Below the pieces are notes generated by a model. The model was not told the DNA's origin. It was given only the letters and a program-made list of their open reading frames with translations, and did no database searches. A program made the translations under genes and the position numbers. This document shows positions 1-64,000 of a stretch of DNA of 64,000 nucleotides, piece after piece. Origin of the DNA: Desulfurococcaceae archaeon (lineage in GTDB: Archaea; Thermoproteota; Thermoprotei_A; Sulfolobales; Desulfurococcaceae); assembly GCA_023269825.1 (NCBI GenBank), contig JAGDWI010000001.1:678492-742491 (forward strand). The letters run 5' to 3'. The first letter of the stretch is position 1, and each line of letters begins with the position of its first letter.

Positions 1-154
1 CTGAGACTAACTCGGCCAGTGTAAGCTTGGATACGAGTCTTTTACTACTGATGCTGTCCAGGAGTTTCACTACTCCATTGTGGTGTGGATCTCTCTCATC
101 GATATTGGCTACAACTATGTTCGTATCGAGGTATACACAGGCGTCACGGGTCAC
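1..154 (-). CDS. PIN-domain ribonuclease toxin, VapC type (partial, runs off the left edge)
   Basis: Only about the first 50 residues are inside the window. Reading leftward from a GTG at 154, the protein begins VTRDACVYLDTNIVVANID, which has the N-terminal PIN signature: a hydrophobic strand, then the first catalytic Asp in LDTN. PIN toxins cleave RNA, often tRNA or rRNA, and are held inactive by a cognate antitoxin. The GTG start overlaps the stop of the upstream gene (GTGA), so the two are translationally coupled, as VapBC pairs usually are. The remaining acidic residues of the active site lie beyond the edge and cannot be checked. Confidence 0.85.
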   Translation of the reverse strand, partial: MTRDACVYLDTNIVVANIDERDPHHNGVVKLLDSISSKRLVSKLTLAELVS

Positions 155-402
155 CGCTGGCGGTCCCTCGCTAGCAACTCGTTTAAGCCACCATGACTAA
201 GCTTAACCCCCTTCCTCTTCAACTCCCCGACCCTCCTATACACGTTCTCCCAGTATTCAACCTCCCTCTTGACCTCTGAGAGACCCCTCTCTATCAGTAT
301 GTTAAACGCGTGGTTCCTGCTCCTCGCAAGCCCATACCTAACCATTTTATCAGCTAACTCAACGATCTCCCTGCGAACCTTAATAGACACTGGAACACTC
401 AT
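151..402 (-). CDS. VapB-type antitoxin
   Basis: A protein of about 83 residues starting MSVPVSIKVRREIVELADK. The beta-strand plus helix start fits a ribbon-helix-helix or VapB-like DNA-binding head, followed by a charged helical tail (REVEYWENVYRRVGELKRKG) that would wrap the toxin. It lies directly upstream of the PIN gene with a GTGA overlap, which is the main evidence for its role. An in-frame ATG exists 33 bases further out, but an AT-rich TATA-like stretch near 441-453 places the transcript start near the internal ATG at 402. The exact antitoxin subfamily cannot be told by eye. Confidence 0.75.
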   Translation of the reverse strand: MSVPVSIKVRREIVELADKMVRYGLARSRNHAFNILIERGLSEVKREVEYWENVYRRVGELKRKGVKLSHGGLNELLARDRQR

Positions 403-465
403 AAGGGTACACCATGGAACACCAAAGCACACCATAATAACTATTAAAATACAACCTTAAAAACA

Positions 466-630
466 ATGCCTATCCATCCAGGCCTGGAGTCCCCGGATGA
501 AATATATAGAGACAGATTCAGAGTAAGTGTTGAATACTACTCGAAGAAAATCAGCGAGCACTACCTATGCATAGTTGTCGTAGCTGGTGATGCCGTAACC
601 GCATACCTTATAAACCAGGAGAAATACTAG
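466..630 (+). pseudogene. Truncated DUF4258-like partner of the DUF2283 gene
   Basis: An open frame of 54 codons from ATG 466 to TAG 628-630. It encodes a fragment resembling the C-terminal half of DUF4258-type proteins: a YRDRF segment, then a strand-rich YYSKKISEHYLCIVVV and AGDAVTAYLINQEKY. The usual N-terminal half, with its DNA/RNA-facing His-rich segment, is missing, and nothing like it is visible upstream. DUF4258-like genes are often found beside DUF2283 genes as suspected toxin-antitoxin pairs, and a DUF2283 gene follows 42 bases downstream. It may be a dead remnant or a very short functional protein; the family call is from memory of the pattern. Confidence 0.5.
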
Positions 631-672
631 GAGTACCGAGTGAAAAGGTGGATCGTGAAGGAGTGATCATTT

Positions 673-978
673 ATGGGTGTTGCTTCACTACTCGACCTCG
701 ACCTCAAGGCCCTCCTCGACCGCCTCGAATCAAGAACAGGTGTGAGACTACCGTGGAGAGTGGTAGAGATATACCTAGATGAAGAACACGACCTGCTATT
801 CATCAGGTTCAAAGAGCCCCGGAAAACAGAGGTAGGAGAACCACTGGAATTAAAATCCATTGTAACGCTCTTCACAGACGAGGAATCAGGTGAGGTAACT
901 GCTATAGAAGTCATAGGACTAAGCAAGCTACTCGAAGAACTAGGATTCCATGGGACAACTACTCGTGACTACTTATAA
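673..978 (+). CDS. DUF2283 family protein (suspected toxin-antitoxin component)
   Basis: A protein of 101 residues. The central segment VVEIYLDEEHDLLFIRF followed by a second strand pair (SGEVTAIEVIGLSKLLEEL) is the DUF2283 pattern (yDeeaDvlyI...G.v.gieil). A strong ribosome-binding site, AAGGAGTGATC, lies 5 bases before the ATG and supports the start. The short truncated gene before it probably belonged to the same operon. The molecular function of DUF2283 is not established; pairing with DUF4258-like genes suggests an antitoxin role, but this is inference. Confidence 0.65.
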   Translation: MGVASLLDLDLKALLDRLESRTGVRLPWRVVEIYLDEEHDLLFIRFKEPRKTEVGEPLELKSIVTLFTDEESGEVTAIEVIGLSKLLEELGFHGTTTRDYL

Positions 979-1145
979 ATACCCATGAATATTCCCACGG
1001 TGTACTCCAGAGTAGACACCTGCGAAACCCAAGGGTCGAGCTGACAGAGTTACGGTGGAAGGAAAGTAAGCTTGCTTTAGCAATAAAATAGAAGATAAAG
1101 AGCTCGCATGCTTCATCGACGCTATCATGGGTTTAGGGTATGTAG

Positions 1146-1841
1146 ACTACTTTTACTTCGAATTCCTCGGCTATACTTGCTTGTTTCTTATCGCTTGTTG
1201 CCAGCGGCGACTACGTGCACCTCTTCGACTACGATAACATCATGCCGCCAAATAGGATCTCAAAAGTCGTAGAATACGTAGAGAAAACGGGCGCAGAGTT
1301 TCTTTTCTCAAACGCCAAGATTATTGATTCAAGCGGCCACATAAGGGGAACAATGTTCAACATAGAAGACCCTTATAACATCTTGAAGCTTATAAAGGGT
1401 AATTTCATAGACACTAATACTATCGTGATCTTTAGTTCATGTGCTGAGAGGCTATTGGAGCTTTTAGCAGGGTTGAAACATAGGTACTTTGATCAAGTTT
1501 ATGAAGACTGGTTAATTGCTCTACTAGCCATGAAGCACTGCAAAGTACACTACATGAATGACACGTATATTTTGTACAGGGTTCACGGTGAAAATATTAC
1601 TGCGAGCCAGGATATCTATACACAGCTCTTCAATAAAGAGGGAACATTTAAGACGCTTTTAGCATTCTACCTTCTAGACTACGAGAATTTAAACAAAACC
1701 GAAAGAGAAGAACTTCAGAAAGCAATCATCAACCATTCTAATTTACTGAATAGGGAGATAATAAAGCGCATGAACTCGAAACGCGCCGAAATATTCTACT
1801 ACATTGAAAGAATACTATGCAGAATTTTCCTTAAACTATAA
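1146..1841 (+). pseudogene. GT2 family glycosyltransferase remnant, N-terminus missing
   Basis: An open frame of about 208 codons follows GTG 1215, and the frame stays open back to a TAG at 1143-1145. It encodes the middle and C-terminal part of a GT2 transferase: LVASGDYVHLFDYDN resembles the segment leading to the DxD metal site, followed by a conserved EFLFSNAKIIDSSG block and a long helical tail. The 80 or so residues that bind the sugar nucleotide are absent, and no good ribosome-binding site precedes the GTG. With its broken neighbours this is most likely a decayed gene. In a functional reading it would have modified surface glycans. Confidence 0.7.
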
Positions 1842-1845
1842 CTAT

Positions 1846-2324
1846 GATAAAAAGAAGAAAACCATGCTTGTAGTCGCTAATCCCCCTCACCTTTACCGTG
1901 AAGTTGTTCTTCGCGCTATGAGCTCGTTGAAGGAATATACAAAGTTCTTAGATACTTGTCTTTTACTTCCAGGGGGGGTTATGGAGTGATAAAAGATTAC
2001 TATGGAAGTTCCTTGATTTTTAGAGAGCTAAGGAATATTAGTATAAAGCTTCAAGGGATACCCAGGTCTACCTTAAGTATTGTACAATTAAGTAAGGTTA
2101 CTAATTTAAAAAGTAATTCTAGAAAATTTTGCAATAATGTTCCAAGCTTAGCCCGTATAAATGTAAACGCTACGCGTTATGAAGTCGTGATTTATCTTCA
2201 CGAAATTTATGATACTATTCATGCTGGAGGAATTTAGGCAGCATAGTTCTTCTTCGCTTCGGCCATTCTATTGTTCCGGGAGAATAGCTACGTTGGAGTT
2301 CATGAAGGACTTCAGAGGAAAACT
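1846..2324 (+). pseudogene. Broken second copy of the adjacent GT4 glycosyltransferase (N-terminal half)
   Basis: Two overlapping frames align, one after the other, with the N-terminal third of the intact GT4 gene at 2452. TMLVVANPPHLYREVVLRAMSSLKEYTKFL matches SILVVASPSPVMGGGGLRALRSLREYVKHF in pattern. After a frameshift at a run of seven G near 1972-1978, IKDYYGSSLIFRELRNISIKLQG matches LRDSATYLRELRELGVRFSG. ATRYEVVIYLHEIYD matches GNYDAIIALHEEWG. Two in-frame stops (2235-2237 and 2244-2246) are followed in the same frame by FFFASAILLFRENSYVGVHEG, matching NAPSMVLLQNPSFYGSKE. No catalytic C-terminal half remains. The copies have diverged far, so the duplication is old or the second copy came from elsewhere. 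Confidence 0.8.
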
Positions 2325-2451
2325 TGACTTAAAGCTCTTAGTGGTCTCTGCAATTTGAATTACTTAATCATGTTCTACGAGGACGTTTCGCGATTAGTCA
2401 ATAATGCGTGAATAGATTTATACACGTAGGTTCTATTGATAATCGTGGTGC

Positions 2452-3756
2452 TTGCTCGTGGAACCAAGGAGACCAAGTATACTTGTGGTTGCTTCGCCTT
2501 CACCAGTAATGGGTGGTGGTGGGCTTCGAGCACTACGCTCTTTGAGAGAATACGTTAAACACTTCGAGACGAGCCTTGTCATTCCATGGGATTTATGGAG
2601 CAATAAGAACACGCTTCGAGACTCAGCCACATATTTAAGAGAGCTTAGAGAGCTCGGTGTTAGATTCTCTGGGTTCTCACAATTGCCAGACATGATCTAT
2701 AGATTGCGTAGAGTACCTGGTTCTCGAGCATTTGACCAGTTGATGCCACTACTCATACCTGGAACAGTGGGTATCCATGTGTCGCCTGGGAACTACGATG
2801 CCATCATAGCACTACATGAAGAGTGGGGTGCTATTTACACTGGATGCAAACTCGCAGAGCACTTCAATGCTCCAAGCATGGTTCTACTACAGAACCCGTC
2901 TTTCTACGGCTCCAAGGAGAGGTTTCTAAACATCGTAAAATCCATATTATTGTGGAGGGAGCTGAGAAGCGACTCGCCTATAGAGGAGGCACTCTTCAAG
3001 GCAGAAGCATTGATCCGTGAACTCTCCATAGAACACATGAGGAAACACCACTGTAGCAAGGCACTGAGAAAATATACTCTCATCGTTAGCGTTTCAAAAG
3101 CTATACCCATTGAGATGGGTGATGAATGGGTTAACAGAATTATATCACTCGATCCAGGGGTTTCCCTCGACTACGAAGACTTACTCCTAATAAAGCGGGT
3201 TAGGGAGAGAGTTAGGAGCAAAGAAAACTACATAGTATTCGGTGGTACACCAGTCGCCACGAAGGGCTTAGCGGAGGCTCTAATAGTATTTAAACAGATC
3301 TTGAGACGATCAAATGGATTAAAGCTCGTTGTAACAGGCAGGTTGACGAAAACCATGTCGATGATTCTCGGAAAAATGTGTAGAAAACTCGGCATAGCGG
3401 AAAAGGTTGTCTTCACAGGGTTTATACCGAGAGCGGAGAGGTTTGAAGTTATTGCTAAGGCAAAGGTAATGCTCAATCCGAGCCACAAAGATGCATTTCC
3501 TTACACAGTCCTGGAATCCCTCCACCTTGGAACACCCGTTGTCGGCTACAAAATACCAGCACTCGAGATCAACTATGGCGGATTACCAGGCGTTGTACTG
3601 GTCGATGAGTGGGATCTCGAAGCATTGGCCGTGAAGACCATGGAAATCTTAGAGAAAATGGTCGATGCAGTGGAACCACCCAAGATCAAGCCTTGGGAGG
3701 AAATAATGTCCGAGGAGGTTGGATTAATTCACAAGCTATTAGAGATTGCCCCATAA
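2452..3756 (+). CDS. GT4 family glycosyltransferase
   Basis: A protein of 434 residues with the two-lobed GT-B plan. The N-terminal lobe begins ILVVASPSPVMGGGGLRALRSLREY, and the C-terminal lobe carries VFGGTPVATKGLAEAL, KLVVTGRL and KVVFTGFIPRAERFEVIAKA. It ends with the donor-binding block MLNPSHKDAFPYTVLESLHLGTPVVGY (E-x7-E type). It would transfer a sugar from a nucleotide donor during synthesis of surface polysaccharide or lipid-linked glycan on the cytoplasmic side. The start is TTG 2452 or GTG 2458; a TGGTG at 2446-2450 fits the GTG better. It sits in a cluster of glycan genes and next to a broken paralogue. The acceptor and donor are unknown. Confidence 0.88.
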   Translation: MLVEPRRPSILVVASPSPVMGGGGLRALRSLREYVKHFETSLVIPWDLWSNKNTLRDSATYLRELRELGVRFSGFSQLPDMIYRLRRVPGSRAFDQLMPLLIPGTVGIHVSPGNYDAIIALHEEWGAIYTGCKLAEHFNAPSMVLLQNPSFYGSKERFLNIVKSILLWRELRSDSPIEEALFKAEALIRELSIEHMRKHHCSKALRKYTLIVSVSKAIPIEMGDEWVNRIISLDPGVSLDYEDLLLIKRVRERVRSKENYIVFGGTPVATKGLAEALIVFKQILRRSNGLKLVVTGRLTKTMSMILGKMCRKLGIAEKVVFTGFIPRAERFEVIAKAKVMLNPSHKDAFPYTVLESLHLGTPVVGYKIPALEINYGGLPGVVLVDEWDLEALAVKTMEILEKMVDAVEPPKIKPWEEIMSEEVGLIHKLLEIAP

Positions 3757-3918
3757 AGTAACTGGCTCTCCAACTCATTATAAAGGCTGTAAGTACATGA
3801 TACACGTATAGATCACTTCTAGGCCTCCACTCGATCTTTCGCTATGGTGGATCTTGTCTCTCATTTATTGTAAGCATTATTTTTCTCCACCTGCATACTC
3901 TCTCAAAAGGTGCTTAAA

Positions 3919-5241
3919 ATGATGTTCAACGTAGCAGTGCTTGGCTGCGGATGGGCAGGCGTACTCGCTTCCCATGCCTTGTCTAAAACGGGTTATTCAG
4001 TTGTATGCATAGAGAAGAGTGAGAATCCTGGTGGCCTCCTTAGAACAGAGTTTATTAATGGATTCACAGTGGATGTAGGAGGATCTCACATAATATTCTC
4101 TAAGGACAAGACAATCCTCGATAAGCTACTAGTTGAATTTCTAAGGGGAAACCACATTACCCACAATAGACAAACATTCGTATTACTCGGTAAAACACTG
4201 GTTCCATATCCACTTGAAAACGGGTTATTTGTTCTACCAGCAGAGGAGCGGGCAGAAGCGTTGATTTCCTTCATGGAAGCACTCTTATCACTCGGGAAGG
4301 AGTGGAAGCCAAGGAACCTGAAGGAGTGGATTTACGGCTTCTTCGGCAAGTGGATTGCTGAGAAATACCTGGCCCCCTATAATGAGAAATTGTGGAAGAG
4401 GCCGCTGGAGGAGATCGATGTAGACTGGGTTTACACACCTGGAAGACTACCAGTGCCTGACTGGCGAGAGGTCGTCAAATCCGCGGTGGGTATTCCAACC
4501 GCGGGGTATCTAGAGCAAGCTAAATTCTACTACCCGCTCCGAGGCGGTATACAAGCATTATTTAATACGGTCTACGAGGAAACAATAAAGCAAGGGGGAG
4601 TAATATTAAGCAACTCCACGGTAGAAGAGGTAAAAAGAGGGGAGAGAGGATTCGAGGTCAAGGTACCCGGTAAGGTGATCAAAGCCAGGAAAATAGTAAA
4701 CACTATTCCACTTCCAGAATTCATCGAAGTCCTCAAAGATCCAGAGCTCGAGGAGTATACTGGAGAATTCGACTACAATAAAGTCCTAGTAGTTGCAGTA
4801 GCACTAAACAAGCCGGCCCCTAGTCAACACTGGATCTACACTCCAAGCGAGAATACGGTATTCCACAGGTACATATGGATGTCCAACTACAGCCCCTATA
4901 ACGCGCCACCTGGGAAATCATTATTAATAACAGAGACAACAATACCAGGGCACGCCAAGGTAGCAAGCGAAGACATAGAAAAGTATACTAGTAGGACTCT
5001 CGAAAACCTGGAGAAAATAGACGTAGTAAAACCAGGCGAAGTACTATTCGTGAAGGCATGGCTGCAAGAATACGGCTACCCGATTCATAGAGTCGGCTTA
5101 TCAGAAATCCGCGAGAAGGTTATAGTGGAGTTGAAAAAATACAGCATTATAACCGTTGGTAGATGGGGTAAGTGGAAATACTTGAACATGGACATGGTGT
5201 TGAAAGACGTCATGCTAGAGCTAAATCAAATCCACGGGTAA
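3919..5241 (+). CDS. FAD-dependent oxidoreductase, UDP-galactopyranose mutase / protoporphyrinogen-oxidase-like
   Basis: About 440 residues. The N-terminus NVAVLGCGWAGVLASHALSK is an FAD-binding Rossmann motif (GxGxxG variant), followed by an acidic IEK and the flavin-holding block NPGGLLRTE. GGSHIIFSKD and VPYPLENG resemble the UDP-galactopyranose mutase and polysaccharide-cluster amine-oxidase family. The C-terminal flavin contact is near TVGRWGKWKYLNMD. AAAGG at 3906-3910 lies 8 bases before ATG 3919, supporting this start over the in-frame GTG at 3910. Neighbouring glycosyltransferases suggest it acts on a nucleotide sugar, but the reaction is not fixed by the sequence. Confidence 0.8.
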   Translation: MMFNVAVLGCGWAGVLASHALSKTGYSVVCIEKSENPGGLLRTEFINGFTVDVGGSHIIFSKDKTILDKLLVEFLRGNHITHNRQTFVLLGKTLVPYPLENGLFVLPAEERAEALISFMEALLSLGKEWKPRNLKEWIYGFFGKWIAEKYLAPYNEKLWKRPLEEIDVDWVYTPGRLPVPDWREVVKSAVGIPTAGYLEQAKFYYPLRGGIQALFNTVYEETIKQGGVILSNSTVEEVKRGERGFEVKVPGKVIKARKIVNTIPLPEFIEVLKDPELEEYTGEFDYNKVLVVAVALNKPAPSQHWIYTPSENTVFHRYIWMSNYSPYNAPPGKSLLITETTIPGHAKVASEDIEKYTSRTLENLEKIDVVKPGEVLFVKAWLQEYGYPIHRVGLSEIREKVIVELKKYSIITVGRWGKWKYLNMDMVLKDVMLELNQIHG

Positions 5242-5378
5242 GGAGCCATGGGCTTAACTAAATGGATTAAATCTCTCATCGAGAGTGAAGCAACACTCTG
5301 AGACTTTGAAATAATGATTACTAGAAATCTCTTCATTAAAGCACAGAGAAATTATAATTTCAAAGAGCTTCTCACTAT

Positions 5379-6638
5379 TTAACCCTTGTATACTGCGTGT
5401 TTCAAGGGTGAGGACTTTTTGTTTCCCGCTAGAAGCTCTTGTTTTCCCGTGATAATGTATAGTAGTAGCCTCACTATATTCGCGTTATCTGTTCCCTTAT
5501 AAGTGAAATAATCTAAGAAATCTCTTCTAGGTGGTTCACGAAGGTATTTTCTAAACCATTTGTCAATAGACCTCTCTACTTTTTTACGTAATAGTAGGCC
5601 GTGAATAAACCCCGCCACTGCGTGCTTAGTAATGCTGGATGGTGCATATCCGCCTAGAGCGTAGTATTTCATCTTAATATACTTCTTTAATTCAACGAGG
5701 CTTAGCGGCGCCCATATGAATAGCTCATATGCCGAGGTAACTGTGTAGAATAAATATTTGTTTCCACCAGTTGAAAAGTAGCTCAATACGAGGTTTCTAA
5801 GGGAGTAATATGCCCTCCTTGGTGAAGAGGTTTTCCTAGTGGATTCGATGTAGTGAATGCCCAGAACTCCTGGGACTACGAATGAGTAGTAGCCTCTAAG
5901 TGCATGGTGTATGGCCGTTATCTGGTCATCGCCCCATATGTATAGGAGTGGAAATAGTGGAGCTACTTGTGAGGGATGCAGTGAGAAAGTACTTGGGACG
6001 AATGGTGATATAATGAACTCTCTCCTTATTTCCGCGTTGTCTTTGCACTCCAATAAATTGCAGTCAAAGGGGCGGGTTATTCTACCCAGGATGTCTACAT
6101 ATGCTATATTTGTTACAAGGATCTTCCTGCTGGCGTTGACCTCTATATCTGTTTTCATGGATTCAACAGCGCTACGAGGGTCAATATTGGATCTCGCTAT
6201 CTTCAGGCCTCTCTCCCTATTATCAAGTATAAACATTGGGGCTACAGCGTAGTATCTTATACCTGCTCTTGATAGTTTTTCAGCTAGTTTCTGCATTCTC
6301 AGTAGTGTCTCCGGGTTTGTTATTATGAAGTCATTGTCCATGTATATAATGTAGTCTGCCCCCTTGCTGCGCGAGTAGAGGAAGCCGTATGCATATGCGA
6401 AGGAGTTGCCGAGGTCTTTCCTCAACTGTATTGCTTCGAATGCTATGCTTGTCTCCCTGGATAGTTCTTCTCCTAGTTCGCGGAGTTCTTCGAATGACCC
6501 ATCCGTCGAAGCACTGTCCACTAGGAGTATTTTGTACTCGTTTTGCTTGTTTATTTCTAATACTGCCTTGAAGACGCTGTAAAGGCTGAGTCTTGCTATT
6601 GGTAGGTATGGTTTAGAGTTATAGTTCGTAGTTACCAC
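5379..6638 (-). CDS. GT2 family glycosyltransferase with long C-terminal region
   Basis: About 419 residues. The N-terminal GT-A domain shows the family marks: VTTNYNSKPYL, ILLVDSASTDGSFEEL, then LGNSFAYAYGFLYSRSKGADYIIYMDNDF with the DND (DxD) metal site. The C-terminal half has a short hydrophobic stretch and basic helices, probably for membrane contact. It starts at a GTG 27 bases after the end of the upstream GT2 gene, so the two form an operon. A TGA lies in frame just upstream, so no longer start is possible except rare codons. Donor and acceptor are unknown; a role in surface glycan assembly is inferred. Confidence 0.85.
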   Translation of the reverse strand: MVTTNYNSKPYLPIARLSLYSVFKAVLEINKQNEYKILLVDSASTDGSFEELRELGEELSRETSIAFEAIQLRKDLGNSFAYAYGFLYSRSKGADYIIYMDNDFIITNPETLLRMQKLAEKLSRAGIRYYAVAPMFILDNRERGLKIARSNIDPRSAVESMKTDIEVNASRKILVTNIAYVDILGRITRPFDCNLLECKDNAEIRREFIISPFVPSTFSLHPSQVAPLFPLLYIWGDDQITAIHHALRGYYSFVVPGVLGIHYIESTRKTSSPRRAYYSLRNLVLSYFSTGGNKYLFYTVTSAYELFIWAPLSLVELKKYIKMKYYALGGYAPSSITKHAVAGFIHGLLLRKKVERSIDKWFRKYLREPPRRDFLDYFTYKGTDNANIVRLLLYIITGKQELLAGNKKSSPLKHAVYKG

Positions 6639-6665
6639 GTAAATCAGCGCCGTTCCTCAACACCG

Positions 6666-7442
6666 TTATTTTAGTTGTGAGAGTAGAGAGTGGTATAAGT
6701 GCAGGATCCTCATTCTACCGTAGTCTCTGTGGAACCAGTATTTTTCCTCTCTGTTTATAGATGCATGTATATAGCCTACTAGGTTCCACATGTATGCTTT
6801 GAGCTCCTTCCTCTGTGTTTTCTTCATTTTACCCGTTGCCTTCAAGTAGATCCTGGTAAGTGGGTGTAGTATTAGGAGTGGCAGTGGCATACCCCACTTA
6901 TAGTATTCCACCCCATAGAGGTATTCTCGTTGTGGTAGCGTCGGGGCTTTGGGCGTATCTATATCTTTGTAGGGTAGTATTGGCCAAATCCCTCTAGCTA
7001 TAGCCGCCGCCATTATGTAGCTGTCGTCGCAGTAGTTCATGGGGTATACTCCCTTCAGCACTACTCTGAAGAACTTTGTTGATATAAGCATTGCCTGCCA
7101 ATAGCCTGCTAGTAATGGGTTGAGGGATATAATGCTTTTCAAGTAGTCTCGGGGTAAAACAACATCTCCATCTACTTTGAACAAGTACTCGTATCTACTT
7201 ACCTCTTCTCCTGTAAGCCTTAAAGCCATGTTGAATGAAAAACCAACCCTTACAGGGACAGGCCAAGACTGCTTCACTGGAATAACTATATTTGACGTCT
7301 CAAATCCATACCTCCCCAGGTCTATTGGAGAAGCGGATACAACGTATATTTTCTGAACTACCCCTACTTGGTTAATAACGCTCTCTAGGCTACGTGGATT
7401 AAATGTAGATTCATCCTTTGTAAAGTATAGCGTTAGAATCAT
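6666..7442 (-). CDS. GT2-like glycosyltransferase
   Basis: About 258 residues. It starts MILTLYFTKDES; a GGGGT 8 bases before ATG 7442 supports this over the TTG five codons earlier. Features of a GT-A fold are visible: PRSLESVINQVGVVQKIYVVSAS, a hydrophobic strand ending FKVDGDVVLPRDYL (DGD as DxD motif), then NYCDDSYIMAAAIARG in the place of the usual acidic catalytic region. It is the first gene of a two-gene leftward operon with the larger GT2. It probably adds a sugar to a lipid- or protein-linked glycan; specificity cannot be told. Confidence 0.75.
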   Translation of the reverse strand: MILTLYFTKDESTFNPRSLESVINQVGVVQKIYVVSASPIDLGRYGFETSNIVIPVKQSWPVPVRVGFSFNMALRLTGEEVSRYEYLFKVDGDVVLPRDYLKSIISLNPLLAGYWQAMLISTKFFRVVLKGVYPMNYCDDSYIMAAAIARGIWPILPYKDIDTPKAPTLPQREYLYGVEYYKWGMPLPLLILHPLTRIYLKATGKMKKTQRKELKAYMWNLVGYIHASINREEKYWFHRDYGRMRILHLYHSLLSQLK

Positions 7443-7615
7443 TAGATTAAACCCCAATTAACCACTATCCTATTTTATTACACACATGGTAACTGTATAC
7501 TATATAACGCGGCCTGGTTTTTATTCCTGCCCTTTACTTAACTTAATTATTGTTGAATCCCGAGCACTCGAGCTAACCCTCCTCTGCCTTAAAAAGTGGG
7601 GCTTTCGTTTGGACA

Positions 7616-7900
7616 ACGGGGTTAACATATACTCAGCCGCCTGGCAGAGTACTAGATGCTGTGAAGCTAGGTGCTAGAGTGATCCTGCCTCACTTTAGGT
7701 TAGCAACCGGGAGAACACTCGGCCTCGCACACAGGTATGGATTGAAGGTGGTTGCTTGGACTGTTAACAGTACCGAGGATGCATTGAGGCTAGTTGAAGC
7801 AGGTGTTGATGCATTAGCGAGCGATATACCAGATGAACTAGTTAAACTTAGAAAAGAGCTTCAATCACCAAGTAAGAGATCCAAGTACAACATCACGTAG
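7616..7900 (+). pseudogene. C-terminal remnant of glycerophosphodiester phosphodiesterase
   Basis: The frame from about 7616 reads GLTYTQPPGRVLDAVKLGARVILPHF, then HRYGLKVVAWTVNSTEDALRLVEAGVDALASDIPDEL. This is the last third of a GDPD TIM barrel: the VxxWTVN strand and the GVDxxxxDxPD end. The N-terminal catalytic part (HRG and ExD) is missing, and a TAA precedes the fragment in frame. It ends inside the 3' end of the convergent ZIP gene (about 40 bases overlap). This is a decayed gene fragment, not a working enzyme. The GTG at 7661 could in principle start a 79-residue peptide. Confidence 0.75.
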
Positions 7901-8619
7901 AACCCCAGGAAGAACCCTGCCGCAGAGATCTTGCGGTATGTAGAGGACTCATGAAGCACCTCCGGCAATATCTCCTCGACAACAATGTACATCATTGCAC
8001 CAGCTGAGAAACCCATACCGAGGCCGAGTAAACCCCCGGCAACCGTGAATACTAGTGCACCAATTAAAGCCATAACTGTTTCAACCAACCCGCTGAGAAC
8101 ACCCGTGGTGAAACCCTTCAACCGGCTACTCCACAGTATTGCTAGCGGTAGTGCAACAGCTGCACCCTCCGGTATATCCTGCAACCCGATCGCTAATGCT
8201 GTCGCGAACCCGAGTCTCTCACTGTAAACAGTTGACACGCCAACGGCCAGTCCCTCGGGCACGTTGTGTATTGCAACTGCGAGTGCTAGTAGGATTGCTT
8301 TTCTGAGTTTTCTCCTCATGTACTCTGGCCCCTCATACCCAGTTGCCAAGTGCTCGTGTGGAATAACGAGATCCATTGAAACCATAACTATTACACCTAC
8401 AGCGATTCCCACACCTACATCAAAGTAGAATCCCCTCTCAAAACCAGGTATAATGAGGCTAGTGAAGCAGGCGACAAGCATGACTCCAGCCGCGAAGCTC
8501 ATTGAGAAGTCAAGACCCCATTTCGGCAGCTTGAAGCCAGCGAAAGCTACCATTGAACCAAGGCCCGTGAAACCAGCAATTATCAACCCGTTGACTAATG
8601 CACTATACAATGTGCTCAT
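7861..8619 (-). CDS. ZIP family metal transporter
   Basis: About 252 residues with roughly eight membrane segments. It imports divalent metal ions such as zinc or iron into the cytoplasm. The fourth segment carries HNVPEGLAVG and the fifth QDIPEGAAVA, the paired metal-site motifs of ZIP proteins (H-x-V/I-P-E-G); the second motif has Gln where many have His. A His-containing PHEHLATGYEG loop lies between segments three and four. The start is uncertain among GTG 8637, ATG 8631 and ATG 8619. A TATA-like box centred near 8650 places the transcript start around 8625, favouring ATG 8619. Confidence 0.85.
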   Translation of the reverse strand: MSTLYSALVNGLIIAGFTGLGSMVAFAGFKLPKWGLDFSMSFAAGVMLVACFTSLIIPGFERGFYFDVGVGIAVGVIVMVSMDLVIPHEHLATGYEGPEYMRRKLRKAILLALAVAIHNVPEGLAVGVSTVYSERLGFATALAIGLQDIPEGAAVALPLAILWSSRLKGFTTGVLSGLVETVMALIGALVFTVAGGLLGLGMGFSAGAMMYIVVEEILPEVLHESSTYRKISAAGFFLGFYVMLYLDLLLGD

Positions 8620-8663
8620 AGTGTGACACATGTACACTGTGCTATAATTATATAGTTATAGTG
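8618..8663 (-). promoter_or_regulatory. Promoter and possible operator of the ZIP gene
   Basis: On the minus strand a TATA-like element (ACTATATAATTA) lies around 8645-8656, about 25-30 bases before the likely start. The ATAGTGT heptamer occurs directly repeated at about 8618-8624 and 8657-8663, and an ACACATGTA block sits at 8626-8634 between TATA and start. The placement suits a metal-dependent repressor, but no regulator is identified here. Confidence 0.45.
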
Positions 8664-8808
8664 TAAGGTTTTAATTAAACGTGTTCATTCAACGTTTCTC
8701 CAATGAGAGAAGATAAATCAATTAATGAAGAGGGCATTGCTGCATCCTGAAAGAATCTTTAAGTGTCTAGTGCCTAAATTAACTTTAAGGAAATAATGGT
8801 ATGAGTCC

Positions 8809-9981
8809 ATGAAGATCCTAGTATCAGAGTATGTTTTAAGCTTATTTGACTCAAGTAGGAGACACTACTTTGACTTACTGCCTGAAGCATACGCGATGAC
8901 TACTACAATAGCTCAATCACTGATTGCAGCTGGGTGCGAAGTATACTTAACAGTTAGCAGTAAAACACCCGGGATACCCTGGGGTAACACGATAACCATA
9001 AACAATGAAAACGAGTACTATTACTGGCTGAAACATGCAAAGAAGTACTTCGACTGGGTAATACTTATAGCTCCCCCCGTGGAGCTCACCATGTTATCTG
9101 AGATCCTGGGTGAGAAGCTCCTGGGACCCCCCTTTAACCTAGTTAAGATTTTCTCGGATAAATCAAGCACAATTAATGCACTAGAAGAATGCAGTGTGAA
9201 AACACCGAGAACAATGCTCGTGGAAGATACAACCTCAATTAGTGGAAAATTAAGTGAGTTAAACCCCCCATACGTTGTGAAACCAACACTCCTAGCCGGC
9301 TCAGAGTGCGTGTACTTCGCTGAAAACGAGAGAAATGCTCAACGATTAGTGCGTGAAGCAATTAGATGCGATCCCAGCGGGAGAGCTCTGATCCAGGAGT
9401 ATATTAACGGAGTGCATGGAAGCATATCAGTTATATATGGTGAAAACAATTACCTACTCTACTCACTGAATCTACAACTCATTCTTCTAAGTGGAAGCAG
9501 GCTTAGATACATTGGAGGAGTACTGCCCACTAGAATAACTACTTTAAAGGAGAAAGCGGAAATAGTCCTCAACAAGCTCTCCAAATGCTACCCCATGCTG
9601 AGAGGCTACATAGGATTAGATATCGTGTGGACGGGGGAAGACATCTACGTGGTTGAAGTAAACCCCAGGCCTACGACCTCCATTATAGGAATATATGAGT
9701 TGTTCCCGAGACTAGGTGAATGCTTAGTTGAATCCACGTTGAAACATAGTAGTAAAAGCGAACAATTATTCCTAGGAGACATGGTTAGAGACTACGCCTA
9801 TTACATTATACTAAGTGAACCCACCCAAATACTTGGAAACGAAAAAATCGTAAGCATAGAGGGCTCTCGGAAAAGTATCCTGGTAGGTAGATCTAGCTCT
9901 AAAAACAGTGTTTTAAATAGAGTCTCAGAGCTCCTGCCAATCAATAATTTAACATATGACCTCGCTCATAGCTTGCAGTGA
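8809..9981 (+). CDS. ATP-grasp enzyme related to tyramine-glutamate ligase (MfnD, COG1821-like)
   Basis: A protein of 390 residues starting MKILVSEYVLSLFDSSRR. ATP-grasp features are visible: KIFSDKSSTINALEECSVKTPRT, the ATP-contact strand PPYVVKPTLLAGSECVYFAENE, LIQEYINGVHGSISV, and the magnesium-binding end DIVWTGEDIYVVEVNPRPTTSIIG (E and N ligands). This N-terminus and NPRPTTS resemble COG1821, which includes MfnD of methanofuran synthesis. ATP-grasp enzymes join a carboxylate to an amine through an acyl phosphate. As this organism does not look like a methanogen, the substrate is probably another amino acid-like compound. It stands alone, followed by a tRNA gene on the other strand. Confidence 0.75.
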   Translation: MKILVSEYVLSLFDSSRRHYFDLLPEAYAMTTTIAQSLIAAGCEVYLTVSSKTPGIPWGNTITINNENEYYYWLKHAKKYFDWVILIAPPVELTMLSEILGEKLLGPPFNLVKIFSDKSSTINALEECSVKTPRTMLVEDTTSISGKLSELNPPYVVKPTLLAGSECVYFAENERNAQRLVREAIRCDPSGRALIQEYINGVHGSISVIYGENNYLLYSLNLQLILLSGSRLRYIGGVLPTRITTLKEKAEIVLNKLSKCYPMLRGYIGLDIVWTGEDIYVVEVNPRPTTSIIGIYELFPRLGECLVESTLKHSSKSEQLFLGDMVRDYAYYIILSEPTQILGNEKIVSIEGSRKSILVGRSSSKNSVLNRVSELLPINNLTYDLAHSLQ

Positions 9982-10119
9982 CTCCTACTCCACTTTGAAA
10001 AAGGGATCCCATTGGTTAATAACCTGCACTAAGATGCAGCTGTATTCATGAGTAAAAATTATTCTAATCCCCAACCAATAGGCATTAGTCTCCGAGCATA
10101 ATTCAGCCAAGATAATGCA

Positions 10120-10194
10120 TGGGCCCGCGGGGATTTGAACCCCGGGCCTCCGCCGTGTGAGGGCGGCGTCCTAACCAGGCTAGACGACGGGCCC
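10120..10194 (-). tRNA. tRNA-Val (anticodon CAC)
   Basis: On the minus strand the sequence folds as a full cloverleaf. The acceptor stem GGGCCCG pairs with CGGGCCC, the D arm contains CTAGCCTGGTTAGGAC, and the anticodon stem CCGCC/GGCGG encloses the loop CTCACAC, giving CAC (valine, GUG codons). The T arm is CGGGG-TTCAAAT-CCCCG, and the discriminator is A. The CCA end is not encoded and there is no intron. A TATA-like AT-rich stretch lies upstream near 10205-10235. Confidence 0.96.
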
Positions 10195-10251
10195 CGTTTT
10201 ATCTTTGAGTATTATTTTGGATTAATAAATGTTAATTGAGACCACATTAAT

Positions 10252-11385
10252 CTAATTGTTTTTCGTGAACAAGGTGCGAGTTAATGGTAGAAGTAAGTAC
10301 AGTGCAATGGCTACTGCCCCCATTATTACAGTGTACGACGAGTATGCATTATATGCTCTAACCTTATCGTTTACAGTGACGCAATTGAGGTTCACACCGT
10401 ACCCCTTGAGAACTCTAGCTTCACTAGGCTCCGGGTTTTCCAGTGGGAGTAAATATATTTCTTGCCTTGTTCTTATTTTCTCGTATCCTTCAAAAAATCC
10501 CTTCAAAACACTGTATTGTATCTCGCACTCTCTGCTAGTATAAGTCAGCGCTGTGTTCTCATAGAGGGAGTATTTACCTATAGTTAAAACAGTAAAATAC
10601 AGTGTTAACGTAGCAGCAACTAGCACCATTCCTACTCCGAAAACTCTATTAATAGTCTCTCTCGGTAAAGTCTTCCCGTAGAATACAAGTGTTGAGTAAC
10701 CAATAGCGAAACCCGGTATTAAACCAATAACTGGTGTAGAAGTATTGGAGTTAACTATGAATAATTCAGTGAATGCGTGGATTAATGCATATGAAGTGAA
10801 GAGAAACAAGGAGTTTAAATCACAGCTCTTGACAAATCCTCCAACTTTAATATACACGCGTTTCTTAAACCCAGTAGCACATAATGCTCCCCCGATCGCG
10901 GCTATACCCGCTGATGATCCAACAATAAACACCTTTACGTCTCCTGAATAGATTCTCCACAGTGACTCAAAGAAATACGATGCAATTGAACCAATTAATA
11001 GTAGAAGTACTAGTGTCCTCCGCTTAAGAACACTAAGTGAATCCCTAGTAAACAAGTATAAGAACAATGCGTCAACTACGAGCACTACTGGGGAACTAGT
11101 AATTAGAAGCGAAGTGAAGACCTCCAAGTAGCAATCAAGGGAAAACAAGCAGAAGGGAGTGTATAAGTAAGAGTAATAATTACCTGTTCCAACCGCGATG
11201 AATCCCAGGAGACCAGTAGCTGCGAGGAGCAATGTTAACGCTAGTGGAAACAAGCTTTCACTATGTGTGCTCAAGATTATACCCTGTGTTATATTTACGA
11301 AGTGGACCTTAAATTCAGTAATCCATATACTCAGCACTAAACCTAGAAGCTGCGCACTGTTAGAAACCCCAATGATACAGCTCAA
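10252..11385 (-). CDS. Polytopic membrane protein of unknown function
   Basis: 377 residues with about eight to ten hydrophobic segments and one extracytoplasmic loop of roughly 80 residues before the last segment (around YSLYENTALTYTSRECEIQYS to TVNDKVRAYNAYSS). VKVFIVGSSAGIAAIGGAL and a later IHAFTELFI followed by GLIPGFAIGY are vaguely like the GxS and C-terminal helices of rhomboid proteases, but the catalytic His is not in the expected place. The start is TTG 11385; no ATG lies near. No family could be recognised with confidence. It stands alone between a tRNA gene and a divergent nuclease-like gene. Confidence 0.7.
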   Translation of the reverse strand: MSCIIGVSNSAQLLGLVLSIWITEFKVHFVNITQGIILSTHSESLFPLALTLLLAATGLLGFIAVGTGNYYSYLYTPFCLFSLDCYLEVFTSLLITSSPVVLVVDALFLYLFTRDSLSVLKRRTLVLLLLIGSIASYFFESLWRIYSGDVKVFIVGSSAGIAAIGGALCATGFKKRVYIKVGGFVKSCDLNSLFLFTSYALIHAFTELFIVNSNTSTPVIGLIPGFAIGYSTLVFYGKTLPRETINRVFGVGMVLVAATLTLYFTVLTIGKYSLYENTALTYTSRECEIQYSVLKGFFEGYEKIRTRQEIYLLPLENPEPSEARVLKGYGVNLNCVTVNDKVRAYNAYSSYTVIMGAVAIALYLLLPLTRTLFTKNN

Positions 11386-11497
11386 AGATACCTTGAAACA
11401 TTAAACTACTCTATACCATGGGTTTTCGTCCCAGTGATAACTCTAATTAGGAGAATAATGCATTTATTTAAGCGACCACTAGAGGGTTTCACCATTA

Positions 11498-12481
11498 ATG
11501 AGTAGCTTCGAGGTACACGGAGACTTAGTCGTAGTAAGAGAGGAGAATACTAATCATATTAAGTCAAGGTTCTTCATTAAAACCACTACTGGTGAGAAAC
11601 CAGTACACCTCTCCGCTCTCCGCGGGAATATTGTTCGAGAAATAACTTTCAATAAGGGTAGAGTAGAGTACGTTCTCAATAAGTCTCTTGTAACAGGCCC
11701 AGTTGAATTATACGAAGCAGTATTACTCGGCAACAACTCATATACTTCAACTTATAAGCTGCAAGGTGATAGAGTAGAGTACCTTGGGAGAAACAGTAAT
11801 CCTCCACAAGTATCCTCAGGTTACCTGAAGGTTGATGAACTTGTAGATGAAATAGTATCTTATAGGAGGATTTGGAGCAGCGTGATCTGCAGTGAAATAG
11901 ACTCAAGCATTGAGTACTACAGAGTCTTCCTCACAGCTGATCTAGGTTTAAACTACGCACTTTTTCGTAGACTCAAGGAAGCATGGCTCGAGTTATCCAG
12001 TGAATACATTGGCTTCATGTTCTCCCTTATTCACAGCTTACTGAGAGATTCAGGGTTTAAAGTAGTAGACGAGAGGCCTTTACTCAATAAATGCAGTATG
12101 GTTCATGGATCTCTGAGTGTTACTTGGAGAAACACCATCGTAAACTACGCTAATCAATCAAGCAACTACAAGGTTGCCGCTGAAAGAATGATCAACGGTG
12201 TTACGCCGGATCTAGTTATATCAAGTAGCAGCATGAAAATAGTTATTGAGTGCAAGCAAGGACCCCCCAAGACCTGGCTCCTTAAAGCAATTAAGCAAGC
12301 TAAAAAATACCGTGAATTAGCTCAGCGCTTAATTCTAGTTACTAATAAGAAACTGAACTCAGATGAGCACATTGAGCTATCCAAATACTATGATGGCGTA
12401 ATAGATGAGTGCAACGGGGAAAAATACTATGAATGCATGAATATGCTTAAAGAAATCATCTCCCCGCATCCACCTATTTAA
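11498..12481 (+). CDS. PD-(D/E)XK nuclease-like protein
   Basis: 327 residues. The N-terminal two thirds match nothing I recognise. The C-terminal third has the PD-(D/E)XK pattern: GVTPDLVISSSSMKIVIECKQG, with D in a strand, then ExK on the next strand, followed by a helix LKAIKQAKKYRELAQ and a strand RLILVTNKK. This is the core of restriction-type and Holliday-type nucleases. It probably cuts or binds nucleic acid, but no modification methylase or defence gene is beside it. It diverges from the membrane-protein gene at 11385 and ends before a promoter-like palindrome. Confidence 0.7.
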   Translation: MSSFEVHGDLVVVREENTNHIKSRFFIKTTTGEKPVHLSALRGNIVREITFNKGRVEYVLNKSLVTGPVELYEAVLLGNNSYTSTYKLQGDRVEYLGRNSNPPQVSSGYLKVDELVDEIVSYRRIWSSVICSEIDSSIEYYRVFLTADLGLNYALFRRLKEAWLELSSEYIGFMFSLIHSLLRDSGFKVVDERPLLNKCSMVHGSLSVTWRNTIVNYANQSSNYKVAAERMINGVTPDLVISSSSMKIVIECKQGPPKTWLLKAIKQAKKYRELAQRLILVTNKKLNSDEHIELSKYYDGVIDECNGEKYYECMNMLKEIISPHPPI

Positions 12482-12520
12482 ACTTGTAATCAATTAAATC
12501 ATTGTTCATGTTTATTAGGG

Positions 12521-12550
12521 TTTTTATAGTATAATTGGTTTGAAACCAAT
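12521..12550 (+). promoter_or_regulatory. TATA box with a palindrome (possible operator)
   Basis: TTTTTATAGTATA (12521-12533) is TATA-like and is followed at once by the perfect inverted repeat ATTGGTT-TGA-AACCAAT (12534-12550). The palindrome covers the space between TATA box and expected transcript start, a typical site for an archaeal repressor. It stands before the small gene at 12566. Confidence 0.5.
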
Positions 12551-12565
12551 GGTTGAGAACTAGGG

Positions 12566-12718
12566 GTGTTTTCAACGACTACCACCGAGAAGAAAAGCGT
12601 GAAGAAAACCACTCCTAGTAGTCAACTAAATCTTTTCCACTGGAGCACTGAGAGAAAAGAGCTTCCCCGGAGAAAAATCATAGAGTACTTGGAGAAAATT
12701 CTCTCAGAATCTCCTTAA
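12566..12718 (+). CDS. Small basic protein of 50 residues, unknown function
   Basis: A reading frame from GTG 12566 to TAA 12716-12718. The product is rich in Lys and Thr at the start (STTTTEKKSVKKTT), then SQLNLFHWSTERKELPRRK and a helix IIEYLEKILSESP. A TATA box and palindrome lie 16-45 bases upstream, and no other gene occupies the stretch. No clear ribosome-binding site is spaced from the GTG, so the message could be nearly leaderless. The function is unknown, and its existence depends on conservation in relatives. Confidence 0.45.
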   Translation: MFSTTTTEKKSVKKTTPSSQLNLFHWSTERKELPRRKIIEYLEKILSESP

Positions 12719-12726
12719 AACTACCA

Positions 12727-13575
12727 CTAATCCTCTATCGTTGTTTTCTCGAATGCTTTAGCAGCTAGTAAAACAAGAACACCAGCTGTCGCAGTTAGAA
12801 TCAGTAGGTCTGTTACTGAATCCATGTAGTCGAATCCTACGCTAGCACCCGCTAACCAGTATCTTGAAGCGTGCACAGCGTATGTTAATGGATTAATCAT
12901 TGCGAATACTTGCATCCAGTCAGGCATCGAGGTTACAGGGTAGAATACGCCGCTAGCGAACATCAAGGGCATTGTTAAAATGTTCACTATTACTTGGAAA
13001 CCCTCCACGCTTTGAAACTTAAGCGAAATCACTGTTCCAAGACTAGTGAAACCAAGAGACATTATGAAAATGTATAATAGCGCTATCGGTATCCCGGATA
13101 ATTTTATCCCGGTTGTAAATAGTAATGCTAGTGTTATAATGATGATTGATTGAATAGTGTTAACAATAGCGTCTCCAACTATTCTACCCAGTATTATGAC
13201 TCCTCGAGGTGCAGGTGCAACGAGTGTTTCCTTCAGGAACCCGAATTGCTTATCCCATATGACGCTGATACCGGATATAAAGCTCCCTATGAATGCAGTC
13301 ATGGCAACCATTCCGCTCACCAGGTACGTGACGTAGTCTACTCCTCCGAACACGCTATTGAAGTATCTCGATATAATGTTTCCAGCTAAAGGCAGCGTAG
13401 CGTTTATTCCTAGTTTAGATAAATCTATGTTCTCAGGGTTGAATACGCCGCCGAAACCTAACCCTAGGAAAATTAACCAGAGTAATGGCTGTATCACTGT
13501 TGATATCAGCCTCGACCTAGACCCCATCCATCTTTTAATCTGCCTGTAAACCATGGAGGCAAATGCATGCATCAT
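12727..13575 (-). CDS. ABC-2 type export permease (DrrB-like)
   Basis: 282 residues, six hydrophobic segments, starting MMHAFASMVYRQIKRWMGSRSRLISTVIQPLLWLIFLG. The ABC-2 signature is visible towards the end: NILTMPLMFASGVFYPVTSMPDWMQVFAMINPLTYAVHASR. It forms the membrane part of a drug, lipid or polysaccharide exporter with the ATPase whose gene ends 7 bases upstream. An AGGTG precedes the ATG. The substrate is unknown. Confidence 0.9.
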   Translation of the reverse strand: MMHAFASMVYRQIKRWMGSRSRLISTVIQPLLWLIFLGLGFGGVFNPENIDLSKLGINATLPLAGNIISRYFNSVFGGVDYVTYLVSGMVAMTAFIGSFISGISVIWDKQFGFLKETLVAPAPRGVIILGRIVGDAIVNTIQSIIIITLALLFTTGIKLSGIPIALLYIFIMSLGFTSLGTVISLKFQSVEGFQVIVNILTMPLMFASGVFYPVTSMPDWMQVFAMINPLTYAVHASRYWLAGASVGFDYMDSVTDLLILTATAGVLVLLAAKAFEKTTIED

Positions 13576-13581
13576 TCCGCA

Positions 13582-14562
13582 TCACCTGAAGCGATGTGCT
13601 CTAGGCACTGGTTTCTGGTTGACTTCAATACTGTCCCTTAACTCTCTGCCAGTTAAATGCAGAAAGACCTCGTTCAATGAGGGCCTCCTATAGTTTATTT
13701 CAATGATCTCTACGCCTATCTCAGTCGCTTTCCTCACGATCTCGGGTAGGTATCTTGGCGCGTTCTCGACGAGTATTTCAACTCTATTTGCTCCCAGTGA
13801 TTTACATTCTTTCACGTCATCTAGGTCGCTGCATAATCTACTTGCTTCACCCTTAGTGGATACTAGTATAACGTCTTGTCCAATTATGTTCTTTAACTCG
13901 TCAACAGTGCCTTGAGCTATTATTTTCCCGTGATCCATTATTGCTATGCGAGAAGATAACTCCTCTGCTTCATCCATGTAGTGCGTTGTGAGAAGTATCG
14001 TCATATCATACTGTTTCTTCAAGTACCTGATGTAATCCCATATTTTAGCGCGTGACTGGGGATCCAACCCTATTGTTGGTTCATCGAGTATTAGGAGTTC
14101 TGGCTCGTGGAGTAATCCTCTCGCTATTTCAAGTCTACGCTTCATTCCGCCGCTGAAGTATCTTACTTGTTTATTAGCGAATTCCTTTAATTCCACGAAC
14201 TCGAGGAGCTCCATGATCTTCCTGTGCAACTCCTCCCCTCTCAAACCATATAGTTTGCCGTGAATGTACATGTTATCGTATGCTGTTAGATTCTGATCTA
14301 AACTTGGTTCTTGGAAAACGATGCCTATTTTCTTCCTGACTTTATCTGGTTCTCTTATCGCATCATATCCATTAACGTAAACTTTACCCGACGTAGGTTT
14401 AAGAATTGTCGCTATAATGTGTATCGTAGTGGTTTTACCAGCACCATTTGGACCAAGCAGGGAGAATACTTCGCCTCTATTTATCTTAAACGATATACCA
14501 TTAACTGCTACAACATCTCTGAATCTTTTAACCAGGTTCTCAACTAACACCATTTCATTCAC
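13582..14562 (-). CDS. ABC exporter ATPase (DrrA-like)
   Basis: About 327 residues. It has Walker A LGPNGAGKTTT, Q-loop GIVFQEPSLD, signature YFSGGMKRRLEIARG, Walker B LLILDEPTIGLDP and switch His in LLTTHYMDEAE. The C-terminal 90 residues form the extra domain of the DrrA group (SLNEVFLHLTGRELRD). AAGGTGATT before GTG 14562 supports that start over the in-frame GTG at 14571. The permease gene follows within 7 bases. It drives export through the partner permease. Confidence 0.93.
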   Translation of the reverse strand: MNEMVLVENLVKRFRDVVAVNGISFKINRGEVFSLLGPNGAGKTTTIHIIATILKPTSGKVYVNGYDAIREPDKVRKKIGIVFQEPSLDQNLTAYDNMYIHGKLYGLRGEELHRKIMELLEFVELKEFANKQVRYFSGGMKRRLEIARGLLHEPELLILDEPTIGLDPQSRAKIWDYIRYLKKQYDMTILLTTHYMDEAEELSSRIAIMDHGKIIAQGTVDELKNIIGQDVILVSTKGEASRLCSDLDDVKECKSLGANRVEILVENAPRYLPEIVRKATEIGVEIIEINYRRPSLNEVFLHLTGRELRDSIEVNQKPVPRAHRFR

Positions 14563-14578
14563 AGTAATCACCTTATAC

Positions 14579-14610
14579 TAAGTAAGTTACACATGTATAA
14601 TAGTTACTTA
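14579..14610 (-). promoter_or_regulatory. Inverted repeat in the promoter of the ABC exporter operon
   Basis: TAAGTAA (14579-14585) and its complement TTACTTA (14604-14610) flank an 18-base centre containing ACACATGTA (14589-14597) and AT-rich TATA-like sequence. The site lies just before the ATPase gene and could bind a dimeric repressor. The ACACATGTA block also occurs in the ZIP promoter. Confidence 0.4.
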
Positions 14611-14627
14611 TATACTTAACTATCCGA

Positions 14628-15518
14628 TCAATTGTGGGGCCTAGATACCTCGCTAAGTACGTAATCTATGCTAGGTGCCTTGAGTTCCCTAATCTCCCAT
14701 TCCTCTACGTGGATATTTGATTCCCCGGGTTTAACATATCTAAGAGGCCCCAGTGTTTCTAGCTCTATTATTTTATCGTCAGCGTATACTTCGACTGTGA
14801 CACCGTAATCTGGGTATTTACCGTTCTCCACTCTAATGTGCTTTAAGAACAAGTATTCATTAAGCCAATAAGCTACTACTGGTGGATTAGCTCTTGCACC
14901 TATTTTCAAGGGTTGAGTTATGCTCGGGTCATGTCTCATCATTAAGTTATCCTCAGCCAGCATCAACCTCGAGTCATTGAGTCTCGTGTAAGGCCAAATG
15001 GATATAACTCTATCTGGTAGGAGCCCGTGTTTATCCACGGGCTTAGGCTTAAGGGGGATTATGGCTAATCCACTCGGTTTCATCACTGAGAGAGCCCAGC
15101 AAGCATACTCTAATGGCCACCTACCAATATTTACAACTTCATGCGTGACCTTCAAAGAGTGCTCTTTATCGCCTGGTTCAATGCGTATTCTCTTAAGCAC
15201 ATTGTTCTCGGCTTCAGGGTTACCTGTTATAGTAATAGTGTTTCCACGTAAATCGATGTCAATGGGTTTATCATCCAGTGAGTATGTTCTAGGAAAATCC
15301 TCTGGTGCTGTCCATAATCGGTGTCCACCATATATTCTCCATACACCATCCGGAGTTTCCCGTTGAATATCTGGAACAATGTTAAATAAGTTGAAGTCTT
15401 CATCCATTAACCCAAGGTAAAGGATCCTGGGCCCAATATCTAATGCTACCCCCAATTTTAAGCCATTAATGTGGAACAACCTTACTCTGAATCCATCTAA
15501 GTATGTGTCTTTGAACAT
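14628..15518 (-). CDS. DUF4380 family protein, sugar-mutarotase-like fold
   Basis: About 296 residues. IGPRILYLGLMDEDFNLFNIVPD and YGGHRLWTAPEDFPRTYSLDDKP are the hallmarks of DUF4380. These proteins are related to galactose mutarotase (a beta-sandwich with a sugar-binding face). RIEPGDKEHSLKVTHEVVNIGRWPLEYACWALSVM is the central beta block. The protein probably binds or epimerises a carbohydrate; catalytic activity is not proved for the family. ATG 15518 follows a TATA-like stretch near 15535-15543, so the message may be leaderless. Confidence 0.75.
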   Translation of the reverse strand: MFKDTYLDGFRVRLFHINGLKLGVALDIGPRILYLGLMDEDFNLFNIVPDIQRETPDGVWRIYGGHRLWTAPEDFPRTYSLDDKPIDIDLRGNTITITGNPEAENNVLKRIRIEPGDKEHSLKVTHEVVNIGRWPLEYACWALSVMKPSGLAIIPLKPKPVDKHGLLPDRVISIWPYTRLNDSRLMLAEDNLMMRHDPSITQPLKIGARANPPVVAYWLNEYLFLKHIRVENGKYPDYGVTVEVYADDKIIELETLGPLRYVKPGESNIHVEEWEIRELKAPSIDYVLSEVSRPHN

Positions 15519-15521
15519 CAA

Positions 15522-15850
15522 TTAAATCTACCCATATATTATTAGACTCTAACACTGCGTGATTAAGACTCATGGTTATAATAAAGTTTAATTCATGAGA
15601 ACACTGTTCAACTTGACATATAAGCAGCCATTAATAACTCATGGCTTAAACTACACGCCGCGAGTTAATTGAAACCACATACTTTACAATACTTTTTTTA
15701 AACAATGCGGGAGTAAAATGAGATTTCAGCTGGAAAAGCTATGAGAAAGTAACCATGATGACCCACGTATTGCTTACAATAAAGTGCTCTTTTCATAGCA
15801 GGTCAAGATCTATTATTGGAGCATGACGACCAGGGAAATTATACATAATA
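15522..15850 (+). other. Non-coding stretch without a recognised feature
   Basis: About 330 bases between two divergent genes. It is AT-rich. I see no open frame of useful size, no tRNA, and no complete C/D box RNA; one ATGATGA near 15756 has no matching CTGA boxes. It presumably holds the two outward promoters. Confidence 0.5.
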
Positions 15851-15860
15851 CTTTAAATAT
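15851..15860 (+). promoter_or_regulatory. TATA box of the RNA methyltransferase gene
   Basis: CTTTAAATAT is a good archaeal TATA element. Its distance to ATG 15869 is short, so the transcript would begin near or after that ATG; the next in-frame ATG is at 15905. Confidence 0.5.
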
Positions 15861-15868
15861 GTTTAAGT

Positions 15869-17158
15869 ATGAGTAGACTCAGTAACAATGATTCGTGGCA
15901 ACCCATGGATTTCGAATTCGTTTCAACAATACTAGCGAATACTCTATACAATGTTAAAAACAAGAAAATACCGACTAGAAAAGCGTTCGCGTTAACCTGT
16001 GAGCAAAACACTTGTAGTAACCGTGAAATACAGCGCGAGGAACTCTACCATTTAGCACGGGCCTTCATCTCGGATTTCTATAAATTGAAATACATTGCCG
16101 AGAAATTCGGGAAGAAAAACCCCAGTAACCGGCTTCTAGCCAGGTTATTCCTCTACTTATACTTCATGGATCGAGGATTAAGCGCTTCACCTAGATTAAT
16201 GAAGACTATTAAACGCGATTTCCCCTACCTCGAGGAAGAAACCGTGGAGATGGAGAATTGGGCTAAATTATCTTACCCGGAATGGTTCTACGAGAAGCTG
16301 GCTTCACTACTATCGATTGAAGACGCGGAAAAACTCCTCAATGCTCTAAATAAACGAGTACTATGGATTAGAGTAAACACTCTCAAAGTAGACTTAGATA
16401 AAGCAATTAGAAAACTGGAAGATGAATCCGTGGAATTCGAGGTGTGCAAAGATATACCTTTCCTACTCAAAGTACTCAAATACCGTAAACCCATTAGGTC
16501 TTCAACGTTATTTAGAGAAGGCGCTATCATACCTCAAGATAAAGCAAGTGTTCTCGTCGTTCTCGCTCTCTTACCGGAGCCAGGTATGACCATATACGAT
16601 TTCGCTGCTGCACCCGGAATAAAGACATCTTTGATAATGCAGTTAACGGAGAACAAAGCACGCGTAATCGCGTTGGATTCGTCTCGGAGAAGATTAGACG
16701 CCATGAGGAACCTACTGAAACTTTACGGTGTCAATAACTCCAGAGTAGACCTAGTGTTGACTGATAGTAGAACAGTTAGTTTAAATAGAATAGCGGACTC
16801 AGCGTTAATTGATGCTCCTTGTAGCAGTAGTGGTGCTATTTCAAGAGACCCCGCCATCAAGATCTTCCTTGAGAAAAACGACGTAGTATACAGAATGAAG
16901 GAGTTACAAGTAAGTATTCTCCATAATGCGCTACAACACGTTGACAACGCCGTATATGCAACGTGTTCATTAATGCCTGAGGAAGGAGAAGAAGTCGTGT
17001 TAGAAGTCCAGAAACGCGGAGTTGAACACAGGGTTGTTGAACCAGCGATTAATGCTTCGAGAGGTTATCGTAAATACGATATCTGGCTAAAAGTTCGCAG
17101 AACACTTCCACATGTAGATGAATCAGAGGGATTCTTCATAGCGAGATTAGAGAGATAA
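15869..17158 (+). CDS. RsmB/NOP family RNA cytosine-5 methyltransferase
   Basis: 429 residues. An N-terminal NusB-like helical region (to about 135) precedes a Rossmann methyltransferase. Visible motifs: SAM site YDFAAAPGIKTSLIMQL, acidic VIALDSSRRRLDAM, motif IV LIDAPCSSSGA and motif VI VYATCSLMPEEGE. The two Cys in PCSSSG and TCS are the resolving and nucleophilic cysteines of this family. It methylates cytosine C5 in tRNA or rRNA with S-adenosylmethionine. The TATA box is so near that ATG 15905 could be the real start, removing 12 residues. Which RNA is the target cannot be read from the sequence. Confidence 0.88.
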   Translation: MSRLSNNDSWQPMDFEFVSTILANTLYNVKNKKIPTRKAFALTCEQNTCSNREIQREELYHLARAFISDFYKLKYIAEKFGKKNPSNRLLARLFLYLYFMDRGLSASPRLMKTIKRDFPYLEEETVEMENWAKLSYPEWFYEKLASLLSIEDAEKLLNALNKRVLWIRVNTLKVDLDKAIRKLEDESVEFEVCKDIPFLLKVLKYRKPIRSSTLFREGAIIPQDKASVLVVLALLPEPGMTIYDFAAAPGIKTSLIMQLTENKARVIALDSSRRRLDAMRNLLKLYGVNNSRVDLVLTDSRTVSLNRIADSALIDAPCSSSGAISRDPAIKIFLEKNDVVYRMKELQVSILHNALQHVDNAVYATCSLMPEEGEEVVLEVQKRGVEHRVVEPAINASRGYRKYDIWLKVRRTLPHVDESEGFFIARLER

Positions 17159-17163
17159 AACCA

Positions 17164-19839
17164 CTACGCTGTTTGCTCAACTGCTTTCCCCTCGCTTCTA
17201 TTATCTGGTAATGGAATATTAAGTGCTCTCAGTTTCTCTATAACTAAATCGTGTAGTCTAGCGAGCAGTTTCCTCATGTCCTCCATTAATACTACATCGG
17301 TGTAACCGTGAACTACTATGCTGTGAGCGAACGGCGATGGCACCTCGAGTGGACCTATACTTTTCACTTCTATTTCCCCTTTTCTCACACCCTCTAATAC
17401 TCTGATTGCTTCATCTACGTGCATGTAATCCATGAGTATTTCCCTATAAGTCTCCTTCATAACTGGGAAATCCCTTATTTCTTCAACTGCTTTCAATAAT
17501 TCCTCAGCGTTTAACTGTAATTTATGAACAGATTTCTCTGACTCCTTATATCTCCTCAGCAACATGAAGCTACGTACTGCAACATGCCTAAATCTCCTTT
17601 TCAGTAGATCTGTTCTCCTCACGACTTTTGTCAGCGTATTCCACGCTTCCTCAACCGGGAGGCTCTTAAATAACTCAACGTAGTCAGCGCTTAGGTGACC
17701 CGGTATAGTTAACATAAACCCGTTATCCGTCACAGTTATTTTAACGTTGACGCCTAGTTTTGAGCCCACGACGTATGCATATAGTCTGGCAAGCGCGTCG
17801 TTCGCTCTTCGTCCAAATATTGAGTGAACTATGATGTTTCTGCGGTTTTCCTCATCATATATCTCGATTAATATGAGTTTATCTGATGGAACAATGTTAC
17901 CTGTATATAGTTTTTGCTCCATGATGTAACTACATATAGATCTCGCGGCGTGCACCTGTAACTTGTACTCTCTTACAAGGTGATCAACTACTTCGTCGAT
18001 GCTTTTCTCATCAAGCATCTCGGACACTGTTCTCCTAAATCTACCTATCTCTAAGGCTGAATCAAAAGATAAAGGCAGCATTTCACTAAACCATGTTGGA
18101 ACAGTTGGCCTCTGACCATCCGCTCTTCTAACAACGGCTACTACTCCTCTGCTTTGAATGAACTCGTATACTCTTCCCCCTAGAATGAAGAGGTCTCCTG
18201 GAGCTAGGTACTCCACGAACCCCTCCTCGAGGTCTCCAACGTATTTACCATCAGATGTGAAGACTTTGATCTTGCTTTCATCAGGTATTACTCCCAGGTT
18301 TAAGTAGTAGATCATTCTAGTCGTCTTCTTTCTACCAAATACACCTTTCTCCTCATCTAACCATATCTTGGAGTATATTCTCTGGTACTCGTAGAAATCG
18401 CCTAGTTTACCAGCTAAGTAGTATACTACGTTTAGGAAATCCTGGTAGCTTAAATCGCGGAAACTATATGTTCTTTTAACTAACCTATAAGCATCATCAA
18501 TTCTCCAATCTCCTTCAAGTGCTAACCCCACAATGTGCTGTGCTAGTACATCAAGCGGGTTTCTAGGTATCCTAATTTTATCTATTTTTCTCTCGGATGC
18601 GAGTTTTGCGTGAACAGTGCACTCCACTAAGTCATCTCTATCTACAACTATTATTCTCCCTTTACTCATTTCCCTTATATGGTGACCGGATCTTCCAACT
18701 CTCTGTAAGAGTCTTGTAGCGCTCTTGGGGCTACTCAGTAATACCACTAAGTCTATGTAACCTATATCTATTCCTAACTCAAGCGAGGTTGAACTAACAA
18801 CAACTCTCAATTCACCTTTCTTCAATTTTTCCTCTACTTCGAGTCTAACATCTCTGCTGAGACTACTGTGATGAGCTTCTATTTCATCGATATCCAGTAT
18901 CTTCTCTTTCTCCATTAATTTACGTAGTTTAAATACAACTTTCTCAGTTGCACTCCTAGTGTTAGTGAATATTAGAGTTGTTCTATGTTTCTTAATTAAC
19001 TCAACTATTTTCCTGTAAATAGCTTCATTTATAATATCTGCCGGCGTGTGCACGAGGTCTTCAACGGGCGCTATTACTCTAATATCTACTTTTTTATCGA
19101 ATCGAGCGTCAACAATATAGCAATCCCTGGGTTCACCGTTATCATTGAACCCCGCTAGAAATAGTGCGACATCTTCCAGTGGAGCAATAGTTGCACTTAA
19201 ACCAATTCTTTGTAAGGGTCTATTTACAATGTTCTCCAGTCTCTCAATACTCAGTGCTAGGTGACTACCTCTTTTACTTGAAGCCAAGTCATGGATCTCG
19301 TCGACCACTAGGATTCTAGTGTTTCTAAGTAGTTCCCTGAATCTAGGTGCATTAAGCGATAAAGCCAGACTCTCAGGGGTTGTAATCAATATGTGGGGAG
19401 GGTTACGCATCATTTTTTGTTTCTCATAGGGACTAGTATCACTTGTTCTTACAGCTATTCTTATCTCCGGTAGATCAAGGTTCATTTCTTTAGCGACTTC
19501 GAGTATTCCCTGCACGGGTTCATATAGGTTTCTCCTCATATCGTTGTTTAAGGCTCTCAAAGGACTAACGTAGACAACGTGGATTCCATCCGGGAGCCTC
19601 CCATTTTTCTCGTAGTAGTCATACATGTTATCTATTACTCCGAGGAAAACAGCTAGTGTTTTACCGGTACCAGTGGGACTGGAGACGAGGACGCTTGCAC
19701 CTTGTTTCACTAATGGAATTGTTTTCCTTTGTACGGGTGTTAGTTCACTGTATTTTCTTTTGAACCATGTGACTACGTATGGCTTAAGTGAACTCAATAC
19801 CTCGCTTTCTTCGGGGTCATTATCAGCGTATTTAAGCAC
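17164..19839 (-). CDS. Lhr-type DEAD/DEAH superfamily 2 helicase
   Basis: 891 residues. Motifs in order: Q-like LTPVQRKTIP, Walker A SSPTGTGKT, YVSPLRALNNDM, TTPESLAL, DEIH in ILVVDEIHDLASSKRG, SAT in GLSATIAPLED, then helicase C with TLIFTNTRSATE, VVVSSTSLELGIDIG and LLQRVGRSGHH. A winged-helix and Lhr core domain follow (PLDVLAQHIVGLALEGDW). Lhr-family enzymes unwind DNA or RNA-DNA hybrids and act in repair or RNA handling. The gene converges with the methyltransferase, leaving 5 bases between stops. It starts with GTG. Confidence 0.93.
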   Translation of the reverse strand: MLKYADNDPEESEVLSSLKPYVVTWFKRKYSELTPVQRKTIPLVKQGASVLVSSPTGTGKTLAVFLGVIDNMYDYYEKNGRLPDGIHVVYVSPLRALNNDMRRNLYEPVQGILEVAKEMNLDLPEIRIAVRTSDTSPYEKQKMMRNPPHILITTPESLALSLNAPRFRELLRNTRILVVDEIHDLASSKRGSHLALSIERLENIVNRPLQRIGLSATIAPLEDVALFLAGFNDNGEPRDCYIVDARFDKKVDIRVIAPVEDLVHTPADIINEAIYRKIVELIKKHRTTLIFTNTRSATEKVVFKLRKLMEKEKILDIDEIEAHHSSLSRDVRLEVEEKLKKGELRVVVSSTSLELGIDIGYIDLVVLLSSPKSATRLLQRVGRSGHHIREMSKGRIIVVDRDDLVECTVHAKLASERKIDKIRIPRNPLDVLAQHIVGLALEGDWRIDDAYRLVKRTYSFRDLSYQDFLNVVYYLAGKLGDFYEYQRIYSKIWLDEEKGVFGRKKTTRMIYYLNLGVIPDESKIKVFTSDGKYVGDLEEGFVEYLAPGDLFILGGRVYEFIQSRGVVAVVRRADGQRPTVPTWFSEMLPLSFDSALEIGRFRRTVSEMLDEKSIDEVVDHLVREYKLQVHAARSICSYIMEQKLYTGNIVPSDKLILIEIYDEENRRNIIVHSIFGRRANDALARLYAYVVGSKLGVNVKITVTDNGFMLTIPGHLSADYVELFKSLPVEEAWNTLTKVVRRTDLLKRRFRHVAVRSFMLLRRYKESEKSVHKLQLNAEELLKAVEEIRDFPVMKETYREILMDYMHVDEAIRVLEGVRKGEIEVKSIGPLEVPSPFAHSIVVHGYTDVVLMEDMRKLLARLHDLVIEKLRALNIPLPDNRSEGKAVEQTA

Positions 19840-19921
19840 GACTACTACACCTATTAATTTGATGTTATTACAAAAATCCTCTTAAAGTGAAACACTTTAT
19901 TGCGGGTTGAATAAAGGATTT

Positions 19922-21334
19922 CTACTTATAGAACACATCGTAAGGAAACCTAATAACCACGTATAGGTAACCCATGGATGTAGTGAAGAGCCATAGTGGT
20001 ATTAATTTCAAGCCGTGAATAGCAGCGCATACTCCTCCAATAACGAGATATATTCCTATCAGTAACTCCCATGGAATCCTTAGATTCGTGTGGAGTTTCT
20101 GGTAAGTTCCCTTAGGAGTCCTCTTGTATGCTTCTCTAATTCTAAATAAAGCTTTCAAAGTGCTAAATGCTACGTAAGGTGACACCGCCACGGATACTGC
20201 TGATAAGCGGCCAGCTAACACCATGAACTCCCACCTAGTTTTCACCCAGTCGCTCTCAGCACGCATTAGGAAAGCGTATATCACCAGCATCATTAACAAA
20301 ATCAACGTTAAACTTAGAATCAATGCTAAAGGTTCAAACCAATTTAGAAAAGATAGAGTTGTTAGAGCAATTGTTCCAATGAATACAAGTGTTTGAGAAA
20401 CATACTGCAACAAGTACATTAAAGCATCAGTTTTAACTATTAATGAGTAATTGGAGCTAAATATATGCTTAAACCTAGTTATAGCGGCATCCATGGCTCC
20501 ATAAGCCCATCGTGCCTGCTGAATCCTGAAGCTTTTATATGTACCCGGGTTCTCGACATATACTGGGCATTCATCAAGGTAAAGAACTCTGTACCCGCTA
20601 CGCATTATCCTAGCTCCAAGCTCCATATCATCCTGTATCCTGTTCTCATCCCATCCATTGAAATATTCTTTGAGAATTTTAGAGCGATATAATGTCCCTG
20701 TCCCTAATGGATACGTGAATAACCCGTTTATGCTTCTAGCTCTATAAAGAATCCTAGTTAGAAAACGTAAACCAAGAGCTAAAGCTTGACTCAACCTAGT
20801 GTTCATATTTAATGGCTCCCACCTACCTACAACCGCTACTACGCTGGGATCTGATCTAAGCACGCGTGGAGCTCTCTCAAAGAAACACTTACTGGGCCTA
20901 GTGTCAACGTCTAGAACATATACGTACTCGCCTTTCGATGCATATAATCCATCATTCAACGCTCCTGTTCTATAACCCCTCGGGTATCTCCTCCACATCA
21001 ACCAGACATTTACTCCCTCCTCACGTAACTTGTGCACTAAGTTGAAGAGCTCTTTCTTATACTCTTCATCGTCATCTGATACAATTATTAACTCGTAGCT
21101 ACTTAACCCTAGTGAATGCACGTATCTCGCTGCTTCCACAACGTAATCTATTGGCTCTTTTCTAATAGGCATTATAAATGATATATCAGAGTATTCCTCG
21201 TCTGCGGGAAACACATGTGTAATAGTCTTATTTCTTGAATTCAGCAGTAGAATCGTGTGAGTAATGTACACCAGTATTTGAGGTAGAAATACTAGTGCAA
21301 TCGCAACTAATACAATGTATTCAATGACAACCAA
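19922..21334 (-). CDS. Membrane GT2 glycosyltransferase, processive (cellulose-synthase-like)
   Basis: 470 residues with an N-terminal hydrophobic segment and four to five C-terminal membrane helices. The GT-A domain has ISFIMPIRKEP, ELIIVSDDDEEYKKE, the DxD block YVYVLDVDTRPS, the acidic acceptor site NRIQDDMELGARIMRSG and the product-holding FRIQQARWAYGAMDA (QxxRW). This set marks processive or dolichol-phosphate-type transferases that polymerise or extrude glycans. The start is TTG 21334 behind GGGGTAA. It stands alone with a divergent MBL gene, so the glycan made is unknown. Confidence 0.88.
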   Translation of the reverse strand: MVVIEYIVLVAIALVFLPQILVYITHTILLLNSRNKTITHVFPADEEYSDISFIMPIRKEPIDYVVEAARYVHSLGLSSYELIIVSDDDEEYKKELFNLVHKLREEGVNVWLMWRRYPRGYRTGALNDGLYASKGEYVYVLDVDTRPSKCFFERAPRVLRSDPSVVAVVGRWEPLNMNTRLSQALALGLRFLTRILYRARSINGLFTYPLGTGTLYRSKILKEYFNGWDENRIQDDMELGARIMRSGYRVLYLDECPVYVENPGTYKSFRIQQARWAYGAMDAAITRFKHIFSSNYSLIVKTDALMYLLQYVSQTLVFIGTIALTTLSFLNWFEPLALILSLTLILLMMLVIYAFLMRAESDWVKTRWEFMVLAGRLSAVSVAVSPYVAFSTLKALFRIREAYKRTPKGTYQKLHTNLRIPWELLIGIYLVIGGVCAAIHGLKLIPLWLFTTSMGYLYVVIRFPYDVFYK

Positions 21335-21423
21335 GCTGTTTACCCCTTTAGCACTAAATTGAACTCTCTAATTAGATAAAACATATTTTACTCAAAAACA
21401 AATTATAACCGAGGTGGAAATAT

Positions 21424-22062
21424 ATGCTCGTATCCTGGCATGGACACGCATGCGTCTCCATCGAATTCGACTCATACATTATCGTTATAGATCCCCATGA
21501 TGGAGGAAGCATTGGTTTAAAGAAGCCTGCTGTGAAAGGAGATTTAATTCTCATTACCCATGATCATTTCGACCACAACGCCGTGAACACGGTTGCGAAA
21601 GAGAAATCACGTGTCCTTAAAATGCACTATGGTGAGACATTAATCGACAATGTAAAAGTAACTGGCCTTAGAACATTTCACGATAAATTCAAGGGTAAAA
21701 GGAGAGGTGAAAACACTGTTTACTTAGTGGAAGTAAGAGGCTTCAAGTTAGCTCATTTAGGTGACCTCGGGGAAATACCGAGCGAAGATGTACTCGGAAA
21801 AATAAAGGAAGCGGATTTACTGGTAATCCCTGTAGGTGGAACATTCACTATCGAACCAAGTGAAGCATGGAGTCTCGTTGAGAAAACTAAACCAATCAAC
21901 GTGATGCCCATACACTACTGGATACCTGGAACTACTCTACCACTTAAACCCGTGGATGAGTTCATTAAACACGTTAAAGATTACAAGGTAGTTAAACTAG
22001 ATACAAATACCTTTGACCCAACACTTTACAGGAACAGCGTGATAATTCCAAGACCCCCATAA
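21424..22062 (+). CDS. MBL-fold metal-dependent hydrolase (UPF0173/UlaG-like)
   Basis: 212 residues. The metal site is THDHFDHN (residues 45-52), with later ligands in KLAHLGDLG and VMPIHYW. The N-terminal SWHGHACVSIEFDSYIIVIDP is characteristic of the UlaG/UPF0173 branch of metallo-beta-lactamase proteins. It should hydrolyse a phosphodiester, lactone or ester; the substrate is unknown. A strong GAGGTGG at 21411-21417 lies 6 bases before the ATG. A macro-domain gene follows 26 bases after its stop, so the two are probably co-transcribed. Confidence 0.88.
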   Translation: MLVSWHGHACVSIEFDSYIIVIDPHDGGSIGLKKPAVKGDLILITHDHFDHNAVNTVAKEKSRVLKMHYGETLIDNVKVTGLRTFHDKFKGKRRGENTVYLVEVRGFKLAHLGDLGEIPSEDVLGKIKEADLLVIPVGGTFTIEPSEAWSLVEKTKPINVMPIHYWIPGTTLPLKPVDEFIKHVKDYKVVKLDTNTFDPTLYRNSVIIPRPP

Positions 22063-22088
22063 AACTCACTCAGTAAGCGCAGGGATCG

Positions 22089-22625
22089 GTGTGGGAGTTG
22101 AAGTTAACGAGGAACAATATTGTAGTAGATATTGAAGTAGGAGATATCACTGAGTTCGATGGAGACGCCATAGTGAACCCGGCTAATACACTGATGATCA
22201 TGGGTGGAGGAGTAGCGGGAGCAATAAAGAGGAAGGGTGGAGAAATAATCGAATCAGAAGCGAAAAAGCACGCCCCCACGCCTATTGGAGAAGCCGTTGT
22301 GACAACCGCTGGTGAATTAAAATGCAGACACGTGATCCACGCACCCACCGTTAAGTATCCCGGCTCTCGATCAAGCTTTGAGCAAGTTTATAAAGCAACT
22401 AAAGCCGCACTACTGAAAGCGAAACAGCATGGTTTGAAATCAGTGGCTTTTCCATTGATGGGTGCAGGTGTTGGAGGATTAAAAATAGAGGAATCAGTAG
22501 ATGCGATGATTAAAGCATTTGAAGAAGAAGGCAAAGGCCTTGACTTAAAGATAATTGTTCGAGATGAGGGAGTGTATAGTGAGCTCTTGAAATACCTGGA
22601 GTCTAAGGGGTGGGTGAAGATTTGA
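22089..22625 (+). CDS. Macro-domain protein (ADP-ribose-binding / possible deacylase)
   Basis: 178 residues. The ligand loops are clear: VGDITEFDGDAIVNPANTLMIMGGGVAGAI, with the N-P-A-N and GGGVAGAI loops, and FPLMGAGVGGLKIEESVDAM near the end. Macro domains bind ADP-ribose and related compounds, and many remove ADP-ribose from proteins or nucleic acids. GTG 22089 follows AGGGAT. It probably belongs to the transcript of the MBL gene upstream, hinting at joint handling of a nucleotide-derived metabolite. Confidence 0.9.
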   Translation: MWELKLTRNNIVVDIEVGDITEFDGDAIVNPANTLMIMGGGVAGAIKRKGGEIIESEAKKHAPTPIGEAVVTTAGELKCRHVIHAPTVKYPGSRSSFEQVYKATKAALLKAKQHGLKSVAFPLMGAGVGGLKIEESVDAMIKAFEEEGKGLDLKIIVRDEGVYSELLKYLESKGWVKI

Positions 22626-22687
22626 AACCGAGGTTTAACAACGATTAAACACTAGTGTACATTGATTTTTCCTGTTGAGGCTCGTAA

Positions 22688-22714
22688 TTGATTAGTTTTT
22701 AACCTACTAATCAA
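22688..22714 (+). promoter_or_regulatory. Perfect 9-bp inverted repeat flanking a TATA-like box
   Basis: TTGATTAGT (22688-22696) and ACTAATCAA (22706-22714) are perfect complements separated by TTTTAACCT. The TATA-like TTTTTAAC is in the middle, about 26 bases before the 5' end of the C/D box RNA at 22729. It could be an operator or, less likely, a terminator hairpin of the macro-domain gene; no T-run follows it. Confidence 0.5.
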
Positions 22715-22728
22715 GTAAGTTTTACTAT

Positions 22729-22778
22729 GTGATGAGGCTTTTAGGCCACTGAATAGTGAGGAGGGATCAACCGGCTGA
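22729..22778 (+). ncRNA. C/D box guide sRNA, D guide predicted to target the 5' end of 16S rRNA
   Basis: All four boxes are in order: C box GTGATGA (22729-22735), 13-base guide, D' box CTGA (22749-22752), 3-base spacer, C' box GTGAGGA (22756-22762), 12-base guide GGGATCAACCGG, D box CTGA (22775-22778). The D guide is complementary to CCGGUUGAUCC (11 pairs plus one G-U), the universal start of archaeal 16S rRNA. By the box D plus five rule, the first U of GGUU would receive a 2'-O-methyl group. The D' guide (GGCTTTTAGGCCA) has no sure target. The RNA ends 5 bases before the start codon of the next gene. Confidence 0.87.
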
Positions 22779-22783
22779 TTCAC

Positions 22784-23068
22784 ATGGCTTATACATGGGA
22801 GCCTAAATGGGAGGTTTTCGAAGTAAACCTCGACGGAATAAAGTTTAAAACCTGTAGAGACAAAATAACTGGTTTAATAGCATGTCCTATATGTATACAT
22901 GCTGCATCTAGGTGCCTAGGGGAGCCAGAACCCCGAAACTATGTTTACGAAAACTCGTTTTTCTACTCCGCAGAAGATCTAATTAATCACATTAAAAACT
23001 ACCATATCGGTGAATTGAGGAAAAAACTAGAAAAACTACTCACGAAAACAAGTGAGGAAGAAGCTTGA
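22784..23068 (+). CDS. Small zinc-finger protein, unknown role
   Basis: 94 residues. ACPICIHAASRC gives a CxxC pair, and about 50 residues later comes HIKNYH, a spaced His pair, so a C2H2-type zinc site is likely. A helical, Lys-rich tail follows (ELRKKLEKLLTKTSEEE). The ATG lies only 5 bases after the D box of the C/D RNA, so RNA and gene share one transcript or the gene has its own leaderless start. Its last codons overlap the next gene (TTGA). It may bind nucleic acid, but this is inference from the finger alone. Confidence 0.75.
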   Translation: MAYTWEPKWEVFEVNLDGIKFKTCRDKITGLIACPICIHAASRCLGEPEPRNYVYENSFFYSAEDLINHIKNYHIGELRKKLEKLLTKTSEEEA

Positions 23069-23937
23069 AGTACTGCATATATGGTAATCCAACAATAGAT
23101 ATAGTTACTGAAAACAACCACTCCATGTACGTTGCTTACGGCGGGGGATCATACTACTCCTCTCTACCTTTGATCAAGAGGGGTATCAGTGTTGAAGTAT
23201 ATGCATCATATAACACTATGCTCGAGGAACACCCCATCAGCAAGTACATAGTTAAACAACAGTTTGCTACAAGCGTAAATATTTTCGAATTAGAGTACCG
23301 TGGGTTTGAAAGAAAACTAAAAGTACGCGATGTTGCACCCAAAATATACGAGTGGAACACTCATATTGATTTATGCAACGTAATCGTGAACCCTGTTTTA
23401 GGCGAAGTAAGCGTTAACTTATTGAGGAACATTAAATCTAAGTCAACAATACTAGCTGTAGATCTACAGGGATATCTCAGGAGACTCGTAGATGGTAATA
23501 TTACGTTAACTTATAATCCAGAAGTAGAAGCCGTGCTTGAAATAGCTGATGTTGTACACGCTGACTTAGATGAGTACATTGCTTTAACGAGATCTCGTTC
23601 TTCAAGCATCACATCGTTCACTAATCCTAGGAATCTACGAGGAGTACTCGTTGTTACTGTTCGTCCAAGCAAGATTCTCATTTTCACAAGGAGCCTCTTT
23701 AAAGTCATTGAGTTCAAAGAAGACTACTATGCTCCCATTAAAACTGGTGCAGGAGACTACTTCTTAGCAACATACACCCACTCCTATTATGAAACCGGTG
23801 ACGCTGAGGAATCAGCATTCCTAGCACATGAGGAAACTACTTATTGGTTAAAGGAACGAAGCATTGCGGGGCTTCATCGCGCCCCAACCACTCAGTTCGA
23901 TTATTTCACCTGCAACCTCAAAAACACCTCTCTGTAA
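23065..23937 (+). CDS. PfkB/ribokinase-family carbohydrate kinase
   Basis: 290 residues. The N-terminus YCIYGNPTIDIV followed by YGGGSYYSSLPLIKRG matches the sugar-binding start of PfkB proteins (G-N/G-x-x-D and GG-AxN). The catalytic anion-hole motif appears as IKTGAGDYFLATYTH (G-A-G-D, Asp as base). Tyr replaces the usual Ala/Thr after GAGD. It probably phosphorylates a sugar or nucleoside with ATP. Its TTG start overlaps the stop of the zinc-finger gene, so the two are translationally coupled. Confidence 0.75.
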   Translation: MKYCIYGNPTIDIVTENNHSMYVAYGGGSYYSSLPLIKRGISVEVYASYNTMLEEHPISKYIVKQQFATSVNIFELEYRGFERKLKVRDVAPKIYEWNTHIDLCNVIVNPVLGEVSVNLLRNIKSKSTILAVDLQGYLRRLVDGNITLTYNPEVEAVLEIADVVHADLDEYIALTRSRSSSITSFTNPRNLRGVLVVTVRPSKILIFTRSLFKVIEFKEDYYAPIKTGAGDYFLATYTHSYYETGDAEESAFLAHEETTYWLKERSIAGLHRAPTTQFDYFTCNLKNTSL

Positions 23938-24088
23938 TACTCATATGCTCGTAATACTGATAATCGTGAAATCACTGTTTGGCAGGATTAACTTACGTAC
24001 CATTGAATACCACTGATTTTACTCGTATACTGAGTGATTGGGGCGCTCAGCCGATTCTTATTTTATTATTGCCCCTTATATTCTTAAA

Positions 24089-24457
24089 TCAATGGTACTC
24101 CGATGCTAGTACAGCATCAGGCAGGCCTCCATCGAAATCAGCACGCACGTAGTTAAATCCCGTGGACTCCGATGTCTTGGGTGGTAAACCAGCGTGCTCT
24201 AATATGGCTTTTGTTGCTTCTCTTTTGCTTGGTGCTTTACCTATGAAGCGTAGTTTACCGTTTATAAATATCTTAGGTAAATCTGAGAGCTCTGCTTCCA
24301 GGGGATCCGTGAACCATAAGTGAACTGGTATTATCTCAACCCAGAGATTGTACTTATCTAGGAGTTCTTCAGCTACATTAAATAATACTTTGAGTGCTTT
24401 ATCGCTCTCCTCGCTGAAATCCAGTTGAACCTCAACGATAACCTTGCTGATTTCCAA
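24089..24457 (-). CDS. Thioredoxin-like fold protein without the CxxC site
   Basis: 122 residues. The order of strands and the segment LPKIFINGKLRFIGKAPSKREATKAILEHAG, with a cis-Pro-type LPKIFINGK, look like a thioredoxin fold. No Cys is present at all, so it cannot act as a dithiol reductase. It starts with TTG. The gene reads towards the seryl-tRNA synthetase operon's end but has its own upstream gap of about 70 bases. A binding or scaffold role is likely; the function is unknown. Confidence 0.55.
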   Translation of the reverse strand: MEISKVIVEVQLDFSEESDKALKVLFNVAEELLDKYNLWVEIIPVHLWFTDPLEAELSDLPKIFINGKLRFIGKAPSKREATKAILEHAGLPPKTSESTGFNYVRADFDGGLPDAVLASEYH

Positions 24458-24529
24458 TTGAATCCCTGTAAAAATATGAGGCAGGTTTCTTAGTTTAAAA
24501 GAGATTGGCCAAGTAATACTAATTTATCT

Positions 24530-25912
24530 CTAAGGTGATTTCTCTTTTTTAACTGGGTGAATGTAATCTCTTGGTGCTTTATTAAATGCTTCCAAGTACT
24601 TTCTCAGTGCTCTAGGTACCGTTATAGTGCCATCCTCATTTTGGAGGTTTTCAAGTATAGCTGTTATGGTCCTCGTGCTAGCAACAGCTGTACTATTCAA
24701 TGTGTGAACGTATTCTTTGATCATACCTTTTCTTCTAATTAATCGTATTTTGAGCCTGTAGCTTTGCCAATCCGTTGTATTACTACAGCTAACCATTTCC
24801 CTATATAATCCCTGAGCAGGCATCCATACTTCTAAATCATATTTTTTAGCTGCGGGAGCGCCGAGATCCCCGCTCGCAATATTCACTATTCTGTATGGTA
24901 ACTCCAGACCCCTGAAAAGATCCTCAGCGTTACTTATTAATTCCTCCATTAGACTCCAACTATCCTCTGGTTTAGCGTACACGTATTGTTCAACTTTATG
25001 GAACTGGTGTACTCTGAAAATACCTTTCAAATCCCTTGACCCAGCTCCAGCTTCTTTCCTGAAACATGGAGATACACCAACGTATTTTAACGGTAAATCA
25101 TCCTCGGGTATATCTTCGAAGGCATGCAATGCTGCTAGAGAATGCTCAGCAGTAGCTATCAAGTATAGATCTTCTCCCTCGATCTTATAAATAGCGTCTT
25201 CAAACGCCTTTAGATCAATAACGCCCATCATAACTTTGTGCCTCAACATATATGGGGGGAGCACTAGACGATACCCTTTACTAGTTAGTGAATCAATAGC
25301 ATACATTAGTAGCGCCATATCGAGGAAAACTAAGTCGTCAAATAAGTAGTAGAATCTACTACCCGCTACTTCGCTTGCTTTAAGAGTGTTACCAAGTCCG
25401 AGAACGTTTTCAAGTACATCTGCGTGGCCAACGGGTTTCCAATTAATGATCTCGTGCTCTACTTTAAACCCGTATTTCTCTGTCTGCTGCTTAAACTGTT
25501 CAAGGTATCCCTCCCAAACCCTGGGTTTACCCCAGAACCTCACTGGGACATTGTAGGAGTCATCGGGCCCTATTGGAACACTCTCGTGTACTACATTCGG
25601 TAGATCGAGTAGTGCTTGCTCTCTCTCATCCTCAACGCGCTTCAACTCTGATTCAAGTCTACTTAGTTCCTCCAAAAGTTTCTTTGCTTCCTCGATCTTC
25701 CTCTGTTTCTCGGGTTCAGGAACCTTGGATATCTCGCGGCTAATAACGTTGTGTCTATGCCTAACTTCTTGCACTAAAGTCAGAAGCTTCCTCCACTCTT
25801 GGTCTAATCTATGAGCTTTATCGACAATGCTTGGATCCATGTATCTCTTTTTAACGTGTTCCTTTAGTAAATCAGGGTTTTCCCTAAGCATTGTTAAAAT
25901 ACTCCAACTCAT
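24530..25912 (-). CDS. serS: Seryl-tRNA synthetase
   Basis: 460 residues. An N-terminal coiled-coil arm (about 25-115) is followed by the class II catalytic core. Motif 2 is [30 protein letters not shown]; motif 3 is near [18 protein letters not shown]. It charges tRNA-Ser with serine using ATP and is of the common bacterial-type SerRS, not the rare methanogen type. GGAGGCG precedes the ATG. It is the last gene of a leftward operon that starts with two eIF2B-family genes. Confidence 0.97.
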
Positions 25913-25925
25913 GGAGTAGCGCCTC

Positions 25926-26291
25926 CTACTCTTTGTCTACTTGAGTAGTCTGCTTATACATCTCCACGATATCGTATCCAAATCTCTCCTTAAACATGGC
26001 TCTCCCTTTCTCAGTCATTCTTAGAGGTGTCCATGGAGGATCATAAACGATGTCAACATCGACATCTACGTTTAGTTTCTCCTTCAACTGATCAATAATC
26101 ATCAAGGGAATAGTTGCCGCGAGAGGACAAAACATCGTGGTTAAACCCATCGAGATCTTGGCTTTATTATCGTCAATGATTTGAATATCATATATTAAAC
26201 CTAGATTGTAAACATCTATACCTATTTCGGGATCCATGATTGTTTCAAGTACTTCGATAATTTTATTTTTCAATTCATCTTTGCTCGCCAA
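25926..26291 (-). CDS. MIP18/SufT-type (DUF59) iron-sulfur assembly protein
   Basis: 121 residues. [28 protein letters not shown] is the DUF59 signature (DPE-x-G/P-x-D-V-x-x-L-G-L-I), and the conserved Cys lies in [16 protein letters not shown]. Members help place iron-sulfur clusters into target proteins. The start TTG 26291 has a GGTG 7 bases before it. It lies 13 bases upstream of serS in the same operon. Confidence 0.88.
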
Positions 26292-26344
26292 GCTTGAACA
26301 CCGAGTTAATGAGAATTACTCTGATAAGAGTTAATATAGTTGAA

Positions 26345-26644
26345 TTATTTAGGCATAAATAACTCTCTATACTTTGCCCACAATTCCTCCGGTCTCATAC
26401 TGGTGATTTTTCTAGCTAAATGATATAAAACTTGGACTTCTTCAGCGGTAGCGTAATCTATGGGTTCCCCCCGGTTACCTGCATTACTCCATCTTTCAGT
26501 TAAATTGTCCAGTATTCTTTGTACCTCTGGTTGCGAGTAGAAGACTATTTTATATACATTATCCTTGTTTTCATCTATTAACCTAACGACTTCCTTCTTC
26601 ATTTCATCAATCGTGAGCTTATGCTTCTTGGAAAATAACCCCAT
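26345..26644 (-). CDS. Small helical protein of unknown function
   Basis: About 99 residues starting MGLFSKKHKLTIDEMKKEVV. It is wholly helical in pattern, with a conserved-looking RITSMRPEELWAKYRELFMPK end. No Cys or metal motif is seen. Starts TTG 26659 and ATG 26650 are also possible. It lies inside the operon between the ribose-1,5-bisphosphate isomerase gene, which it touches, and the DUF59 gene. I do not recognise the family. Confidence 0.7.
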   Translation of the reverse strand: MGLFSKKHKLTIDEMKKEVVRLIDENKDNVYKIVFYSQPEVQRILDNLTERWSNAGNRGEPIDYATAEEVQVLYHLARKITSMRPEELWAKYRELFMPK

Positions 26645-26651
26645 CAACATC

Positions 26652-27638
26652 CTACTCAATAATTTTCTCCAAATTCCCCAATATATTATCAGAGTATTTT
26701 ATACTGTCCAGTGTCCAACCCAGTTTATCAACCAGTATCAATATGGCGGCTTGAGGAGGTAGCACTCCGTACTCTGTAATTATAGCGTCAATGTACTCTG
26801 GAGGCGTTACATCGAACACTGGGTTTAATACTTTAACGCCTGGGTGTCTCTCAAGCCATTCATGTGGAACAACCTCCTCTGGATCCCTGAACTCTATTTT
26901 CACTAATTCCCCTATGAGAGTTAGAGGCGAAAACTTGTAGGATTCAGCTGCTACATATACTCTTACTCTGGATTCACGCGCAGCGAGTGCAACTTGACTA
27001 GTACCTATTTTATTAACAACTGCTCCATTGCTCGTCACAGTGTCTGCTCCTACCACCACGTAGTCGACTTCATCCATTATGTATCTAACAGCGCTATCAG
27101 GTATTTGGACAACTGGTACACCGTATTTACGTAAGTGCGCAAAAGTGATCCTACCCTGTAGGAACGGCCTCGTCTCAGTATTATATACTTTTAGTACTCT
27201 GCCCTCTCTGTATGCTTTAGCAATTACTTCAACAGCTGCTGTGCTGTGACAATGAGTTAGAACAATTGATCCCTCCTTTATCCTCTTAGCACCCATCTCG
27301 CTTATTTTCTTAACAGCTTCCTCGGAGTTTTTAATGAATTCTTCAGCGTATGATATAACAGCTTTTCTCGCATCCTCGAAGCTTCCCCGACCTTTGAGTG
27401 ATCTTAAAACATATATGACAGCGTTTGGTAAACTAACAGCAGTTGGCCTAGTTGAGATAAGTAACTTCGCTACGTTAACCATGTACTCCTTGAATTCTCC
27501 GAGATAAGGGTTACCATTATATTCTACTGCAGCATGTTTCATTGCTTCAGCCGCAGATCTCGCTATTCTGCCTGCACCTCTTATCTTCATAGTCTTTATA
27601 TCATCCGCTATTTGTAGTACTTTTTGCGGGTAACCCAT
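26652..27638 (-). CDS. Ribose-1,5-bisphosphate isomerase (eIF2B-alpha family)
   Basis: About 328 residues. The N-terminal KTMKIRGAGRIARSAAEAMKHAA is the substrate-side block of archaeal ribose-1,5-bisphosphate isomerases. The two residues known as catalytic in the Thermococcus enzyme are present: Cys in VLTHCHSTAAVEV and Asp in VVVGADTVTSNGAVVNKIGTSQ. NTETRP is also intact. The enzyme turns ribose-1,5-bisphosphate into ribulose-1,5-bisphosphate in AMP salvage feeding RuBisCO. GAGGTG six bases before ATG 27638 fixes the start. It follows a paralogue that has lost these residues. Confidence 0.85.
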   Translation of the reverse strand: MGYPQKVLQIADDIKTMKIRGAGRIARSAAEAMKHAAVEYNGNPYLGEFKEYMVNVAKLLISTRPTAVSLPNAVIYVLRSLKGRGSFEDARKAVISYAEEFIKNSEEAVKKISEMGAKRIKEGSIVLTHCHSTAAVEVIAKAYREGRVLKVYNTETRPFLQGRITFAHLRKYGVPVVQIPDSAVRYIMDEVDYVVVGADTVTSNGAVVNKIGTSQVALAARESRVRVYVAAESYKFSPLTLIGELVKIEFRDPEEVVPHEWLERHPGVKVLNPVFDVTPPEYIDAIITEYGVLPPQAAILILVDKLGWTLDSIKYSDNILGNLEKIIE

Positions 27639-27643
27639 AGCGC

Positions 27644-28576
27644 TCACCTCAATCCATGTTTTTCCCTCAACTTAGTGAATAACTCATGTAGTGAAGGAAT
27701 AACTGGTGGATATGCTCCATAAATACTCCTTAAAAGCAGTGGAATCGCTTGAGGAGCTATTAATCCATGCTCTGTCGCAATAGCATCAATGTACTCTGAA
27801 GGCGTAACATCATATAGTGGTATCCTCGCAGTAAATCCCTCTGGGAGCTCTTCGTCTCTACCTGGCTCAAGGATCAACTCTACTCCGCCCTCTGGAACCT
27901 TCATTAACTCACCATATATAGTCTCATAACTGAACTTCAAACTAGGTGCAACAGTAAATACGCGTTTACGCGCTTCATGAGCTATTAGAGATATTAAACT
28001 AGTACCGATTTTAGATACAACTGCGCCATTTGAAGCTATTGCTTCAGCTCCCACGAATACTTTATCAACATTCTTCATGAAGAATCTTACCGCGGAATCA
28101 ACCATTAAGTACACCTTGAATCCAAGGCTCTCAGCGTACTCAGCTAATAGTAAGCCCTCTTTCCCAGGCTTAGACTCCGTTACATATACTTCCACGTCTT
28201 TACCATGATCCCTTATCAGCTTCAATAACCTCCGTATAGCTAAACTATTACTATTCGTTAGTATTCTCTCACCACTATTTACTCTACGAGATGCTACATC
28301 AGCAGACTTCCACAACATAGAATCGTATTCTGATCTCAGCTTCGAACAGTATTCAATTAAACCATTAAAACCGTGTTCAAGGTAGTAATTGGCAATGTAT
28401 CTAAGAATATTTAATGCAGCCATAGATGCTGGTCTCTCATACATTATTTTCTCGTATTTTTCAATGAGTTTCCTGGGAAACAACTCGGGGTCATTAGATT
28501 TTGCGACTCCGACCAGTTGATCAATAAGCTCGAAGACTAGTTCAGAGCCAGTATACCTCCTAAAACTGATTTCCAT
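27644..28576 (-). CDS. eIF2B-family protein lacking the isomerase catalytic residues
   Basis: 310 residues, clearly paralogous to the next gene over its whole length. The substrate loops differ: THCHS of the isomerase is TNSNS here (Cys replaced by Ser 109), GADTVTSNG is GAEAIASNG (Asp replaced by Glu 178), and NTETRP is VTESKP. The N-terminal RGAGRIAR block is absent. It may be the archaeal aIF2B-like regulator, an inactive partner of the isomerase, or an enzyme for another sugar phosphate. AAGGAGG before the ATG gives a strong start. It is the first gene of the operon. Confidence 0.8.
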   Translation of the reverse strand: MEISFRRYTGSELVFELIDQLVGVAKSNDPELFPRKLIEKYEKIMYERPASMAALNILRYIANYYLEHGFNGLIEYCSKLRSEYDSMLWKSADVASRRVNSGERILTNSNSLAIRRLLKLIRDHGKDVEVYVTESKPGKEGLLLAEYAESLGFKVYLMVDSAVRFFMKNVDKVFVGAEAIASNGAVVSKIGTSLISLIAHEARKRVFTVAPSLKFSYETIYGELMKVPEGGVELILEPGRDEELPEGFTARIPLYDVTPSEYIDAIATEHGLIAPQAIPLLLRSIYGAYPPVIPSLHELFTKLREKHGLR

Positions 28577-28616
28577 GAAGTTCCCTCCTTTTAATAGAGT
28601 ATTTTAATTTTACTGG

Positions 28617-28626
28617 TTTTATATAC
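28617..28626. promoter_or_regulatory. Shared TATA region between divergent genes
   Basis: TTTTATATAC reads as a TATA element on both strands. On the minus strand (GTATATAAAA) it precedes the eIF2B/serS operon by about 40 bases. On the plus strand it precedes the gene at 28665 by about 40 bases. One nearly symmetrical box may serve both directions. Confidence 0.5.
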
Positions 28627-28664
28627 ATTAATGCATTAAGATTCAACTAAAAGGGTTGATTAAT

Positions 28665-30146
28665 ATGGAGTCTAGGACTCAAGTTATTAGTGTACTGTGC
28701 TTAACACTACTCGCGATTTCAATACTTCAACTAAGTGTTACGCATAGTCAGCAGGGATACGATGCCATCTTCGTCCTCTACATACCTTACGGAAAAACAG
28801 AAATCTTGGTGAATGCGACGAGTACCATGTGGAATACTTCAATAATGAATTTAAAACTAGATTTATCGTCAAACCCCGATTTCTACTTATACTGGTTGAT
28901 AACGGGTGAAATACCCTCAAGTAATAATATATCACTTTTAAACACGCAGGCGGATCAAGACAGAATATTGCTCCTCTGGAGTAACGCTACATTAATAGAT
29001 ATACCTCTAGTAGACCCTAGGAGTCATTCTTCATGCATTAACCCAGTTATGAACATATCAATTAACCATATCCCGCCAGCAGTACTAGAGGTGCCAATTA
29101 ATGGGTCAACGTATTGGGATCTATTGCAAACCCAGGTATCAGTGGAAATAAATAATACAAGGCTGAGAGTAGAACTAACCGAATATAATGCCACCTTTGA
29201 AACAGTTAACTTTGAAGCAACTAGATCGCTTGGACCTAGATTAATCAATATAACGAGGCCTTACTCTATTGCCGGTGAATACTATATATCACTATATATT
29301 GATGAAGTAAATAATGAAACAAGCACCGTTAAGATATTCTTCCCTGGATCAATTAAGTCCTCTTACTATGCATCAAGGGGATTAGGCAATATACAAGCTT
29401 CTACACACTGGTATCTACTGGAGGTTTACAGGAACATCACTAAGAGCATTTCACCCATTGCTCTCGAATGGTGGATTAACAACACAATTAACTCAACAAC
29501 GCAGTTCATTAATAACGCTGTCATTAATTCAAAGAACTCTATATATATAGTTTACATACCGCACCTATTAATAGCTAGAGACCTGCTCAGTGAACAATCA
29601 TTTAATCAGACTCAAAAATACTTATTCGAACAACTGGTCAAGTCTTTAACAAGCACAGCAACTTATACTTGGACAAATTACCTCACTATCTTCCTACTTA
29701 TAGGCGGAGAAGAAGGATACGCTGTTTTCGCAGGTAAGACTTTGAACGTAAGAGGCTTAGTGAGTATTGATTATACGATGACGCAACTGGTTGGCGTATT
29801 ACTATCTTACAGTAACGCCACTCCCTTCAACAATAGTATGCTGCTAGCTCTCACTGTGAAAACAAGGCTGCTGGAAAACGAGAATAGTCAATTGAGATCA
29901 AGCATAGATGATCTAAATGCGACTTTAACTAGTACTAGGAACGAGTTGTCTCAATGCGAAAGCGAGAGAGAGTTACTGAGAGTTAAGACCTTGGATATAG
30001 ATGCAACGAAAAAAGAAGCTGAAGAATTAATGAATACTGCTAAATTATACATTATGAGCGGGTTAATTGCTGTAATAGCATTTACAACTTTAATGGGGTT
30101 CTTAGCTTTCAGGATATCAGTTAAAAAGAAGCATTCTACGCGATAA
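28665..30146 (+). CDS. Secreted, membrane-anchored protein of unknown function
   Basis: About 493 residues. A signal peptide is clear (hydrophobic VISVLCLTLLAISILQLSV before THSQQG). The outer part is rich in Asn-x-Ser/Thr sites, which fits N-glycosylation by AglB. A coiled coil (about 385-455, LLENENSQLRSSIDDLN) precedes one C-terminal membrane helix (IMSGLIAVIAFTTLMGFLAF) and a basic tail. It is probably an S-layer-associated or cell-surface protein. I recognise no enzymatic domain. It overlaps the convergent gene by 11 bases. Confidence 0.7.
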   Translation: MESRTQVISVLCLTLLAISILQLSVTHSQQGYDAIFVLYIPYGKTEILVNATSTMWNTSIMNLKLDLSSNPDFYLYWLITGEIPSSNNISLLNTQADQDRILLLWSNATLIDIPLVDPRSHSSCINPVMNISINHIPPAVLEVPINGSTYWDLLQTQVSVEINNTRLRVELTEYNATFETVNFEATRSLGPRLINITRPYSIAGEYYISLYIDEVNNETSTVKIFFPGSIKSSYYASRGLGNIQASTHWYLLEVYRNITKSISPIALEWWINNTINSTTQFINNAVINSKNSIYIVYIPHLLIARDLLSEQSFNQTQKYLFEQLVKSLTSTATYTWTNYLTIFLLIGGEEGYAVFAGKTLNVRGLVSIDYTMTQLVGVLLSYSNATPFNNSMLLALTVKTRLLENENSQLRSSIDDLNATLTSTRNELSQCESERELLRVKTLDIDATKKEAEELMNTAKLYIMSGLIAVIAFTTLMGFLAFRISVKKKHSTR

Positions 30147-30570
30147 AAGTCACTATGCGGTAGGTTACAACTAGCAGGGATATAGTGATGAACAAAGCGT
30201 TTACTACTAAACTATCACTATTAAATAATTTCAACCCATAAAACCTACCTGAGAAAGGGTATAATAGTGCAACTCCTTTTTTAGTTAAAGAGTCGAGAAA
30301 TACGTGGCTGAGCCAACCAGTAATAACTGATAATGCGAGATAGTGGCCTCTGAGACCTAAATATGTTGAAACTAGTTGACTAATTATGATTAACGGTAGA
30401 AGCATGAATATGTTGTGGAGTAATTTCCTATGATACCTACCTAGATCTAAATCTGGAGCAATTGAGAATACTATTACTGTGAACGTATATAGTACTCCTT
30501 GATCTAGAAACCATAGGTTTAAGACGGCGGTTAACGCCAACGCGAAGAAAACATGTGTTACTCTCTTCAA
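30136..30570 (-). CDS. YdjM/DUF457-type membrane-bound metal-dependent hydrolase
   Basis: 144 residues with four membrane helices. The metal-type motifs of the family are present: THVFFALAL at the N-terminus, IAPDLDLGRYHRKLLHN in the middle, and WLSHVFLDSLTKKG later. Relatives resemble YdjM/LexA-regulated membrane hydrolases, whose substrates are poorly known. It starts with TTG. It overlaps the 3' end of the convergent surface-protein gene and lies 26 bases after rpiA. Confidence 0.8.
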   Translation of the reverse strand: MKRVTHVFFALALTAVLNLWFLDQGVLYTFTVIVFSIAPDLDLGRYHRKLLHNIFMLLPLIIISQLVSTYLGLRGHYLALSVITGWLSHVFLDSLTKKGVALLYPFSGRFYGLKLFNSDSLVVNALFITISLLVVTYRIVTFIA

Positions 30571-30596
30571 AAAGCATCTACCATTATGAGCGGTAA

Positions 30597-31307
30597 CTAT
30601 TTCCTGTGAAATATTGTTGCTTTACCTGGATAACCCACTATTACAGTATCAACTAGTTCCTCCGATGGGAACAAGCCTGTTTCAATAACTCCATGTAATG
30701 ATTTCAACTCATAGTGTACTTCACGGGGGTTTAATAGTGGTTTCAACGGTTTTAAATCTATAATGTAGTTTCCATTATCCGTTATAACGGGGCCATCTTT
30801 CCCTCCCCCTGTTCTTATAATTGGTTCAAATAAACCTATTCTTTCTATTGCGCGTAAGACATAGTTTAATGTCATTGGGGCAATCTCCACTGGAATCGGC
30901 TTAGCGTAGAGGTATTCTTTACCAGTGTATTTCGTGTAGTCAACGATGTATATTCTATTGCGTGACATGTATGCTAGAGTTTTCTCTCTTAGTAATGCTC
31001 CACCTCTACCTTTCACCATATCTAGCTTTGAACTAACTTCATCTGCTCCATCAACATATGCGTCTAATTCATCTACAGTTAAAGGATCCAGGACGTGTAT
31101 TCCATGTTCCTTAGCAAAAATAACGGTATCAGGTGAAGATGCAACAGCTTTATGTTTCTTCAAGAAATGTAGGCATGTCTCAATAAACTTCTTCACAGTT
31201 GAACCTGTCCCGATTCCAATGACTTTGAGTTCACTAATACTGGTTAATAGTTCACAAGCTTTCTCACCAGCTATAACTTTACTTAATTCTACGTCGTCTT
31301 CAACCAT
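30597..31307 (-). CDS. rpiA: Ribose-5-phosphate isomerase A
   Basis: About 236 residues. RpiA motifs are intact: IGIGTGSTVKKF, ASSPDTVIFAKEHGI, YVDGADEVSSKLDMVKGRGGALLREK (Asp and Lys of the active site) and TDNGNYIIDL. It interconverts ribose-5-phosphate and ribulose-5-phosphate. A GGTG six bases before ATG 31307 supports that start; an in-frame ATG four codons upstream is less likely. Its promoter is shared with the divergent M55 gene through a palindrome. Confidence 0.95.
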   Translation of the reverse strand: MVEDDVELSKVIAGEKACELLTSISELKVIGIGTGSTVKKFIETCLHFLKKHKAVASSPDTVIFAKEHGIHVLDPLTVDELDAYVDGADEVSSKLDMVKGRGGALLREKTLAYMSRNRIYIVDYTKYTGKEYLYAKPIPVEIAPMTLNYVLRAIERIGLFEPIIRTGGGKDGPVITDNGNYIIDLKPLKPLLNPREVHYELKSLHGVIETGLFPSEELVDTVIVGYPGKATIFHRK

Positions 31308-31333
31308 GTTAGACACCATTGATCTTTTATTAA

Positions 31334-31360
31334 CCTAGATGCTTTAAACTTAAATCTAGG
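31334..31360. promoter_or_regulatory. Palindrome over the divergent rpiA / M55 promoter
   Basis: CCTAGAT (31334-31340) and ATCTAGG (31354-31360) are perfect complements around GCTTTAAACTTAA, which contains a TATA-like element for the rightward gene. The whole intergenic space is only 54-66 bases, so a protein bound here could control both genes. Confidence 0.5.
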
Positions 31361-31373
31361 ATATTGAATCAAG

Positions 31374-32237
31374 ATGAATGGTGATATATTGAGAGCATAT
31401 ATATCGGTTGATTTAGAGGGGTTACCTGGAGTAGTGTCAACCACTATGCTGAGTCCTTGGAGTAGTCAGTTTTCATTAGCATCTAAAATTGCGACAAGAC
31501 TCGTAAACACAGTCGTAGACGAACTATATGGAAACGGGTTCACGGAAATCCTAGTTGCTGATAGTCACGGCTTAATGACGAACATTAACTACCTTGAATT
31601 AGATAGTAGAGTCGATGTTATTCAAGGTTACCCGAGACCTTTCAGCATGGTATCAGGGCTTACGAGAGAGTACTCCGCTGTTTTCTTCATAGGTTACCAT
31701 TCAGCTGCTGGAACAATGCATGGAGTACTCGAACACACGTATAGTGGCAGAGTTTTCTCAGAGATAAGGGTTAACGATATACGTGCTAGCGAATTTCTGA
31801 TCAACTCTCTTTACGCGGGTGAACTCGGAGTACCCGTCGCTATGTTAGCGGGAGATGAGTACTTGAGGAAAGAAGTGGAAATGTACTTACCGTGGACTGT
31901 TTTCATTCCATTGAAGAAAGGCGTTTCAAGGTTCGCAGCGTATTACCCGAGCTTAGAGAAAGCTGAGAGAGCTTTAAGAGAAGGCGTAAAAGAGGCCTGC
32001 AGTAAACATAGAAACGGGGGTCTACGGGTTTTCCAATTAGAGAAACCATACAGAGTAGAACTAGTTTTCAGGGAATCCCTAGTAGCAGATGTACTTGAAG
32101 CATGGGATATAATGGAGAGAGTTAACGCTTATACTGTTAGATTTAGTGCAGAGTCCGCTAGGAAAATGCTGGGAGTTATAGAGTTAGCGGCTTTCGTGGG
32201 CTCAGCTATTGATTACTTCAGGGCAAACATTAAGTAA
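31374..32237 (+). CDS. M55 family D-aminopeptidase (DppA-like)
   Basis: 287 residues. The family signature RAYISVDLEGLPGVV contains the zinc ligands D and E. Further ligands are in LVADSHGLM, FFIGYHSAAGTMHGVLEHTYSG and the DIRASEF segment. It releases D-amino acids or cleaves small peptides; in archaea it may recycle peptides. The ATG at 31374 lies close to the expected transcript start. A GGTG five bases before TTG 31389 would give the more typical start MRAYISVDLEG. Confidence 0.88.
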   Translation: MNGDILRAYISVDLEGLPGVVSTTMLSPWSSQFSLASKIATRLVNTVVDELYGNGFTEILVADSHGLMTNINYLELDSRVDVIQGYPRPFSMVSGLTREYSAVFFIGYHSAAGTMHGVLEHTYSGRVFSEIRVNDIRASEFLINSLYAGELGVPVAMLAGDEYLRKEVEMYLPWTVFIPLKKGVSRFAAYYPSLEKAERALREGVKEACSKHRNGGLRVFQLEKPYRVELVFRESLVADVLEAWDIMERVNAYTVRFSAESARKMLGVIELAAFVGSAIDYFRANIK

Positions 32238-32301
32238 AAATTGTAATCAAGTAAGCCTTGATCCAGGCCAGGGACTAGAACACAGCCTTTGAAAACGATT
32301 C

Positions 32302-32365
32302 ACTATAAATCAGTCCAGGTCAGCTTCCTCACCGATCAGTCGAGGTGCATTACATCATCTATAGT
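32302..32365 (-). ncRNA. C/D box guide sRNA (dual guide)
   Basis: On the minus strand, in order: terminal stem ACTATA, C box ATGATGT (6 of 7 consensus bases), 12-base guide AATGCACCTCGA, D' box CTGA, spacer TCG, C' box GTGAGGA, 12-base guide AGCTGACCTGGA, D box CTGA, TT, then TATAGT closing the stem. Spacing is exactly that of archaeal C/D RNAs, and the C' box is identical to that of the sRNA at 22729. Predicted targets would read UCGAGGUGCAUU and UCCAGGUCAGCU; I cannot place them in rRNA or tRNA. It begins 18 bases after the stop of the carboxyltransferase gene. Confidence 0.83.
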
Positions 32366-32382
32366 AATTTTTGTGGAAAACC

Positions 32383-33768
32383 CTAATATCCCAGTATGTC
32401 ATCCCAGATATCTCGCTCTCTTTGTTTTGTAACAGGTGCTTTCAACTTGGATTTAAAGAATTCCTGTGCTACATCTGGGAAGAGGCAGTACGTTAACACA
32501 TCTTCCTCTTTACTGTAAAACCCTTTCTCCAATACTTCTTTCTTGCATTTCTCATACATTGGCTCTAATAGGTCTGCTGGCCTGACACTTATTGGTTTAT
32601 CACCCTTGAGAACCATGTCTACTACTTCCTGCTTGATAGGTGCTGGAGGCTGACCATATAATCCCTTAACATAGTTTACAGTCTCTTTTGCAATAACCTG
32701 GTATCTACCATATAACACGTTTAACACAGCTTGTGCACCCACTATCTGCGAGGCCGGTGTTACAAGAGGGGGCCAACCTAAATCTTCTCTCACTCTTCTA
32801 ACTTCCTCCAATACTTCTTTCAATTTGTCTTCTACACCTATTTGCTTGAGTTGCGCCATGAAGTTTGATATCATTCCACCTGGTATTTGGTGCTCTAGCA
32901 CGTTTGGATCAGGCATGAAGACCCTTATATCAAGTAGCTCCTTGTATTTATTGAACAATACTTTGCCAAGGTACTCGCTGATCTCCTTCACCGCGTTCAT
33001 ATCTATGCTTGGCCTACGCTCAGGTGGCAGTGAATAATACATTGTCTGTATACTCGGGTGGCTTGTACCAAATGCCAGTGGGCTTATAGCTGTATCTATG
33101 AAGTCTGCACCAGCTTCTACTACCTTAACGTATGTTGCTACTGCGAGGCCGCCTGTGAAGTGACTGTGCACGTCAACAGGTACTTTGAAATGCTCTTTTA
33201 ATGCTTTCACCAAGTTGTAACCTGTGTACGGGTCAAGTATACCAGACATATCTTTTATCGTAATATGGTCTACTTCGAGGGCAACTAGTTCCTCTGCAAC
33301 CTTCAAGTAGTGCTCTACTGTGTGAACTGGGCTAATAGTATATACGAGCGTGCCCTGAACAATGGCGCCAAGGCTCTTCGCCTTCTTAATGGACACCTTC
33401 ATGTTTCTAACATCGTTCAGCGCGTCGAATACTCTGAATATATCTATTCCATTCCTATACGCGGCTTCAACAAACTTCTCAACAACGTCGTCTGGGTAGT
33501 GTCTATATCCAACGAGGTTTTGGCCCCGTAGGAGCATCATGAGCTTCGGCTTCTTAACTCTCTCCCTTATGAGCCTCAGTCTCTCCCATGGGTCCTCCTT
33601 CAAATACCTTATCATTACGTCGAACGTAGCGCCTCCCCACATCTCTATAGCGTAGAACCCTGCTCTATCAATCTTGTCTAGAATTGGGATCATGTCATCG
33701 GTTTTAAGCCTAGTGGCTATTAGTGATTGATGCGCATCACGTAGCGTTAAATCAACAATGTTTACCAA
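32383..33768 (-). CDS. Pyruvate carboxylase subunit B / oxaloacetate decarboxylase alpha-like carboxyltransferase
   Basis: About 461 residues. The HMGL-like carboxyltransferase barrel starts VNIVDLTLRDAHQSLIATRL (metal-binding D), with AIEMWGGATFDVMIRYLKEDPWERL, LLRGQNLVGYRHYPDD, RVFDALNDVRNM and VDVHSHFTGGLAVATY (HxH ligands). A PYC-OADA C-terminal domain follows (ASQIVGAQAVLNVL). No biotin-carrier domain is attached and no biotin carboxylase gene is adjacent. TTG 33768 has GGTG seven bases before it and gives the typical N-terminus; an in-frame TTG at 33798 is less likely. It handles carboxyl transfer between biotin and pyruvate or oxaloacetate. Confidence 0.87.
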   Translation of the reverse strand: MVNIVDLTLRDAHQSLIATRLKTDDMIPILDKIDRAGFYAIEMWGGATFDVMIRYLKEDPWERLRLIRERVKKPKLMMLLRGQNLVGYRHYPDDVVEKFVEAAYRNGIDIFRVFDALNDVRNMKVSIKKAKSLGAIVQGTLVYTISPVHTVEHYLKVAEELVALEVDHITIKDMSGILDPYTGYNLVKALKEHFKVPVDVHSHFTGGLAVATYVKVVEAGADFIDTAISPLAFGTSHPSIQTMYYSLPPERRPSIDMNAVKEISEYLGKVLFNKYKELLDIRVFMPDPNVLEHQIPGGMISNFMAQLKQIGVEDKLKEVLEEVRRVREDLGWPPLVTPASQIVGAQAVLNVLYGRYQVIAKETVNYVKGLYGQPPAPIKQEVVDMVLKGDKPISVRPADLLEPMYEKCKKEVLEKGFYSKEEDVLTYCLFPDVAQEFFKSKLKAPVTKQRERDIWDDILGY

Positions 33769-33856
33769 GATCACACACCCATATGGATTACTTACCAAGA
33801 TTTATTATCCACTGGGGTAATATAGTTGAGTTTAAGAAGTAGAAGGGGCTACTCGA

Positions 33857-34774
33857 TTGACTATACAAATCGATCACGTGTCAAAGTCTTTTGGTAAAAT
33901 ACAAGCACTTAGAGATGTATCCTTCACTGTGAGAAACGGAGTATTGGTTGGCTACGTTGGCTTGAATGGTGCCGGTAAAACAACCACTATAAGGATTGCG
34001 ACTGGTGTTCTGCCGCCGGACTCAGGTGATGTATTGATTGATGGATACTCAGTTGTAAAGGAGAAGAAGAAGGCTTCTTGGAGAATAGGCTGGGTTCCCG
34101 AGTTACCGATATTTGAATCAGACTTCAAAGCCTTAGATTACTTCGTTTACTTAGCGGGGTATTATGGTTACTCAACTACTGAAGCCAAGAGACTGGGAGA
34201 AGAATTACTTGAAAAACTGGGACTTGGAAACGCTTTAAATCAGAAGCTAGCTACTTTCTCGCAGGGTATGAAAAAGAGATTCGCGCTAGCAGTGTCCCTT
34301 ATAAACGACCCGCCTAACTTCATATTAGACGAGGTATTAAACGGCTTAGACCCTCAGGGAATAGTCTTCTTCAGAGATCTCGCATTAGAATTCCGGAGGA
34401 AGGGTAAAGCTGTATTATTCTCATCGCATATATTAAGCGAAGTTGAGGGTATAGCGGATGAAGTAGTATTCCTACACAAGGGTAGAGTAATAGGTGTATA
34501 CTCAATGGAGGAGGTTAAATCAAAGGCTAAGCCAGCCCTAGAGATCACGGTGAACAAAGCGGAGGGTGAAGTCTTGAAAGTACTTGAGAAGTACGGGGAA
34601 CCCTCAATAGTAAACGAGAGAAAAATAGTATTGAGAAACCCGAGAACTGATCCAAGCACTATTGTAGCAGAACTCGTGAACAAGGGAATAAGCGTATTAG
34701 AGTTCAAGAAGGAGGAGAAGAACCTCGAAGACTTCTTCTTCGAGTTAATAAAGAAGGCAGAGAGTGATGTGTGA
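33857..34774 (+). CDS. ABC transporter ATPase
   Basis: 305 residues. Walker A GLNGAGKTTT, signature TFSQGMKKRFALAVSL, Walker B NFILDEVLNGLDPQG and switch His in LFSSHILSEVE. Walker B ends in DEV-LNG rather than the common DEPT-x-G, but the catalytic Glu is present. It powers the ABC-2 type permease encoded next, with a 1-base overlap. The start is TTG 33857 behind AAGGGG. The substrate is unknown. Confidence 0.92.
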   Translation: MTIQIDHVSKSFGKIQALRDVSFTVRNGVLVGYVGLNGAGKTTTIRIATGVLPPDSGDVLIDGYSVVKEKKKASWRIGWVPELPIFESDFKALDYFVYLAGYYGYSTTEAKRLGEELLEKLGLGNALNQKLATFSQGMKKRFALAVSLINDPPNFILDEVLNGLDPQGIVFFRDLALEFRRKGKAVLFSSHILSEVEGIADEVVFLHKGRVIGVYSMEEVKSKAKPALEITVNKAEGEVLKVLEKYGEPSIVNERKIVLRNPRTDPSTIVAELVNKGISVLEFKKEEKNLEDFFFELIKKAESDV

Positions 34775-36507
34775 TGCCGAACCCAGTATTCTACGACTTT
34801 AAACGAGGTATTCTAAGACTATCCGTCCTACTAACACTACTCTTATTCACAGTAACAGGTGTTGGAGTAGCATACTTAGCAACATCGCTACTTGCAACAA
34901 TGCCAACACCTCAGTACTACATTTACTACTCAACCATTGACACTTCAACAAGGGAGTTCAAACTAGAAATAATCTTATTGAACCCAGAGATACGGAGAGT
35001 AGAGGGTGAAGTATCGTATAAACTAGGTTGCATGAATCAAACAGGGATAGTGAATCTAAGCCAAGATCTCGCGAGAGGCGTAATCATTCAAGAAGAATTC
35101 AACGAGAAAAGAAAGGAATTAATAATGATAGTAGATGAGGGCGTTGCGAGAAGCAGCAGTGGAAAAATAACCATTGAGAAAACAATTGGAAAACAGGTAC
35201 CCGAGAACTATACGTGTAGACTATACTTGAACATTACAACTCCCTTTGGCTCGCAGACTATGCCCATAGAAGTGTTTAATGGGCTTGAATATGTACCATT
35301 AGAAATAGGGAATAGGACTATATACATCCTAACTGGTTCACAGCCGAGTTCAGCCACATACCCATTATACTCATCCACCAGTGACTTCATCACATATCCA
35401 GTTTTCAATAGTAGTGTTGCTGGTAGCGCATCAGCATCGATATACTATAATAGACGCTCCGGCGAAGCCTACCTACTTCTATCAATACACAGCGTCTACG
35501 ATGGAGAATTCGAAGTGTATTTAGGGAAACCGGGATTAATTAATACCTTGATAGAACCTGGCAAGCCTAGTGCTATGATTTTAAACTCTAGTCTCGTAGA
35601 CGAGTACTTCAACAAGATAAATATGAAAATCAAGAACGGGATTAGCATAGTTGAGTTTGATACAAGTCTATTCAATAATACGCTTGGACGTCAATCAGTG
35701 TACGCTGTTCTACTCCTATCACGAGACAATGGTACCATGTATAGCATTATAAGGGCGCCAAGTAGCAGTATTCAGAGTGGTCAATCAGCGAGGATGATCT
35801 ATAATCAACTACTGGGTATAGCTGGAATCGGGTTGTTTGCTTTGTTTTTCCCAGTCGTTGTTCTCTACCTCATCTATGTATACGTGGCGAAGCCGAGGTC
35901 TCAGGGAGCACTGGAATTCGTGTTGGCGAGGCCTATTACAAGGCTCCAGTTGTTTGCTACTAGGTACACTGCAGGTGTCCTCGTAGTACTCGTTGCAACT
36001 GGGTTATTCTACATTGCTCTAAGTGCTGCAATATACTTCTTAACCGGGGTTTCAACAAGCCCTACTGGTACACTATTATTATTCGCTGGCTTAGCATCGT
36101 CCTTAATAGCGTTTTACTCACTGTGCTATCTACTAGCATCTCTGACTGGTGGAACGAGGTATATTGTCGCCTCTGTACTAGCCTATATATTATTCGCTAT
36201 GCTATGGAGCCTAGTAGCCCTGGCCTTAACACTCATTACTACTGGGGGCTTTACAACCAACTTCTTCGAGCAGTACGTGAGAGTACAGTACATCTCATAC
36301 TACTTCAACCCATTGAGAATAATGGATTTCACACAATACTACTTCATGGTAAACGAGTTCGGGGAATACAGTTTGATCCCGGGAATTGACCAGGTTATAA
36401 GCGAGGTGGTTTATCCATGGGCTGTAGCATTAAGTACAATAGCATGGATAATCATACCTGTTGTCCTCGCCTGGTTAAAGTTCAAGAAGGCAAGTTTATA
36501 CGCGTAG
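34774..36507 (+). CDS. ABC-2 type permease with large extracytoplasmic domain
   Basis: About 577 residues. One N-terminal membrane helix (LSVLLTLLLFTVTGVGVAYLATSLLA), then a domain of about 300 residues outside, Asn-glycosylation-rich and strand-rich, then five to six C-terminal helices from about 350. GALEFVLARPITRLQLFATRYTAGVL is the coupling segment typical of ABC-2 / NosY-like permeases. The ATG overlaps the stop of the ATPase gene. The large outer domain suggests it handles a surface protein or lipid rather than a small drug. Confidence 0.85.
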   Translation: MPNPVFYDFKRGILRLSVLLTLLLFTVTGVGVAYLATSLLATMPTPQYYIYYSTIDTSTREFKLEIILLNPEIRRVEGEVSYKLGCMNQTGIVNLSQDLARGVIIQEEFNEKRKELIMIVDEGVARSSSGKITIEKTIGKQVPENYTCRLYLNITTPFGSQTMPIEVFNGLEYVPLEIGNRTIYILTGSQPSSATYPLYSSTSDFITYPVFNSSVAGSASASIYYNRRSGEAYLLLSIHSVYDGEFEVYLGKPGLINTLIEPGKPSAMILNSSLVDEYFNKINMKIKNGISIVEFDTSLFNNTLGRQSVYAVLLLSRDNGTMYSIIRAPSSSIQSGQSARMIYNQLLGIAGIGLFALFFPVVVLYLIYVYVAKPRSQGALEFVLARPITRLQLFATRYTAGVLVVLVATGLFYIALSAAIYFLTGVSTSPTGTLLLFAGLASSLIAFYSLCYLLASLTGGTRYIVASVLAYILFAMLWSLVALALTLITTGGFTTNFFEQYVRVQYISYYFNPLRIMDFTQYYFMVNEFGEYSLIPGIDQVISEVVYPWAVALSTIAWIIIPVVLAWLKFKKASLYA

Positions 36508-36600
36508 AGTTCTCCACGTGCTCTTTTTACTCCACGATTCCTTGTTAAAAATCACAGCGGAGAAAAAAATGGAAAAACATTGTTTTCATTGGGGAAAGGT

Positions 36601-37809
36601 TTATAGTGCTTTGTTCTCCTCGAGGAATTCTCTGAGGAGTTTGAATCCTTCTAATAACTCGTTTTCCTTCATTGTCACAAATGTTATTCTTAAGTGGTTT
36701 TTACCTGCTTCCCCGAATATTGAGCCCGGTAGCATAACTACGCCTTTTGACTCTGCTAGCTTCAATGCGAGTTCTACATCGCTTAACTCCATCTTTGATA
36801 TATAAGTGGTCATGTCGGGGAACAAGTACATACCAGCCGTTGGCTTATGTAGTCTTGCCTCTGGAACTAGTTGTTTAAAGCCCTCGTATGCGGCTTCACG
36901 CCTCTTCCTGTAGACTGGTAATACCTCTGCTAGGTATTTCTCCTTGAAACCCATTGCTAAGTAATAATATGCAAGCCACTGCATAGGAACAGGTGCAACT
37001 ATGCCTAGCACCCCTTTCAATTTGACTAGTTCTGGTACTATGTCTCTCGGCCCATATATGTATCCTAGTCTACCACCCGGTATTGCTAAGTCTTTACTGA
37101 AGGAACCGCACACTATTGTATTCTCTAAGCTTGGATCATATCTCTCGATCCAGACGTGTTCTCCTTCAAATATTATGTGCTTGTATGCAACGTCGTAAAT
37201 AACCCAGGCTTTTCTCTCGCGTGCTACTTCTACGATTGTTTTAGCTGCTTCTTCACTAATGATCCTCGATGATGGATTATCGGGACTAGCAAATATTATT
37301 GCTTTAGCTCTTGCACCTAGTTTTTCCTTTATGCACTCGGGATCAGGGTTAAAACCTGTTTCAAAACTCTGTACGCACGTCTCTATTCTTAAACCCAGTA
37401 TTTTGGCGAGATCCCAGTAGACACTATAAGATGGATCTAAAAGCAAGACGCTGTCTCCCTCATTCAGTAGAGATAGTGCTGATAAGTAGAGTGCTTCAGC
37501 TCCACCAGCTGTTACCAGTATCTGGCTCGGTGAAACATCTATTCCACCATACTTCTTGAGATCCTGAGCTATTGCATCCCTGAGCTCCTGTAACCCCTGT
37601 GTAGGCATATACCTGAAATGCTTGAATGGATCTCTCTTAATCATATCCATGAAGTATTCGAGTGCTTCCCTGGATGGAGGTAACCCTGGTTGCCCAGCAG
37701 TATAATCATATACCTTGATCCCTTTTCTAGACAGCTCGTGTGCTTTAGCAACCAGTATTCTATGAGGGTTTGTGGGCAGAGACCTTGCTCTCATAGATGC
37801 TCTGGACAT
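36601..37809 (-). CDS. Class I/II aminotransferase (aspartate aminotransferase-like)
   Basis: About 402 residues. The PLP fold-type I motifs are present: YTAGQPGLPPSREAL, RYMPTQGLQELRDAIA, ILVTAGGAEALYLSALSL, FASPDNPSSRIIS, IYDVAYKHI and the Schiff-base lysine in GSFSKDLAIPGGRLGYIYG. NHLRITFVT near the end holds the substrate-carboxylate Arg. It transfers an amino group between an amino acid and 2-oxoglutarate; substrate range cannot be told. ATG 37809 has GGTG eight bases upstream. Confidence 0.9.
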   Translation of the reverse strand: MSRASMRARSLPTNPHRILVAKAHELSRKGIKVYDYTAGQPGLPPSREALEYFMDMIKRDPFKHFRYMPTQGLQELRDAIAQDLKKYGGIDVSPSQILVTAGGAEALYLSALSLLNEGDSVLLLDPSYSVYWDLAKILGLRIETCVQSFETGFNPDPECIKEKLGARAKAIIFASPDNPSSRIISEEAAKTIVEVARERKAWVIYDVAYKHIIFEGEHVWIERYDPSLENTIVCGSFSKDLAIPGGRLGYIYGPRDIVPELVKLKGVLGIVAPVPMQWLAYYYLAMGFKEKYLAEVLPVYRKRREAAYEGFKQLVPEARLHKPTAGMYLFPDMTTYISKMELSDVELALKLAESKGVVMLPGSIFGEAGKNHLRITFVTMKENELLEGFKLLREFLEENKAL

Positions 37810-37863
37810 GTAAAACACACCTATACAGATATGTAGAGGCCGTAGTTATTTAATAATATTACT

Positions 37864-39210
37864 TTAAATTAACTTGGTTACGAAGTCTTCTAATGAGACT
37901 CCAGGGAACACCGTCTTCTCGCGCCCAATTCTCTCCAATGGTTTCATCAAGTGTTTAAACGCGCTCTTAGGAGGCTGGTATAAGCCGGGCTTAATGCTTC
38001 TTTCCCTTAATACAGCTATTTTCTTAGCGTATGGATCCCTGTACCCGCATTTCCTGCACCTAAATCCTTTCCCTTTACCCATGCTCTCCATAGTGGATCC
38101 GCATAATGGACATTTAGGGTTAACGTAGTCATATATCTCAGTTAACTTCAATACTCTGATTTTCTCCAAGTTAATTGTTTTTCCATGGGAACTACTCGGT
38201 GGCCTCACACATCCCATTACCTCCACGTAATCCCCTATCTCTAGTTTTTCAACGATTTCTCTAAACGACTTAGTGGGCTCATATGCAGCTACATCTATAC
38301 AGCACTCGTTGTCACATAGCTCGAACACTACGTGGCCTCCAATTATGCGTCGAGGTTTAACTTTAACGAATCCTCTGACCTTTACACACATGTAGGGTCT
38401 TACATCGCATATAGATTTAACTTCAAGTAAGTGTGCATCCGTATGTTGATTGGTTCTAAACACCGCTATGTATTCAACTGGTTCATTGATTCTAAGGACA
38501 CTATAAGCTTCGAAGAGAACCCTTGGATCCTCGCCTCTTAATCCAAGTAAAACAGGGTCTGGTCCGTGAGGAGTAATCAGTGGCCTATTCGATTCGTAAT
38601 CGTAATTCAACAACATTTCTTTACCGTAGAGTTCATCCATGGTTTTAATGCTTGTAGAGTCAACTAATCTTGGTTTACCCCAGTATTCGCGGACTCTGTA
38701 GGCTACTAACTCATATGTGTAATCCGTGTTCAACATCGTGTAACCAATAGCTGCGAGTGCTCCTATGATTCCCCTCCTACCTCTCACACTGTAGTACCTG
38801 GTCTCAGAATGTTTACTGAGTATTCGTGAAGCTAGATCTATTGGAACTAAGTCGTGTAGAGCTTTATTCGCAAACCACTCGTAATCCCACGGTATTTCCC
38901 CCACGTGTAAAACAACGCTGGGTTGATTCTTAGAGTCCTTGAACTCACCAGCGTACTCTTCGAGTTTACTTATAATTAACTCCCATATGTCACCTACTGT
39001 TTCCTCGGGTGATGCTTGAAGCCTTATTGATACAGCTCCATTCCCCCTTGTTTTCCATGGAACAGCTGGATTTAATCTTATAAGGTTTAAGTAATCAATG
39101 AATCTAATGTTTTTCTTCTTGAGCTCCCATGCTAGTTGAACAGCGAAGTGAGTTGTACAACCCCCATTTATGGAGTCTACGTCATCTAATCCAATATGTA
39201 CATTAACCAA
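37864..39210 (-). CDS. tiaS: tRNA(Ile2) 2-agmatinylcytidine synthetase TiaS
   Basis: 448 residues. The N-terminus VNVHIGLDDVDSINGGCTTHFAVQLAW is the TiaS signature (kinase-like Asp-rich loop). An OB-fold region follows (about 275-360), and a zinc ribbon ends the protein: CPLCGSTMESMGKGKGFRCRKCGY. TiaS attaches agmatine to C34 of tRNA-Ile(CAU) with ATP, so the tRNA reads AUA. The TTG start follows immediately after the stop codon of the deoxyhypusine synthase gene. Confidence 0.95.
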   Translation of the reverse strand: MVNVHIGLDDVDSINGGCTTHFAVQLAWELKKKNIRFIDYLNLIRLNPAVPWKTRGNGAVSIRLQASPEETVGDIWELIISKLEEYAGEFKDSKNQPSVVLHVGEIPWDYEWFANKALHDLVPIDLASRILSKHSETRYYSVRGRRGIIGALAAIGYTMLNTDYTYELVAYRVREYWGKPRLVDSTSIKTMDELYGKEMLLNYDYESNRPLITPHGPDPVLLGLRGEDPRVLFEAYSVLRINEPVEYIAVFRTNQHTDAHLLEVKSICDVRPYMCVKVRGFVKVKPRRIIGGHVVFELCDNECCIDVAAYEPTKSFREIVEKLEIGDYVEVMGCVRPPSSSHGKTINLEKIRVLKLTEIYDYVNPKCPLCGSTMESMGKGKGFRCRKCGYRDPYAKKIAVLRERSIKPGLYQPPKSAFKHLMKPLERIGREKTVFPGVSLEDFVTKLI

Positions 39211-40185
39211 CTAAGTTCTCCTTGAATAGCATTTAGCTCCAGCAACAATGAGGGGTAGTATTACTGTGGCGTCACCATATACCACAATGCTCTTGGAGCC
39301 GGGTTTTATTTTACCCCAGCTGATTGCTTCTCGTGGATGAGCACCACTTAGACTACCATCATACTCGACAGCTGTAGTAACGTATACTGCGTAATCTAAT
39401 CCTTCTTTGAGCTGAGCCCACCAAATAGTGTGGTGTTTACTTATGCCGCCTCCTATTATCAAGGCACCTAGTTTCCTAGATGAAACAACTAATTCTATTA
39501 TTTTCTTTTCATCCGATATTAAATCCAGCTCTAATCCGAGAGCGTGGTGATTAAATACAACCTGTGATCCAAATGCTCCATCATAAATCCCTGGCACGAA
39601 AATAGGTGTATTGCTCTCATATGCTGACCTAATGATACTGTGTTTATCGTTTATTCTTCTACCGGCTTCGTGCAGAATCTCGCTGACACTCCACCTGCTC
39701 TTAGTTTTCACTAGTTCCTCGAACAGTCTCCGCGCGAATTTTTCAACGGCTAAACCATAGTTCTCTAAGGGTATAAGCACGTTGCCTAATCTATGTATAC
39801 CAATAGTATGTAGCATCGTGTCATCGTAAAACCAGTCTCCTCTATAGTATTTGTAACCAGTGCTTCTAGCTATGTCGTGGTCTATTGCTCCACAAGTTGT
39901 AATAACAGCGTTAAACCATCCTTCACGGATTAACTGTGATAAAACCCCTCTAAGCCCCGTGGATACTATGTTACCTGTAAATGACAGTATTCTCGTTGCA
40001 TCGTGATCTCTTATCATTTCAGCTAATATGATGCTTGCTCTGTAGACGTGTCCAGCCATGAAACCATGAGATTTACCATAGTTCTCCAGTAGTTCACAAA
40101 TACTCGTCTCCGAGCTTACTTCATAGTCCACTATTTCCTCCTTTAAAACCTCGTTTCTAAGAGACTCAACCATCTCCTCAGGCAT
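39211..40185 (-). CDS. dys: Deoxyhypusine synthase
   Basis: About 324 residues. FSFTG-type NAD loop: RILSFTGNIVSTGLRGVLSQL; then TTCGAIDHDIAR, IFVPGIYDGAFGSQV, LIIGGGISKHH, and the active-site block EYDGSLSGAHPREAISWGKIKPGS with the catalytic Lys, followed by VYGDATVILPLIVAG. It transfers the aminobutyl group of spermidine to a lysine of aIF5A. ATG 40185 has GGTG six bases before it. It forms an operon with tiaS, with no gap between the two genes. Confidence 0.93.
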   Translation of the reverse strand: MPEEMVESLRNEVLKEEIVDYEVSSETSICELLENYGKSHGFMAGHVYRASIILAEMIRDHDATRILSFTGNIVSTGLRGVLSQLIREGWFNAVITTCGAIDHDIARSTGYKYYRGDWFYDDTMLHTIGIHRLGNVLIPLENYGLAVEKFARRLFEELVKTKSRWSVSEILHEAGRRINDKHSIIRSAYESNTPIFVPGIYDGAFGSQVVFNHHALGLELDLISDEKKIIELVVSSRKLGALIIGGGISKHHTIWWAQLKEGLDYAVYVTTAVEYDGSLSGAHPREAISWGKIKPGSKSIVVYGDATVILPLIVAGAKCYSRRT

Positions 40186-40255
40186 CGAGTACACCATTGA
40201 TCCATTACTAATAAATACACCTTGTCTTAATGTAGATTTAGGGGTTTAATTATAC

Positions 40256-40927
40256 ATGAGTATGGATGCTAAGACACTGTTAACAACGTTGAAGTATAGG
40301 AGAATACTCATAGGTGAATTATCAAGTCTAACAGGTTACCCTGAGAACACTGTTCGAGCAACTATTCTGAGAAACCTAGACGTCGTTAAGATTAGCGGTG
40401 AGGAAATAGTAGTTGTAAACCCTGTTCAATTAGCTTTAAAACTAGTGTATACTGGAGTTGATTTAAGGAAAATAAGCGAGTACCTTGACTGGAGAGACTT
40501 CGAAGTGCTCTCAACTCATATTTTACAAGAATATGGTTACGATGTATTGCATGAAGTTAAGTTAACTACTCCAGTTAGATTAGAGATAGACGTGTTCGGC
40601 GTTGAATCCTCAACAGGTTTCAGCATCGCAGTGGACTGTAAACACTGGTCCACTGTGTCTAGTAGTAGACTTACGCAAGCTGCAGAATCCCATATTGAGA
40701 GATTAAATAAATTCTCCAAGTATTACTCGTACGCGAAATCAAAGTATAAAGTACTCGAGAAAGCTAAGCACGTGGCCCCAGTAATAGTGACACTTTTAAC
40801 ACCGAAAATAAGAACTCATCGAGGAGTCTTACTTATATCCATAAGCGAGTTTCCGCAGTTTCTACGAGATAGGTACAATGTACTAGATTACTTTGAGGTA
40901 GCTCTTATAGATTTAACCCGGAAATGA
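40256..40927 (+). CDS. Winged-helix plus PD-(D/E)XK nuclease-like protein
   Basis: 223 residues. The N-terminus looks like a winged helix (LLTTLKYRRILIGELSSLTGYPENTVRATILRNL). A nuclease-like core follows: VLSTHILQEYGYDVLHEVK, then RLEIDVFGVESSTGFSIAVDCKHWSTVSSS, with E, D and the (D)CK pattern of PD-(D/E)XK enzymes, close to the Mrr type. It may cut DNA or only bind it. It is divergent from dys and 38 bases upstream of the PCNA gene, so a role in DNA maintenance is possible but not shown. Confidence 0.72.
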   Translation: MSMDAKTLLTTLKYRRILIGELSSLTGYPENTVRATILRNLDVVKISGEEIVVVNPVQLALKLVYTGVDLRKISEYLDWRDFEVLSTHILQEYGYDVLHEVKLTTPVRLEIDVFGVESSTGFSIAVDCKHWSTVSSSRLTQAAESHIERLNKFSKYYSYAKSKYKVLEKAKHVAPVIVTLLTPKIRTHRGVLLISISEFPQFLRDRYNVLDYFEVALIDLTRK

Positions 40928-40965
40928 TTAATAGTTCGACATGGTTTTAAGTTTACGAAGCAAAT

Positions 40966-41727
40966 ATGTATAAGGGTGAGTACTTGCCCCGCATAGTTTT
41001 ACCAGAGGCTAAGTTATTCCGAGACATTATTGACACTATTGGAAATATAGCTGATGAAGTATCATTAATATTGACAACAGATGGTTTAAGCATAAAAGCT
41101 CTAGATGTTGATCAAACGTCTCTAATAGATGTCCTAATACCGAGAGAGATGTTTTTAGAGTACGAGCTTGAAGAAACAGCGAACATCGGCGTATCAATAA
41201 ATAATTTGAAAAAAGTTCTCAAGCACCTTAAGAAAGGCGAAAACCTCTCGATAGAACCAGAGGGAGACTACGTTAAATTCACAATAGCTGCTGGAGGAGT
41301 AGTTAGTAGAATGTTTAAATTCAGGAACCTCGACGTCCCTGTACCAGAATTACCAGATTTAAACTTGAACTTCACGGCGACAGCTAAAATCCTTGCTCAA
41401 TCCGTGAAAAAAGTAGTAGAGGACATTGAGGCTATTGGTGGAAGCACCCAGATAAACGTAACACCGGACGCAGTTATATTTAGATCTGTTGGTGCCGGTA
41501 AACTAGAGGTAAAATTCTCGCAGGGGTCACTGGCTCTCGTGTCATTAGAGGTACAGGAACCCGCTGAATCAGTATACGATACAACGAAACTAGTTAACAT
41601 ACTGGGTATTGCCAGAGTATCAGACGTGGTCACAATTCAATTAGCTAGTAAAATGCCGTTAAAAGCGGATTTCTCAGTTGGACCTGGGAGAATAACGTAC
41701 TTGCTAGCACCTTTTGAGACAGGTTGA
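40966..41727 (+). CDS. pcn: DNA polymerase sliding clamp (PCNA)
   Basis: 253 residues (about 247 with the alternative start). Clamp motifs: EAKLFRDIIDTIGNIADEVSLILTTDGLSIKALDVDQTSLIDVLIP, LKKVLKHLKKGENLSIE, and the C-terminal PLKADFSVGPGRITYLLAPFE. It encircles DNA and tethers polymerase, ligase and nucleases; crenarchaea usually form heterotrimers from several paralogues. The ATG 40966 is close to a TATA-like box near 40943. GGTG five bases before TTG 40984 supports a start that gives the usual family length. Confidence 0.95.
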   Translation: MYKGEYLPRIVLPEAKLFRDIIDTIGNIADEVSLILTTDGLSIKALDVDQTSLIDVLIPREMFLEYELEETANIGVSINNLKKVLKHLKKGENLSIEPEGDYVKFTIAAGGVVSRMFKFRNLDVPVPELPDLNLNFTATAKILAQSVKKVVEDIEAIGGSTQINVTPDAVIFRSVGAGKLEVKFSQGSLALVSLEVQEPAESVYDTTKLVNILGIARVSDVVTIQLASKMPLKADFSVGPGRITYLLAPFETG

Positions 41728-41851
41728 TATCCCCTAAATATAGTTATTTAACCCGTAAGGCGTGAACAGTACTTAACGCTTATAAAAACCTTAAATTATT
41801 TGACTATTGGTGCATACTCAACAAACCCAATAAAACACAGGGGTGGAAAAC

Positions 41852-43024
41852 ATGAGTTCAGAGAGCATTTTCGCTAAAATTCAACCGCAGTCACCTGGAC
41901 AAGAAGAAGTCGTGAAAACCATATCGGATAAAAAAGTGGAGATCATTGGTTTATTTGGTCCAACCGGGTGCGGTAAAAGTTTATTCAGTATACTCTACGG
42001 AATCGACGCGGTTTTATCGGGTAAATTTAGGAGATTCATTATTACGAGGCCTTTAATCGACGTAGTGTCGGGAAAAGAGCTGACTGCCGCCGAGTTCGGT
42101 GAAATGTTCTACAAAGTGATTTCATCGTATGTAGAGGACCTTGTATCAGGTTTCATAGATGCAAGTAAACTACATGAGTTAAATGATAAAGGCTTAATAG
42201 TGTTCGCTGACTCCCACTACTTGAAGGGTAGAACATTCGATGACTCAATAATATTCATAGATGATTCACAAAATCTCCCCGTTGAGAGCGCTATTGAAGT
42301 CATCACTAGAATGGGGCGGAATAGTAGATTAATAGTTGCAGGCGACCCAGTATTTCAGCGGAGTATTGGCAGCAAGGATTCAGCATCACTACTAAGGGAG
42401 CTACTGCTCGGCGAGGAGAACGCGAGAGTCGTAGACCTTGGGTTAAAAGACATAGTTAGACCGGGTGCTAGGAGAGGCATTAAGCTACTATTAGAGTCGA
42501 AAATGAGGAATAGATCCCTCGATGAAACAGAGAAACATATATTATCAACGGTTAGAGTACATGCACCAGACGCTGATGTAGTCACCGTAGTCAACTTAAT
42601 TGATTTAAAGAAGACGTATAATGTAGCAGGTGAACACGCGCCGGATGCACTAATTATCGCTAAAGAAGGCAACCAGGGTAGATTGATTGGTAAAGGCGGT
42701 GAAAGAATAAACGCCATGGAGAAAGATCTTGAAATGAAACTAAGAGCCGTTGAACTATCGCTAGATTTTAAACCCTTGGTTAGAGCAGTACACCCAGTTA
42801 GCTGGGTATACAAACACATAGTTGACGTTGACTTCGCAGGCCCTAACTTAGCTGTGAAAATAGAGAGCGATGCCTATGGTCCATTCGTGGGGCAGAAAGG
42901 CAACTACGTGAGATTCCTGGAAAGCGTTTTCAGGAAACTACTCGACGTTGGTGTAAGAGTATACGAAGTAGAAGTAGCCGAGGAGAAGAAGAAAAGCAGG
43001 GAAAGCAAGTACTCTAAAAAGTAA
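41852..43024 (+). CDS. PhoH-like ATPase with C-terminal KH domains
   Basis: About 390 residues. Walker A is GLFGPTGCGKS, Walker B SIIFIDDSQNLP, followed by RLIVAGDPVFQRS, the PhoH pattern. Near residues 270-310 the KH loop IGKGGERINAMEKDL appears, and a second, GPFVGQKGNYVRFLE, near 345-370. A Lys-rich tail ends the protein. KH domains bind single-stranded RNA or DNA, so it is probably an RNA-related ATPase or helicase. GGGGTGG lies 5 bases before ATG 41852, and a TATA box (CTTATAAAAAC, near 41778-41790) lies upstream. Confidence 0.88.
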   Translation: MSSESIFAKIQPQSPGQEEVVKTISDKKVEIIGLFGPTGCGKSLFSILYGIDAVLSGKFRRFIITRPLIDVVSGKELTAAEFGEMFYKVISSYVEDLVSGFIDASKLHELNDKGLIVFADSHYLKGRTFDDSIIFIDDSQNLPVESAIEVITRMGRNSRLIVAGDPVFQRSIGSKDSASLLRELLLGEENARVVDLGLKDIVRPGARRGIKLLLESKMRNRSLDETEKHILSTVRVHAPDADVVTVVNLIDLKKTYNVAGEHAPDALIIAKEGNQGRLIGKGGERINAMEKDLEMKLRAVELSLDFKPLVRAVHPVSWVYKHIVDVDFAGPNLAVKIESDAYGPFVGQKGNYVRFLESVFRKLLDVGVRVYEVEVAEEKKKSRESKYSKK

Positions 43025-43042
43025 TTTTTACTGGGGTAACAA

Positions 43043-44647
43043 TTATATTTCTCTAGGCATATAGTTCTCTACAATATACTCTGGTTTTTCGCGGAGAATC
43101 CTCATAGCTTTAGGCAAGTACTCGATAACTAACTCTGGTGTTACACCATCTTCTCCTACATCAATTGCGACGAGGTCGCCAGCTAGCCCATGTACAAGAA
43201 CACCCATTCTAGTAGCTGATCCAGGGTCTCTGAGTCCAATACCATACATTGCTGCAATTGCACCATTTAAGACATCGCCCATTCCAGCTTTAGCCATACC
43301 TGGGTTACCAGTCATATTAATGTACACGTAGCCATCTGGGTAACCAATTAGAGAGTGCGCTCCCTTCAAAACCATATAGGAATTAAACTCTGTTGACGCT
43401 TTACGTAGGCAACCTACTGGATCCTCCTGTACATCAGATGTATTTACTCCAGTTAACCTAGAGAACTCCAGTAAGTGTGGCGTTAGAACTGTGGCGGAAC
43501 TCCTCTTCTTCAATAAATCAGGGTTCTTCGATAATGCAGTTATTCCATCACCATCAACTATAATTGGTTTATCAACGGATTCCACTAACATTCTAATTAA
43601 CTCCTGTGTCTCGTTATTCAGTGATAACCCAGGTCCAATGATAACGATGTCTACTCCATGTTCCTCGATGATCTTGATTATTTTACTGTGGCTGGATAAA
43701 GAAAGAGTGCCCTCCGTTGTTTCATCCATTGGGTGATACACTACTTCACTACACTTTGACGCTAATACATGCACAATACTTGCAGGAGTAGCGAGCCTAG
43801 CGTACCCTCCTCCAGCTTTGAGAAAAGAGTAAACCGTGTAGTATGGGGCCCCATAGTAATATCTAGCTCCTGAAACAGCTAGTAGTTTACCAAAAGTACC
43901 TTTATGCCCCCACTTAGTTCTCTCCGGTAAAGGTAATGGGAGATTTAGTTCCGTCTTCAAGTTTTCAAATATACTAGGTGGATATGATAACTTGGAGACA
44001 TATAGTTTACCGCAGTAGTAGTGGCCCGGGTACAGTATATTCCCGTATTTAGGTGAACCAAACGTAATAGTGTAGTGTGATCTCACGGCGACTCCTCTTA
44101 CCTTACCATTACTTGCATCAATGCCGGAAGGTATGTCAACGCTAACAATGATCCCTTGGTGTCTGTTAATTAAATCTATGACTTCTCTATATAGGCCCGT
44201 AACATCACCCTTCAACCCTATACCTATTAAGCCAACGACTACTACCTCACTACCATTAATGGATTTCTCCAAGTACGAGAGCTCCTCCTTACTCTTAACT
44301 ACTTGAGTCTTAATACCCATTTTGACTACTGCTTCATACATGGTTTTAGCTGGTTCCCTGTATTTACCCGGATCCCCGATTATGAAGACTTCGACTAATC
44401 CCCCTGCAGCGTGTAATCTTCTAGCTGCAACTAGGGCGTCGCCACCATTATTTCCAGTACCAGCGATAACCGTGAATTTTCTACCCTTTACTCCAATTTG
44501 GGAAACTATGACATCGTAAACCGCTGTCCCCGCTTCCTCCATTAACATTAAGTGACTAACACCATATTTCACTGCTTCCTCATCAATTATCCGCATCTCT
44601 TCAACACTACATACCTTGAAGCAATGATTCGACAAGAAACTCCCCAT
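43043..44647 (-). CDS. nnrDE: Bifunctional NAD(P)H-hydrate epimerase / ADP-dependent NAD(P)H-hydrate dehydratase
   Basis: 534 residues, a fusion. The YjeF N-terminal epimerase domain covers about 1-215 (MRIIDEEAV, VIAGTGNNGGDALVAARRLHAAG, VSVDIPSGIDASNG). The ribokinase-like dehydratase follows (GAPYYTVYSFLKAGGGYARLAT, VIIGPGLSLNNET, NMTGNPGMAKAGMGDVLNGAIAAMYG with the catalytic Asp). It repairs damaged NADHX/NADPHX: epimerises the R form and dehydrates the S form with ADP or ATP. It converges with the PhoH gene with 18 bases between stops. Confidence 0.95.
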   Translation of the reverse strand: MGSFLSNHCFKVCSVEEMRIIDEEAVKYGVSHLMLMEEAGTAVYDVIVSQIGVKGRKFTVIAGTGNNGGDALVAARRLHAAGGLVEVFIIGDPGKYREPAKTMYEAVVKMGIKTQVVKSKEELSYLEKSINGSEVVVVGLIGIGLKGDVTGLYREVIDLINRHQGIIVSVDIPSGIDASNGKVRGVAVRSHYTITFGSPKYGNILYPGHYYCGKLYVSKLSYPPSIFENLKTELNLPLPLPERTKWGHKGTFGKLLAVSGARYYYGAPYYTVYSFLKAGGGYARLATPASIVHVLASKCSEVVYHPMDETTEGTLSLSSHSKIIKIIEEHGVDIVIIGPGLSLNNETQELIRMLVESVDKPIIVDGDGITALSKNPDLLKKRSSATVLTPHLLEFSRLTGVNTSDVQEDPVGCLRKASTEFNSYMVLKGAHSLIGYPDGYVYINMTGNPGMAKAGMGDVLNGAIAAMYGIGLRDPGSATRMGVLVHGLAGDLVAIDVGEDGVTPELVIEYLPKAMRILREKPEYIVENYMPREI

Positions 44648-44718
44648 TAGAGATTCAATCCTCCTAGACTAATACATTTTTATTCTCGACGTGTTTATTT
44701 AATGTATGGTGTAATGTA

Positions 44719-46212
44719 ATGGTGTTTGAAAACCCCTTGGTTAAGGAAATCCTTGAGAAGTACAGAGTCTTATGGGCTATCGAGCACGCTATGTCTCTCA
44801 TGAGCTGGGATAGTGAAACATATATGCCCAGAGAAGGCTACAGAGATCGTGCAGTAGCAAGAGCCGAACTCTCACTACTACAGCAACAATTACTACTTAG
44901 ACCCGAGTTCGTTGAGCTCGTTGAAAAAGCTGATAAATACGAGGATTTAAACGACTATGAAAGAGGCGTTGTTAGAGTACTAAAGAGATCTATTAGAATA
45001 GCGAGAGCTCTCCCACCGTGGCTTGTCGCAGAGAGAGCTAAAGTCACACAGGAAGCAATGGTTGTCTGGAGAGAGGCAAGAGTCAGAAACGACTTCGACT
45101 TATTTAAACCTTATCTTGAGAAAATATTCGATTTATCTAGAAAAACAGCTGATTTCCTAGGTTGGGATAAACACCCATATGATGCCTTGCTAGATCTTTA
45201 CGAAGAAGGATTAAAGACAGAGGATGTTGACAGAATACTTGGAGTATTGAAAACAAATCTAAAACAAATAATTGACGGTGTTTTATCCAAGGGCATGTAT
45301 CCAAGAGAGCACCCACTTGAGAAAATACCCTACGAGACAGGGAAAATGGAAGCAGTTAACAAGAAAATCCTCGAGATATTGAACTACCCAATAGGGGTAC
45401 GAAGCAGATTAGATACCTCCGCTCATCCCTTCACAATTGACATGGGAATAAATGACGTGAGAATAACTACTAGATATGAGGGAGTGGACTTCAAGAGAAC
45501 AATGTTCTCAGTTATACATGAATTCGGCCACGCCCTCTACCAGCTCCAAATAGATCCAGCACTATCATATACACCGATAGGTGGAGGAGTCAGCCTCGGC
45601 GTTCATGAAGGTCAAAGCAGGTTCTGGGAGAACATTATTGGGAGAAGCCGTGAATTCGTTGAATTCGTTTACCCAATTCTGAGAGAAAACCTGGATTTCA
45701 TTAAAGATTATACTCCCAGCGACATATACTACTACTTCAACACAGTTAAACCCAGCTTCATCAGAGTTGATGCAGACGAAGTAACATATAACATGCACAT
45801 ATTACTGAGAACTGAACTTGAAAAACTAGCAATCACTGGGGAGATTAAAGTATCTGATCTACCGGAATTCTGGAATGATTACATGGAAAAACTACTGGGT
45901 ATTAGGCCTCGAACATATGGTGAGGGAGTATTACAAGACATACATTGGAGTATGGGAAGCGTAGGTTACTTCCCAACATATACTCTTGGAAACATGGTTG
46001 CAGCTTCAATGCGATACGCTATGGAAAAAGAAATTAAATTAAGGGAAAGAGTAGCTAGTGGCGAATTCGAAACTATACAAAATTGGCAGAAAGATAGAAT
46101 ACATAAATACGGTGCAACTTACCCACCCAAAGAATTATTGAGGAAGGCTATTGGAGTAGACTATGAGCCAGAACACTTGATCAGATACCTCGCTGAGAAA
46201 TACCTTAAGTAA
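44719..46212 (+). CDS. M32 family metallocarboxypeptidase
   Basis: 497 residues. The zinc motif HEFGHALYQ (HExxH) and the downstream ligand in GVSLGVHEGQSRFWENIIGRS are the M32 pattern. N-terminal EKYRVLWAIEHAMSLMSWDSETYMP matches thermostable carboxypeptidase 1. It removes C-terminal amino acids from peptides in the cytoplasm. GGTG lies 7 bases before the ATG. It is a single gene between the NnrDE gene (divergent) and the pilus locus. Confidence 0.95.
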   Translation: MVFENPLVKEILEKYRVLWAIEHAMSLMSWDSETYMPREGYRDRAVARAELSLLQQQLLLRPEFVELVEKADKYEDLNDYERGVVRVLKRSIRIARALPPWLVAERAKVTQEAMVVWREARVRNDFDLFKPYLEKIFDLSRKTADFLGWDKHPYDALLDLYEEGLKTEDVDRILGVLKTNLKQIIDGVLSKGMYPREHPLEKIPYETGKMEAVNKKILEILNYPIGVRSRLDTSAHPFTIDMGINDVRITTRYEGVDFKRTMFSVIHEFGHALYQLQIDPALSYTPIGGGVSLGVHEGQSRFWENIIGRSREFVEFVYPILRENLDFIKDYTPSDIYYYFNTVKPSFIRVDADEVTYNMHILLRTELEKLAITGEIKVSDLPEFWNDYMEKLLGIRPRTYGEGVLQDIHWSMGSVGYFPTYTLGNMVAASMRYAMEKEIKLRERVASGEFETIQNWQKDRIHKYGATYPPKELLRKAIGVDYEPEHLIRYLAEKYLK

Positions 46213-46294
46213 CATTGATTCGATTTCATAGAAACTTATACAATTTGTTTTAATAACTCCTACTATATAGATAAGTCAGGTATAGGAACCAAAT

Positions 46295-46735
46295 ATGGGT
46301 ATCTCGCAACCATACCTTGCAATATTATCAACCATGACTTTTATCGCAGTTGTTATCAGTGTATCCTTCTTCTACTTATATGTATTAGACCAATTGAATA
46401 AAACACCAGTTCTAGGAGTATACGCTGACTCCTACGTTGACTCTTACACCAATGAAACAGTATTATACATAGTTATACGCCACGAGAGGGGGAGACTGGT
46501 AGAAGTCCAGAAAATACTTTTATTCAACGAGTCTTCAACGATTACTATTGATGATTTCGACGAGTTAACTATGCTGGGTTGTAGAAACCGGGAGATCCCT
46601 GCTGGAGGAAAATGCGTTATTACTATAAGATTCCCTCCAGGATATTTCTACGAGAATAAAACATATCAGGGTATTGTATACTTCAATGAAGGAACATATC
46701 CCATCGCGTTTACTCCTTCAAAGATACTTAATTAA
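46295..46735 (+). CDS. Pilin-like single-pass protein, paralogue of the gene at 52928
   Basis: 146 residues. A short N-terminus (MGISQPYLAILSTMTFIAVVISVSFFYLYVLDQLNKTPVL) forms one long hydrophobic helix, then a beta-rich exported domain. The order K-x-PVL, strands, then RHERG is shared with the protein at 52928 (KIPVL ... RHLRG), so both belong to one family. Position just upstream of the secretion ATPase suggests a minor pilin or assembly-site protein. The usual Lys/Arg-Gly prepilin peptidase site is not evident. Confidence 0.65.
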   Translation: MGISQPYLAILSTMTFIAVVISVSFFYLYVLDQLNKTPVLGVYADSYVDSYTNETVLYIVIRHERGRLVEVQKILLFNESSTITIDDFDELTMLGCRNREIPAGGKCVITIRFPPGYFYENKTYQGIVYFNEGTYPIAFTPSKILN

Positions 46736-46804
46736 AAACCTTTTTATAGGTAAAACCGTAATTATAATTAATAGTCTATGTATTTAAACAAGGTACGCTG
46801 ATAA

Positions 46805-48268
46805 ATGTCGATCAAATTCGATGTTAAAATAAAACTCCTCTGGAAACCGGTTAACACCGATAATTGTGAAGAAGAATACTTTATTCCATCAAAGAATAAG
46901 CCATTATACATCGTCTGCATTAATAACGGTAACTACATTGTATACGATGCTGTAGTTAGAGACCCTCAGGCAATGGAAGAAATTAGGAAACTCGAGGAGA
47001 AACTATATGATTTCATAGTTGGCGAGAAATCACTCGTGGATTTACTGGATAGCATTCAGGATACGAGGTTGAAACACATTATTGAAAGACAATTCATAGG
47101 TTACGGTGTACTAGAAGCTTTTCTACTTGACCCCAATATTATAAATGCTCACATAATGGCGAATAAACCTATACAAGTAATTCACAGAGTACATGGTAAA
47201 ATGGAGACAAACATCACGTTATCACTAGAGGACGTTAAAGAACTCGCATTGAGATTAGCTGCGAGAGCTGGTAAACCGTTATCTGAAGCTTTACCTTTAG
47301 CGAGTTTCATTGAGCCAAGATATGAAGCTAGAGTAACAGTAATATATTCATCAGATATAACAATGAGACGTGACATCGTTGTTGACGTGAGAAAACAACC
47401 CGAAAAACCATGGACGATACTAAAACTGATACATTACGGGTCGCTGAGTATTGAAGAAGCTGCTTTTCTCTGGCTAATGGTAAAGTACAAAGTCCCAGTC
47501 ATAATTGTAGGGGAAATAATGACAGGTAAGACGACGCTTGCAACAGCACTAGCTTCACTCATACCCCCTGATGCGAGAGTTTTAACAGCTGAAGATGCCC
47601 CGGAGTTCAGGATACCTACATTGTATTGGACTAGAACCATGACTCGCGAGTTCGGTGAACATAAAGTAACATTCTTCGACTTAATTAAAAGCGGGGTTAG
47701 ATTATCAGTGGATTACATAATAGTTGGCGAGATACGTGGCGAGGAGGCCAGAGAGTGGGCTCACTCAATTCTACTCGGTCACGGTGCAATTACAACGTTT
47801 CACGCTGAAAGCCCTGAATCCGCGTTACTCAGATTGCTGTCACCCCCGATATCCGTTGACCCACAGGTTATAGCATTATTAAATGTCTTCGTGAAAACAA
47901 ACGTTATTGAAAGAACCCCGGGCAAAAAGGTTTTCAGGCACGAAGTCTACACCATAGAGGGAGGAAGAACTACTCCTCTCTACATATACGACCCCTTAAC
48001 TGATAAAATAATTCAAAACCCTGATGTAAAGAACCCTATATATGATTTAAGATTCATCGAGCGCATCGTGTTGGCACATAGAGTATCGAGAGAAATGCTG
48101 CACGTTGAGTACCAAGCGATGAGAAAAGCCCTAGAAGAAGCCTACATGGAGGCATTAAGCAAAGACCCCTTGCTTGAAACCCCAGATTACATGGAGATAC
48201 CGGTGATATTATATAGTAAGCTAAGCAAGTACATTACTTTAATGCATTCAACTACGTCTCAAAAGTAG
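46805..48268 (+). CDS. Type II/IV secretion (pilus assembly) ATPase
   Basis: 487 residues. An N-terminal domain (to about 150) precedes the GspE/PilB/VirB11-type ATPase: Walker A VGEIMTGKTTLATAL, Asp box LTAEDAPEFRIP, Walker B region VDYIIVGEIRGEEAREW, His box GHGAITTFHAESPESAL. It drives assembly of pilus subunits from the cytoplasmic face. It follows the pilin-like gene and precedes the membrane platform, the usual order of archaeal type IV pilus loci. The Asp and His boxes favour an archaeal assembly-type ATPase. Confidence 0.92.
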   Translation: MSIKFDVKIKLLWKPVNTDNCEEEYFIPSKNKPLYIVCINNGNYIVYDAVVRDPQAMEEIRKLEEKLYDFIVGEKSLVDLLDSIQDTRLKHIIERQFIGYGVLEAFLLDPNIINAHIMANKPIQVIHRVHGKMETNITLSLEDVKELALRLAARAGKPLSEALPLASFIEPRYEARVTVIYSSDITMRRDIVVDVRKQPEKPWTILKLIHYGSLSIEEAAFLWLMVKYKVPVIIVGEIMTGKTTLATALASLIPPDARVLTAEDAPEFRIPTLYWTRTMTREFGEHKVTFFDLIKSGVRLSVDYIIVGEIRGEEAREWAHSILLGHGAITTFHAESPESALLRLLSPPISVDPQVIALLNVFVKTNVIERTPGKKVFRHEVYTIEGGRTTPLYIYDPLTDKIIQNPDVKNPIYDLRFIERIVLAHRVSREMLHVEYQAMRKALEEAYMEALSKDPLLETPDYMEIPVILYSKLSKYITLMHSTTSQK

Positions 48269-48368
48269 AAGTATCCATGTTTTGATCCTAAGATCCCACT
48301 TGTTTAAAGTAACTTATCTTCATAAATTAAAGCGTTGAATAACTTATTCACATATTTAACTTTGAAGA

Positions 48369-48378
48369 AGTATATAAT
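48369..48378 (+). promoter_or_regulatory. TATA box before the pilus platform gene
   Basis: GTATATAATG is a strong TATA element about 50 bases before the start at 48427. The platform gene therefore seems to have its own promoter, besides any read-through from the ATPase gene 158 bases upstream. Confidence 0.5.
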
Positions 48379-48426
48379 GTAACTTGAAATCAAGAGATGG
48401 GGACTACTTACTAATTGGGGATATAA

Positions 48427-50241
48427 TTGGGTATCTCTCTGCTGAATCCGCTAAAAGACTTTAAAACATTGATCGCGGCAATTTGCCTAGTAGTGTTATT
48501 TACATTGATGGTCACTTTATCGGGATTTAATCACTTCTCACTATATATAATTCTCGTAACTTCACTTATACCACTATTATTTAACTTTAACTTCTTCGCA
48601 TCGTATGAAATTAAAACAAGGGAATTAATGACTATTAACTTACTAGTAGCGGGGAAGGGCCTGAGTTCGGAGGGCGTAAAACTGTTAAGGGTAATGTTTC
48701 AATTATTTATCTCATCGACGTTTTTAACCGCAGGTTTCACTTTAACGTATTGTTTACTTAGAGGAGTGAATTTACTGTACATTGCAATTACATTAATATG
48801 CTTTGCAGCAACAGTAGTGTTGTACAATGCTCCTAGAATCCTCGTTAAATACTGGGCTGCTCAGAGAAAAACAGCATCCGAGGTTGAATTACCTTACCTG
48901 ATTATATTGTTCCGGGTTTTATCCTCGCTTCGATTACCAATATATGATATATTCTCAGTCATCGAGGACAGCGTTGCGTTAAAAGAATGGTCGATGGAAG
49001 TATCACTAGCCAAGAAGATCTCGACTCTATCACACGTATCCTTCATCTCTGCAATGGATACTCTGTGTGCTAATCACCCATCTGATAAGGTGAGAACGCT
49101 TTTCAGAAGAATCATTATAGCAGCTATGACTGTGAGTGATGTGAAGGATATTGCGGAAAGAGTATATGACACGATATATTCCTGGTTTGAATCAAGGATC
49201 TCTAGTCTAACTGAGAACTTCACTATCATTGTTGGCTCAAGTATGCTTGCTTACTTCCTCATACCCTTAGTCGTCTTCGCGGTTGCACCTGTTTTATTTG
49301 GCAATATCTCACTAGTTCTAATTATAACTCTTAGTTTTCAAATCTTCGTGTTCTTCTTTCTGTATGCTTCAATAGCGAATTCGTATCCCACTAGCTTGGT
49401 GATTCAAGGGAGAGGAAAATACTCATATATATGCTTAGCTATGCTCATAACATCGATTGCTTTACTCTTTTACAATGTTTTCTCAAGACTTATTCTTCGT
49501 AGCAACTTCCATGTTATAGATGATTACTTATTTGTAGCTGTGATCGTGTTTGCTATGACTCCTCCTCTAATTCTCTCCGAGCTTCAAATGAGAAACGTAG
49601 CTTTATACGATGCTTTCATCAGGATGACATCGGATTCATTGGCTCTAGCTGCAGTAACAGGTGAGAATGCAGCGCAAATCCTTGAATACGAGTCAAGGAG
49701 ATATGGTAAAAACATTGTTAAAATGACTAGAAGCATACTACTCGGCTACACGAATAGAGCACTCGTGAAAACCATGATTTCTCGGGCACCAAGTATTTAC
49801 CATGCTTCATTCTTGGAAACCCTTGTGAATATTTTAACGCTGGGTTCTACACCTGAGATGCTGAAGGCTTTTACAGCGAGCTATGAGAGATTACAGGTAA
49901 TAGCATCAAATATGAGGAGATTAGCGACTAGGTTAGAGGGATTTATAATTGGTTTAGCCGCATTAATTGGGGGGTTTCTAGCCTACCTGGATAAAACATA
50001 TAACTACATGTTCAACCTGGCACGTGGTATTCAATTGCCTGGATATACTTTAATTTTTAACTATGATCCCAGCATATACGGCTTACTGAATGCTATAACA
50101 CTATTATCAATATTCTTTGTATCCTTATTAGTGGGCTTAGTGAGAAGTGGCTCCGTACACTTCAGTTTCAGAACTATTATTGCGTCATTAATTGCTTACA
50201 GTGCCACAAGATACTTATTCACTTATATTTTAGTTTCTTGA
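48427..50241 (+). CDS. Type IV pilus membrane platform protein (TadC/T2SF type)
   Basis: 604 residues with about eight to nine membrane helices in two repeats. Each repeat contains a cytoplasmic T2SF-like bundle: ELPYLIILFRVLSSLRLPIYDIFSVIED around residue 155, and MRNVALYDAFIRMTSDSLALAAVTGENAAQILEYESRRYG around residue 390. This matches the double T2SF layout of archaeal FlaJ/PilC/AapF-type proteins. It anchors the ATPase and guides pilin into the filament. The start TTG 48427 follows GGGGATA. It overlaps the convergent KaiC-like gene by 12 bases. Confidence 0.85.
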   Translation: MGISLLNPLKDFKTLIAAICLVVLFTLMVTLSGFNHFSLYIILVTSLIPLLFNFNFFASYEIKTRELMTINLLVAGKGLSSEGVKLLRVMFQLFISSTFLTAGFTLTYCLLRGVNLLYIAITLICFAATVVLYNAPRILVKYWAAQRKTASEVELPYLIILFRVLSSLRLPIYDIFSVIEDSVALKEWSMEVSLAKKISTLSHVSFISAMDTLCANHPSDKVRTLFRRIIIAAMTVSDVKDIAERVYDTIYSWFESRISSLTENFTIIVGSSMLAYFLIPLVVFAVAPVLFGNISLVLIITLSFQIFVFFFLYASIANSYPTSLVIQGRGKYSYICLAMLITSIALLFYNVFSRLILRSNFHVIDDYLFVAVIVFAMTPPLILSELQMRNVALYDAFIRMTSDSLALAAVTGENAAQILEYESRRYGKNIVKMTRSILLGYTNRALVKTMISRAPSIYHASFLETLVNILTLGSTPEMLKAFTASYERLQVIASNMRRLATRLEGFIIGLAALIGGFLAYLDKTYNYMFNLARGIQLPGYTLIFNYDPSIYGLLNAITLLSIFFVSLLVGLVRSGSVHFSFRTIIASLIAYSATRYLFTYILVS

Positions 50242-51639
50242 ATAAAGTTCAACCGCTTTAACTCTAATGAAGTTCAAGCATTCCCTCAAGCAGTCATCTA
50301 ATTCACTGCTTGTAATTGCTTCTGGTTCAACAAATCTCCTATAAGCATATATAAGCGTAGTAATTTTATCCTCCTTAATTACCCGTGTTATCTTGATCGT
50401 TGCATCTGCTATAGATGAGTGCAGATTACACGATGAGTCGTTGATGCAACTTCCTATTCTAATAACTATTTTATTCCTCGTCTTATAGTACAACATTTGC
50501 CTATATAGTTCTTTGAAGTAGAGGTCAATGTTATTAGTACCCATGGGAACGTGGACGCCGTGGAAGACTACAATATCGGGATCAATGGAGTTAACTATTT
50601 CATCCTCTTTCATCGCTAACTCGACGAGACTATACGCAAATGGATTTACCGCTCTGAAAACAACATACTCATCAACTATTTTCTCCGCAAGCTCCTTTGT
50701 TAACCCCATTTTTGCCACAGAAGACACCAGGCTGTCGCGTAGAACATTAGGTGACGTAATATAACTCAATAAGAGCATCTTAAGATCATGCTTCACTGCG
50801 AGAGCGAGGACAAAGACCAAAGTGTCACTACCGTAGACAGCGTCAGGAGGATATAATATATTAACTAGGAAACCTCTATGCAAGTGCCTTAGTTTTTCAC
50901 GTAGAACTTTACAAGGTAAATCTATTTCCTCCAGGCTCTCATGTATTTCCTCCAGTTTAGGTTGAACTCGCAGTAGAATTCCCTTATCCTCCACAATAGT
51001 GAAAGGTATCTCCGCCACGTGTATTGGTGCGCCGCGAATTTTTCTTATTTCAAGTAACCTCACAAGGTACTTATCTTCTATTCTATGCTTAAGTATGAAT
51101 ATAGCGTCAGCCATGAACTCGGCGGATGATAAACTTGATCGTTCTTCACCGTATGGAAGCTCCGAGATCAATACTATTAAACCATTCACAAGACTAGATA
51201 ACTGGTAAAAATAGTTTAGCAACCATGCTCTTTTCTCCACGTTCTCTTTCAACGACTCTAAAATAATTGTTATAGAGTCTATGACTACTACTTGAAACCC
51301 TTCCAGTATTACTTTATTCAAGGAATCAATAATACTATCAATATCCATTGATACGGGTAACTTAAGGAATCTCAGTAAACCCTTAGACTCTGCTTCAGTT
51401 AGTCTTATTCCTAGTTTATCCATGTACGAGTATAGTTTATCTTTATCCTCGTAGAACGATACATAGAGGCATTTTTTGCCGCGTAGAGCATTATGGTAAC
51501 ATATGCTTGATCCGAGAGTGGTTTTACCGGCACCCGGGTGGCCTTCTATGAGAATAGTATATGGGGATACAATTTCCCCTATTAATGCATCCAACTCATC
51601 TACACCCATAGTAAAACCACGCGTACGCTCATGAATCAT
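50230..51639 (-). CDS. KaiC/RadA-like ATPase with a degenerate second half
   Basis: About 469 residues. The N-terminal KaiC domain is complete: FTMGVDELDALIGEIVSPYTILIEGHPGAGKTTLGSSI (Walker A), catalytic-looking YVSFYEDKDKL, and Walker B FQVVVIDSITIILESL. From about 240 on, a second RecA-like unit is recognisable by DIVVFHGVHVP (Walker B-like) and LLSYIT strands, but Walker A is replaced by LYPPDAVYGSDTLVF. KaiC relatives include ArlH/FlaH, which regulate archaellum assembly. It is transcribed opposite to the platform gene and next to pilin genes. Its likely role is regulating the pilus or a signalling switch. Confidence 0.78.
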   Translation of the reverse strand: MIHERTRGFTMGVDELDALIGEIVSPYTILIEGHPGAGKTTLGSSICYHNALRGKKCLYVSFYEDKDKLYSYMDKLGIRLTEAESKGLLRFLKLPVSMDIDSIIDSLNKVILEGFQVVVIDSITIILESLKENVEKRAWLLNYFYQLSSLVNGLIVLISELPYGEERSSLSSAEFMADAIFILKHRIEDKYLVRLLEIRKIRGAPIHVAEIPFTIVEDKGILLRVQPKLEEIHESLEEIDLPCKVLREKLRHLHRGFLVNILYPPDAVYGSDTLVFVLALAVKHDLKMLLLSYITSPNVLRDSLVSSVAKMGLTKELAEKIVDEYVVFRAVNPFAYSLVELAMKEDEIVNSIDPDIVVFHGVHVPMGTNNIDLYFKELYRQMLYYKTRNKIVIRIGSCINDSSCNLHSSIADATIKITRVIKEDKITTLIYAYRRFVEPEAITSSELDDCLRECLNFIRVKAVELYSRN

Positions 51640-51758
51640 AAATACCACGCGAACTAATACCTGGCAGCATTAATCACCTTTTCTTATATTAATCTATACC
51701 AAATTTTTAAATACCAGCGGAAACGTGAACACAATTCACATTACCCATTGAGTATTAA

Positions 51759-52085
51759 CTAAGAGTGAGTTATTAGCTCTAAAAACTCAGCATCTCTACT
51801 TGTTTTAACTAGTTCCAGTAACCTCTGAGTTAACTCGGGTTTCTTCAAGTAGGAAATTATGGGGTTTAAAAAAGCGAGAGTAAACGCGTAGTCAGCTGAT
51901 AACATGTCTCCTCTGTGGTGATTCAACAGCGTTATATATAGTTTACTAGGTGATGTTAACAGTAGAGTTACACAGTCTAAACCATGGTTCATCACGCACA
52001 GAGTGTTAAGGAAGCTCAGCATGCCGGGCATGTTCTTCAGTAAGTACACTTGAACACTACGCTTCAAATCACTTAAATCCCTCAT
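51759..52085 (-). CDS. Small protein upstream of the KaiC-like gene, unknown function
   Basis: About 108 residues starting MRDLSDLKRSVQVYLL. It is mostly helical, with one short central strand segment (CVTLLLTSPSKLYITLLNHHRGD). No domain is recognised. GGTG nine bases before ATG 52085 supports this start over the longer frame from 52097. It lies about 120 bases before the KaiC-like gene on the same strand, so a shared transcript is likely. Confidence 0.65.
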   Translation of the reverse strand: MRDLSDLKRSVQVYLLKNMPGMLSFLNTLCVMNHGLDCVTLLLTSPSKLYITLLNHHRGDMLSADYAFTLAFLNPIISYLKKPELTQRLLELVKTSRDAEFLELITHS

Positions 52086-52334
52086 CTCACACGGCACCTT
52101 AATTCATTAAAACCATTCCATTCGAACACGCGGTCTAAGCATTTCAGCTACTGATTACTATGTTCGCCCCCTAGGTTAAAAAATGAATAATTACACTCTA
52201 ATCGAAACTATCATTAAATCAAGGTATTACCTAGGATTCAAGTGGATCAAGCTGTTATTCAATTACTTTCACGCATGCTTTAATACCCTATAATTAGAGT
52301 TAACAATAAATACTTTGTCTAACCATATTAATAC

Positions 52335-52769
52335 ATGGTGAAGATCGTGAGTAAAATGAGAGGAGACCTTAGTGCACCTGTTTTAGCCATAATTGTAACC
52401 ATCGGATTAATCTCCGCTGGATTAATACTCTTAGCGTGGTTCTGGTGGTTTGCACCACAGGCAGGTAAAAGCGGAGTATTAGTTGTTACAGGTCAACCTA
52501 CAATTATATGCACTACTGGCAGTGCAAAAGAATCACATGTATATATATCGGTTAAAAACATCGGTAATTCACCAGCTACAATAGAACAAGTGGTTATCGC
52601 CGGCTATGCTCAAGTGACTAGTAACGTTGTTAATGCTGGAGAATCCACGTTCATAGAAGTTGCAATGCCAAAAAAACTTTGCAGTAGCATTATGGATAAC
52701 CGCACTGTTGAAGGCGTGTTGGTAACTAACTCCGGTATATACTCAGCGACTTTTCTAGTAATTAGATAG
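52335..52769 (+). CDS. Archaeal type IV pilin-like protein
   Basis: 144 residues or slightly fewer. The N-terminus MVKIVSKMRGDLSAPVLAIIVTIGLISAGLILLAWFW is a class III signal pattern: basic residues, Arg-Gly as peptidase site, then the helix that packs in the filament core. The rest is a strand-rich globular domain (VYISVKNIGNSPATIEQVVIAG) like archaeal pilins and archaellins. GTG 52347 with GGTGA before it, or ATG 52356, may be the true start. It is probably the main or a minor pilin of the locus. Confidence 0.78.
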   Translation: MVKIVSKMRGDLSAPVLAIIVTIGLISAGLILLAWFWWFAPQAGKSGVLVVTGQPTIICTTGSAKESHVYISVKNIGNSPATIEQVVIAGYAQVTSNVVNAGESTFIEVAMPKKLCSSIMDNRTVEGVLVTNSGIYSATFLVIR

Positions 52770-52927
52770 AATTTCGTAAAACACTGCTGACTTAAACCCG
52801 TGAACCAGTTTGAGTTCATTTTCTATTATTTTCCCGTTTTAAACCTATTGAAGCATGATTATACTATTATTGAGATACACTTATAACTATATTTCCCGTG
52901 AAGTAAGTAAGTATAAGACGTGGTAGT

Positions 52928-53371
52928 ATGGGAGTAGAGTACGCTGTGTTAGCAATAATGACGAGTATAGCTCTAATCATTATAATTACTAGTTCGCTAT
53001 TTCTTTACCTACACATGATAAGCGAATCAAGTAAAATCCCCGTTCTCGAAGGTTCAGTCGTTACCAGGGAATATAATGAGTCTCTTGAATTAATATTAAC
53101 TATGAGGCATTTACGAGGCGAATCATCTGAGTTAAAGCAAATTGACATAACAACCGATCAGGGCATGGTGCAGTTAGTCCCCCCATTCCTTGAATTAAAT
53201 AATTCAATTGAGGTGAAAACACTTGGTTTACTAAACAATAAAATCATTTTGCCTGGAAGTACTTCAAGAGTTATTGTAATCATGCCTAGAAGTTATTTCA
53301 GCACAGGAAAAGAATACGGTATACTGATCGTACTTGATAAATACACTCTTACATTGACACTAAGCATGTAG
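52928..53371 (+). CDS. Pilin-like single-pass protein, paralogue of the gene at 46295
   Basis: 147 residues: one N-terminal hydrophobic helix (YAVLAIMTSIALIIIITSSLFLYLHMISE) and a beta-rich outer domain. KIPVL, then EYNESLELILTMRHLRGESSELKQI match the layout of the protein at 46295. It closes the pilus locus on the right side. Whether it is built into a pilus or anchors the base is unknown. A TATA-like stretch near 52880-52900 suggests its own promoter. Confidence 0.65.
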   Translation: MGVEYAVLAIMTSIALIIIITSSLFLYLHMISESSKIPVLEGSVVTREYNESLELILTMRHLRGESSELKQIDITTDQGMVQLVPPFLELNNSIEVKTLGLLNNKIILPGSTSRVIVIMPRSYFSTGKEYGILIVLDKYTLTLTLSM

Positions 53372-53575
53372 GAACACGTATTTAACTATGGATTAATCAT
53401 GCCCGATCTCTCTTAAGAACAAAGGCCCGACAAGCAATGTTTAAGACTACACGTTCTCCTTATAAGGTAATTTACCTCGCTCTATGAGTTGATTAAAGCA
53501 ATGAATTTCTAATTAAGACAAGTTTATTAACCCTTCGTTAATTTAATAAACAGCCAGGGCAGTAGGTTGGACAAA

Positions 53576-54658
53576 ATGTCCAAGCTAATGAATATTGTGT
53601 TTTCAGCGTTGATTTCAATGATGCTACTTTATTCACTTAACAATGTCGTTGTCGTAATGAGTAATCAGCAAGCAGTTGTAACGGATGCTTTACAAAGATC
53701 AGTTAATATCACTGTTCCACCTGGAAAAATCGTTTCATTAGCACCATTTATAACGGAGACTCTGGCCTACCTCGGTGTCGATGACCACATTGTTGCCGCT
53801 GACAGTTTATCTTTTGATTCATGGTATATGAACATTGGTGTAAAGCTAAAAGAACGAGGTGTTAAATCAGTTGGAGGATACTGGTGGTCAACCGTAAACA
53901 TTGATGAAATACTTGCTTTACAACCTGACCTCGTTCTCGCTGATGCAGGTGCTCATAAACCATTACTAAGTACACTTGAGTCATATAATTTAACCATGTT
54001 ATTCCTATATGGGGGATCTGCTAAGAGTTTGAACGAGGCATATAGTGACATATACACGCTAGGTCTATTATTCAATAAGACAAACATAGCTGTAAACTTG
54101 ATCAATGAAATTGAGTCGAGTTTTGCGGAGACAAGGAGAAGCATACAGGCTTCAGGGTTAAGTGACCTGAAAGTACTTATAGTTATCGACTTTTGGCAAG
54201 GTATATGGGTAGTGGGAAAAGCTACTTTCCTAGATGACGTTTTATCTAAGCTGGGTTTAGTGAACGCTGCATCAATTTATGGCTGGGGCGTAGTCAACAT
54301 TGAGCAAATAATTAGTTGGAGCCCGGATCTTATCTTAGTAGCTAATATGACTAATGTTTCAAATGAAACAATTAAGGCCTCGGGATTATATGATCTTGGG
54401 AAACTAGTTATCGTGCTTAACTACACTGAAACAGACATGTTGATGCGCCCCGGGCCACTGCTAATATATGCGCCTAAAGTAATTAATGAAACTCTAATGA
54501 GAGCATTTAAGACAAGCAATACTGCACAGAGTACTACGCAGATTGAACACGTGAGTGAAAAAGATCTAGCCACTCTGGTAATTATTGTTGCCTTCACGGC
54601 TCTAGCATTTGGTTTAACAGGGTACTATATAGGGTATAGAAAAGGTGTTAAACACTGA
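53576..54658 (+). CDS. Substrate-binding protein of a metal-chelate ABC importer (BtuF/FecB type)
   Basis: About 360 residues. A hydrophobic signal (MNIVFSALISMMLLYSLNNVVVV) precedes the binding fold: KIVSLAPFITETLAYLGVDDHIVAADS, ALQPDLVLADAGAHKPLLSTL, WSPDLILVANMTN. A single C-terminal membrane helix (LATLVIIVAFTALAFGLTGYYIG) anchors it outside the cell. It captures a metal chelate such as cobalamin, a siderophore or haem and hands it to the permease. AGGTTGG lies 5 bases before ATG 53576. It overlaps the permease gene by a few bases. Confidence 0.88.
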   Translation: MSKLMNIVFSALISMMLLYSLNNVVVVMSNQQAVVTDALQRSVNITVPPGKIVSLAPFITETLAYLGVDDHIVAADSLSFDSWYMNIGVKLKERGVKSVGGYWWSTVNIDEILALQPDLVLADAGAHKPLLSTLESYNLTMLFLYGGSAKSLNEAYSDIYTLGLLFNKTNIAVNLINEIESSFAETRRSIQASGLSDLKVLIVIDFWQGIWVVGKATFLDDVLSKLGLVNAASIYGWGVVNIEQIISWSPDLILVANMTNVSNETIKASGLYDLGKLVIVLNYTETDMLMRPGPLLIYAPKVINETLMRAFKTSNTAQSTTQIEHVSEKDLATLVIIVAFTALAFGLTGYYIGYRKGVKH

Positions 54659-55608
54659 TTGCATCAAGGAAAAATATCATTGTTTTTTCAATCACTCCTT
54701 TCATTGTAATGTTTCTCATATACTCTTTGACTTATTTGACTAGCAAGAATTACCCAAGTTCCTCACAGGAGTACCGAGTGCTCAGAGCACTATATTCATC
54801 TATCGCGGGCGCTGTTCTAGCTATTACTGGTTGTATCCTTCAATCATCATTTAGAAACCCCCTAGTGGATCACCATATCCTGGGAATAGGTAGTGGAGCA
54901 TTATTCTTCACATATGTTACAGTATTGATCTATGGTTATAACCCCTCCATGGTAACACTTATAGCTGCGTTAGGAGGTTTAACATCGTTAGCACTAACTG
55001 TTCTAATAGCTGAGAAAATATCTGGATCAGATATCGCCTACGTATTAGCAGGCATCAGTGTTACGTCACTATTCTCTGGTTTAGCAACGTTCACTATGTA
55101 CTATGTTCAAGTTAAATACCCTTACGCCAGCGTGTTGATGACTGGTAGTTTCATATTGTCGCGTGAGGAACAATTACCTTACACATTGATACCGCTAGCA
55201 CTTGTTTCTATTGGATACCCATTGCTTTCAAAAAGGTTAAATACATTAATGCTTGGTGATGAAAACGCCACCCAGCTAGGTGTTAACCCTAGGTTGACGA
55301 GACTATTATCCGCTGTCATAGCTGGTTTATCATCCAGCATAATAGTATCTCTTTTCGGGTTAATTGGATTCATTGGTTTAATTTCTCCACATATCGCTAG
55401 GTTCCTAGTAAAAACAAGTGATAATAGGCTCGTAATCCCTGTTTCAGCATCCATAGGAATGACGTTACTCTACGCTACGGATCTATTTTCAAGAACAGTG
55501 ATGGCGCCTATGTGGGGCGAAGTTCCAGCTGGTTCAATTGTATCTCTGTTTGGTGCTCCATTCTTCATAGCACTATTGATCTCCAGGTTTATGGGTAGAA
55601 GAACATGA
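54655..55608 (+). CDS. FecCD/BtuC-type ABC permease, probable non-ATG start
   Basis: About 318 residues, nine to ten membrane helices. AGAVLAITGCILQSSFRNPLVDHHILGIGSGA and GLIGFIGLISPHIARFL are the FecCD hallmarks. The first ATG in frame (54709) would cut the first helix in half. Upstream the frame reads IASRKNIIVFSITPFIVMF from CTG 54655 or ATT 54658, with a TAA just before at 54649-54651 and no ATG, GTG or TTG between. AAAGGTG at 54641-54647 is correctly spaced for CTG/ATT, and the CTGA overlap with the previous stop is a normal coupling. It moves the chelate across the membrane. Confidence 0.85.
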   Translation: MIASRKNIIVFSITPFIVMFLIYSLTYLTSKNYPSSSQEYRVLRALYSSIAGAVLAITGCILQSSFRNPLVDHHILGIGSGALFFTYVTVLIYGYNPSMVTLIAALGGLTSLALTVLIAEKISGSDIAYVLAGISVTSLFSGLATFTMYYVQVKYPYASVLMTGSFILSREEQLPYTLIPLALVSIGYPLLSKRLNTLMLGDENATQLGVNPRLTRLLSAVIAGLSSSIIVSLFGLIGFIGLISPHIARFLVKTSDNRLVIPVSASIGMTLLYATDLFSRTVMAPMWGEVPAGSIVSLFGAPFFIALLISRFMGRRT

Positions 55609-56375
55609 TATCTATTAGATCGCTTCGAGTAGTATATAAGCCACAGGGTATAGAAGCACTTCGTGAAATAACACTTGAACTACCAGTCAACAATGTAACT
55701 TGTATAATAGGGCCCAATGCTTCGGGTAAAACAACGCTGTTGAAGGCTATAGCTGGAATGCTGAGTTACGAAGGAGCCATATACATTGACGGCAGAGAAG
55801 TACGGAGCAATATTAGGTACTTAAGGAAAATACTCTCATACGCAGGGAACATGGGATCATCTGTTGATTACCTAGGTGCAAGAGTCATAGACATATTATT
55901 GACATCTCGTTACCCTGTTGCAAAAGGGTTCTCTGATACCGAGGAAGACGTTGAAGAAGTCCACAGGGTTTCAAAGGCGCTGGGCATTGAACACCTACTA
56001 TACAGGAAAATAAGTGAGTTGAGTTCAGGTGAACTCCAAAAAGTAGTTCTCGCATCAGCTCTCGTTAAAAATCCACGTATACTCCTCCTGGATGAACCAG
56101 ATACTCACCTTGACGTTGCCGGGAAGTCTTGGCTTTCTAAATACCTTGAAGAACTCTCCAGATCACTAACTATTGTAATATCTACTCATGACGCAGTGTT
56201 CGCGTGTCATACATGTAACTACTTCGTTGTTTTATCATCTGGGAGAGTACTCTATAGTGGTTGGCGCGAAGAACTTATTCAGAACAAAGAATACGTGGAG
56301 AGAGCTTATGGAATATCGTTCATCAACGTTGAAGTCAACGGTAGACCAATCCTGGTACCTCTATATGAGAGCTAA
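55605..56375 (+). CDS. ABC importer ATPase (FecE/BtuD type)
   Basis: 256 residues. Walker A IIGPNASGKTTLL, signature ISELSSGELQKVVLASAL (LSSGE for LSGGQ), Walker B ILLLDEPDTHLD, switch His in VISTHDAVFA. It energises the permease encoded just before, with an ATGA overlap. A Cys/His cluster VFACHTCNYF after the switch is unusual and might sense metal, but this is only a guess. The gene ends 4 bases into a convergent regulator-like gene. Confidence 0.9.
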   Translation: MISIRSLRVVYKPQGIEALREITLELPVNNVTCIIGPNASGKTTLLKAIAGMLSYEGAIYIDGREVRSNIRYLRKILSYAGNMGSSVDYLGARVIDILLTSRYPVAKGFSDTEEDVEEVHRVSKALGIEHLLYRKISELSSGELQKVVLASALVKNPRILLLDEPDTHLDVAGKSWLSKYLEELSRSLTIVISTHDAVFACHTCNYFVVLSSGRVLYSGWREELIQNKEYVERAYGISFINVEVNGRPILVPLYES

Positions 56376-56944
56376 GTATGAGTTAAACCGCAGAGATCTA
56401 TGAGTGATGAAATGAATATCGCGTCATCAATGCATTCACTATAATTCCTCCAGCATACTAGTGCCCCCGTTAAACCTGAGACCAAGGAATTTAGTTTAGC
56501 GTACTGCTCCGCTATTTCTTCAGGTAATCCAGGTATGTTTAGAACTCCCTCCTTAACGACTCCGAGAACCTCCACTTTCTCGGGGTTACCGGAATATATC
56601 ACTATGTAATCTCTTAAACTAATTATCTTCTGCTGAATAATAGAAAGCAGGTTATCAGCTAGGTTGAGGTATAGAGCGGGTTTACAGGTAAACCCCATAT
56701 CATTTAATAATCTACGCTCTATCCCCCGTAAAACTCTCTGCATGAGAAGAGAGATTTCTTTTTCTCGCTTTAAGTAATCCACAATGTTCCTAGCTTGTCT
56801 CTCCGTGAAACCCAGTTTTTTAGCTATTGATACTCTACCATAATTCTCTAGAAGCAGTAATTTTACAGCGATTACTTCAAGTGGTTTCAATCCATGTTTA
56901 CGAGTAATTCGAGCTAATTCAAGTAATTCACTACAACTTATCAA
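56372..56944 (-). CDS. Helix-turn-helix protein, possible transcription regulator
   Basis: 190 residues. The N-terminal third has an HTH: LKPLEVIAVKLLLLENYGRVSIAKKLGFTERQARNIVDYLKRE. The rest is a mixed alpha/beta domain (YIVIYSGNPEKVEVLGVVKEG) that could bind a ligand. The start is TTG 56944. It converges with the ABC importer and diverges from the membrane-protein operon, so it may control either. The family is not recognised. Confidence 0.65.
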   Translation of the reverse strand: MISCSELLELARITRKHGLKPLEVIAVKLLLLENYGRVSIAKKLGFTERQARNIVDYLKREKEISLLMQRVLRGIERRLLNDMGFTCKPALYLNLADNLLSIIQQKIISLRDYIVIYSGNPEKVEVLGVVKEGVLNIPGLPEEIAEQYAKLNSLVSGLTGALVCWRNYSECIDDAIFISSLIDLCGLTHT

Positions 56945-57067
56945 TTACACCACGATGCTTACTTTAATGTTGTTCCAGTTAATTAAATAACTTCGTTATC
57001 CGTATTGATTTATTGATTAGTGCTTATATATTTTAAAAAGATAGTTTGTTATAGAGGTGTCGTTTGA

Positions 57068-57352
57068 TTGTTCAATAAACCTGTTGATAAATATGCTGGT
57101 TTAACTCTCGTCGTAGTAGGTGCTGCACTCGTAGTTGTAGCTGCTTCAATAGCGTTTTCATCATTCTATGGTTACTCAGTGCAAATACCACGGGGGCAGA
57201 GTATAGAAGACACTATTACTTCACTCGTAAACGTCCTCGTGGAACTAGCTATTAAATTGGGTTTCCTCGGAGTAGTAGTATGGGCTGGATCAATTCTATT
57301 GAAGTACGGAGTTCAATCAATAAAATCTCAACCTATACCTAAGCAATCCTAA
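57068..57352 (+). CDS. Small two-helix membrane protein
   Basis: 94 residues with two hydrophobic segments (LTLVVVGAALVVVAASIAF and LAIKLGFLGVVVWAGSILL) around a short outer loop. The start TTG 57068 has AGGTG upstream, and a TATA box (GCTTATATATTTT, about 57022-57034) precedes it. First of three small membrane-protein genes spaced by 13 bases or less. Function unknown. Confidence 0.65.
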   Translation: MFNKPVDKYAGLTLVVVGAALVVVAASIAFSSFYGYSVQIPRGQSIEDTITSLVNVLVELAIKLGFLGVVVWAGSILLKYGVQSIKSQPIPKQS

Positions 57353-57365
57353 ATGGGTAAAAAGC

Positions 57366-57728
57366 TTGTTCACGCCGCTTAAATACTCACTAGTTTTATC
57401 TGTTTTAACATTGCTGCTCCTTATAGCTTCTCCATTGATTATTTTCACGTATGAGTTCCTTCAGAACCCGGATTGTTTGAAAGTAGACGTGAAAAGCGTA
57501 GAGTATGTTAATAATGAGACGATTAAAGCTCAAGTCAATGTGTTCTACTGTTCAATTATACCATTGAAGGACTTTAAATTAGTGATAGGTGAAGATGAAA
57601 TCATATTTGAAGAAATCTCACGGGGAAATACTACTAAAACCATTACTCTCAAAGTCTACGACAACGAAGTGAAAGGCATCGAGTTTAAAGTAGCTGGAAT
57701 ATATGGATTCAAGCTACATTATAGGTGA
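57366..57728 (+). CDS. Small membrane-anchored protein with an outer beta domain
   Basis: 120 residues. One N-terminal helix (YSLVLSVLTLLLLIASPLIIF), then about 85 residues of strand pattern (CLKVDVKSVEYVNNETIKAQVNVFYC) with two Cys that could form a disulfide bridge outside the cell. Ends FKLHYR. The start is TTG 57366. It is the second gene of the three-gene set. No family recognised. Confidence 0.65.
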   Translation: MFTPLKYSLVLSVLTLLLLIASPLIIFTYEFLQNPDCLKVDVKSVEYVNNETIKAQVNVFYCSIIPLKDFKLVIGEDEIIFEEISRGNTTKTITLKVYDNEVKGIEFKVAGIYGFKLHYR

Positions 57729-57735
57729 AATCGCG

Positions 57736-58152
57736 TTGATTACACGCATATTAAAGAACATTATCTCTGGAATCATTAATGGCGTATTATTCTATCTCAT
57801 ATTTATTGTGATTTTACCGCTTATAGTGTTCCGGTTAACAAACATGTCGATTACGCCCGTTAATCCCTTAGTAGCAGTTTATATTCTAGGCTTCTTCCTT
57901 GCACTAGGTGTTATTTCATCAAGTGTTAAACCATTCATTGGAATAGTTTTCGATGTTATTTTGTCGCTGATTGGATTACTCTTCACACTGAGTATAGTGA
58001 GTTCCGGTGAATATGGAACAGTTATCAATTTATATGGTTACAGTGTTGAAGTCGTGTTTGATTTTAAACCACTACTCCTAGTAATCATTGGTTTCGGAAT
58101 ACTATTCGTGATCTTGAATATGTTTAGTAGAATAGTGAAACCGGAGGATTAA
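57736..58152 (+). CDS. Small polytopic membrane protein
   Basis: About 138 residues with four hydrophobic helices, ending in a charged tail RIVKPED. TTG 57736 is chosen because GGTG (57724-57727) lies 8 bases before it and overlaps the stop of the preceding gene; the longer frame from 57703 lacks such a site. Third gene of the set. Function unknown. Confidence 0.62.
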   Translation: MITRILKNIISGIINGVLFYLIFIVILPLIVFRLTNMSITPVNPLVAVYILGFFLALGVISSSVKPFIGIVFDVILSLIGLLFTLSIVSSGEYGTVINLYGYSVEVVFDFKPLLLVIIGFGILFVILNMFSRIVKPED

Positions 58153-58194
58153 TTGTGAACTAATACTCATATGTGTGAAAATGAGCAAAGAACA

Positions 58195-58596
58195 CTATAA
58201 ATCAGTGCATATAGTAACTGGTTTAACGAGCATAATGCCCCTTAGTAGTCTAAGCTTCGAGATGAGGTCTTTTATCCTCGAACCATGACCCTTAACGGCT
58301 ATTGAGAGTAAGCATTTCTCTTTGTCAACGTGCATGTGGCTTGAAGACATTATTACGTCTAGGTAATCATGCTGTATGTCCGTTAACTCTGCATCGATTT
58401 CACCTATTTCGTGATTGTATAATACATTCACGAATCCAGCGGCTTCACAATTGAGCTCTGTTTCCTCCGAGATGTATAGTCTTAATGCTTCTTGAATAAT
58501 TTGGCTAATACTTCTAGTTCTCTTTTCTTGAATCATCTTCTCTAGTGATGCTTCAATATCGCTCGGTATATATACTCCGACTTTGCGTGGTTTCAT
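58195..58596 (-). CDS. nikR: NikR family nickel-responsive regulator
   Basis: 133 residues. An N-terminal ribbon-helix-helix (KVGVYIPSDIEASLEKMIQEKRTRSISQIIQEALRLYI) binds DNA, and an ACT-like domain follows. The nickel ligands are visible as H-x-n-HxH-x5-C in DIQHDYLDVIMSSSHMHVDKEKCLLSIAVKG. It represses metal-uptake genes when nickel is plentiful. GGTGAT precedes the ATG by 6 bases, and a TATA-like box lies near 58637-58645. The metal-chelate ABC importer 2 kb away is a possible target. Confidence 0.88.
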   Translation of the reverse strand: MKPRKVGVYIPSDIEASLEKMIQEKRTRSISQIIQEALRLYISEETELNCEAAGFVNVLYNHEIGEIDAELTDIQHDYLDVIMSSSHMHVDKEKCLLSIAVKGHGSRIKDLISKLRLLRGIMLVKPVTICTDL

Positions 58597-59022
58597 TTAT
58601 CTATCACCAGATCACGATACTTCAAGTACCCTAATATTTTACACTCGTTATCCATAAGCGATTCTAAGTAGGGATGATTAGATCACCTTGGAGTCGTTAA
58701 GCATGGTTTCAGGCGAATCATATCTTAGAGTATTAGGTAGAGTTTCAACAGAGTATTGCTTCTTAGACAAAATGAAACTTACATGATCAATAACTCGAAT
58801 AGCATTGAAAACGCTATGACATGAAACTATCGAAGGAATCAACTGTAGGAGTGGCTACTCCATAGACACATAGAAGTTGGTATCCTTGAAAAATATTACT
58901 TAAATACAAGCAAAGGATTGTGCAGAGTTTTAACGGTACCTGGAAATCAATAAAAAGTTTTTGAACCGCGGTAATAGAGGACGATGAGAACTCACTCTAG
59001 GACCACGATTAAGCGGATTACG
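58597..59022 (+). other. Long intergenic stretch without a recognised gene
   Basis: About 430 bases between nikR and argF. I see only short frames (25 codons or fewer), no tRNA and no complete C/D box RNA. The left end holds the nikR promoter. It might contain a decayed gene or an unrecognised RNA. Confidence 0.45.
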
Positions 59023-59035
59023 ACTTATTTAAATC
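59023..59035 (+). promoter_or_regulatory. TATA box of argF
   Basis: ACTTATTTAAATC is a strong archaeal TATA element about 35-45 bases before ATG 59068, with GGTGA as ribosome-binding site in between. Confidence 0.5.
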
Positions 59036-59067
59036 GCTACAGGTATAAGTATTTACGGTGAAAACCC

Positions 59068-60003
59068 ATGGTTACGAGCCTGAAGGGGAGACACTGCCTT
59101 ACTTTAACGGAGTTCACGCGTGAAGAACTAAACTTCATTATTGAAACATCTTTTCAACTAAAACAAAGATATCTCGCTGGAGAACGAGTTATACCTATAC
59201 TTATAGGAAGGCACTTAGCGATGATATTTGAAAAACCAAGCACTAGGACACGTATTAGCTTTGAAACAGCTATGAGGGAGCTCGGTGGAAACGCAATATA
59301 CCTGAGTTCACAGGAACTACAATTAGCGAGAGGTGAAACAATAGAGGACACTGCTAGAGTTATATCAAGGTATGTTGACGGAGTAATGGCACGGGTTTTC
59401 GAACACTGGAAAATCGAGAAACTAGCAATGTATAGCCGCGTCCCAGTAATAAATGGTTTAAGCGACCTCCATCACCCATGCCAAGCGTTGAGCGACGCCA
59501 TGACTATTATGGAGAAGAAAGGTAGGAACATTGAAAAATTGAAAATAGTGTTCGTAGGTGATGGAGGAGACAATGTGTTGCATAGTTTAATGTTAGCTGT
59601 GGGAATACTAGGAGGAAAGTTGACGATATCGTCGCCTCCAGGCTATGATCCACACCCCAGTGTAATAAAGTTATTCAACGAGTACGCAACTGGAAATTAT
59701 GAGATTGAAAGAGATCCATATAAAGCAGTGGAGAAAGCCGACGTCGTATATACAGATGTATGGGTCAGTATGGGTCAGGAAAAAGAGCGTGAAAGAAGAA
59801 TACGTGACCTCGAACCATACAGGGTCACAGTAGACTTAATGAAGAACGCTAAACCAGATGCTATATTCATGCACTGTCTACCAGCCAAGAGAGGGGAGGA
59901 GGTAGTAGATGAAGTAATAGATGGTAAATGGAGCGTGGTGTGGGATCAAGCCGAGAATAGAAAACATGCTCAAAAAGCGCTTTTAGCACTTATTATCCCG
60001 TAA
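59068..60003 (+). CDS. argF: Ornithine carbamoyltransferase
   Basis: 311 residues. Carbamoyl-phosphate loop FEKPSTRTRISFETAMRELGG (STRTR at 58-62), HHPCQALSDAMTI, the ornithine-binding region VYTDVWVSMGQEKE, and MHCLPAKRGEEV are all intact. It makes citrulline from ornithine and carbamoyl phosphate, or runs in reverse in arginine degradation. No other arginine-pathway gene is near. Confidence 0.95.
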   Translation: MVTSLKGRHCLTLTEFTREELNFIIETSFQLKQRYLAGERVIPILIGRHLAMIFEKPSTRTRISFETAMRELGGNAIYLSSQELQLARGETIEDTARVISRYVDGVMARVFEHWKIEKLAMYSRVPVINGLSDLHHPCQALSDAMTIMEKKGRNIEKLKIVFVGDGGDNVLHSLMLAVGILGGKLTISSPPGYDPHPSVIKLFNEYATGNYEIERDPYKAVEKADVVYTDVWVSMGQEKERERRIRDLEPYRVTVDLMKNAKPDAIFMHCLPAKRGEEVVDEVIDGKWSVVWDQAENRKHAQKALLALIIP

Positions 60004-60089
60004 AAACCTCATAGCGTTCAATCCAATGCGATTTATTTACCCCTTGTTTCTTTATTCAACAACTAGGTCTCATTAATGGTGTACAATGA

Positions 60090-62570
60090 ATGAACATTAA
60101 TTCGTCGTTTAGATCCGTGGATGAAGAATTGCGGAAAACAGTTGGATTAATTACATCGAAACCTATACTATTAAAGATCGCTGTTGCAGTGCTCCTAGCA
60201 CTAGCTGTTTTTATAGCTGTTTCAATTAGAGTAGCCCCATTCAGTATAAATAAGTACGAGTTCTTCGAGTTTGATAGTTTCATTGAGTTCTGGCAAGCGG
60301 AATACGTTTATAAAAACGGGCCTTTATCATGGTATACTTTAACGCGCGATAACCCTGATACTCACATTTTCTGGTACCCTTGGGGAAGAGACTTCGTGTA
60401 CACGAGTTACCCTTTTCTACCTTTATGGATTGGGACAACGTACCATTTAGTTAAAAATCTCGGTTTAAGTTTAGCAGAGTGGGCTGCAATACAACCCGTT
60501 ATATTTGCGGCCGTTGCAACAATCGTAGCTTACTTTGCAGCGAAAGAAGTATTTGGAAGCCGAGTAGCTGGATTAACAGCATCCTACTTATTCGCCGCAT
60601 TGCCTTCAGCAATCGAGAGATCAGTTATAGGATATGTTGAAAAAGAAGGCGTTGCAGCTACATTCGTGTTTCTATTCATTTATTTCTACGCTAAAAGCCT
60701 CAAGAACATTGCAGCCAAGAAACCCGGTTGGTTAAAATACATTATTTTATCAGCATTATTCCTCGCTCTCATAGGGTGGTTATGGGGTGGATACATCTTT
60801 ATAATGGGGACGATTGTATTGTTCTCAATACTATCTCCAATCGTACTGGGGAAGAATCTTTCAAAGAACATGGTGTTAGCTAACATACTTCTCCTCGCGC
60901 TCTCAATGGTCTTCGAAATCCCCTCAACCACTAGTGTATCAACGCTTGGAATATACCCGTTTTCACTCCGCGGAATTGGATGGTATCTTCTTGCCGCTAC
61001 GTTCATACCTTTAGCATACTATTACGTGGCATTCGAGTATAGAAAACTTGGTTTGAGAAAACCACTACTAACGCCGAGTAGATACTTCATATTACTAATC
61101 ATCCTGGTAATCGGGGGCGTAATTTCGAGCACTATGGGTATAATACCTCTTGGAGGTAGGTGGGCATGGGCTCTTGGATTAAAATTCGGTCAAATAGATC
61201 CACTAACTGAAAGCGTTGCGGAACACCAATCACCGCTATCCTCCACGTACACTGCTATTAGAATGCTGCGATCCTGGGGAGTGTTCTTTGAACCCTTGAT
61301 ATTTGCGTCTCCATTATTCCTAAGTATTATAGGTGCACTATATCTGATTTATAAAGGCCACCCTGAGAAAGTGTACGTGGCGCTAGCTTTTGCACTCGCG
61401 TTCTACTCTTACCTTAATGCTGTATATATGATTGGTATAGCATCATACTTTGGAGTCATCGTAGCTGCAGTAATGGCATCCGTGATATTAAACTATGCTT
61501 TCCCATATGTTTACGCTGAATCAAAAGCAGTGGAGAAGAAAAAGCAACCTAGGACGAGAACAAGACGCGTAAGTACTACTACGAGAATAGTGACATTGCT
61601 GCTATTTATCGCAGTGGTAATTAACACTGCTTACACAGGTTACACGGAGTACCAATCATACTCAAATATTGTGTACACTTTGAGAGCTGGTGTTTCAGAT
61701 TTATCACTACGCTCTGATAGCTGGTACAAAGCTATTGAGGCTATACAATCTACTCCAGAGGACTCTGTTATCATAGCTTGGTGGGATTACGGTTATGGAA
61801 TAAGCGTCGCAGGTCATAGAGCCTCAGTTGCAGATGGTTCAACATTTAATATTACTCAAATAGGGTTAATTGGTTTAATCCTCCTCTCGAATTCAACAGA
61901 GCAAGCTGCTAATTTAGCTAAATTATTCAATGTTAAAGCAAATAAAACTTACTTAATGGTGATTGAAGGAGTGTTTGTATCAGAGCAAAACGACACAGTT
62001 GTAATATGGCCCTTAGTGCTTGGAAGAGGTATGCCGGGTTTAGTTGATTGGCCTAAGAGCATTTGGATGATTAGAATAGGTAACTACGTTGCAGATAATT
62101 TACGTAAAAGGGGATTAAACATAGATTACATTAACACCGATAATTTCCTATACATCTATAATACCGGAGGAGGTGGAATAATTAGTCCTCGTTTAGATAA
62201 GCCTGATGAAATACCGTTAATATATCGGCTTGTCATAGATTCCTCACTATACTGGGCTGAAAGCAAAGGTAAGTCGGGGCAATTCTACTGGTATACTGGT
62301 AGCGTGCAAGCATTAGACTATAATACAATACAGAATATACGTGAACAACTCAAAATAAACATATCGAAGCAAATACAGCCAACAGATGTTGTCAGTGTGT
62401 CTGAGAGACCGTTGAAAAACGATAACATTCTTAAACCATACGCTGTTATAATGGAACCATTCAAAGACCCTCACACAGGTGAAACCGTTACCGCGACAAT
62501 CATGAATTATAGTGGAGTATTATATAGTTTAATAACCATATATGAATTCACATACATACCTGGGAATTAA
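60090..62570 (+). CDS. aglB: Oligosaccharyltransferase AglB (STT3)
   Basis: 826 residues, about 13 membrane helices, then an outer domain of about 300 residues. The N-terminal EFDSFIEFWQAEYVYKNGP stands where the first acidic catalytic motif lies. The outer-domain motif WWDYG is at about residue 564 (IIAWWDYGYGISVAGHRASVADG). It moves the finished glycan from a dolichol carrier to Asn in N-x-S/T sites of secreted proteins. Many exported proteins in this window carry such sites. The only usable ATG nearby is 60090. Confidence 0.94.
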   Translation: MNINSSFRSVDEELRKTVGLITSKPILLKIAVAVLLALAVFIAVSIRVAPFSINKYEFFEFDSFIEFWQAEYVYKNGPLSWYTLTRDNPDTHIFWYPWGRDFVYTSYPFLPLWIGTTYHLVKNLGLSLAEWAAIQPVIFAAVATIVAYFAAKEVFGSRVAGLTASYLFAALPSAIERSVIGYVEKEGVAATFVFLFIYFYAKSLKNIAAKKPGWLKYIILSALFLALIGWLWGGYIFIMGTIVLFSILSPIVLGKNLSKNMVLANILLLALSMVFEIPSTTSVSTLGIYPFSLRGIGWYLLAATFIPLAYYYVAFEYRKLGLRKPLLTPSRYFILLIILVIGGVISSTMGIIPLGGRWAWALGLKFGQIDPLTESVAEHQSPLSSTYTAIRMLRSWGVFFEPLIFASPLFLSIIGALYLIYKGHPEKVYVALAFALAFYSYLNAVYMIGIASYFGVIVAAVMASVILNYAFPYVYAESKAVEKKKQPRTRTRRVSTTTRIVTLLLFIAVVINTAYTGYTEYQSYSNIVYTLRAGVSDLSLRSDSWYKAIEAIQSTPEDSVIIAWWDYGYGISVAGHRASVADGSTFNITQIGLIGLILLSNSTEQAANLAKLFNVKANKTYLMVIEGVFVSEQNDTVVIWPLVLGRGMPGLVDWPKSIWMIRIGNYVADNLRKRGLNIDYINTDNFLYIYNTGGGGIISPRLDKPDEIPLIYRLVIDSSLYWAESKGKSGQFYWYTGSVQALDYNTIQNIREQLKINISKQIQPTDVVSVSERPLKNDNILKPYAVIMEPFKDPHTGETVTATIMNYSGVLYSLITIYEFTYIPGN

Positions 62571-62575
62571 AAGTG

Positions 62576-62585
62576 TTTTTTTTTT
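62576..62585 (+). terminator. Poly-T terminator after aglB
   Basis: A run of ten T starts 5 bases after the aglB stop codon. Archaeal RNA polymerase commonly ends at such runs without a hairpin. Confidence 0.6.
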
Positions 62586-62726
62586 AGTGCATCTCATCAA
62601 CTACAGTTAATTTGTTTTTGAATCCTCCAGGTTTAATCCGAGATCGATTTTAGGGAGAGACCATTATTATGTTAAGAGTCATAGTTTATAAACAAACGAC
62701 CTCGGTATTACCTTAAGGGGTTACAC

Positions 62727-63251
62727 TTGTTTAAGCGAAAAAAAGACCCTTTGAGAAAAGGATTCGAGTTATTACGAGATGTCAGAATCCTAAAGGACAG
62801 AGTTAGTAAAATTCAGAGCAGAATCGATGAAAGAGCCGAGGAACTAAGTAAAAAACTAGTAGATTTACAAATGAAGGGCGAGAAATACCTAGCTGCACGT
62901 TACGCTGAGGAAATAGCTAGGTTGAAGGATCTCTCGCAAAGGTTTTCTTTAATCATGTTTATACTAGATAAAGTAGATTTAGCAATCCAACACTCAATCA
63001 TGAGAAACGAATTCCAGGTTCTTGCAGAAGAGTTGAAAGACCTTGTAAAAGAAGTTGTTAAATTACCTGAGGCCCGTATTCCAGATGTAAGCGTACTATT
63101 CGCAGACTTAGAGGCTAGCGTAAGGGAGTTATCTGAGGTCTCTATGAGCGAGTACTCTTTATCATATAATCCCCCAAGCAATAGCGAGGTTAAAGCGATC
63201 TTAGAGGAAGCCAAAGAAGTACTGAGAAAGAAACTGGAACCTGCTTCTTAG
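62727..63251 (+). CDS. ESCRT-III/Snf7-like protein (CdvB family)
   Basis: 174 residues starting FKRKKDPLRKGFELLRDVRILKDRVSKIQSRIDERAEELSKKLVDLQMKG. It is a basic, wholly helical, coiled-coil-prone chain followed by an acidic C-terminal helix (EVKAILEEAKEVLRKKLE), the layout of Snf7 proteins. In crenarchaea such proteins form rings that cut the membrane at cell division or vesicle release. CdvA and CdvC (Vps4) are not adjacent, and a MIT-binding or winged-helix tail is missing, so it is a CdvB1/B2-like paralogue. The start is TTG 62727 behind AAGGGG. Confidence 0.8.
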   Translation: MFKRKKDPLRKGFELLRDVRILKDRVSKIQSRIDERAEELSKKLVDLQMKGEKYLAARYAEEIARLKDLSQRFSLIMFILDKVDLAIQHSIMRNEFQVLAEELKDLVKEVVKLPEARIPDVSVLFADLEASVRELSEVSMSEYSLSYNPPSNSEVKAILEEAKEVLRKKLEPAS

Positions 63252-63964
63252 ATTTGAATAGTGTATCTCCGTTCTTCCTTTATGATGGCTAGTTTAGCGT
63301 TGAACTTATTTAATACATCTATTACTTCCTGCTGAATCCTCCTATATAGTTCACCTGGCACCAGTATAATATACTCTGAGTAGTTTTTGTTCAGTATACA
63401 TGACCCAATTATGTAAGCTAAATACCTATACTGCGTTGAGAGCGGGGATGAAGGATCAATTATCCATATACCAATACTTCTCTCGTCGTCACCTTTCTCC
63501 GCTATCATGTCTGGTTCTAGTGGTTTATTGCTCCTCGAGGGAGTAACATCGAAACCCATTTCCTCAAGGGTTTTTACTACCTCTTCCACTAGTTTCTTCC
63601 TCGTTGTAATCAATCTCTGTGTACCAACGTATTTTTCTAATTCCCCGTGTTCTTCGGGATTATATAGTGTGTACTTTCCCCTCTCTATTCTATATAAGAA
63701 TAGTTTTTCAGGGTCTCTATATTTATCTTTACTGCTACTGTTAACAGTCACTAAGTCTATTTCGAACTCCAAGCTCTCCTCGGATCGAGCTGGATCCCTC
63801 TTTTTTACCTCGGATATGAGCTCTTTACGAGTGAAGTATACTTTTCCGCTTCTATAAATGGACTCCGCTGCCTCCTTTAAAAGAACCCAATTTGGTTTTT
63901 TATCTAAGTCTCCAGTGCTCAAGGGAGCTCCCTTTATCCGGGTTTTTACTTGTTTTAAACTCAT
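63248..63964 (-). CDS. Winged-helix protein with a possible nuclease-like C-terminal domain
   Basis: 238 residues. The N-terminal WVLLKEAAESIYRSGKVYFTRKELISEVKKRDPARSEESLEFEID resembles DUF7669-type winged helices. The C-terminal half has the sequence of strands and helices seen in degraded PD-(D/E)XK folds (KPLEPDMIAEKGDDERSIGIWIIDPSSP ... YIILVPGELYRRI), but no ExK is evident. It may bind DNA. It converges with the ESCRT-III gene with a 4-base overlap. The function is unknown. Confidence 0.65.
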   Translation of the reverse strand: MSLKQVKTRIKGAPLSTGDLDKKPNWVLLKEAAESIYRSGKVYFTRKELISEVKKRDPARSEESLEFEIDLVTVNSSSKDKYRDPEKLFLYRIERGKYTLYNPEEHGELEKYVGTQRLITTRKKLVEEVVKTLEEMGFDVTPSRSNKPLEPDMIAEKGDDERSIGIWIIDPSSPLSTQYRYLAYIIGSCILNKNYSEYIILVPGELYRRIQQEVIDVLNKFNAKLAIIKEERRYTIQI

Positions 63965-64000
63965 TATTGATTACTAGTATGTTCAACCAGGTTAATTACT

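Follow-up and report, generated by a model that had tools for sequence, protein, structure and literature searches.

Positions 22729–22778 on the plus strand of the window, by which we mean the whole 64,000-nucleotide stretch of Desulfurococcaceae archaeon DNA that was analyzed, contain a motif of four boxes that can be read directly from the sequence in the order C, D', C' and D. The boxes enclose two guide segments, and a zinc-finger-like open reading frame begins just downstream. The features of the locus are as follows.

22730–22735, plus strand: C box TGATGA (GTGATGA from 22729), from sequence and conservation.
22736–22748, plus strand: D' guide GGCTTTTAGGCCA, 13 nt, with the core TTTAGGCC.
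22749–22752, plus strand: D' box CTGA, from sequence.
Between 22752 and 22757, plus strand: D'-C' loop ATAG, 4 nt, from sequence.
22757–22762, plus strand: C' box TGAGGA, which reads TGANGA across relatives.
22763–22774, plus strand: D guide GGGATCAACCGG, 12 nt, antisense to the 16S rRNA 5' end CCGGUUGAUCCU.
22775–22778, plus strand: D box CTGA, invariant in 8 congeneric genomes.
22784–23068, plus strand: open reading frame of 94 aa with its ATG at 22784, CPxC...HxxxxH, zinc-finger-like; a neighbor that lies outside the sRNA.

The box order RUGAUGA / CUGA / UGANGA-like / CUGA is that of archaeal C/D box sRNAs, and the spacing, with guides of 13 and 12 nt and a loop of 4 nt, agrees with the guides of about 12 nt and the short D'-C' loop of this class. 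Set against the organism's own 16S rRNA, the D guide also shows Watson-Crick pairing at its fifth position from the D box, and the genome encodes the corresponding machinery, with adjacent genes for fibrillarin and Nop5 and two L7Ae-family proteins. A loose C/D regular expression applied to both strands of the 64 kb matched at this site alone, and Markov-1 shuffled controls yielded a mean of 0.03 matches with the loose expression and 0.0 with a strict one. An Rfam search found no family above cut-off at the site. At a permissive threshold nearly all matches to the site were archaeal C/D sRNA models over the same coordinates, the best of them being sR1 with 22.8 bits against a cut-off of 45 (E 0.0004). 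RNA folding of the strand gave no signal (z -0.66), as expected for a C/D RNA.

A search of 7 further genomes of the genus found the same RNA in each of them. In the alignment of the 8 congeneric genomes, mean pairwise identity is 0.96 for the C box, 0.89 for the D' box, 0.90 for the C' box and 1.00 for the D box, with 0.95 for the D' core and 0.96 for the D guide, and it falls outside the boxes and guides: the 5' flank has 0.41, the D'-C' loop 0.40 and the spacer that leads to the ATG 0.36. Such conservation of boxes and guides amid divergent flanks is the pattern of a guide RNA. Among the relatives, the C box is degenerate in one (TGCTGA in G005), and the D' box reads CGGA in G001 and G002. 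Across the order, the C'-guide-D pattern, scanned with up to 2 mismatches allowed, was found in 59 of 147 genomes, and a reversed control pattern gave 1 match. The shortness of the boxes is the only point in favor of a chance motif, and against it stand the near absence of matches in the shuffles, the recurrence through the order and the conservation of boxes and guides, so that a chance origin is vanishingly improbable and was ruled out. The first-pass annotation had called a C/D box sRNA with all of its boxes here, and this is borne out by the four boxes and their spacings, their unique occurrence in the 64 kb and their conservation in the genus. As judged from the sequence, the locus very probably encodes a standard double-guide sRNA of the archaeal C/D box class, about 50–55 nt long, with the D guide directed to 16S U13 and the D' guide, less firmly, to C570.

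A family search for 16S rRNA in the organism's own genome found none; a pattern search of the same genome located CCGGTTGATCCTG at bases 250–262 of contig C3. The edge of this contig is an incomplete 5' piece of the organism's own 16S, 265 nt long and scoring 185.5 bits to RF01959, and the C3 stretch, including the 16S leader, is 94.9% identical to that of the congener G007. On the minus strand of C3 (L162 455–556), about 190 nt upstream of where the 16S begins, there is a sub-threshold match to the H/ACA RNA Pab19 (RF02794; 40.6 bits against a cut-off of 55, E 3.9e-05). The 16S genes of four congeners (G007, G006, G004 and G005; L060, L063, L064 and L065) span 1.8–2.6 kb between the 5' motif and the 3' end and, given this length, carry insertions, probably introns, that differ between congeners.

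The own 16S fragment contains CCGGUUGAUCCUG, so that the alignment of the guide to the organism's own 16S, which had been proposed as a check, came out in favor of the pairing. The D guide GGGATCAACCGG forms 11 Watson-Crick pairs and 1 terminal G-U pair with CCGGUUGAUCCU, and the pairing score of 23 was matched by no shuffled guide out of 300 and by a single one out of 1000. No comparable site for the D guide was found elsewhere when the 16S and 23S rRNAs of relatives were scanned, and the next-best N-plus-five site was much weaker. Counting back from the D box, the fifth base of the guide is A22770; it pairs with the predicted target U, the first U of CCGGUU, which is nucleotide 8 when the Rfam 16S model is numbered from its start. 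We take nucleotide 8 to be E. coli U13, from alignment to the universal primer region. By the N-plus-five rule for the methylated nucleotide, as described in the main text of Dennis et al. (2015; PMC4644070), 2'-O-methylation is predicted at this first U (16S nt 8, E. coli U13). It had earlier been proposed that the D guide pairs with the conserved start of 16S and that the first U of GGUU is its target; the first proposal agrees with the pairing to the own 16S, the conservation in 8 genomes, the recurrence in other lineages and the sR14 copy described below, and the second is supported by the N-plus-five rule applied to the own-16S pairing. On these sequence grounds the sRNA would almost certainly direct a methyl mark onto the start of the small-subunit rRNA. 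The main text and tables of Dennis et al. (2015; PMC4644070) make no mention of the 5'-end U13 site or of this sRNA.

The own 16S fragment ends before the C570 region, and the pairing of the D' guide was therefore judged on the 16S of relatives. The core TTTAGGCC, which is constant in the genus and also found in Thermogladius (it reads TTTAGGTC in G001 and G002), probably pairs with 16S GGCCUAAA (E. coli 567–574, target C570) and fits the 16S stretch GGGCCUAAAGC (E. coli 566–576). The fit spans 11 bp for the guide of G004 and G006 and only 9 bp for the guide in the window, whose best 16S score was matched by 130 of 1000 shuffles and is not significant alone. A slightly better fit, of 10–11 bp, is seen between the guides of G000 and G007 and the 23S rRNA of G007 near nt 607 (CGGCCUAAAAGG), and a 23S target in place of 16S C570 would account for it. 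That 23S site is variable in the genus (UAAAA, UGGAA, UGAAA), whereas the core TTTAGGCC is as fixed as the invariant 16S site; the G004 and G006 guide matches 16S over its 11 bp; and the D' guide of another genus (G010), the unrelated-looking GGGCCCGATAAG, fits 16S nt 560–571, next to the C570 place, with a score reached by 7 of 1000 shuffles. Pairing of GGGCCCGATAA partner guides with 16S helix 3 was also considered, and it was dropped because nt 560–571 fits better in G010 (11 paired positions). Since the 23S site varies within the genus and the G010 guide fits the neighboring 16S, the 16S site is preferred over the 23S site with modest confidence; the 23S target is rather unlikely, and the D' guide probably, though weakly, targets 16S near E. 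coli C570.

The zinc-finger-like reading frame downstream has no Pfam match and is conserved in 27 of 31 genomes, so that it is no pseudogene. With the D box ending at 22778 and the ATG at 22784, the earlier observation that the RNA ends 5 bases before this start codon holds. The D box stands 5–12 nt from the start of the reading frame in each of the 8 congeners, and in G016 the gap is about 11 nt. Among other genera of this family, the distance upstream of the frame ranges from about 0.2 kb (G011, G014) to 1.1 kb (G010, G013), while the sRNA of G018 is on the opposite strand and that of G025 about 40 kb away, so the close spacing is fixed within the genus and not across the family. C/D sRNAs that overlap or abut the 5' ends of genes are known (PMC7994747), and in a reporter the downstream gene was expressed less when a C/D gene overlapped its 5' end (Tripp et al. 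2017, as cited in PMC7994747); on this precedent, competition between maturation of the sRNA and translation of the zinc-finger gene is plausible. The same reporter effect and the constant spacing in the 8 congeners would also suit a cis leader, in which the conserved stretch is an L7Ae-bound k-turn that controls translation of the zinc-finger gene and not a guide that acts in trans. In such a leader, 12 nt of guide complementary to 16S would be superfluous, and boxes and guide persist in the other genera where the sRNA is distant from the gene or on the opposite strand; a purely cis-regulatory role is disfavored on this last ground and is very unlikely.

On the other side of the sRNA, the upstream gene in the window encodes a macro-domain protein and ends about 100 nt before the sRNA. 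In G001 (L015 1259–1456), a 65-aa reading frame runs into the sRNA, with its TAG stop inside the D' guide (TTTTAG). At positions 22688–22714 of the window, a TATA-like TTTTTAAC some 27 nt ahead of the C box is flanked by the arms of a perfect 8-bp inverted repeat, TTGATTAG...CTAATCAA; the repeat is not evident in the alignment of the congeners.

The D guide extends well beyond the genus. An exact pattern scan of named archaeal genomes matched 61 contigs, which come from Desulfurococcales and other Thermoproteota, Bathyarchaeota, Wolframiiraptor, Culexarchaeum, Methanomethylicota and Thermococcus. The Thermococcus match links the RNA in the window to sR14 (Rfam RF01145, Pyrococcus/Thermococcus), which belongs to the same class. 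The copy in Thermococcus paralvinellae (L069), which scores 52.4 bits to the sR14 model, above the cut-off of 38, has the same guide GGATCAACCGG beside a D-type box and for this reason the same predicted 16S target. The guide occupies a different half of the RNA, lying between C and D' in the Thermococcus copy, where the other guide is unrelated, and between C' and D in the window. Against RF01145 the RNA in the window scores 12.5 bits, below the 38-bit gathering score, and aligns from 22752 on. T. kodakarensis sR14 is among the C/D box sRNAs that have been identified (PMC9014305). The novelty of the RNA is thus low, as its class is known and its guide, by sequence, is already represented by the Thermococcus member of Rfam sR14.

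While the guide to the 16S 5' end is fixed across lineages, the partner guide changes. The partner is directed to helix 27 (CAAGGCUGAA, E. coli ~899–908) in Bathyarchaeota, in Culexarchaeum and probably in Methanomethylicota, to 16S ~813–825 in Wolframiiraptor and to 16S helix 3 in G027; that of G016 has no 16S match. Partner guides for helix 27 fall on its loop and on the arm opposite to that bound by eukaryotic U3 snoRNA, and they were not found in the genus of the window. A shared partner, TTCAGCCTT(G/A)G, stands beside the 5'-end guide in Bathyarchaeota, Culexarchaeia and Methanomethylicota (loci L071, L076, L078, L109, L120, L112, L110, L117 and L129) and fits helix 27 CAAGGCUGAA where a 16S sequence was available. 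Guide swapping and movement of such a kind is described in the main text of Dennis et al. (2015; PMC4644070), and the combination of a fixed 5'-end guide with swapped partners makes a clean example of guide module exchange. The dual guides presented there (Neq sR17, Pca sR53) share with the RNA in the window its architecture, the N-plus-five rule and the use of two guides on sequence-distant sites within the 16S core.

By analogy with the family, the C/D and C'/D' boxes would fold into a k-turn and a k-loop to which L7Ae, Nop5 and fibrillarin bind. The D guide, with its demonstrated complementarity, would pair with the first bases of the own 16S, and fibrillarin would 2'-O-methylate the uridine opposite guide base 5, counted from the D box; less firmly, the D' guide would pair with 16S at E. 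coli 567–575 and lead to methylation of C570. Because helix 1/central pseudoknot and helix 19, where the two sites are located, belong to the central core of the small subunit, binding would in addition keep their strands apart during folding, a chaperone role already proposed for such RNAs. The RNA might even bind the 16S 5' end chiefly as a folding chaperone and delay the formation of helix 1 and the central pseudoknot, with methylation secondary or absent. The D guide does cover the 5' strand of both elements, the partner guides elsewhere lie near them (helix 27 in Bathyarchaeota/Culexarchaeum, helix 3 in G027), and such roles are proposed for dual guides in the main text of Dennis et al. 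(2015; PMC4644070). All sequence features that methylation requires are nonetheless present, namely a canonical D box, perfect pairing at and around position 5 and a fibrillarin gene, and the partner guides vary by lineage, some having no 16S match (G016); a chaperone role is in any case compatible with methylation, and as the main role it is unlikely.

In common with what is predicted for the RNA in the window, U3 snoRNA works as a C/D-type RNP and pairs at the extreme 5' end of the small-subunit rRNA, in its case with 18S nt 9–16; it also pairs with helix 27, on the 5' arm (PMC5354517). U3 is longer and binds the 5' ETS, unlike the RNA in the window, and methylation by U3 has not been shown so far (PMC8162545). 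The 50-nt motif with two ordinary guides lacks the 5' ETS domain and the B/C and C'/D motifs of U3, the Rfam search gave no U3 match at the site, nor was any homology to U3 seen; archaea are said to lack U3-like sRNAs (PMC3608112). The sRNAs with a 16S 5'-end guide could nevertheless be an archaeal functional counterpart of U3, in which one guide would hold the 5' strand of the central pseudoknot and a lineage-specific second guide a nearby core strand, namely helix 27 in Bathyarchaeota, Culexarchaeia and probably Methanomethylicota and the helix 19 strand in Desulfurococcales, so that formation of the pseudoknot would be timed as well as methylated. Such a counterpart is quite improbable, and the likeness, which is one of binding sites only, is offered as a lead and not as a claim.

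With this sRNA the archaeal methylation map gains a guide that is well supported and conserved broadly, together with a clear prediction, Um at 16S nt 8. The sRNA also raises the testable question of whether ordinary archaeal methylation guides may do what U3 does in eukaryotes.
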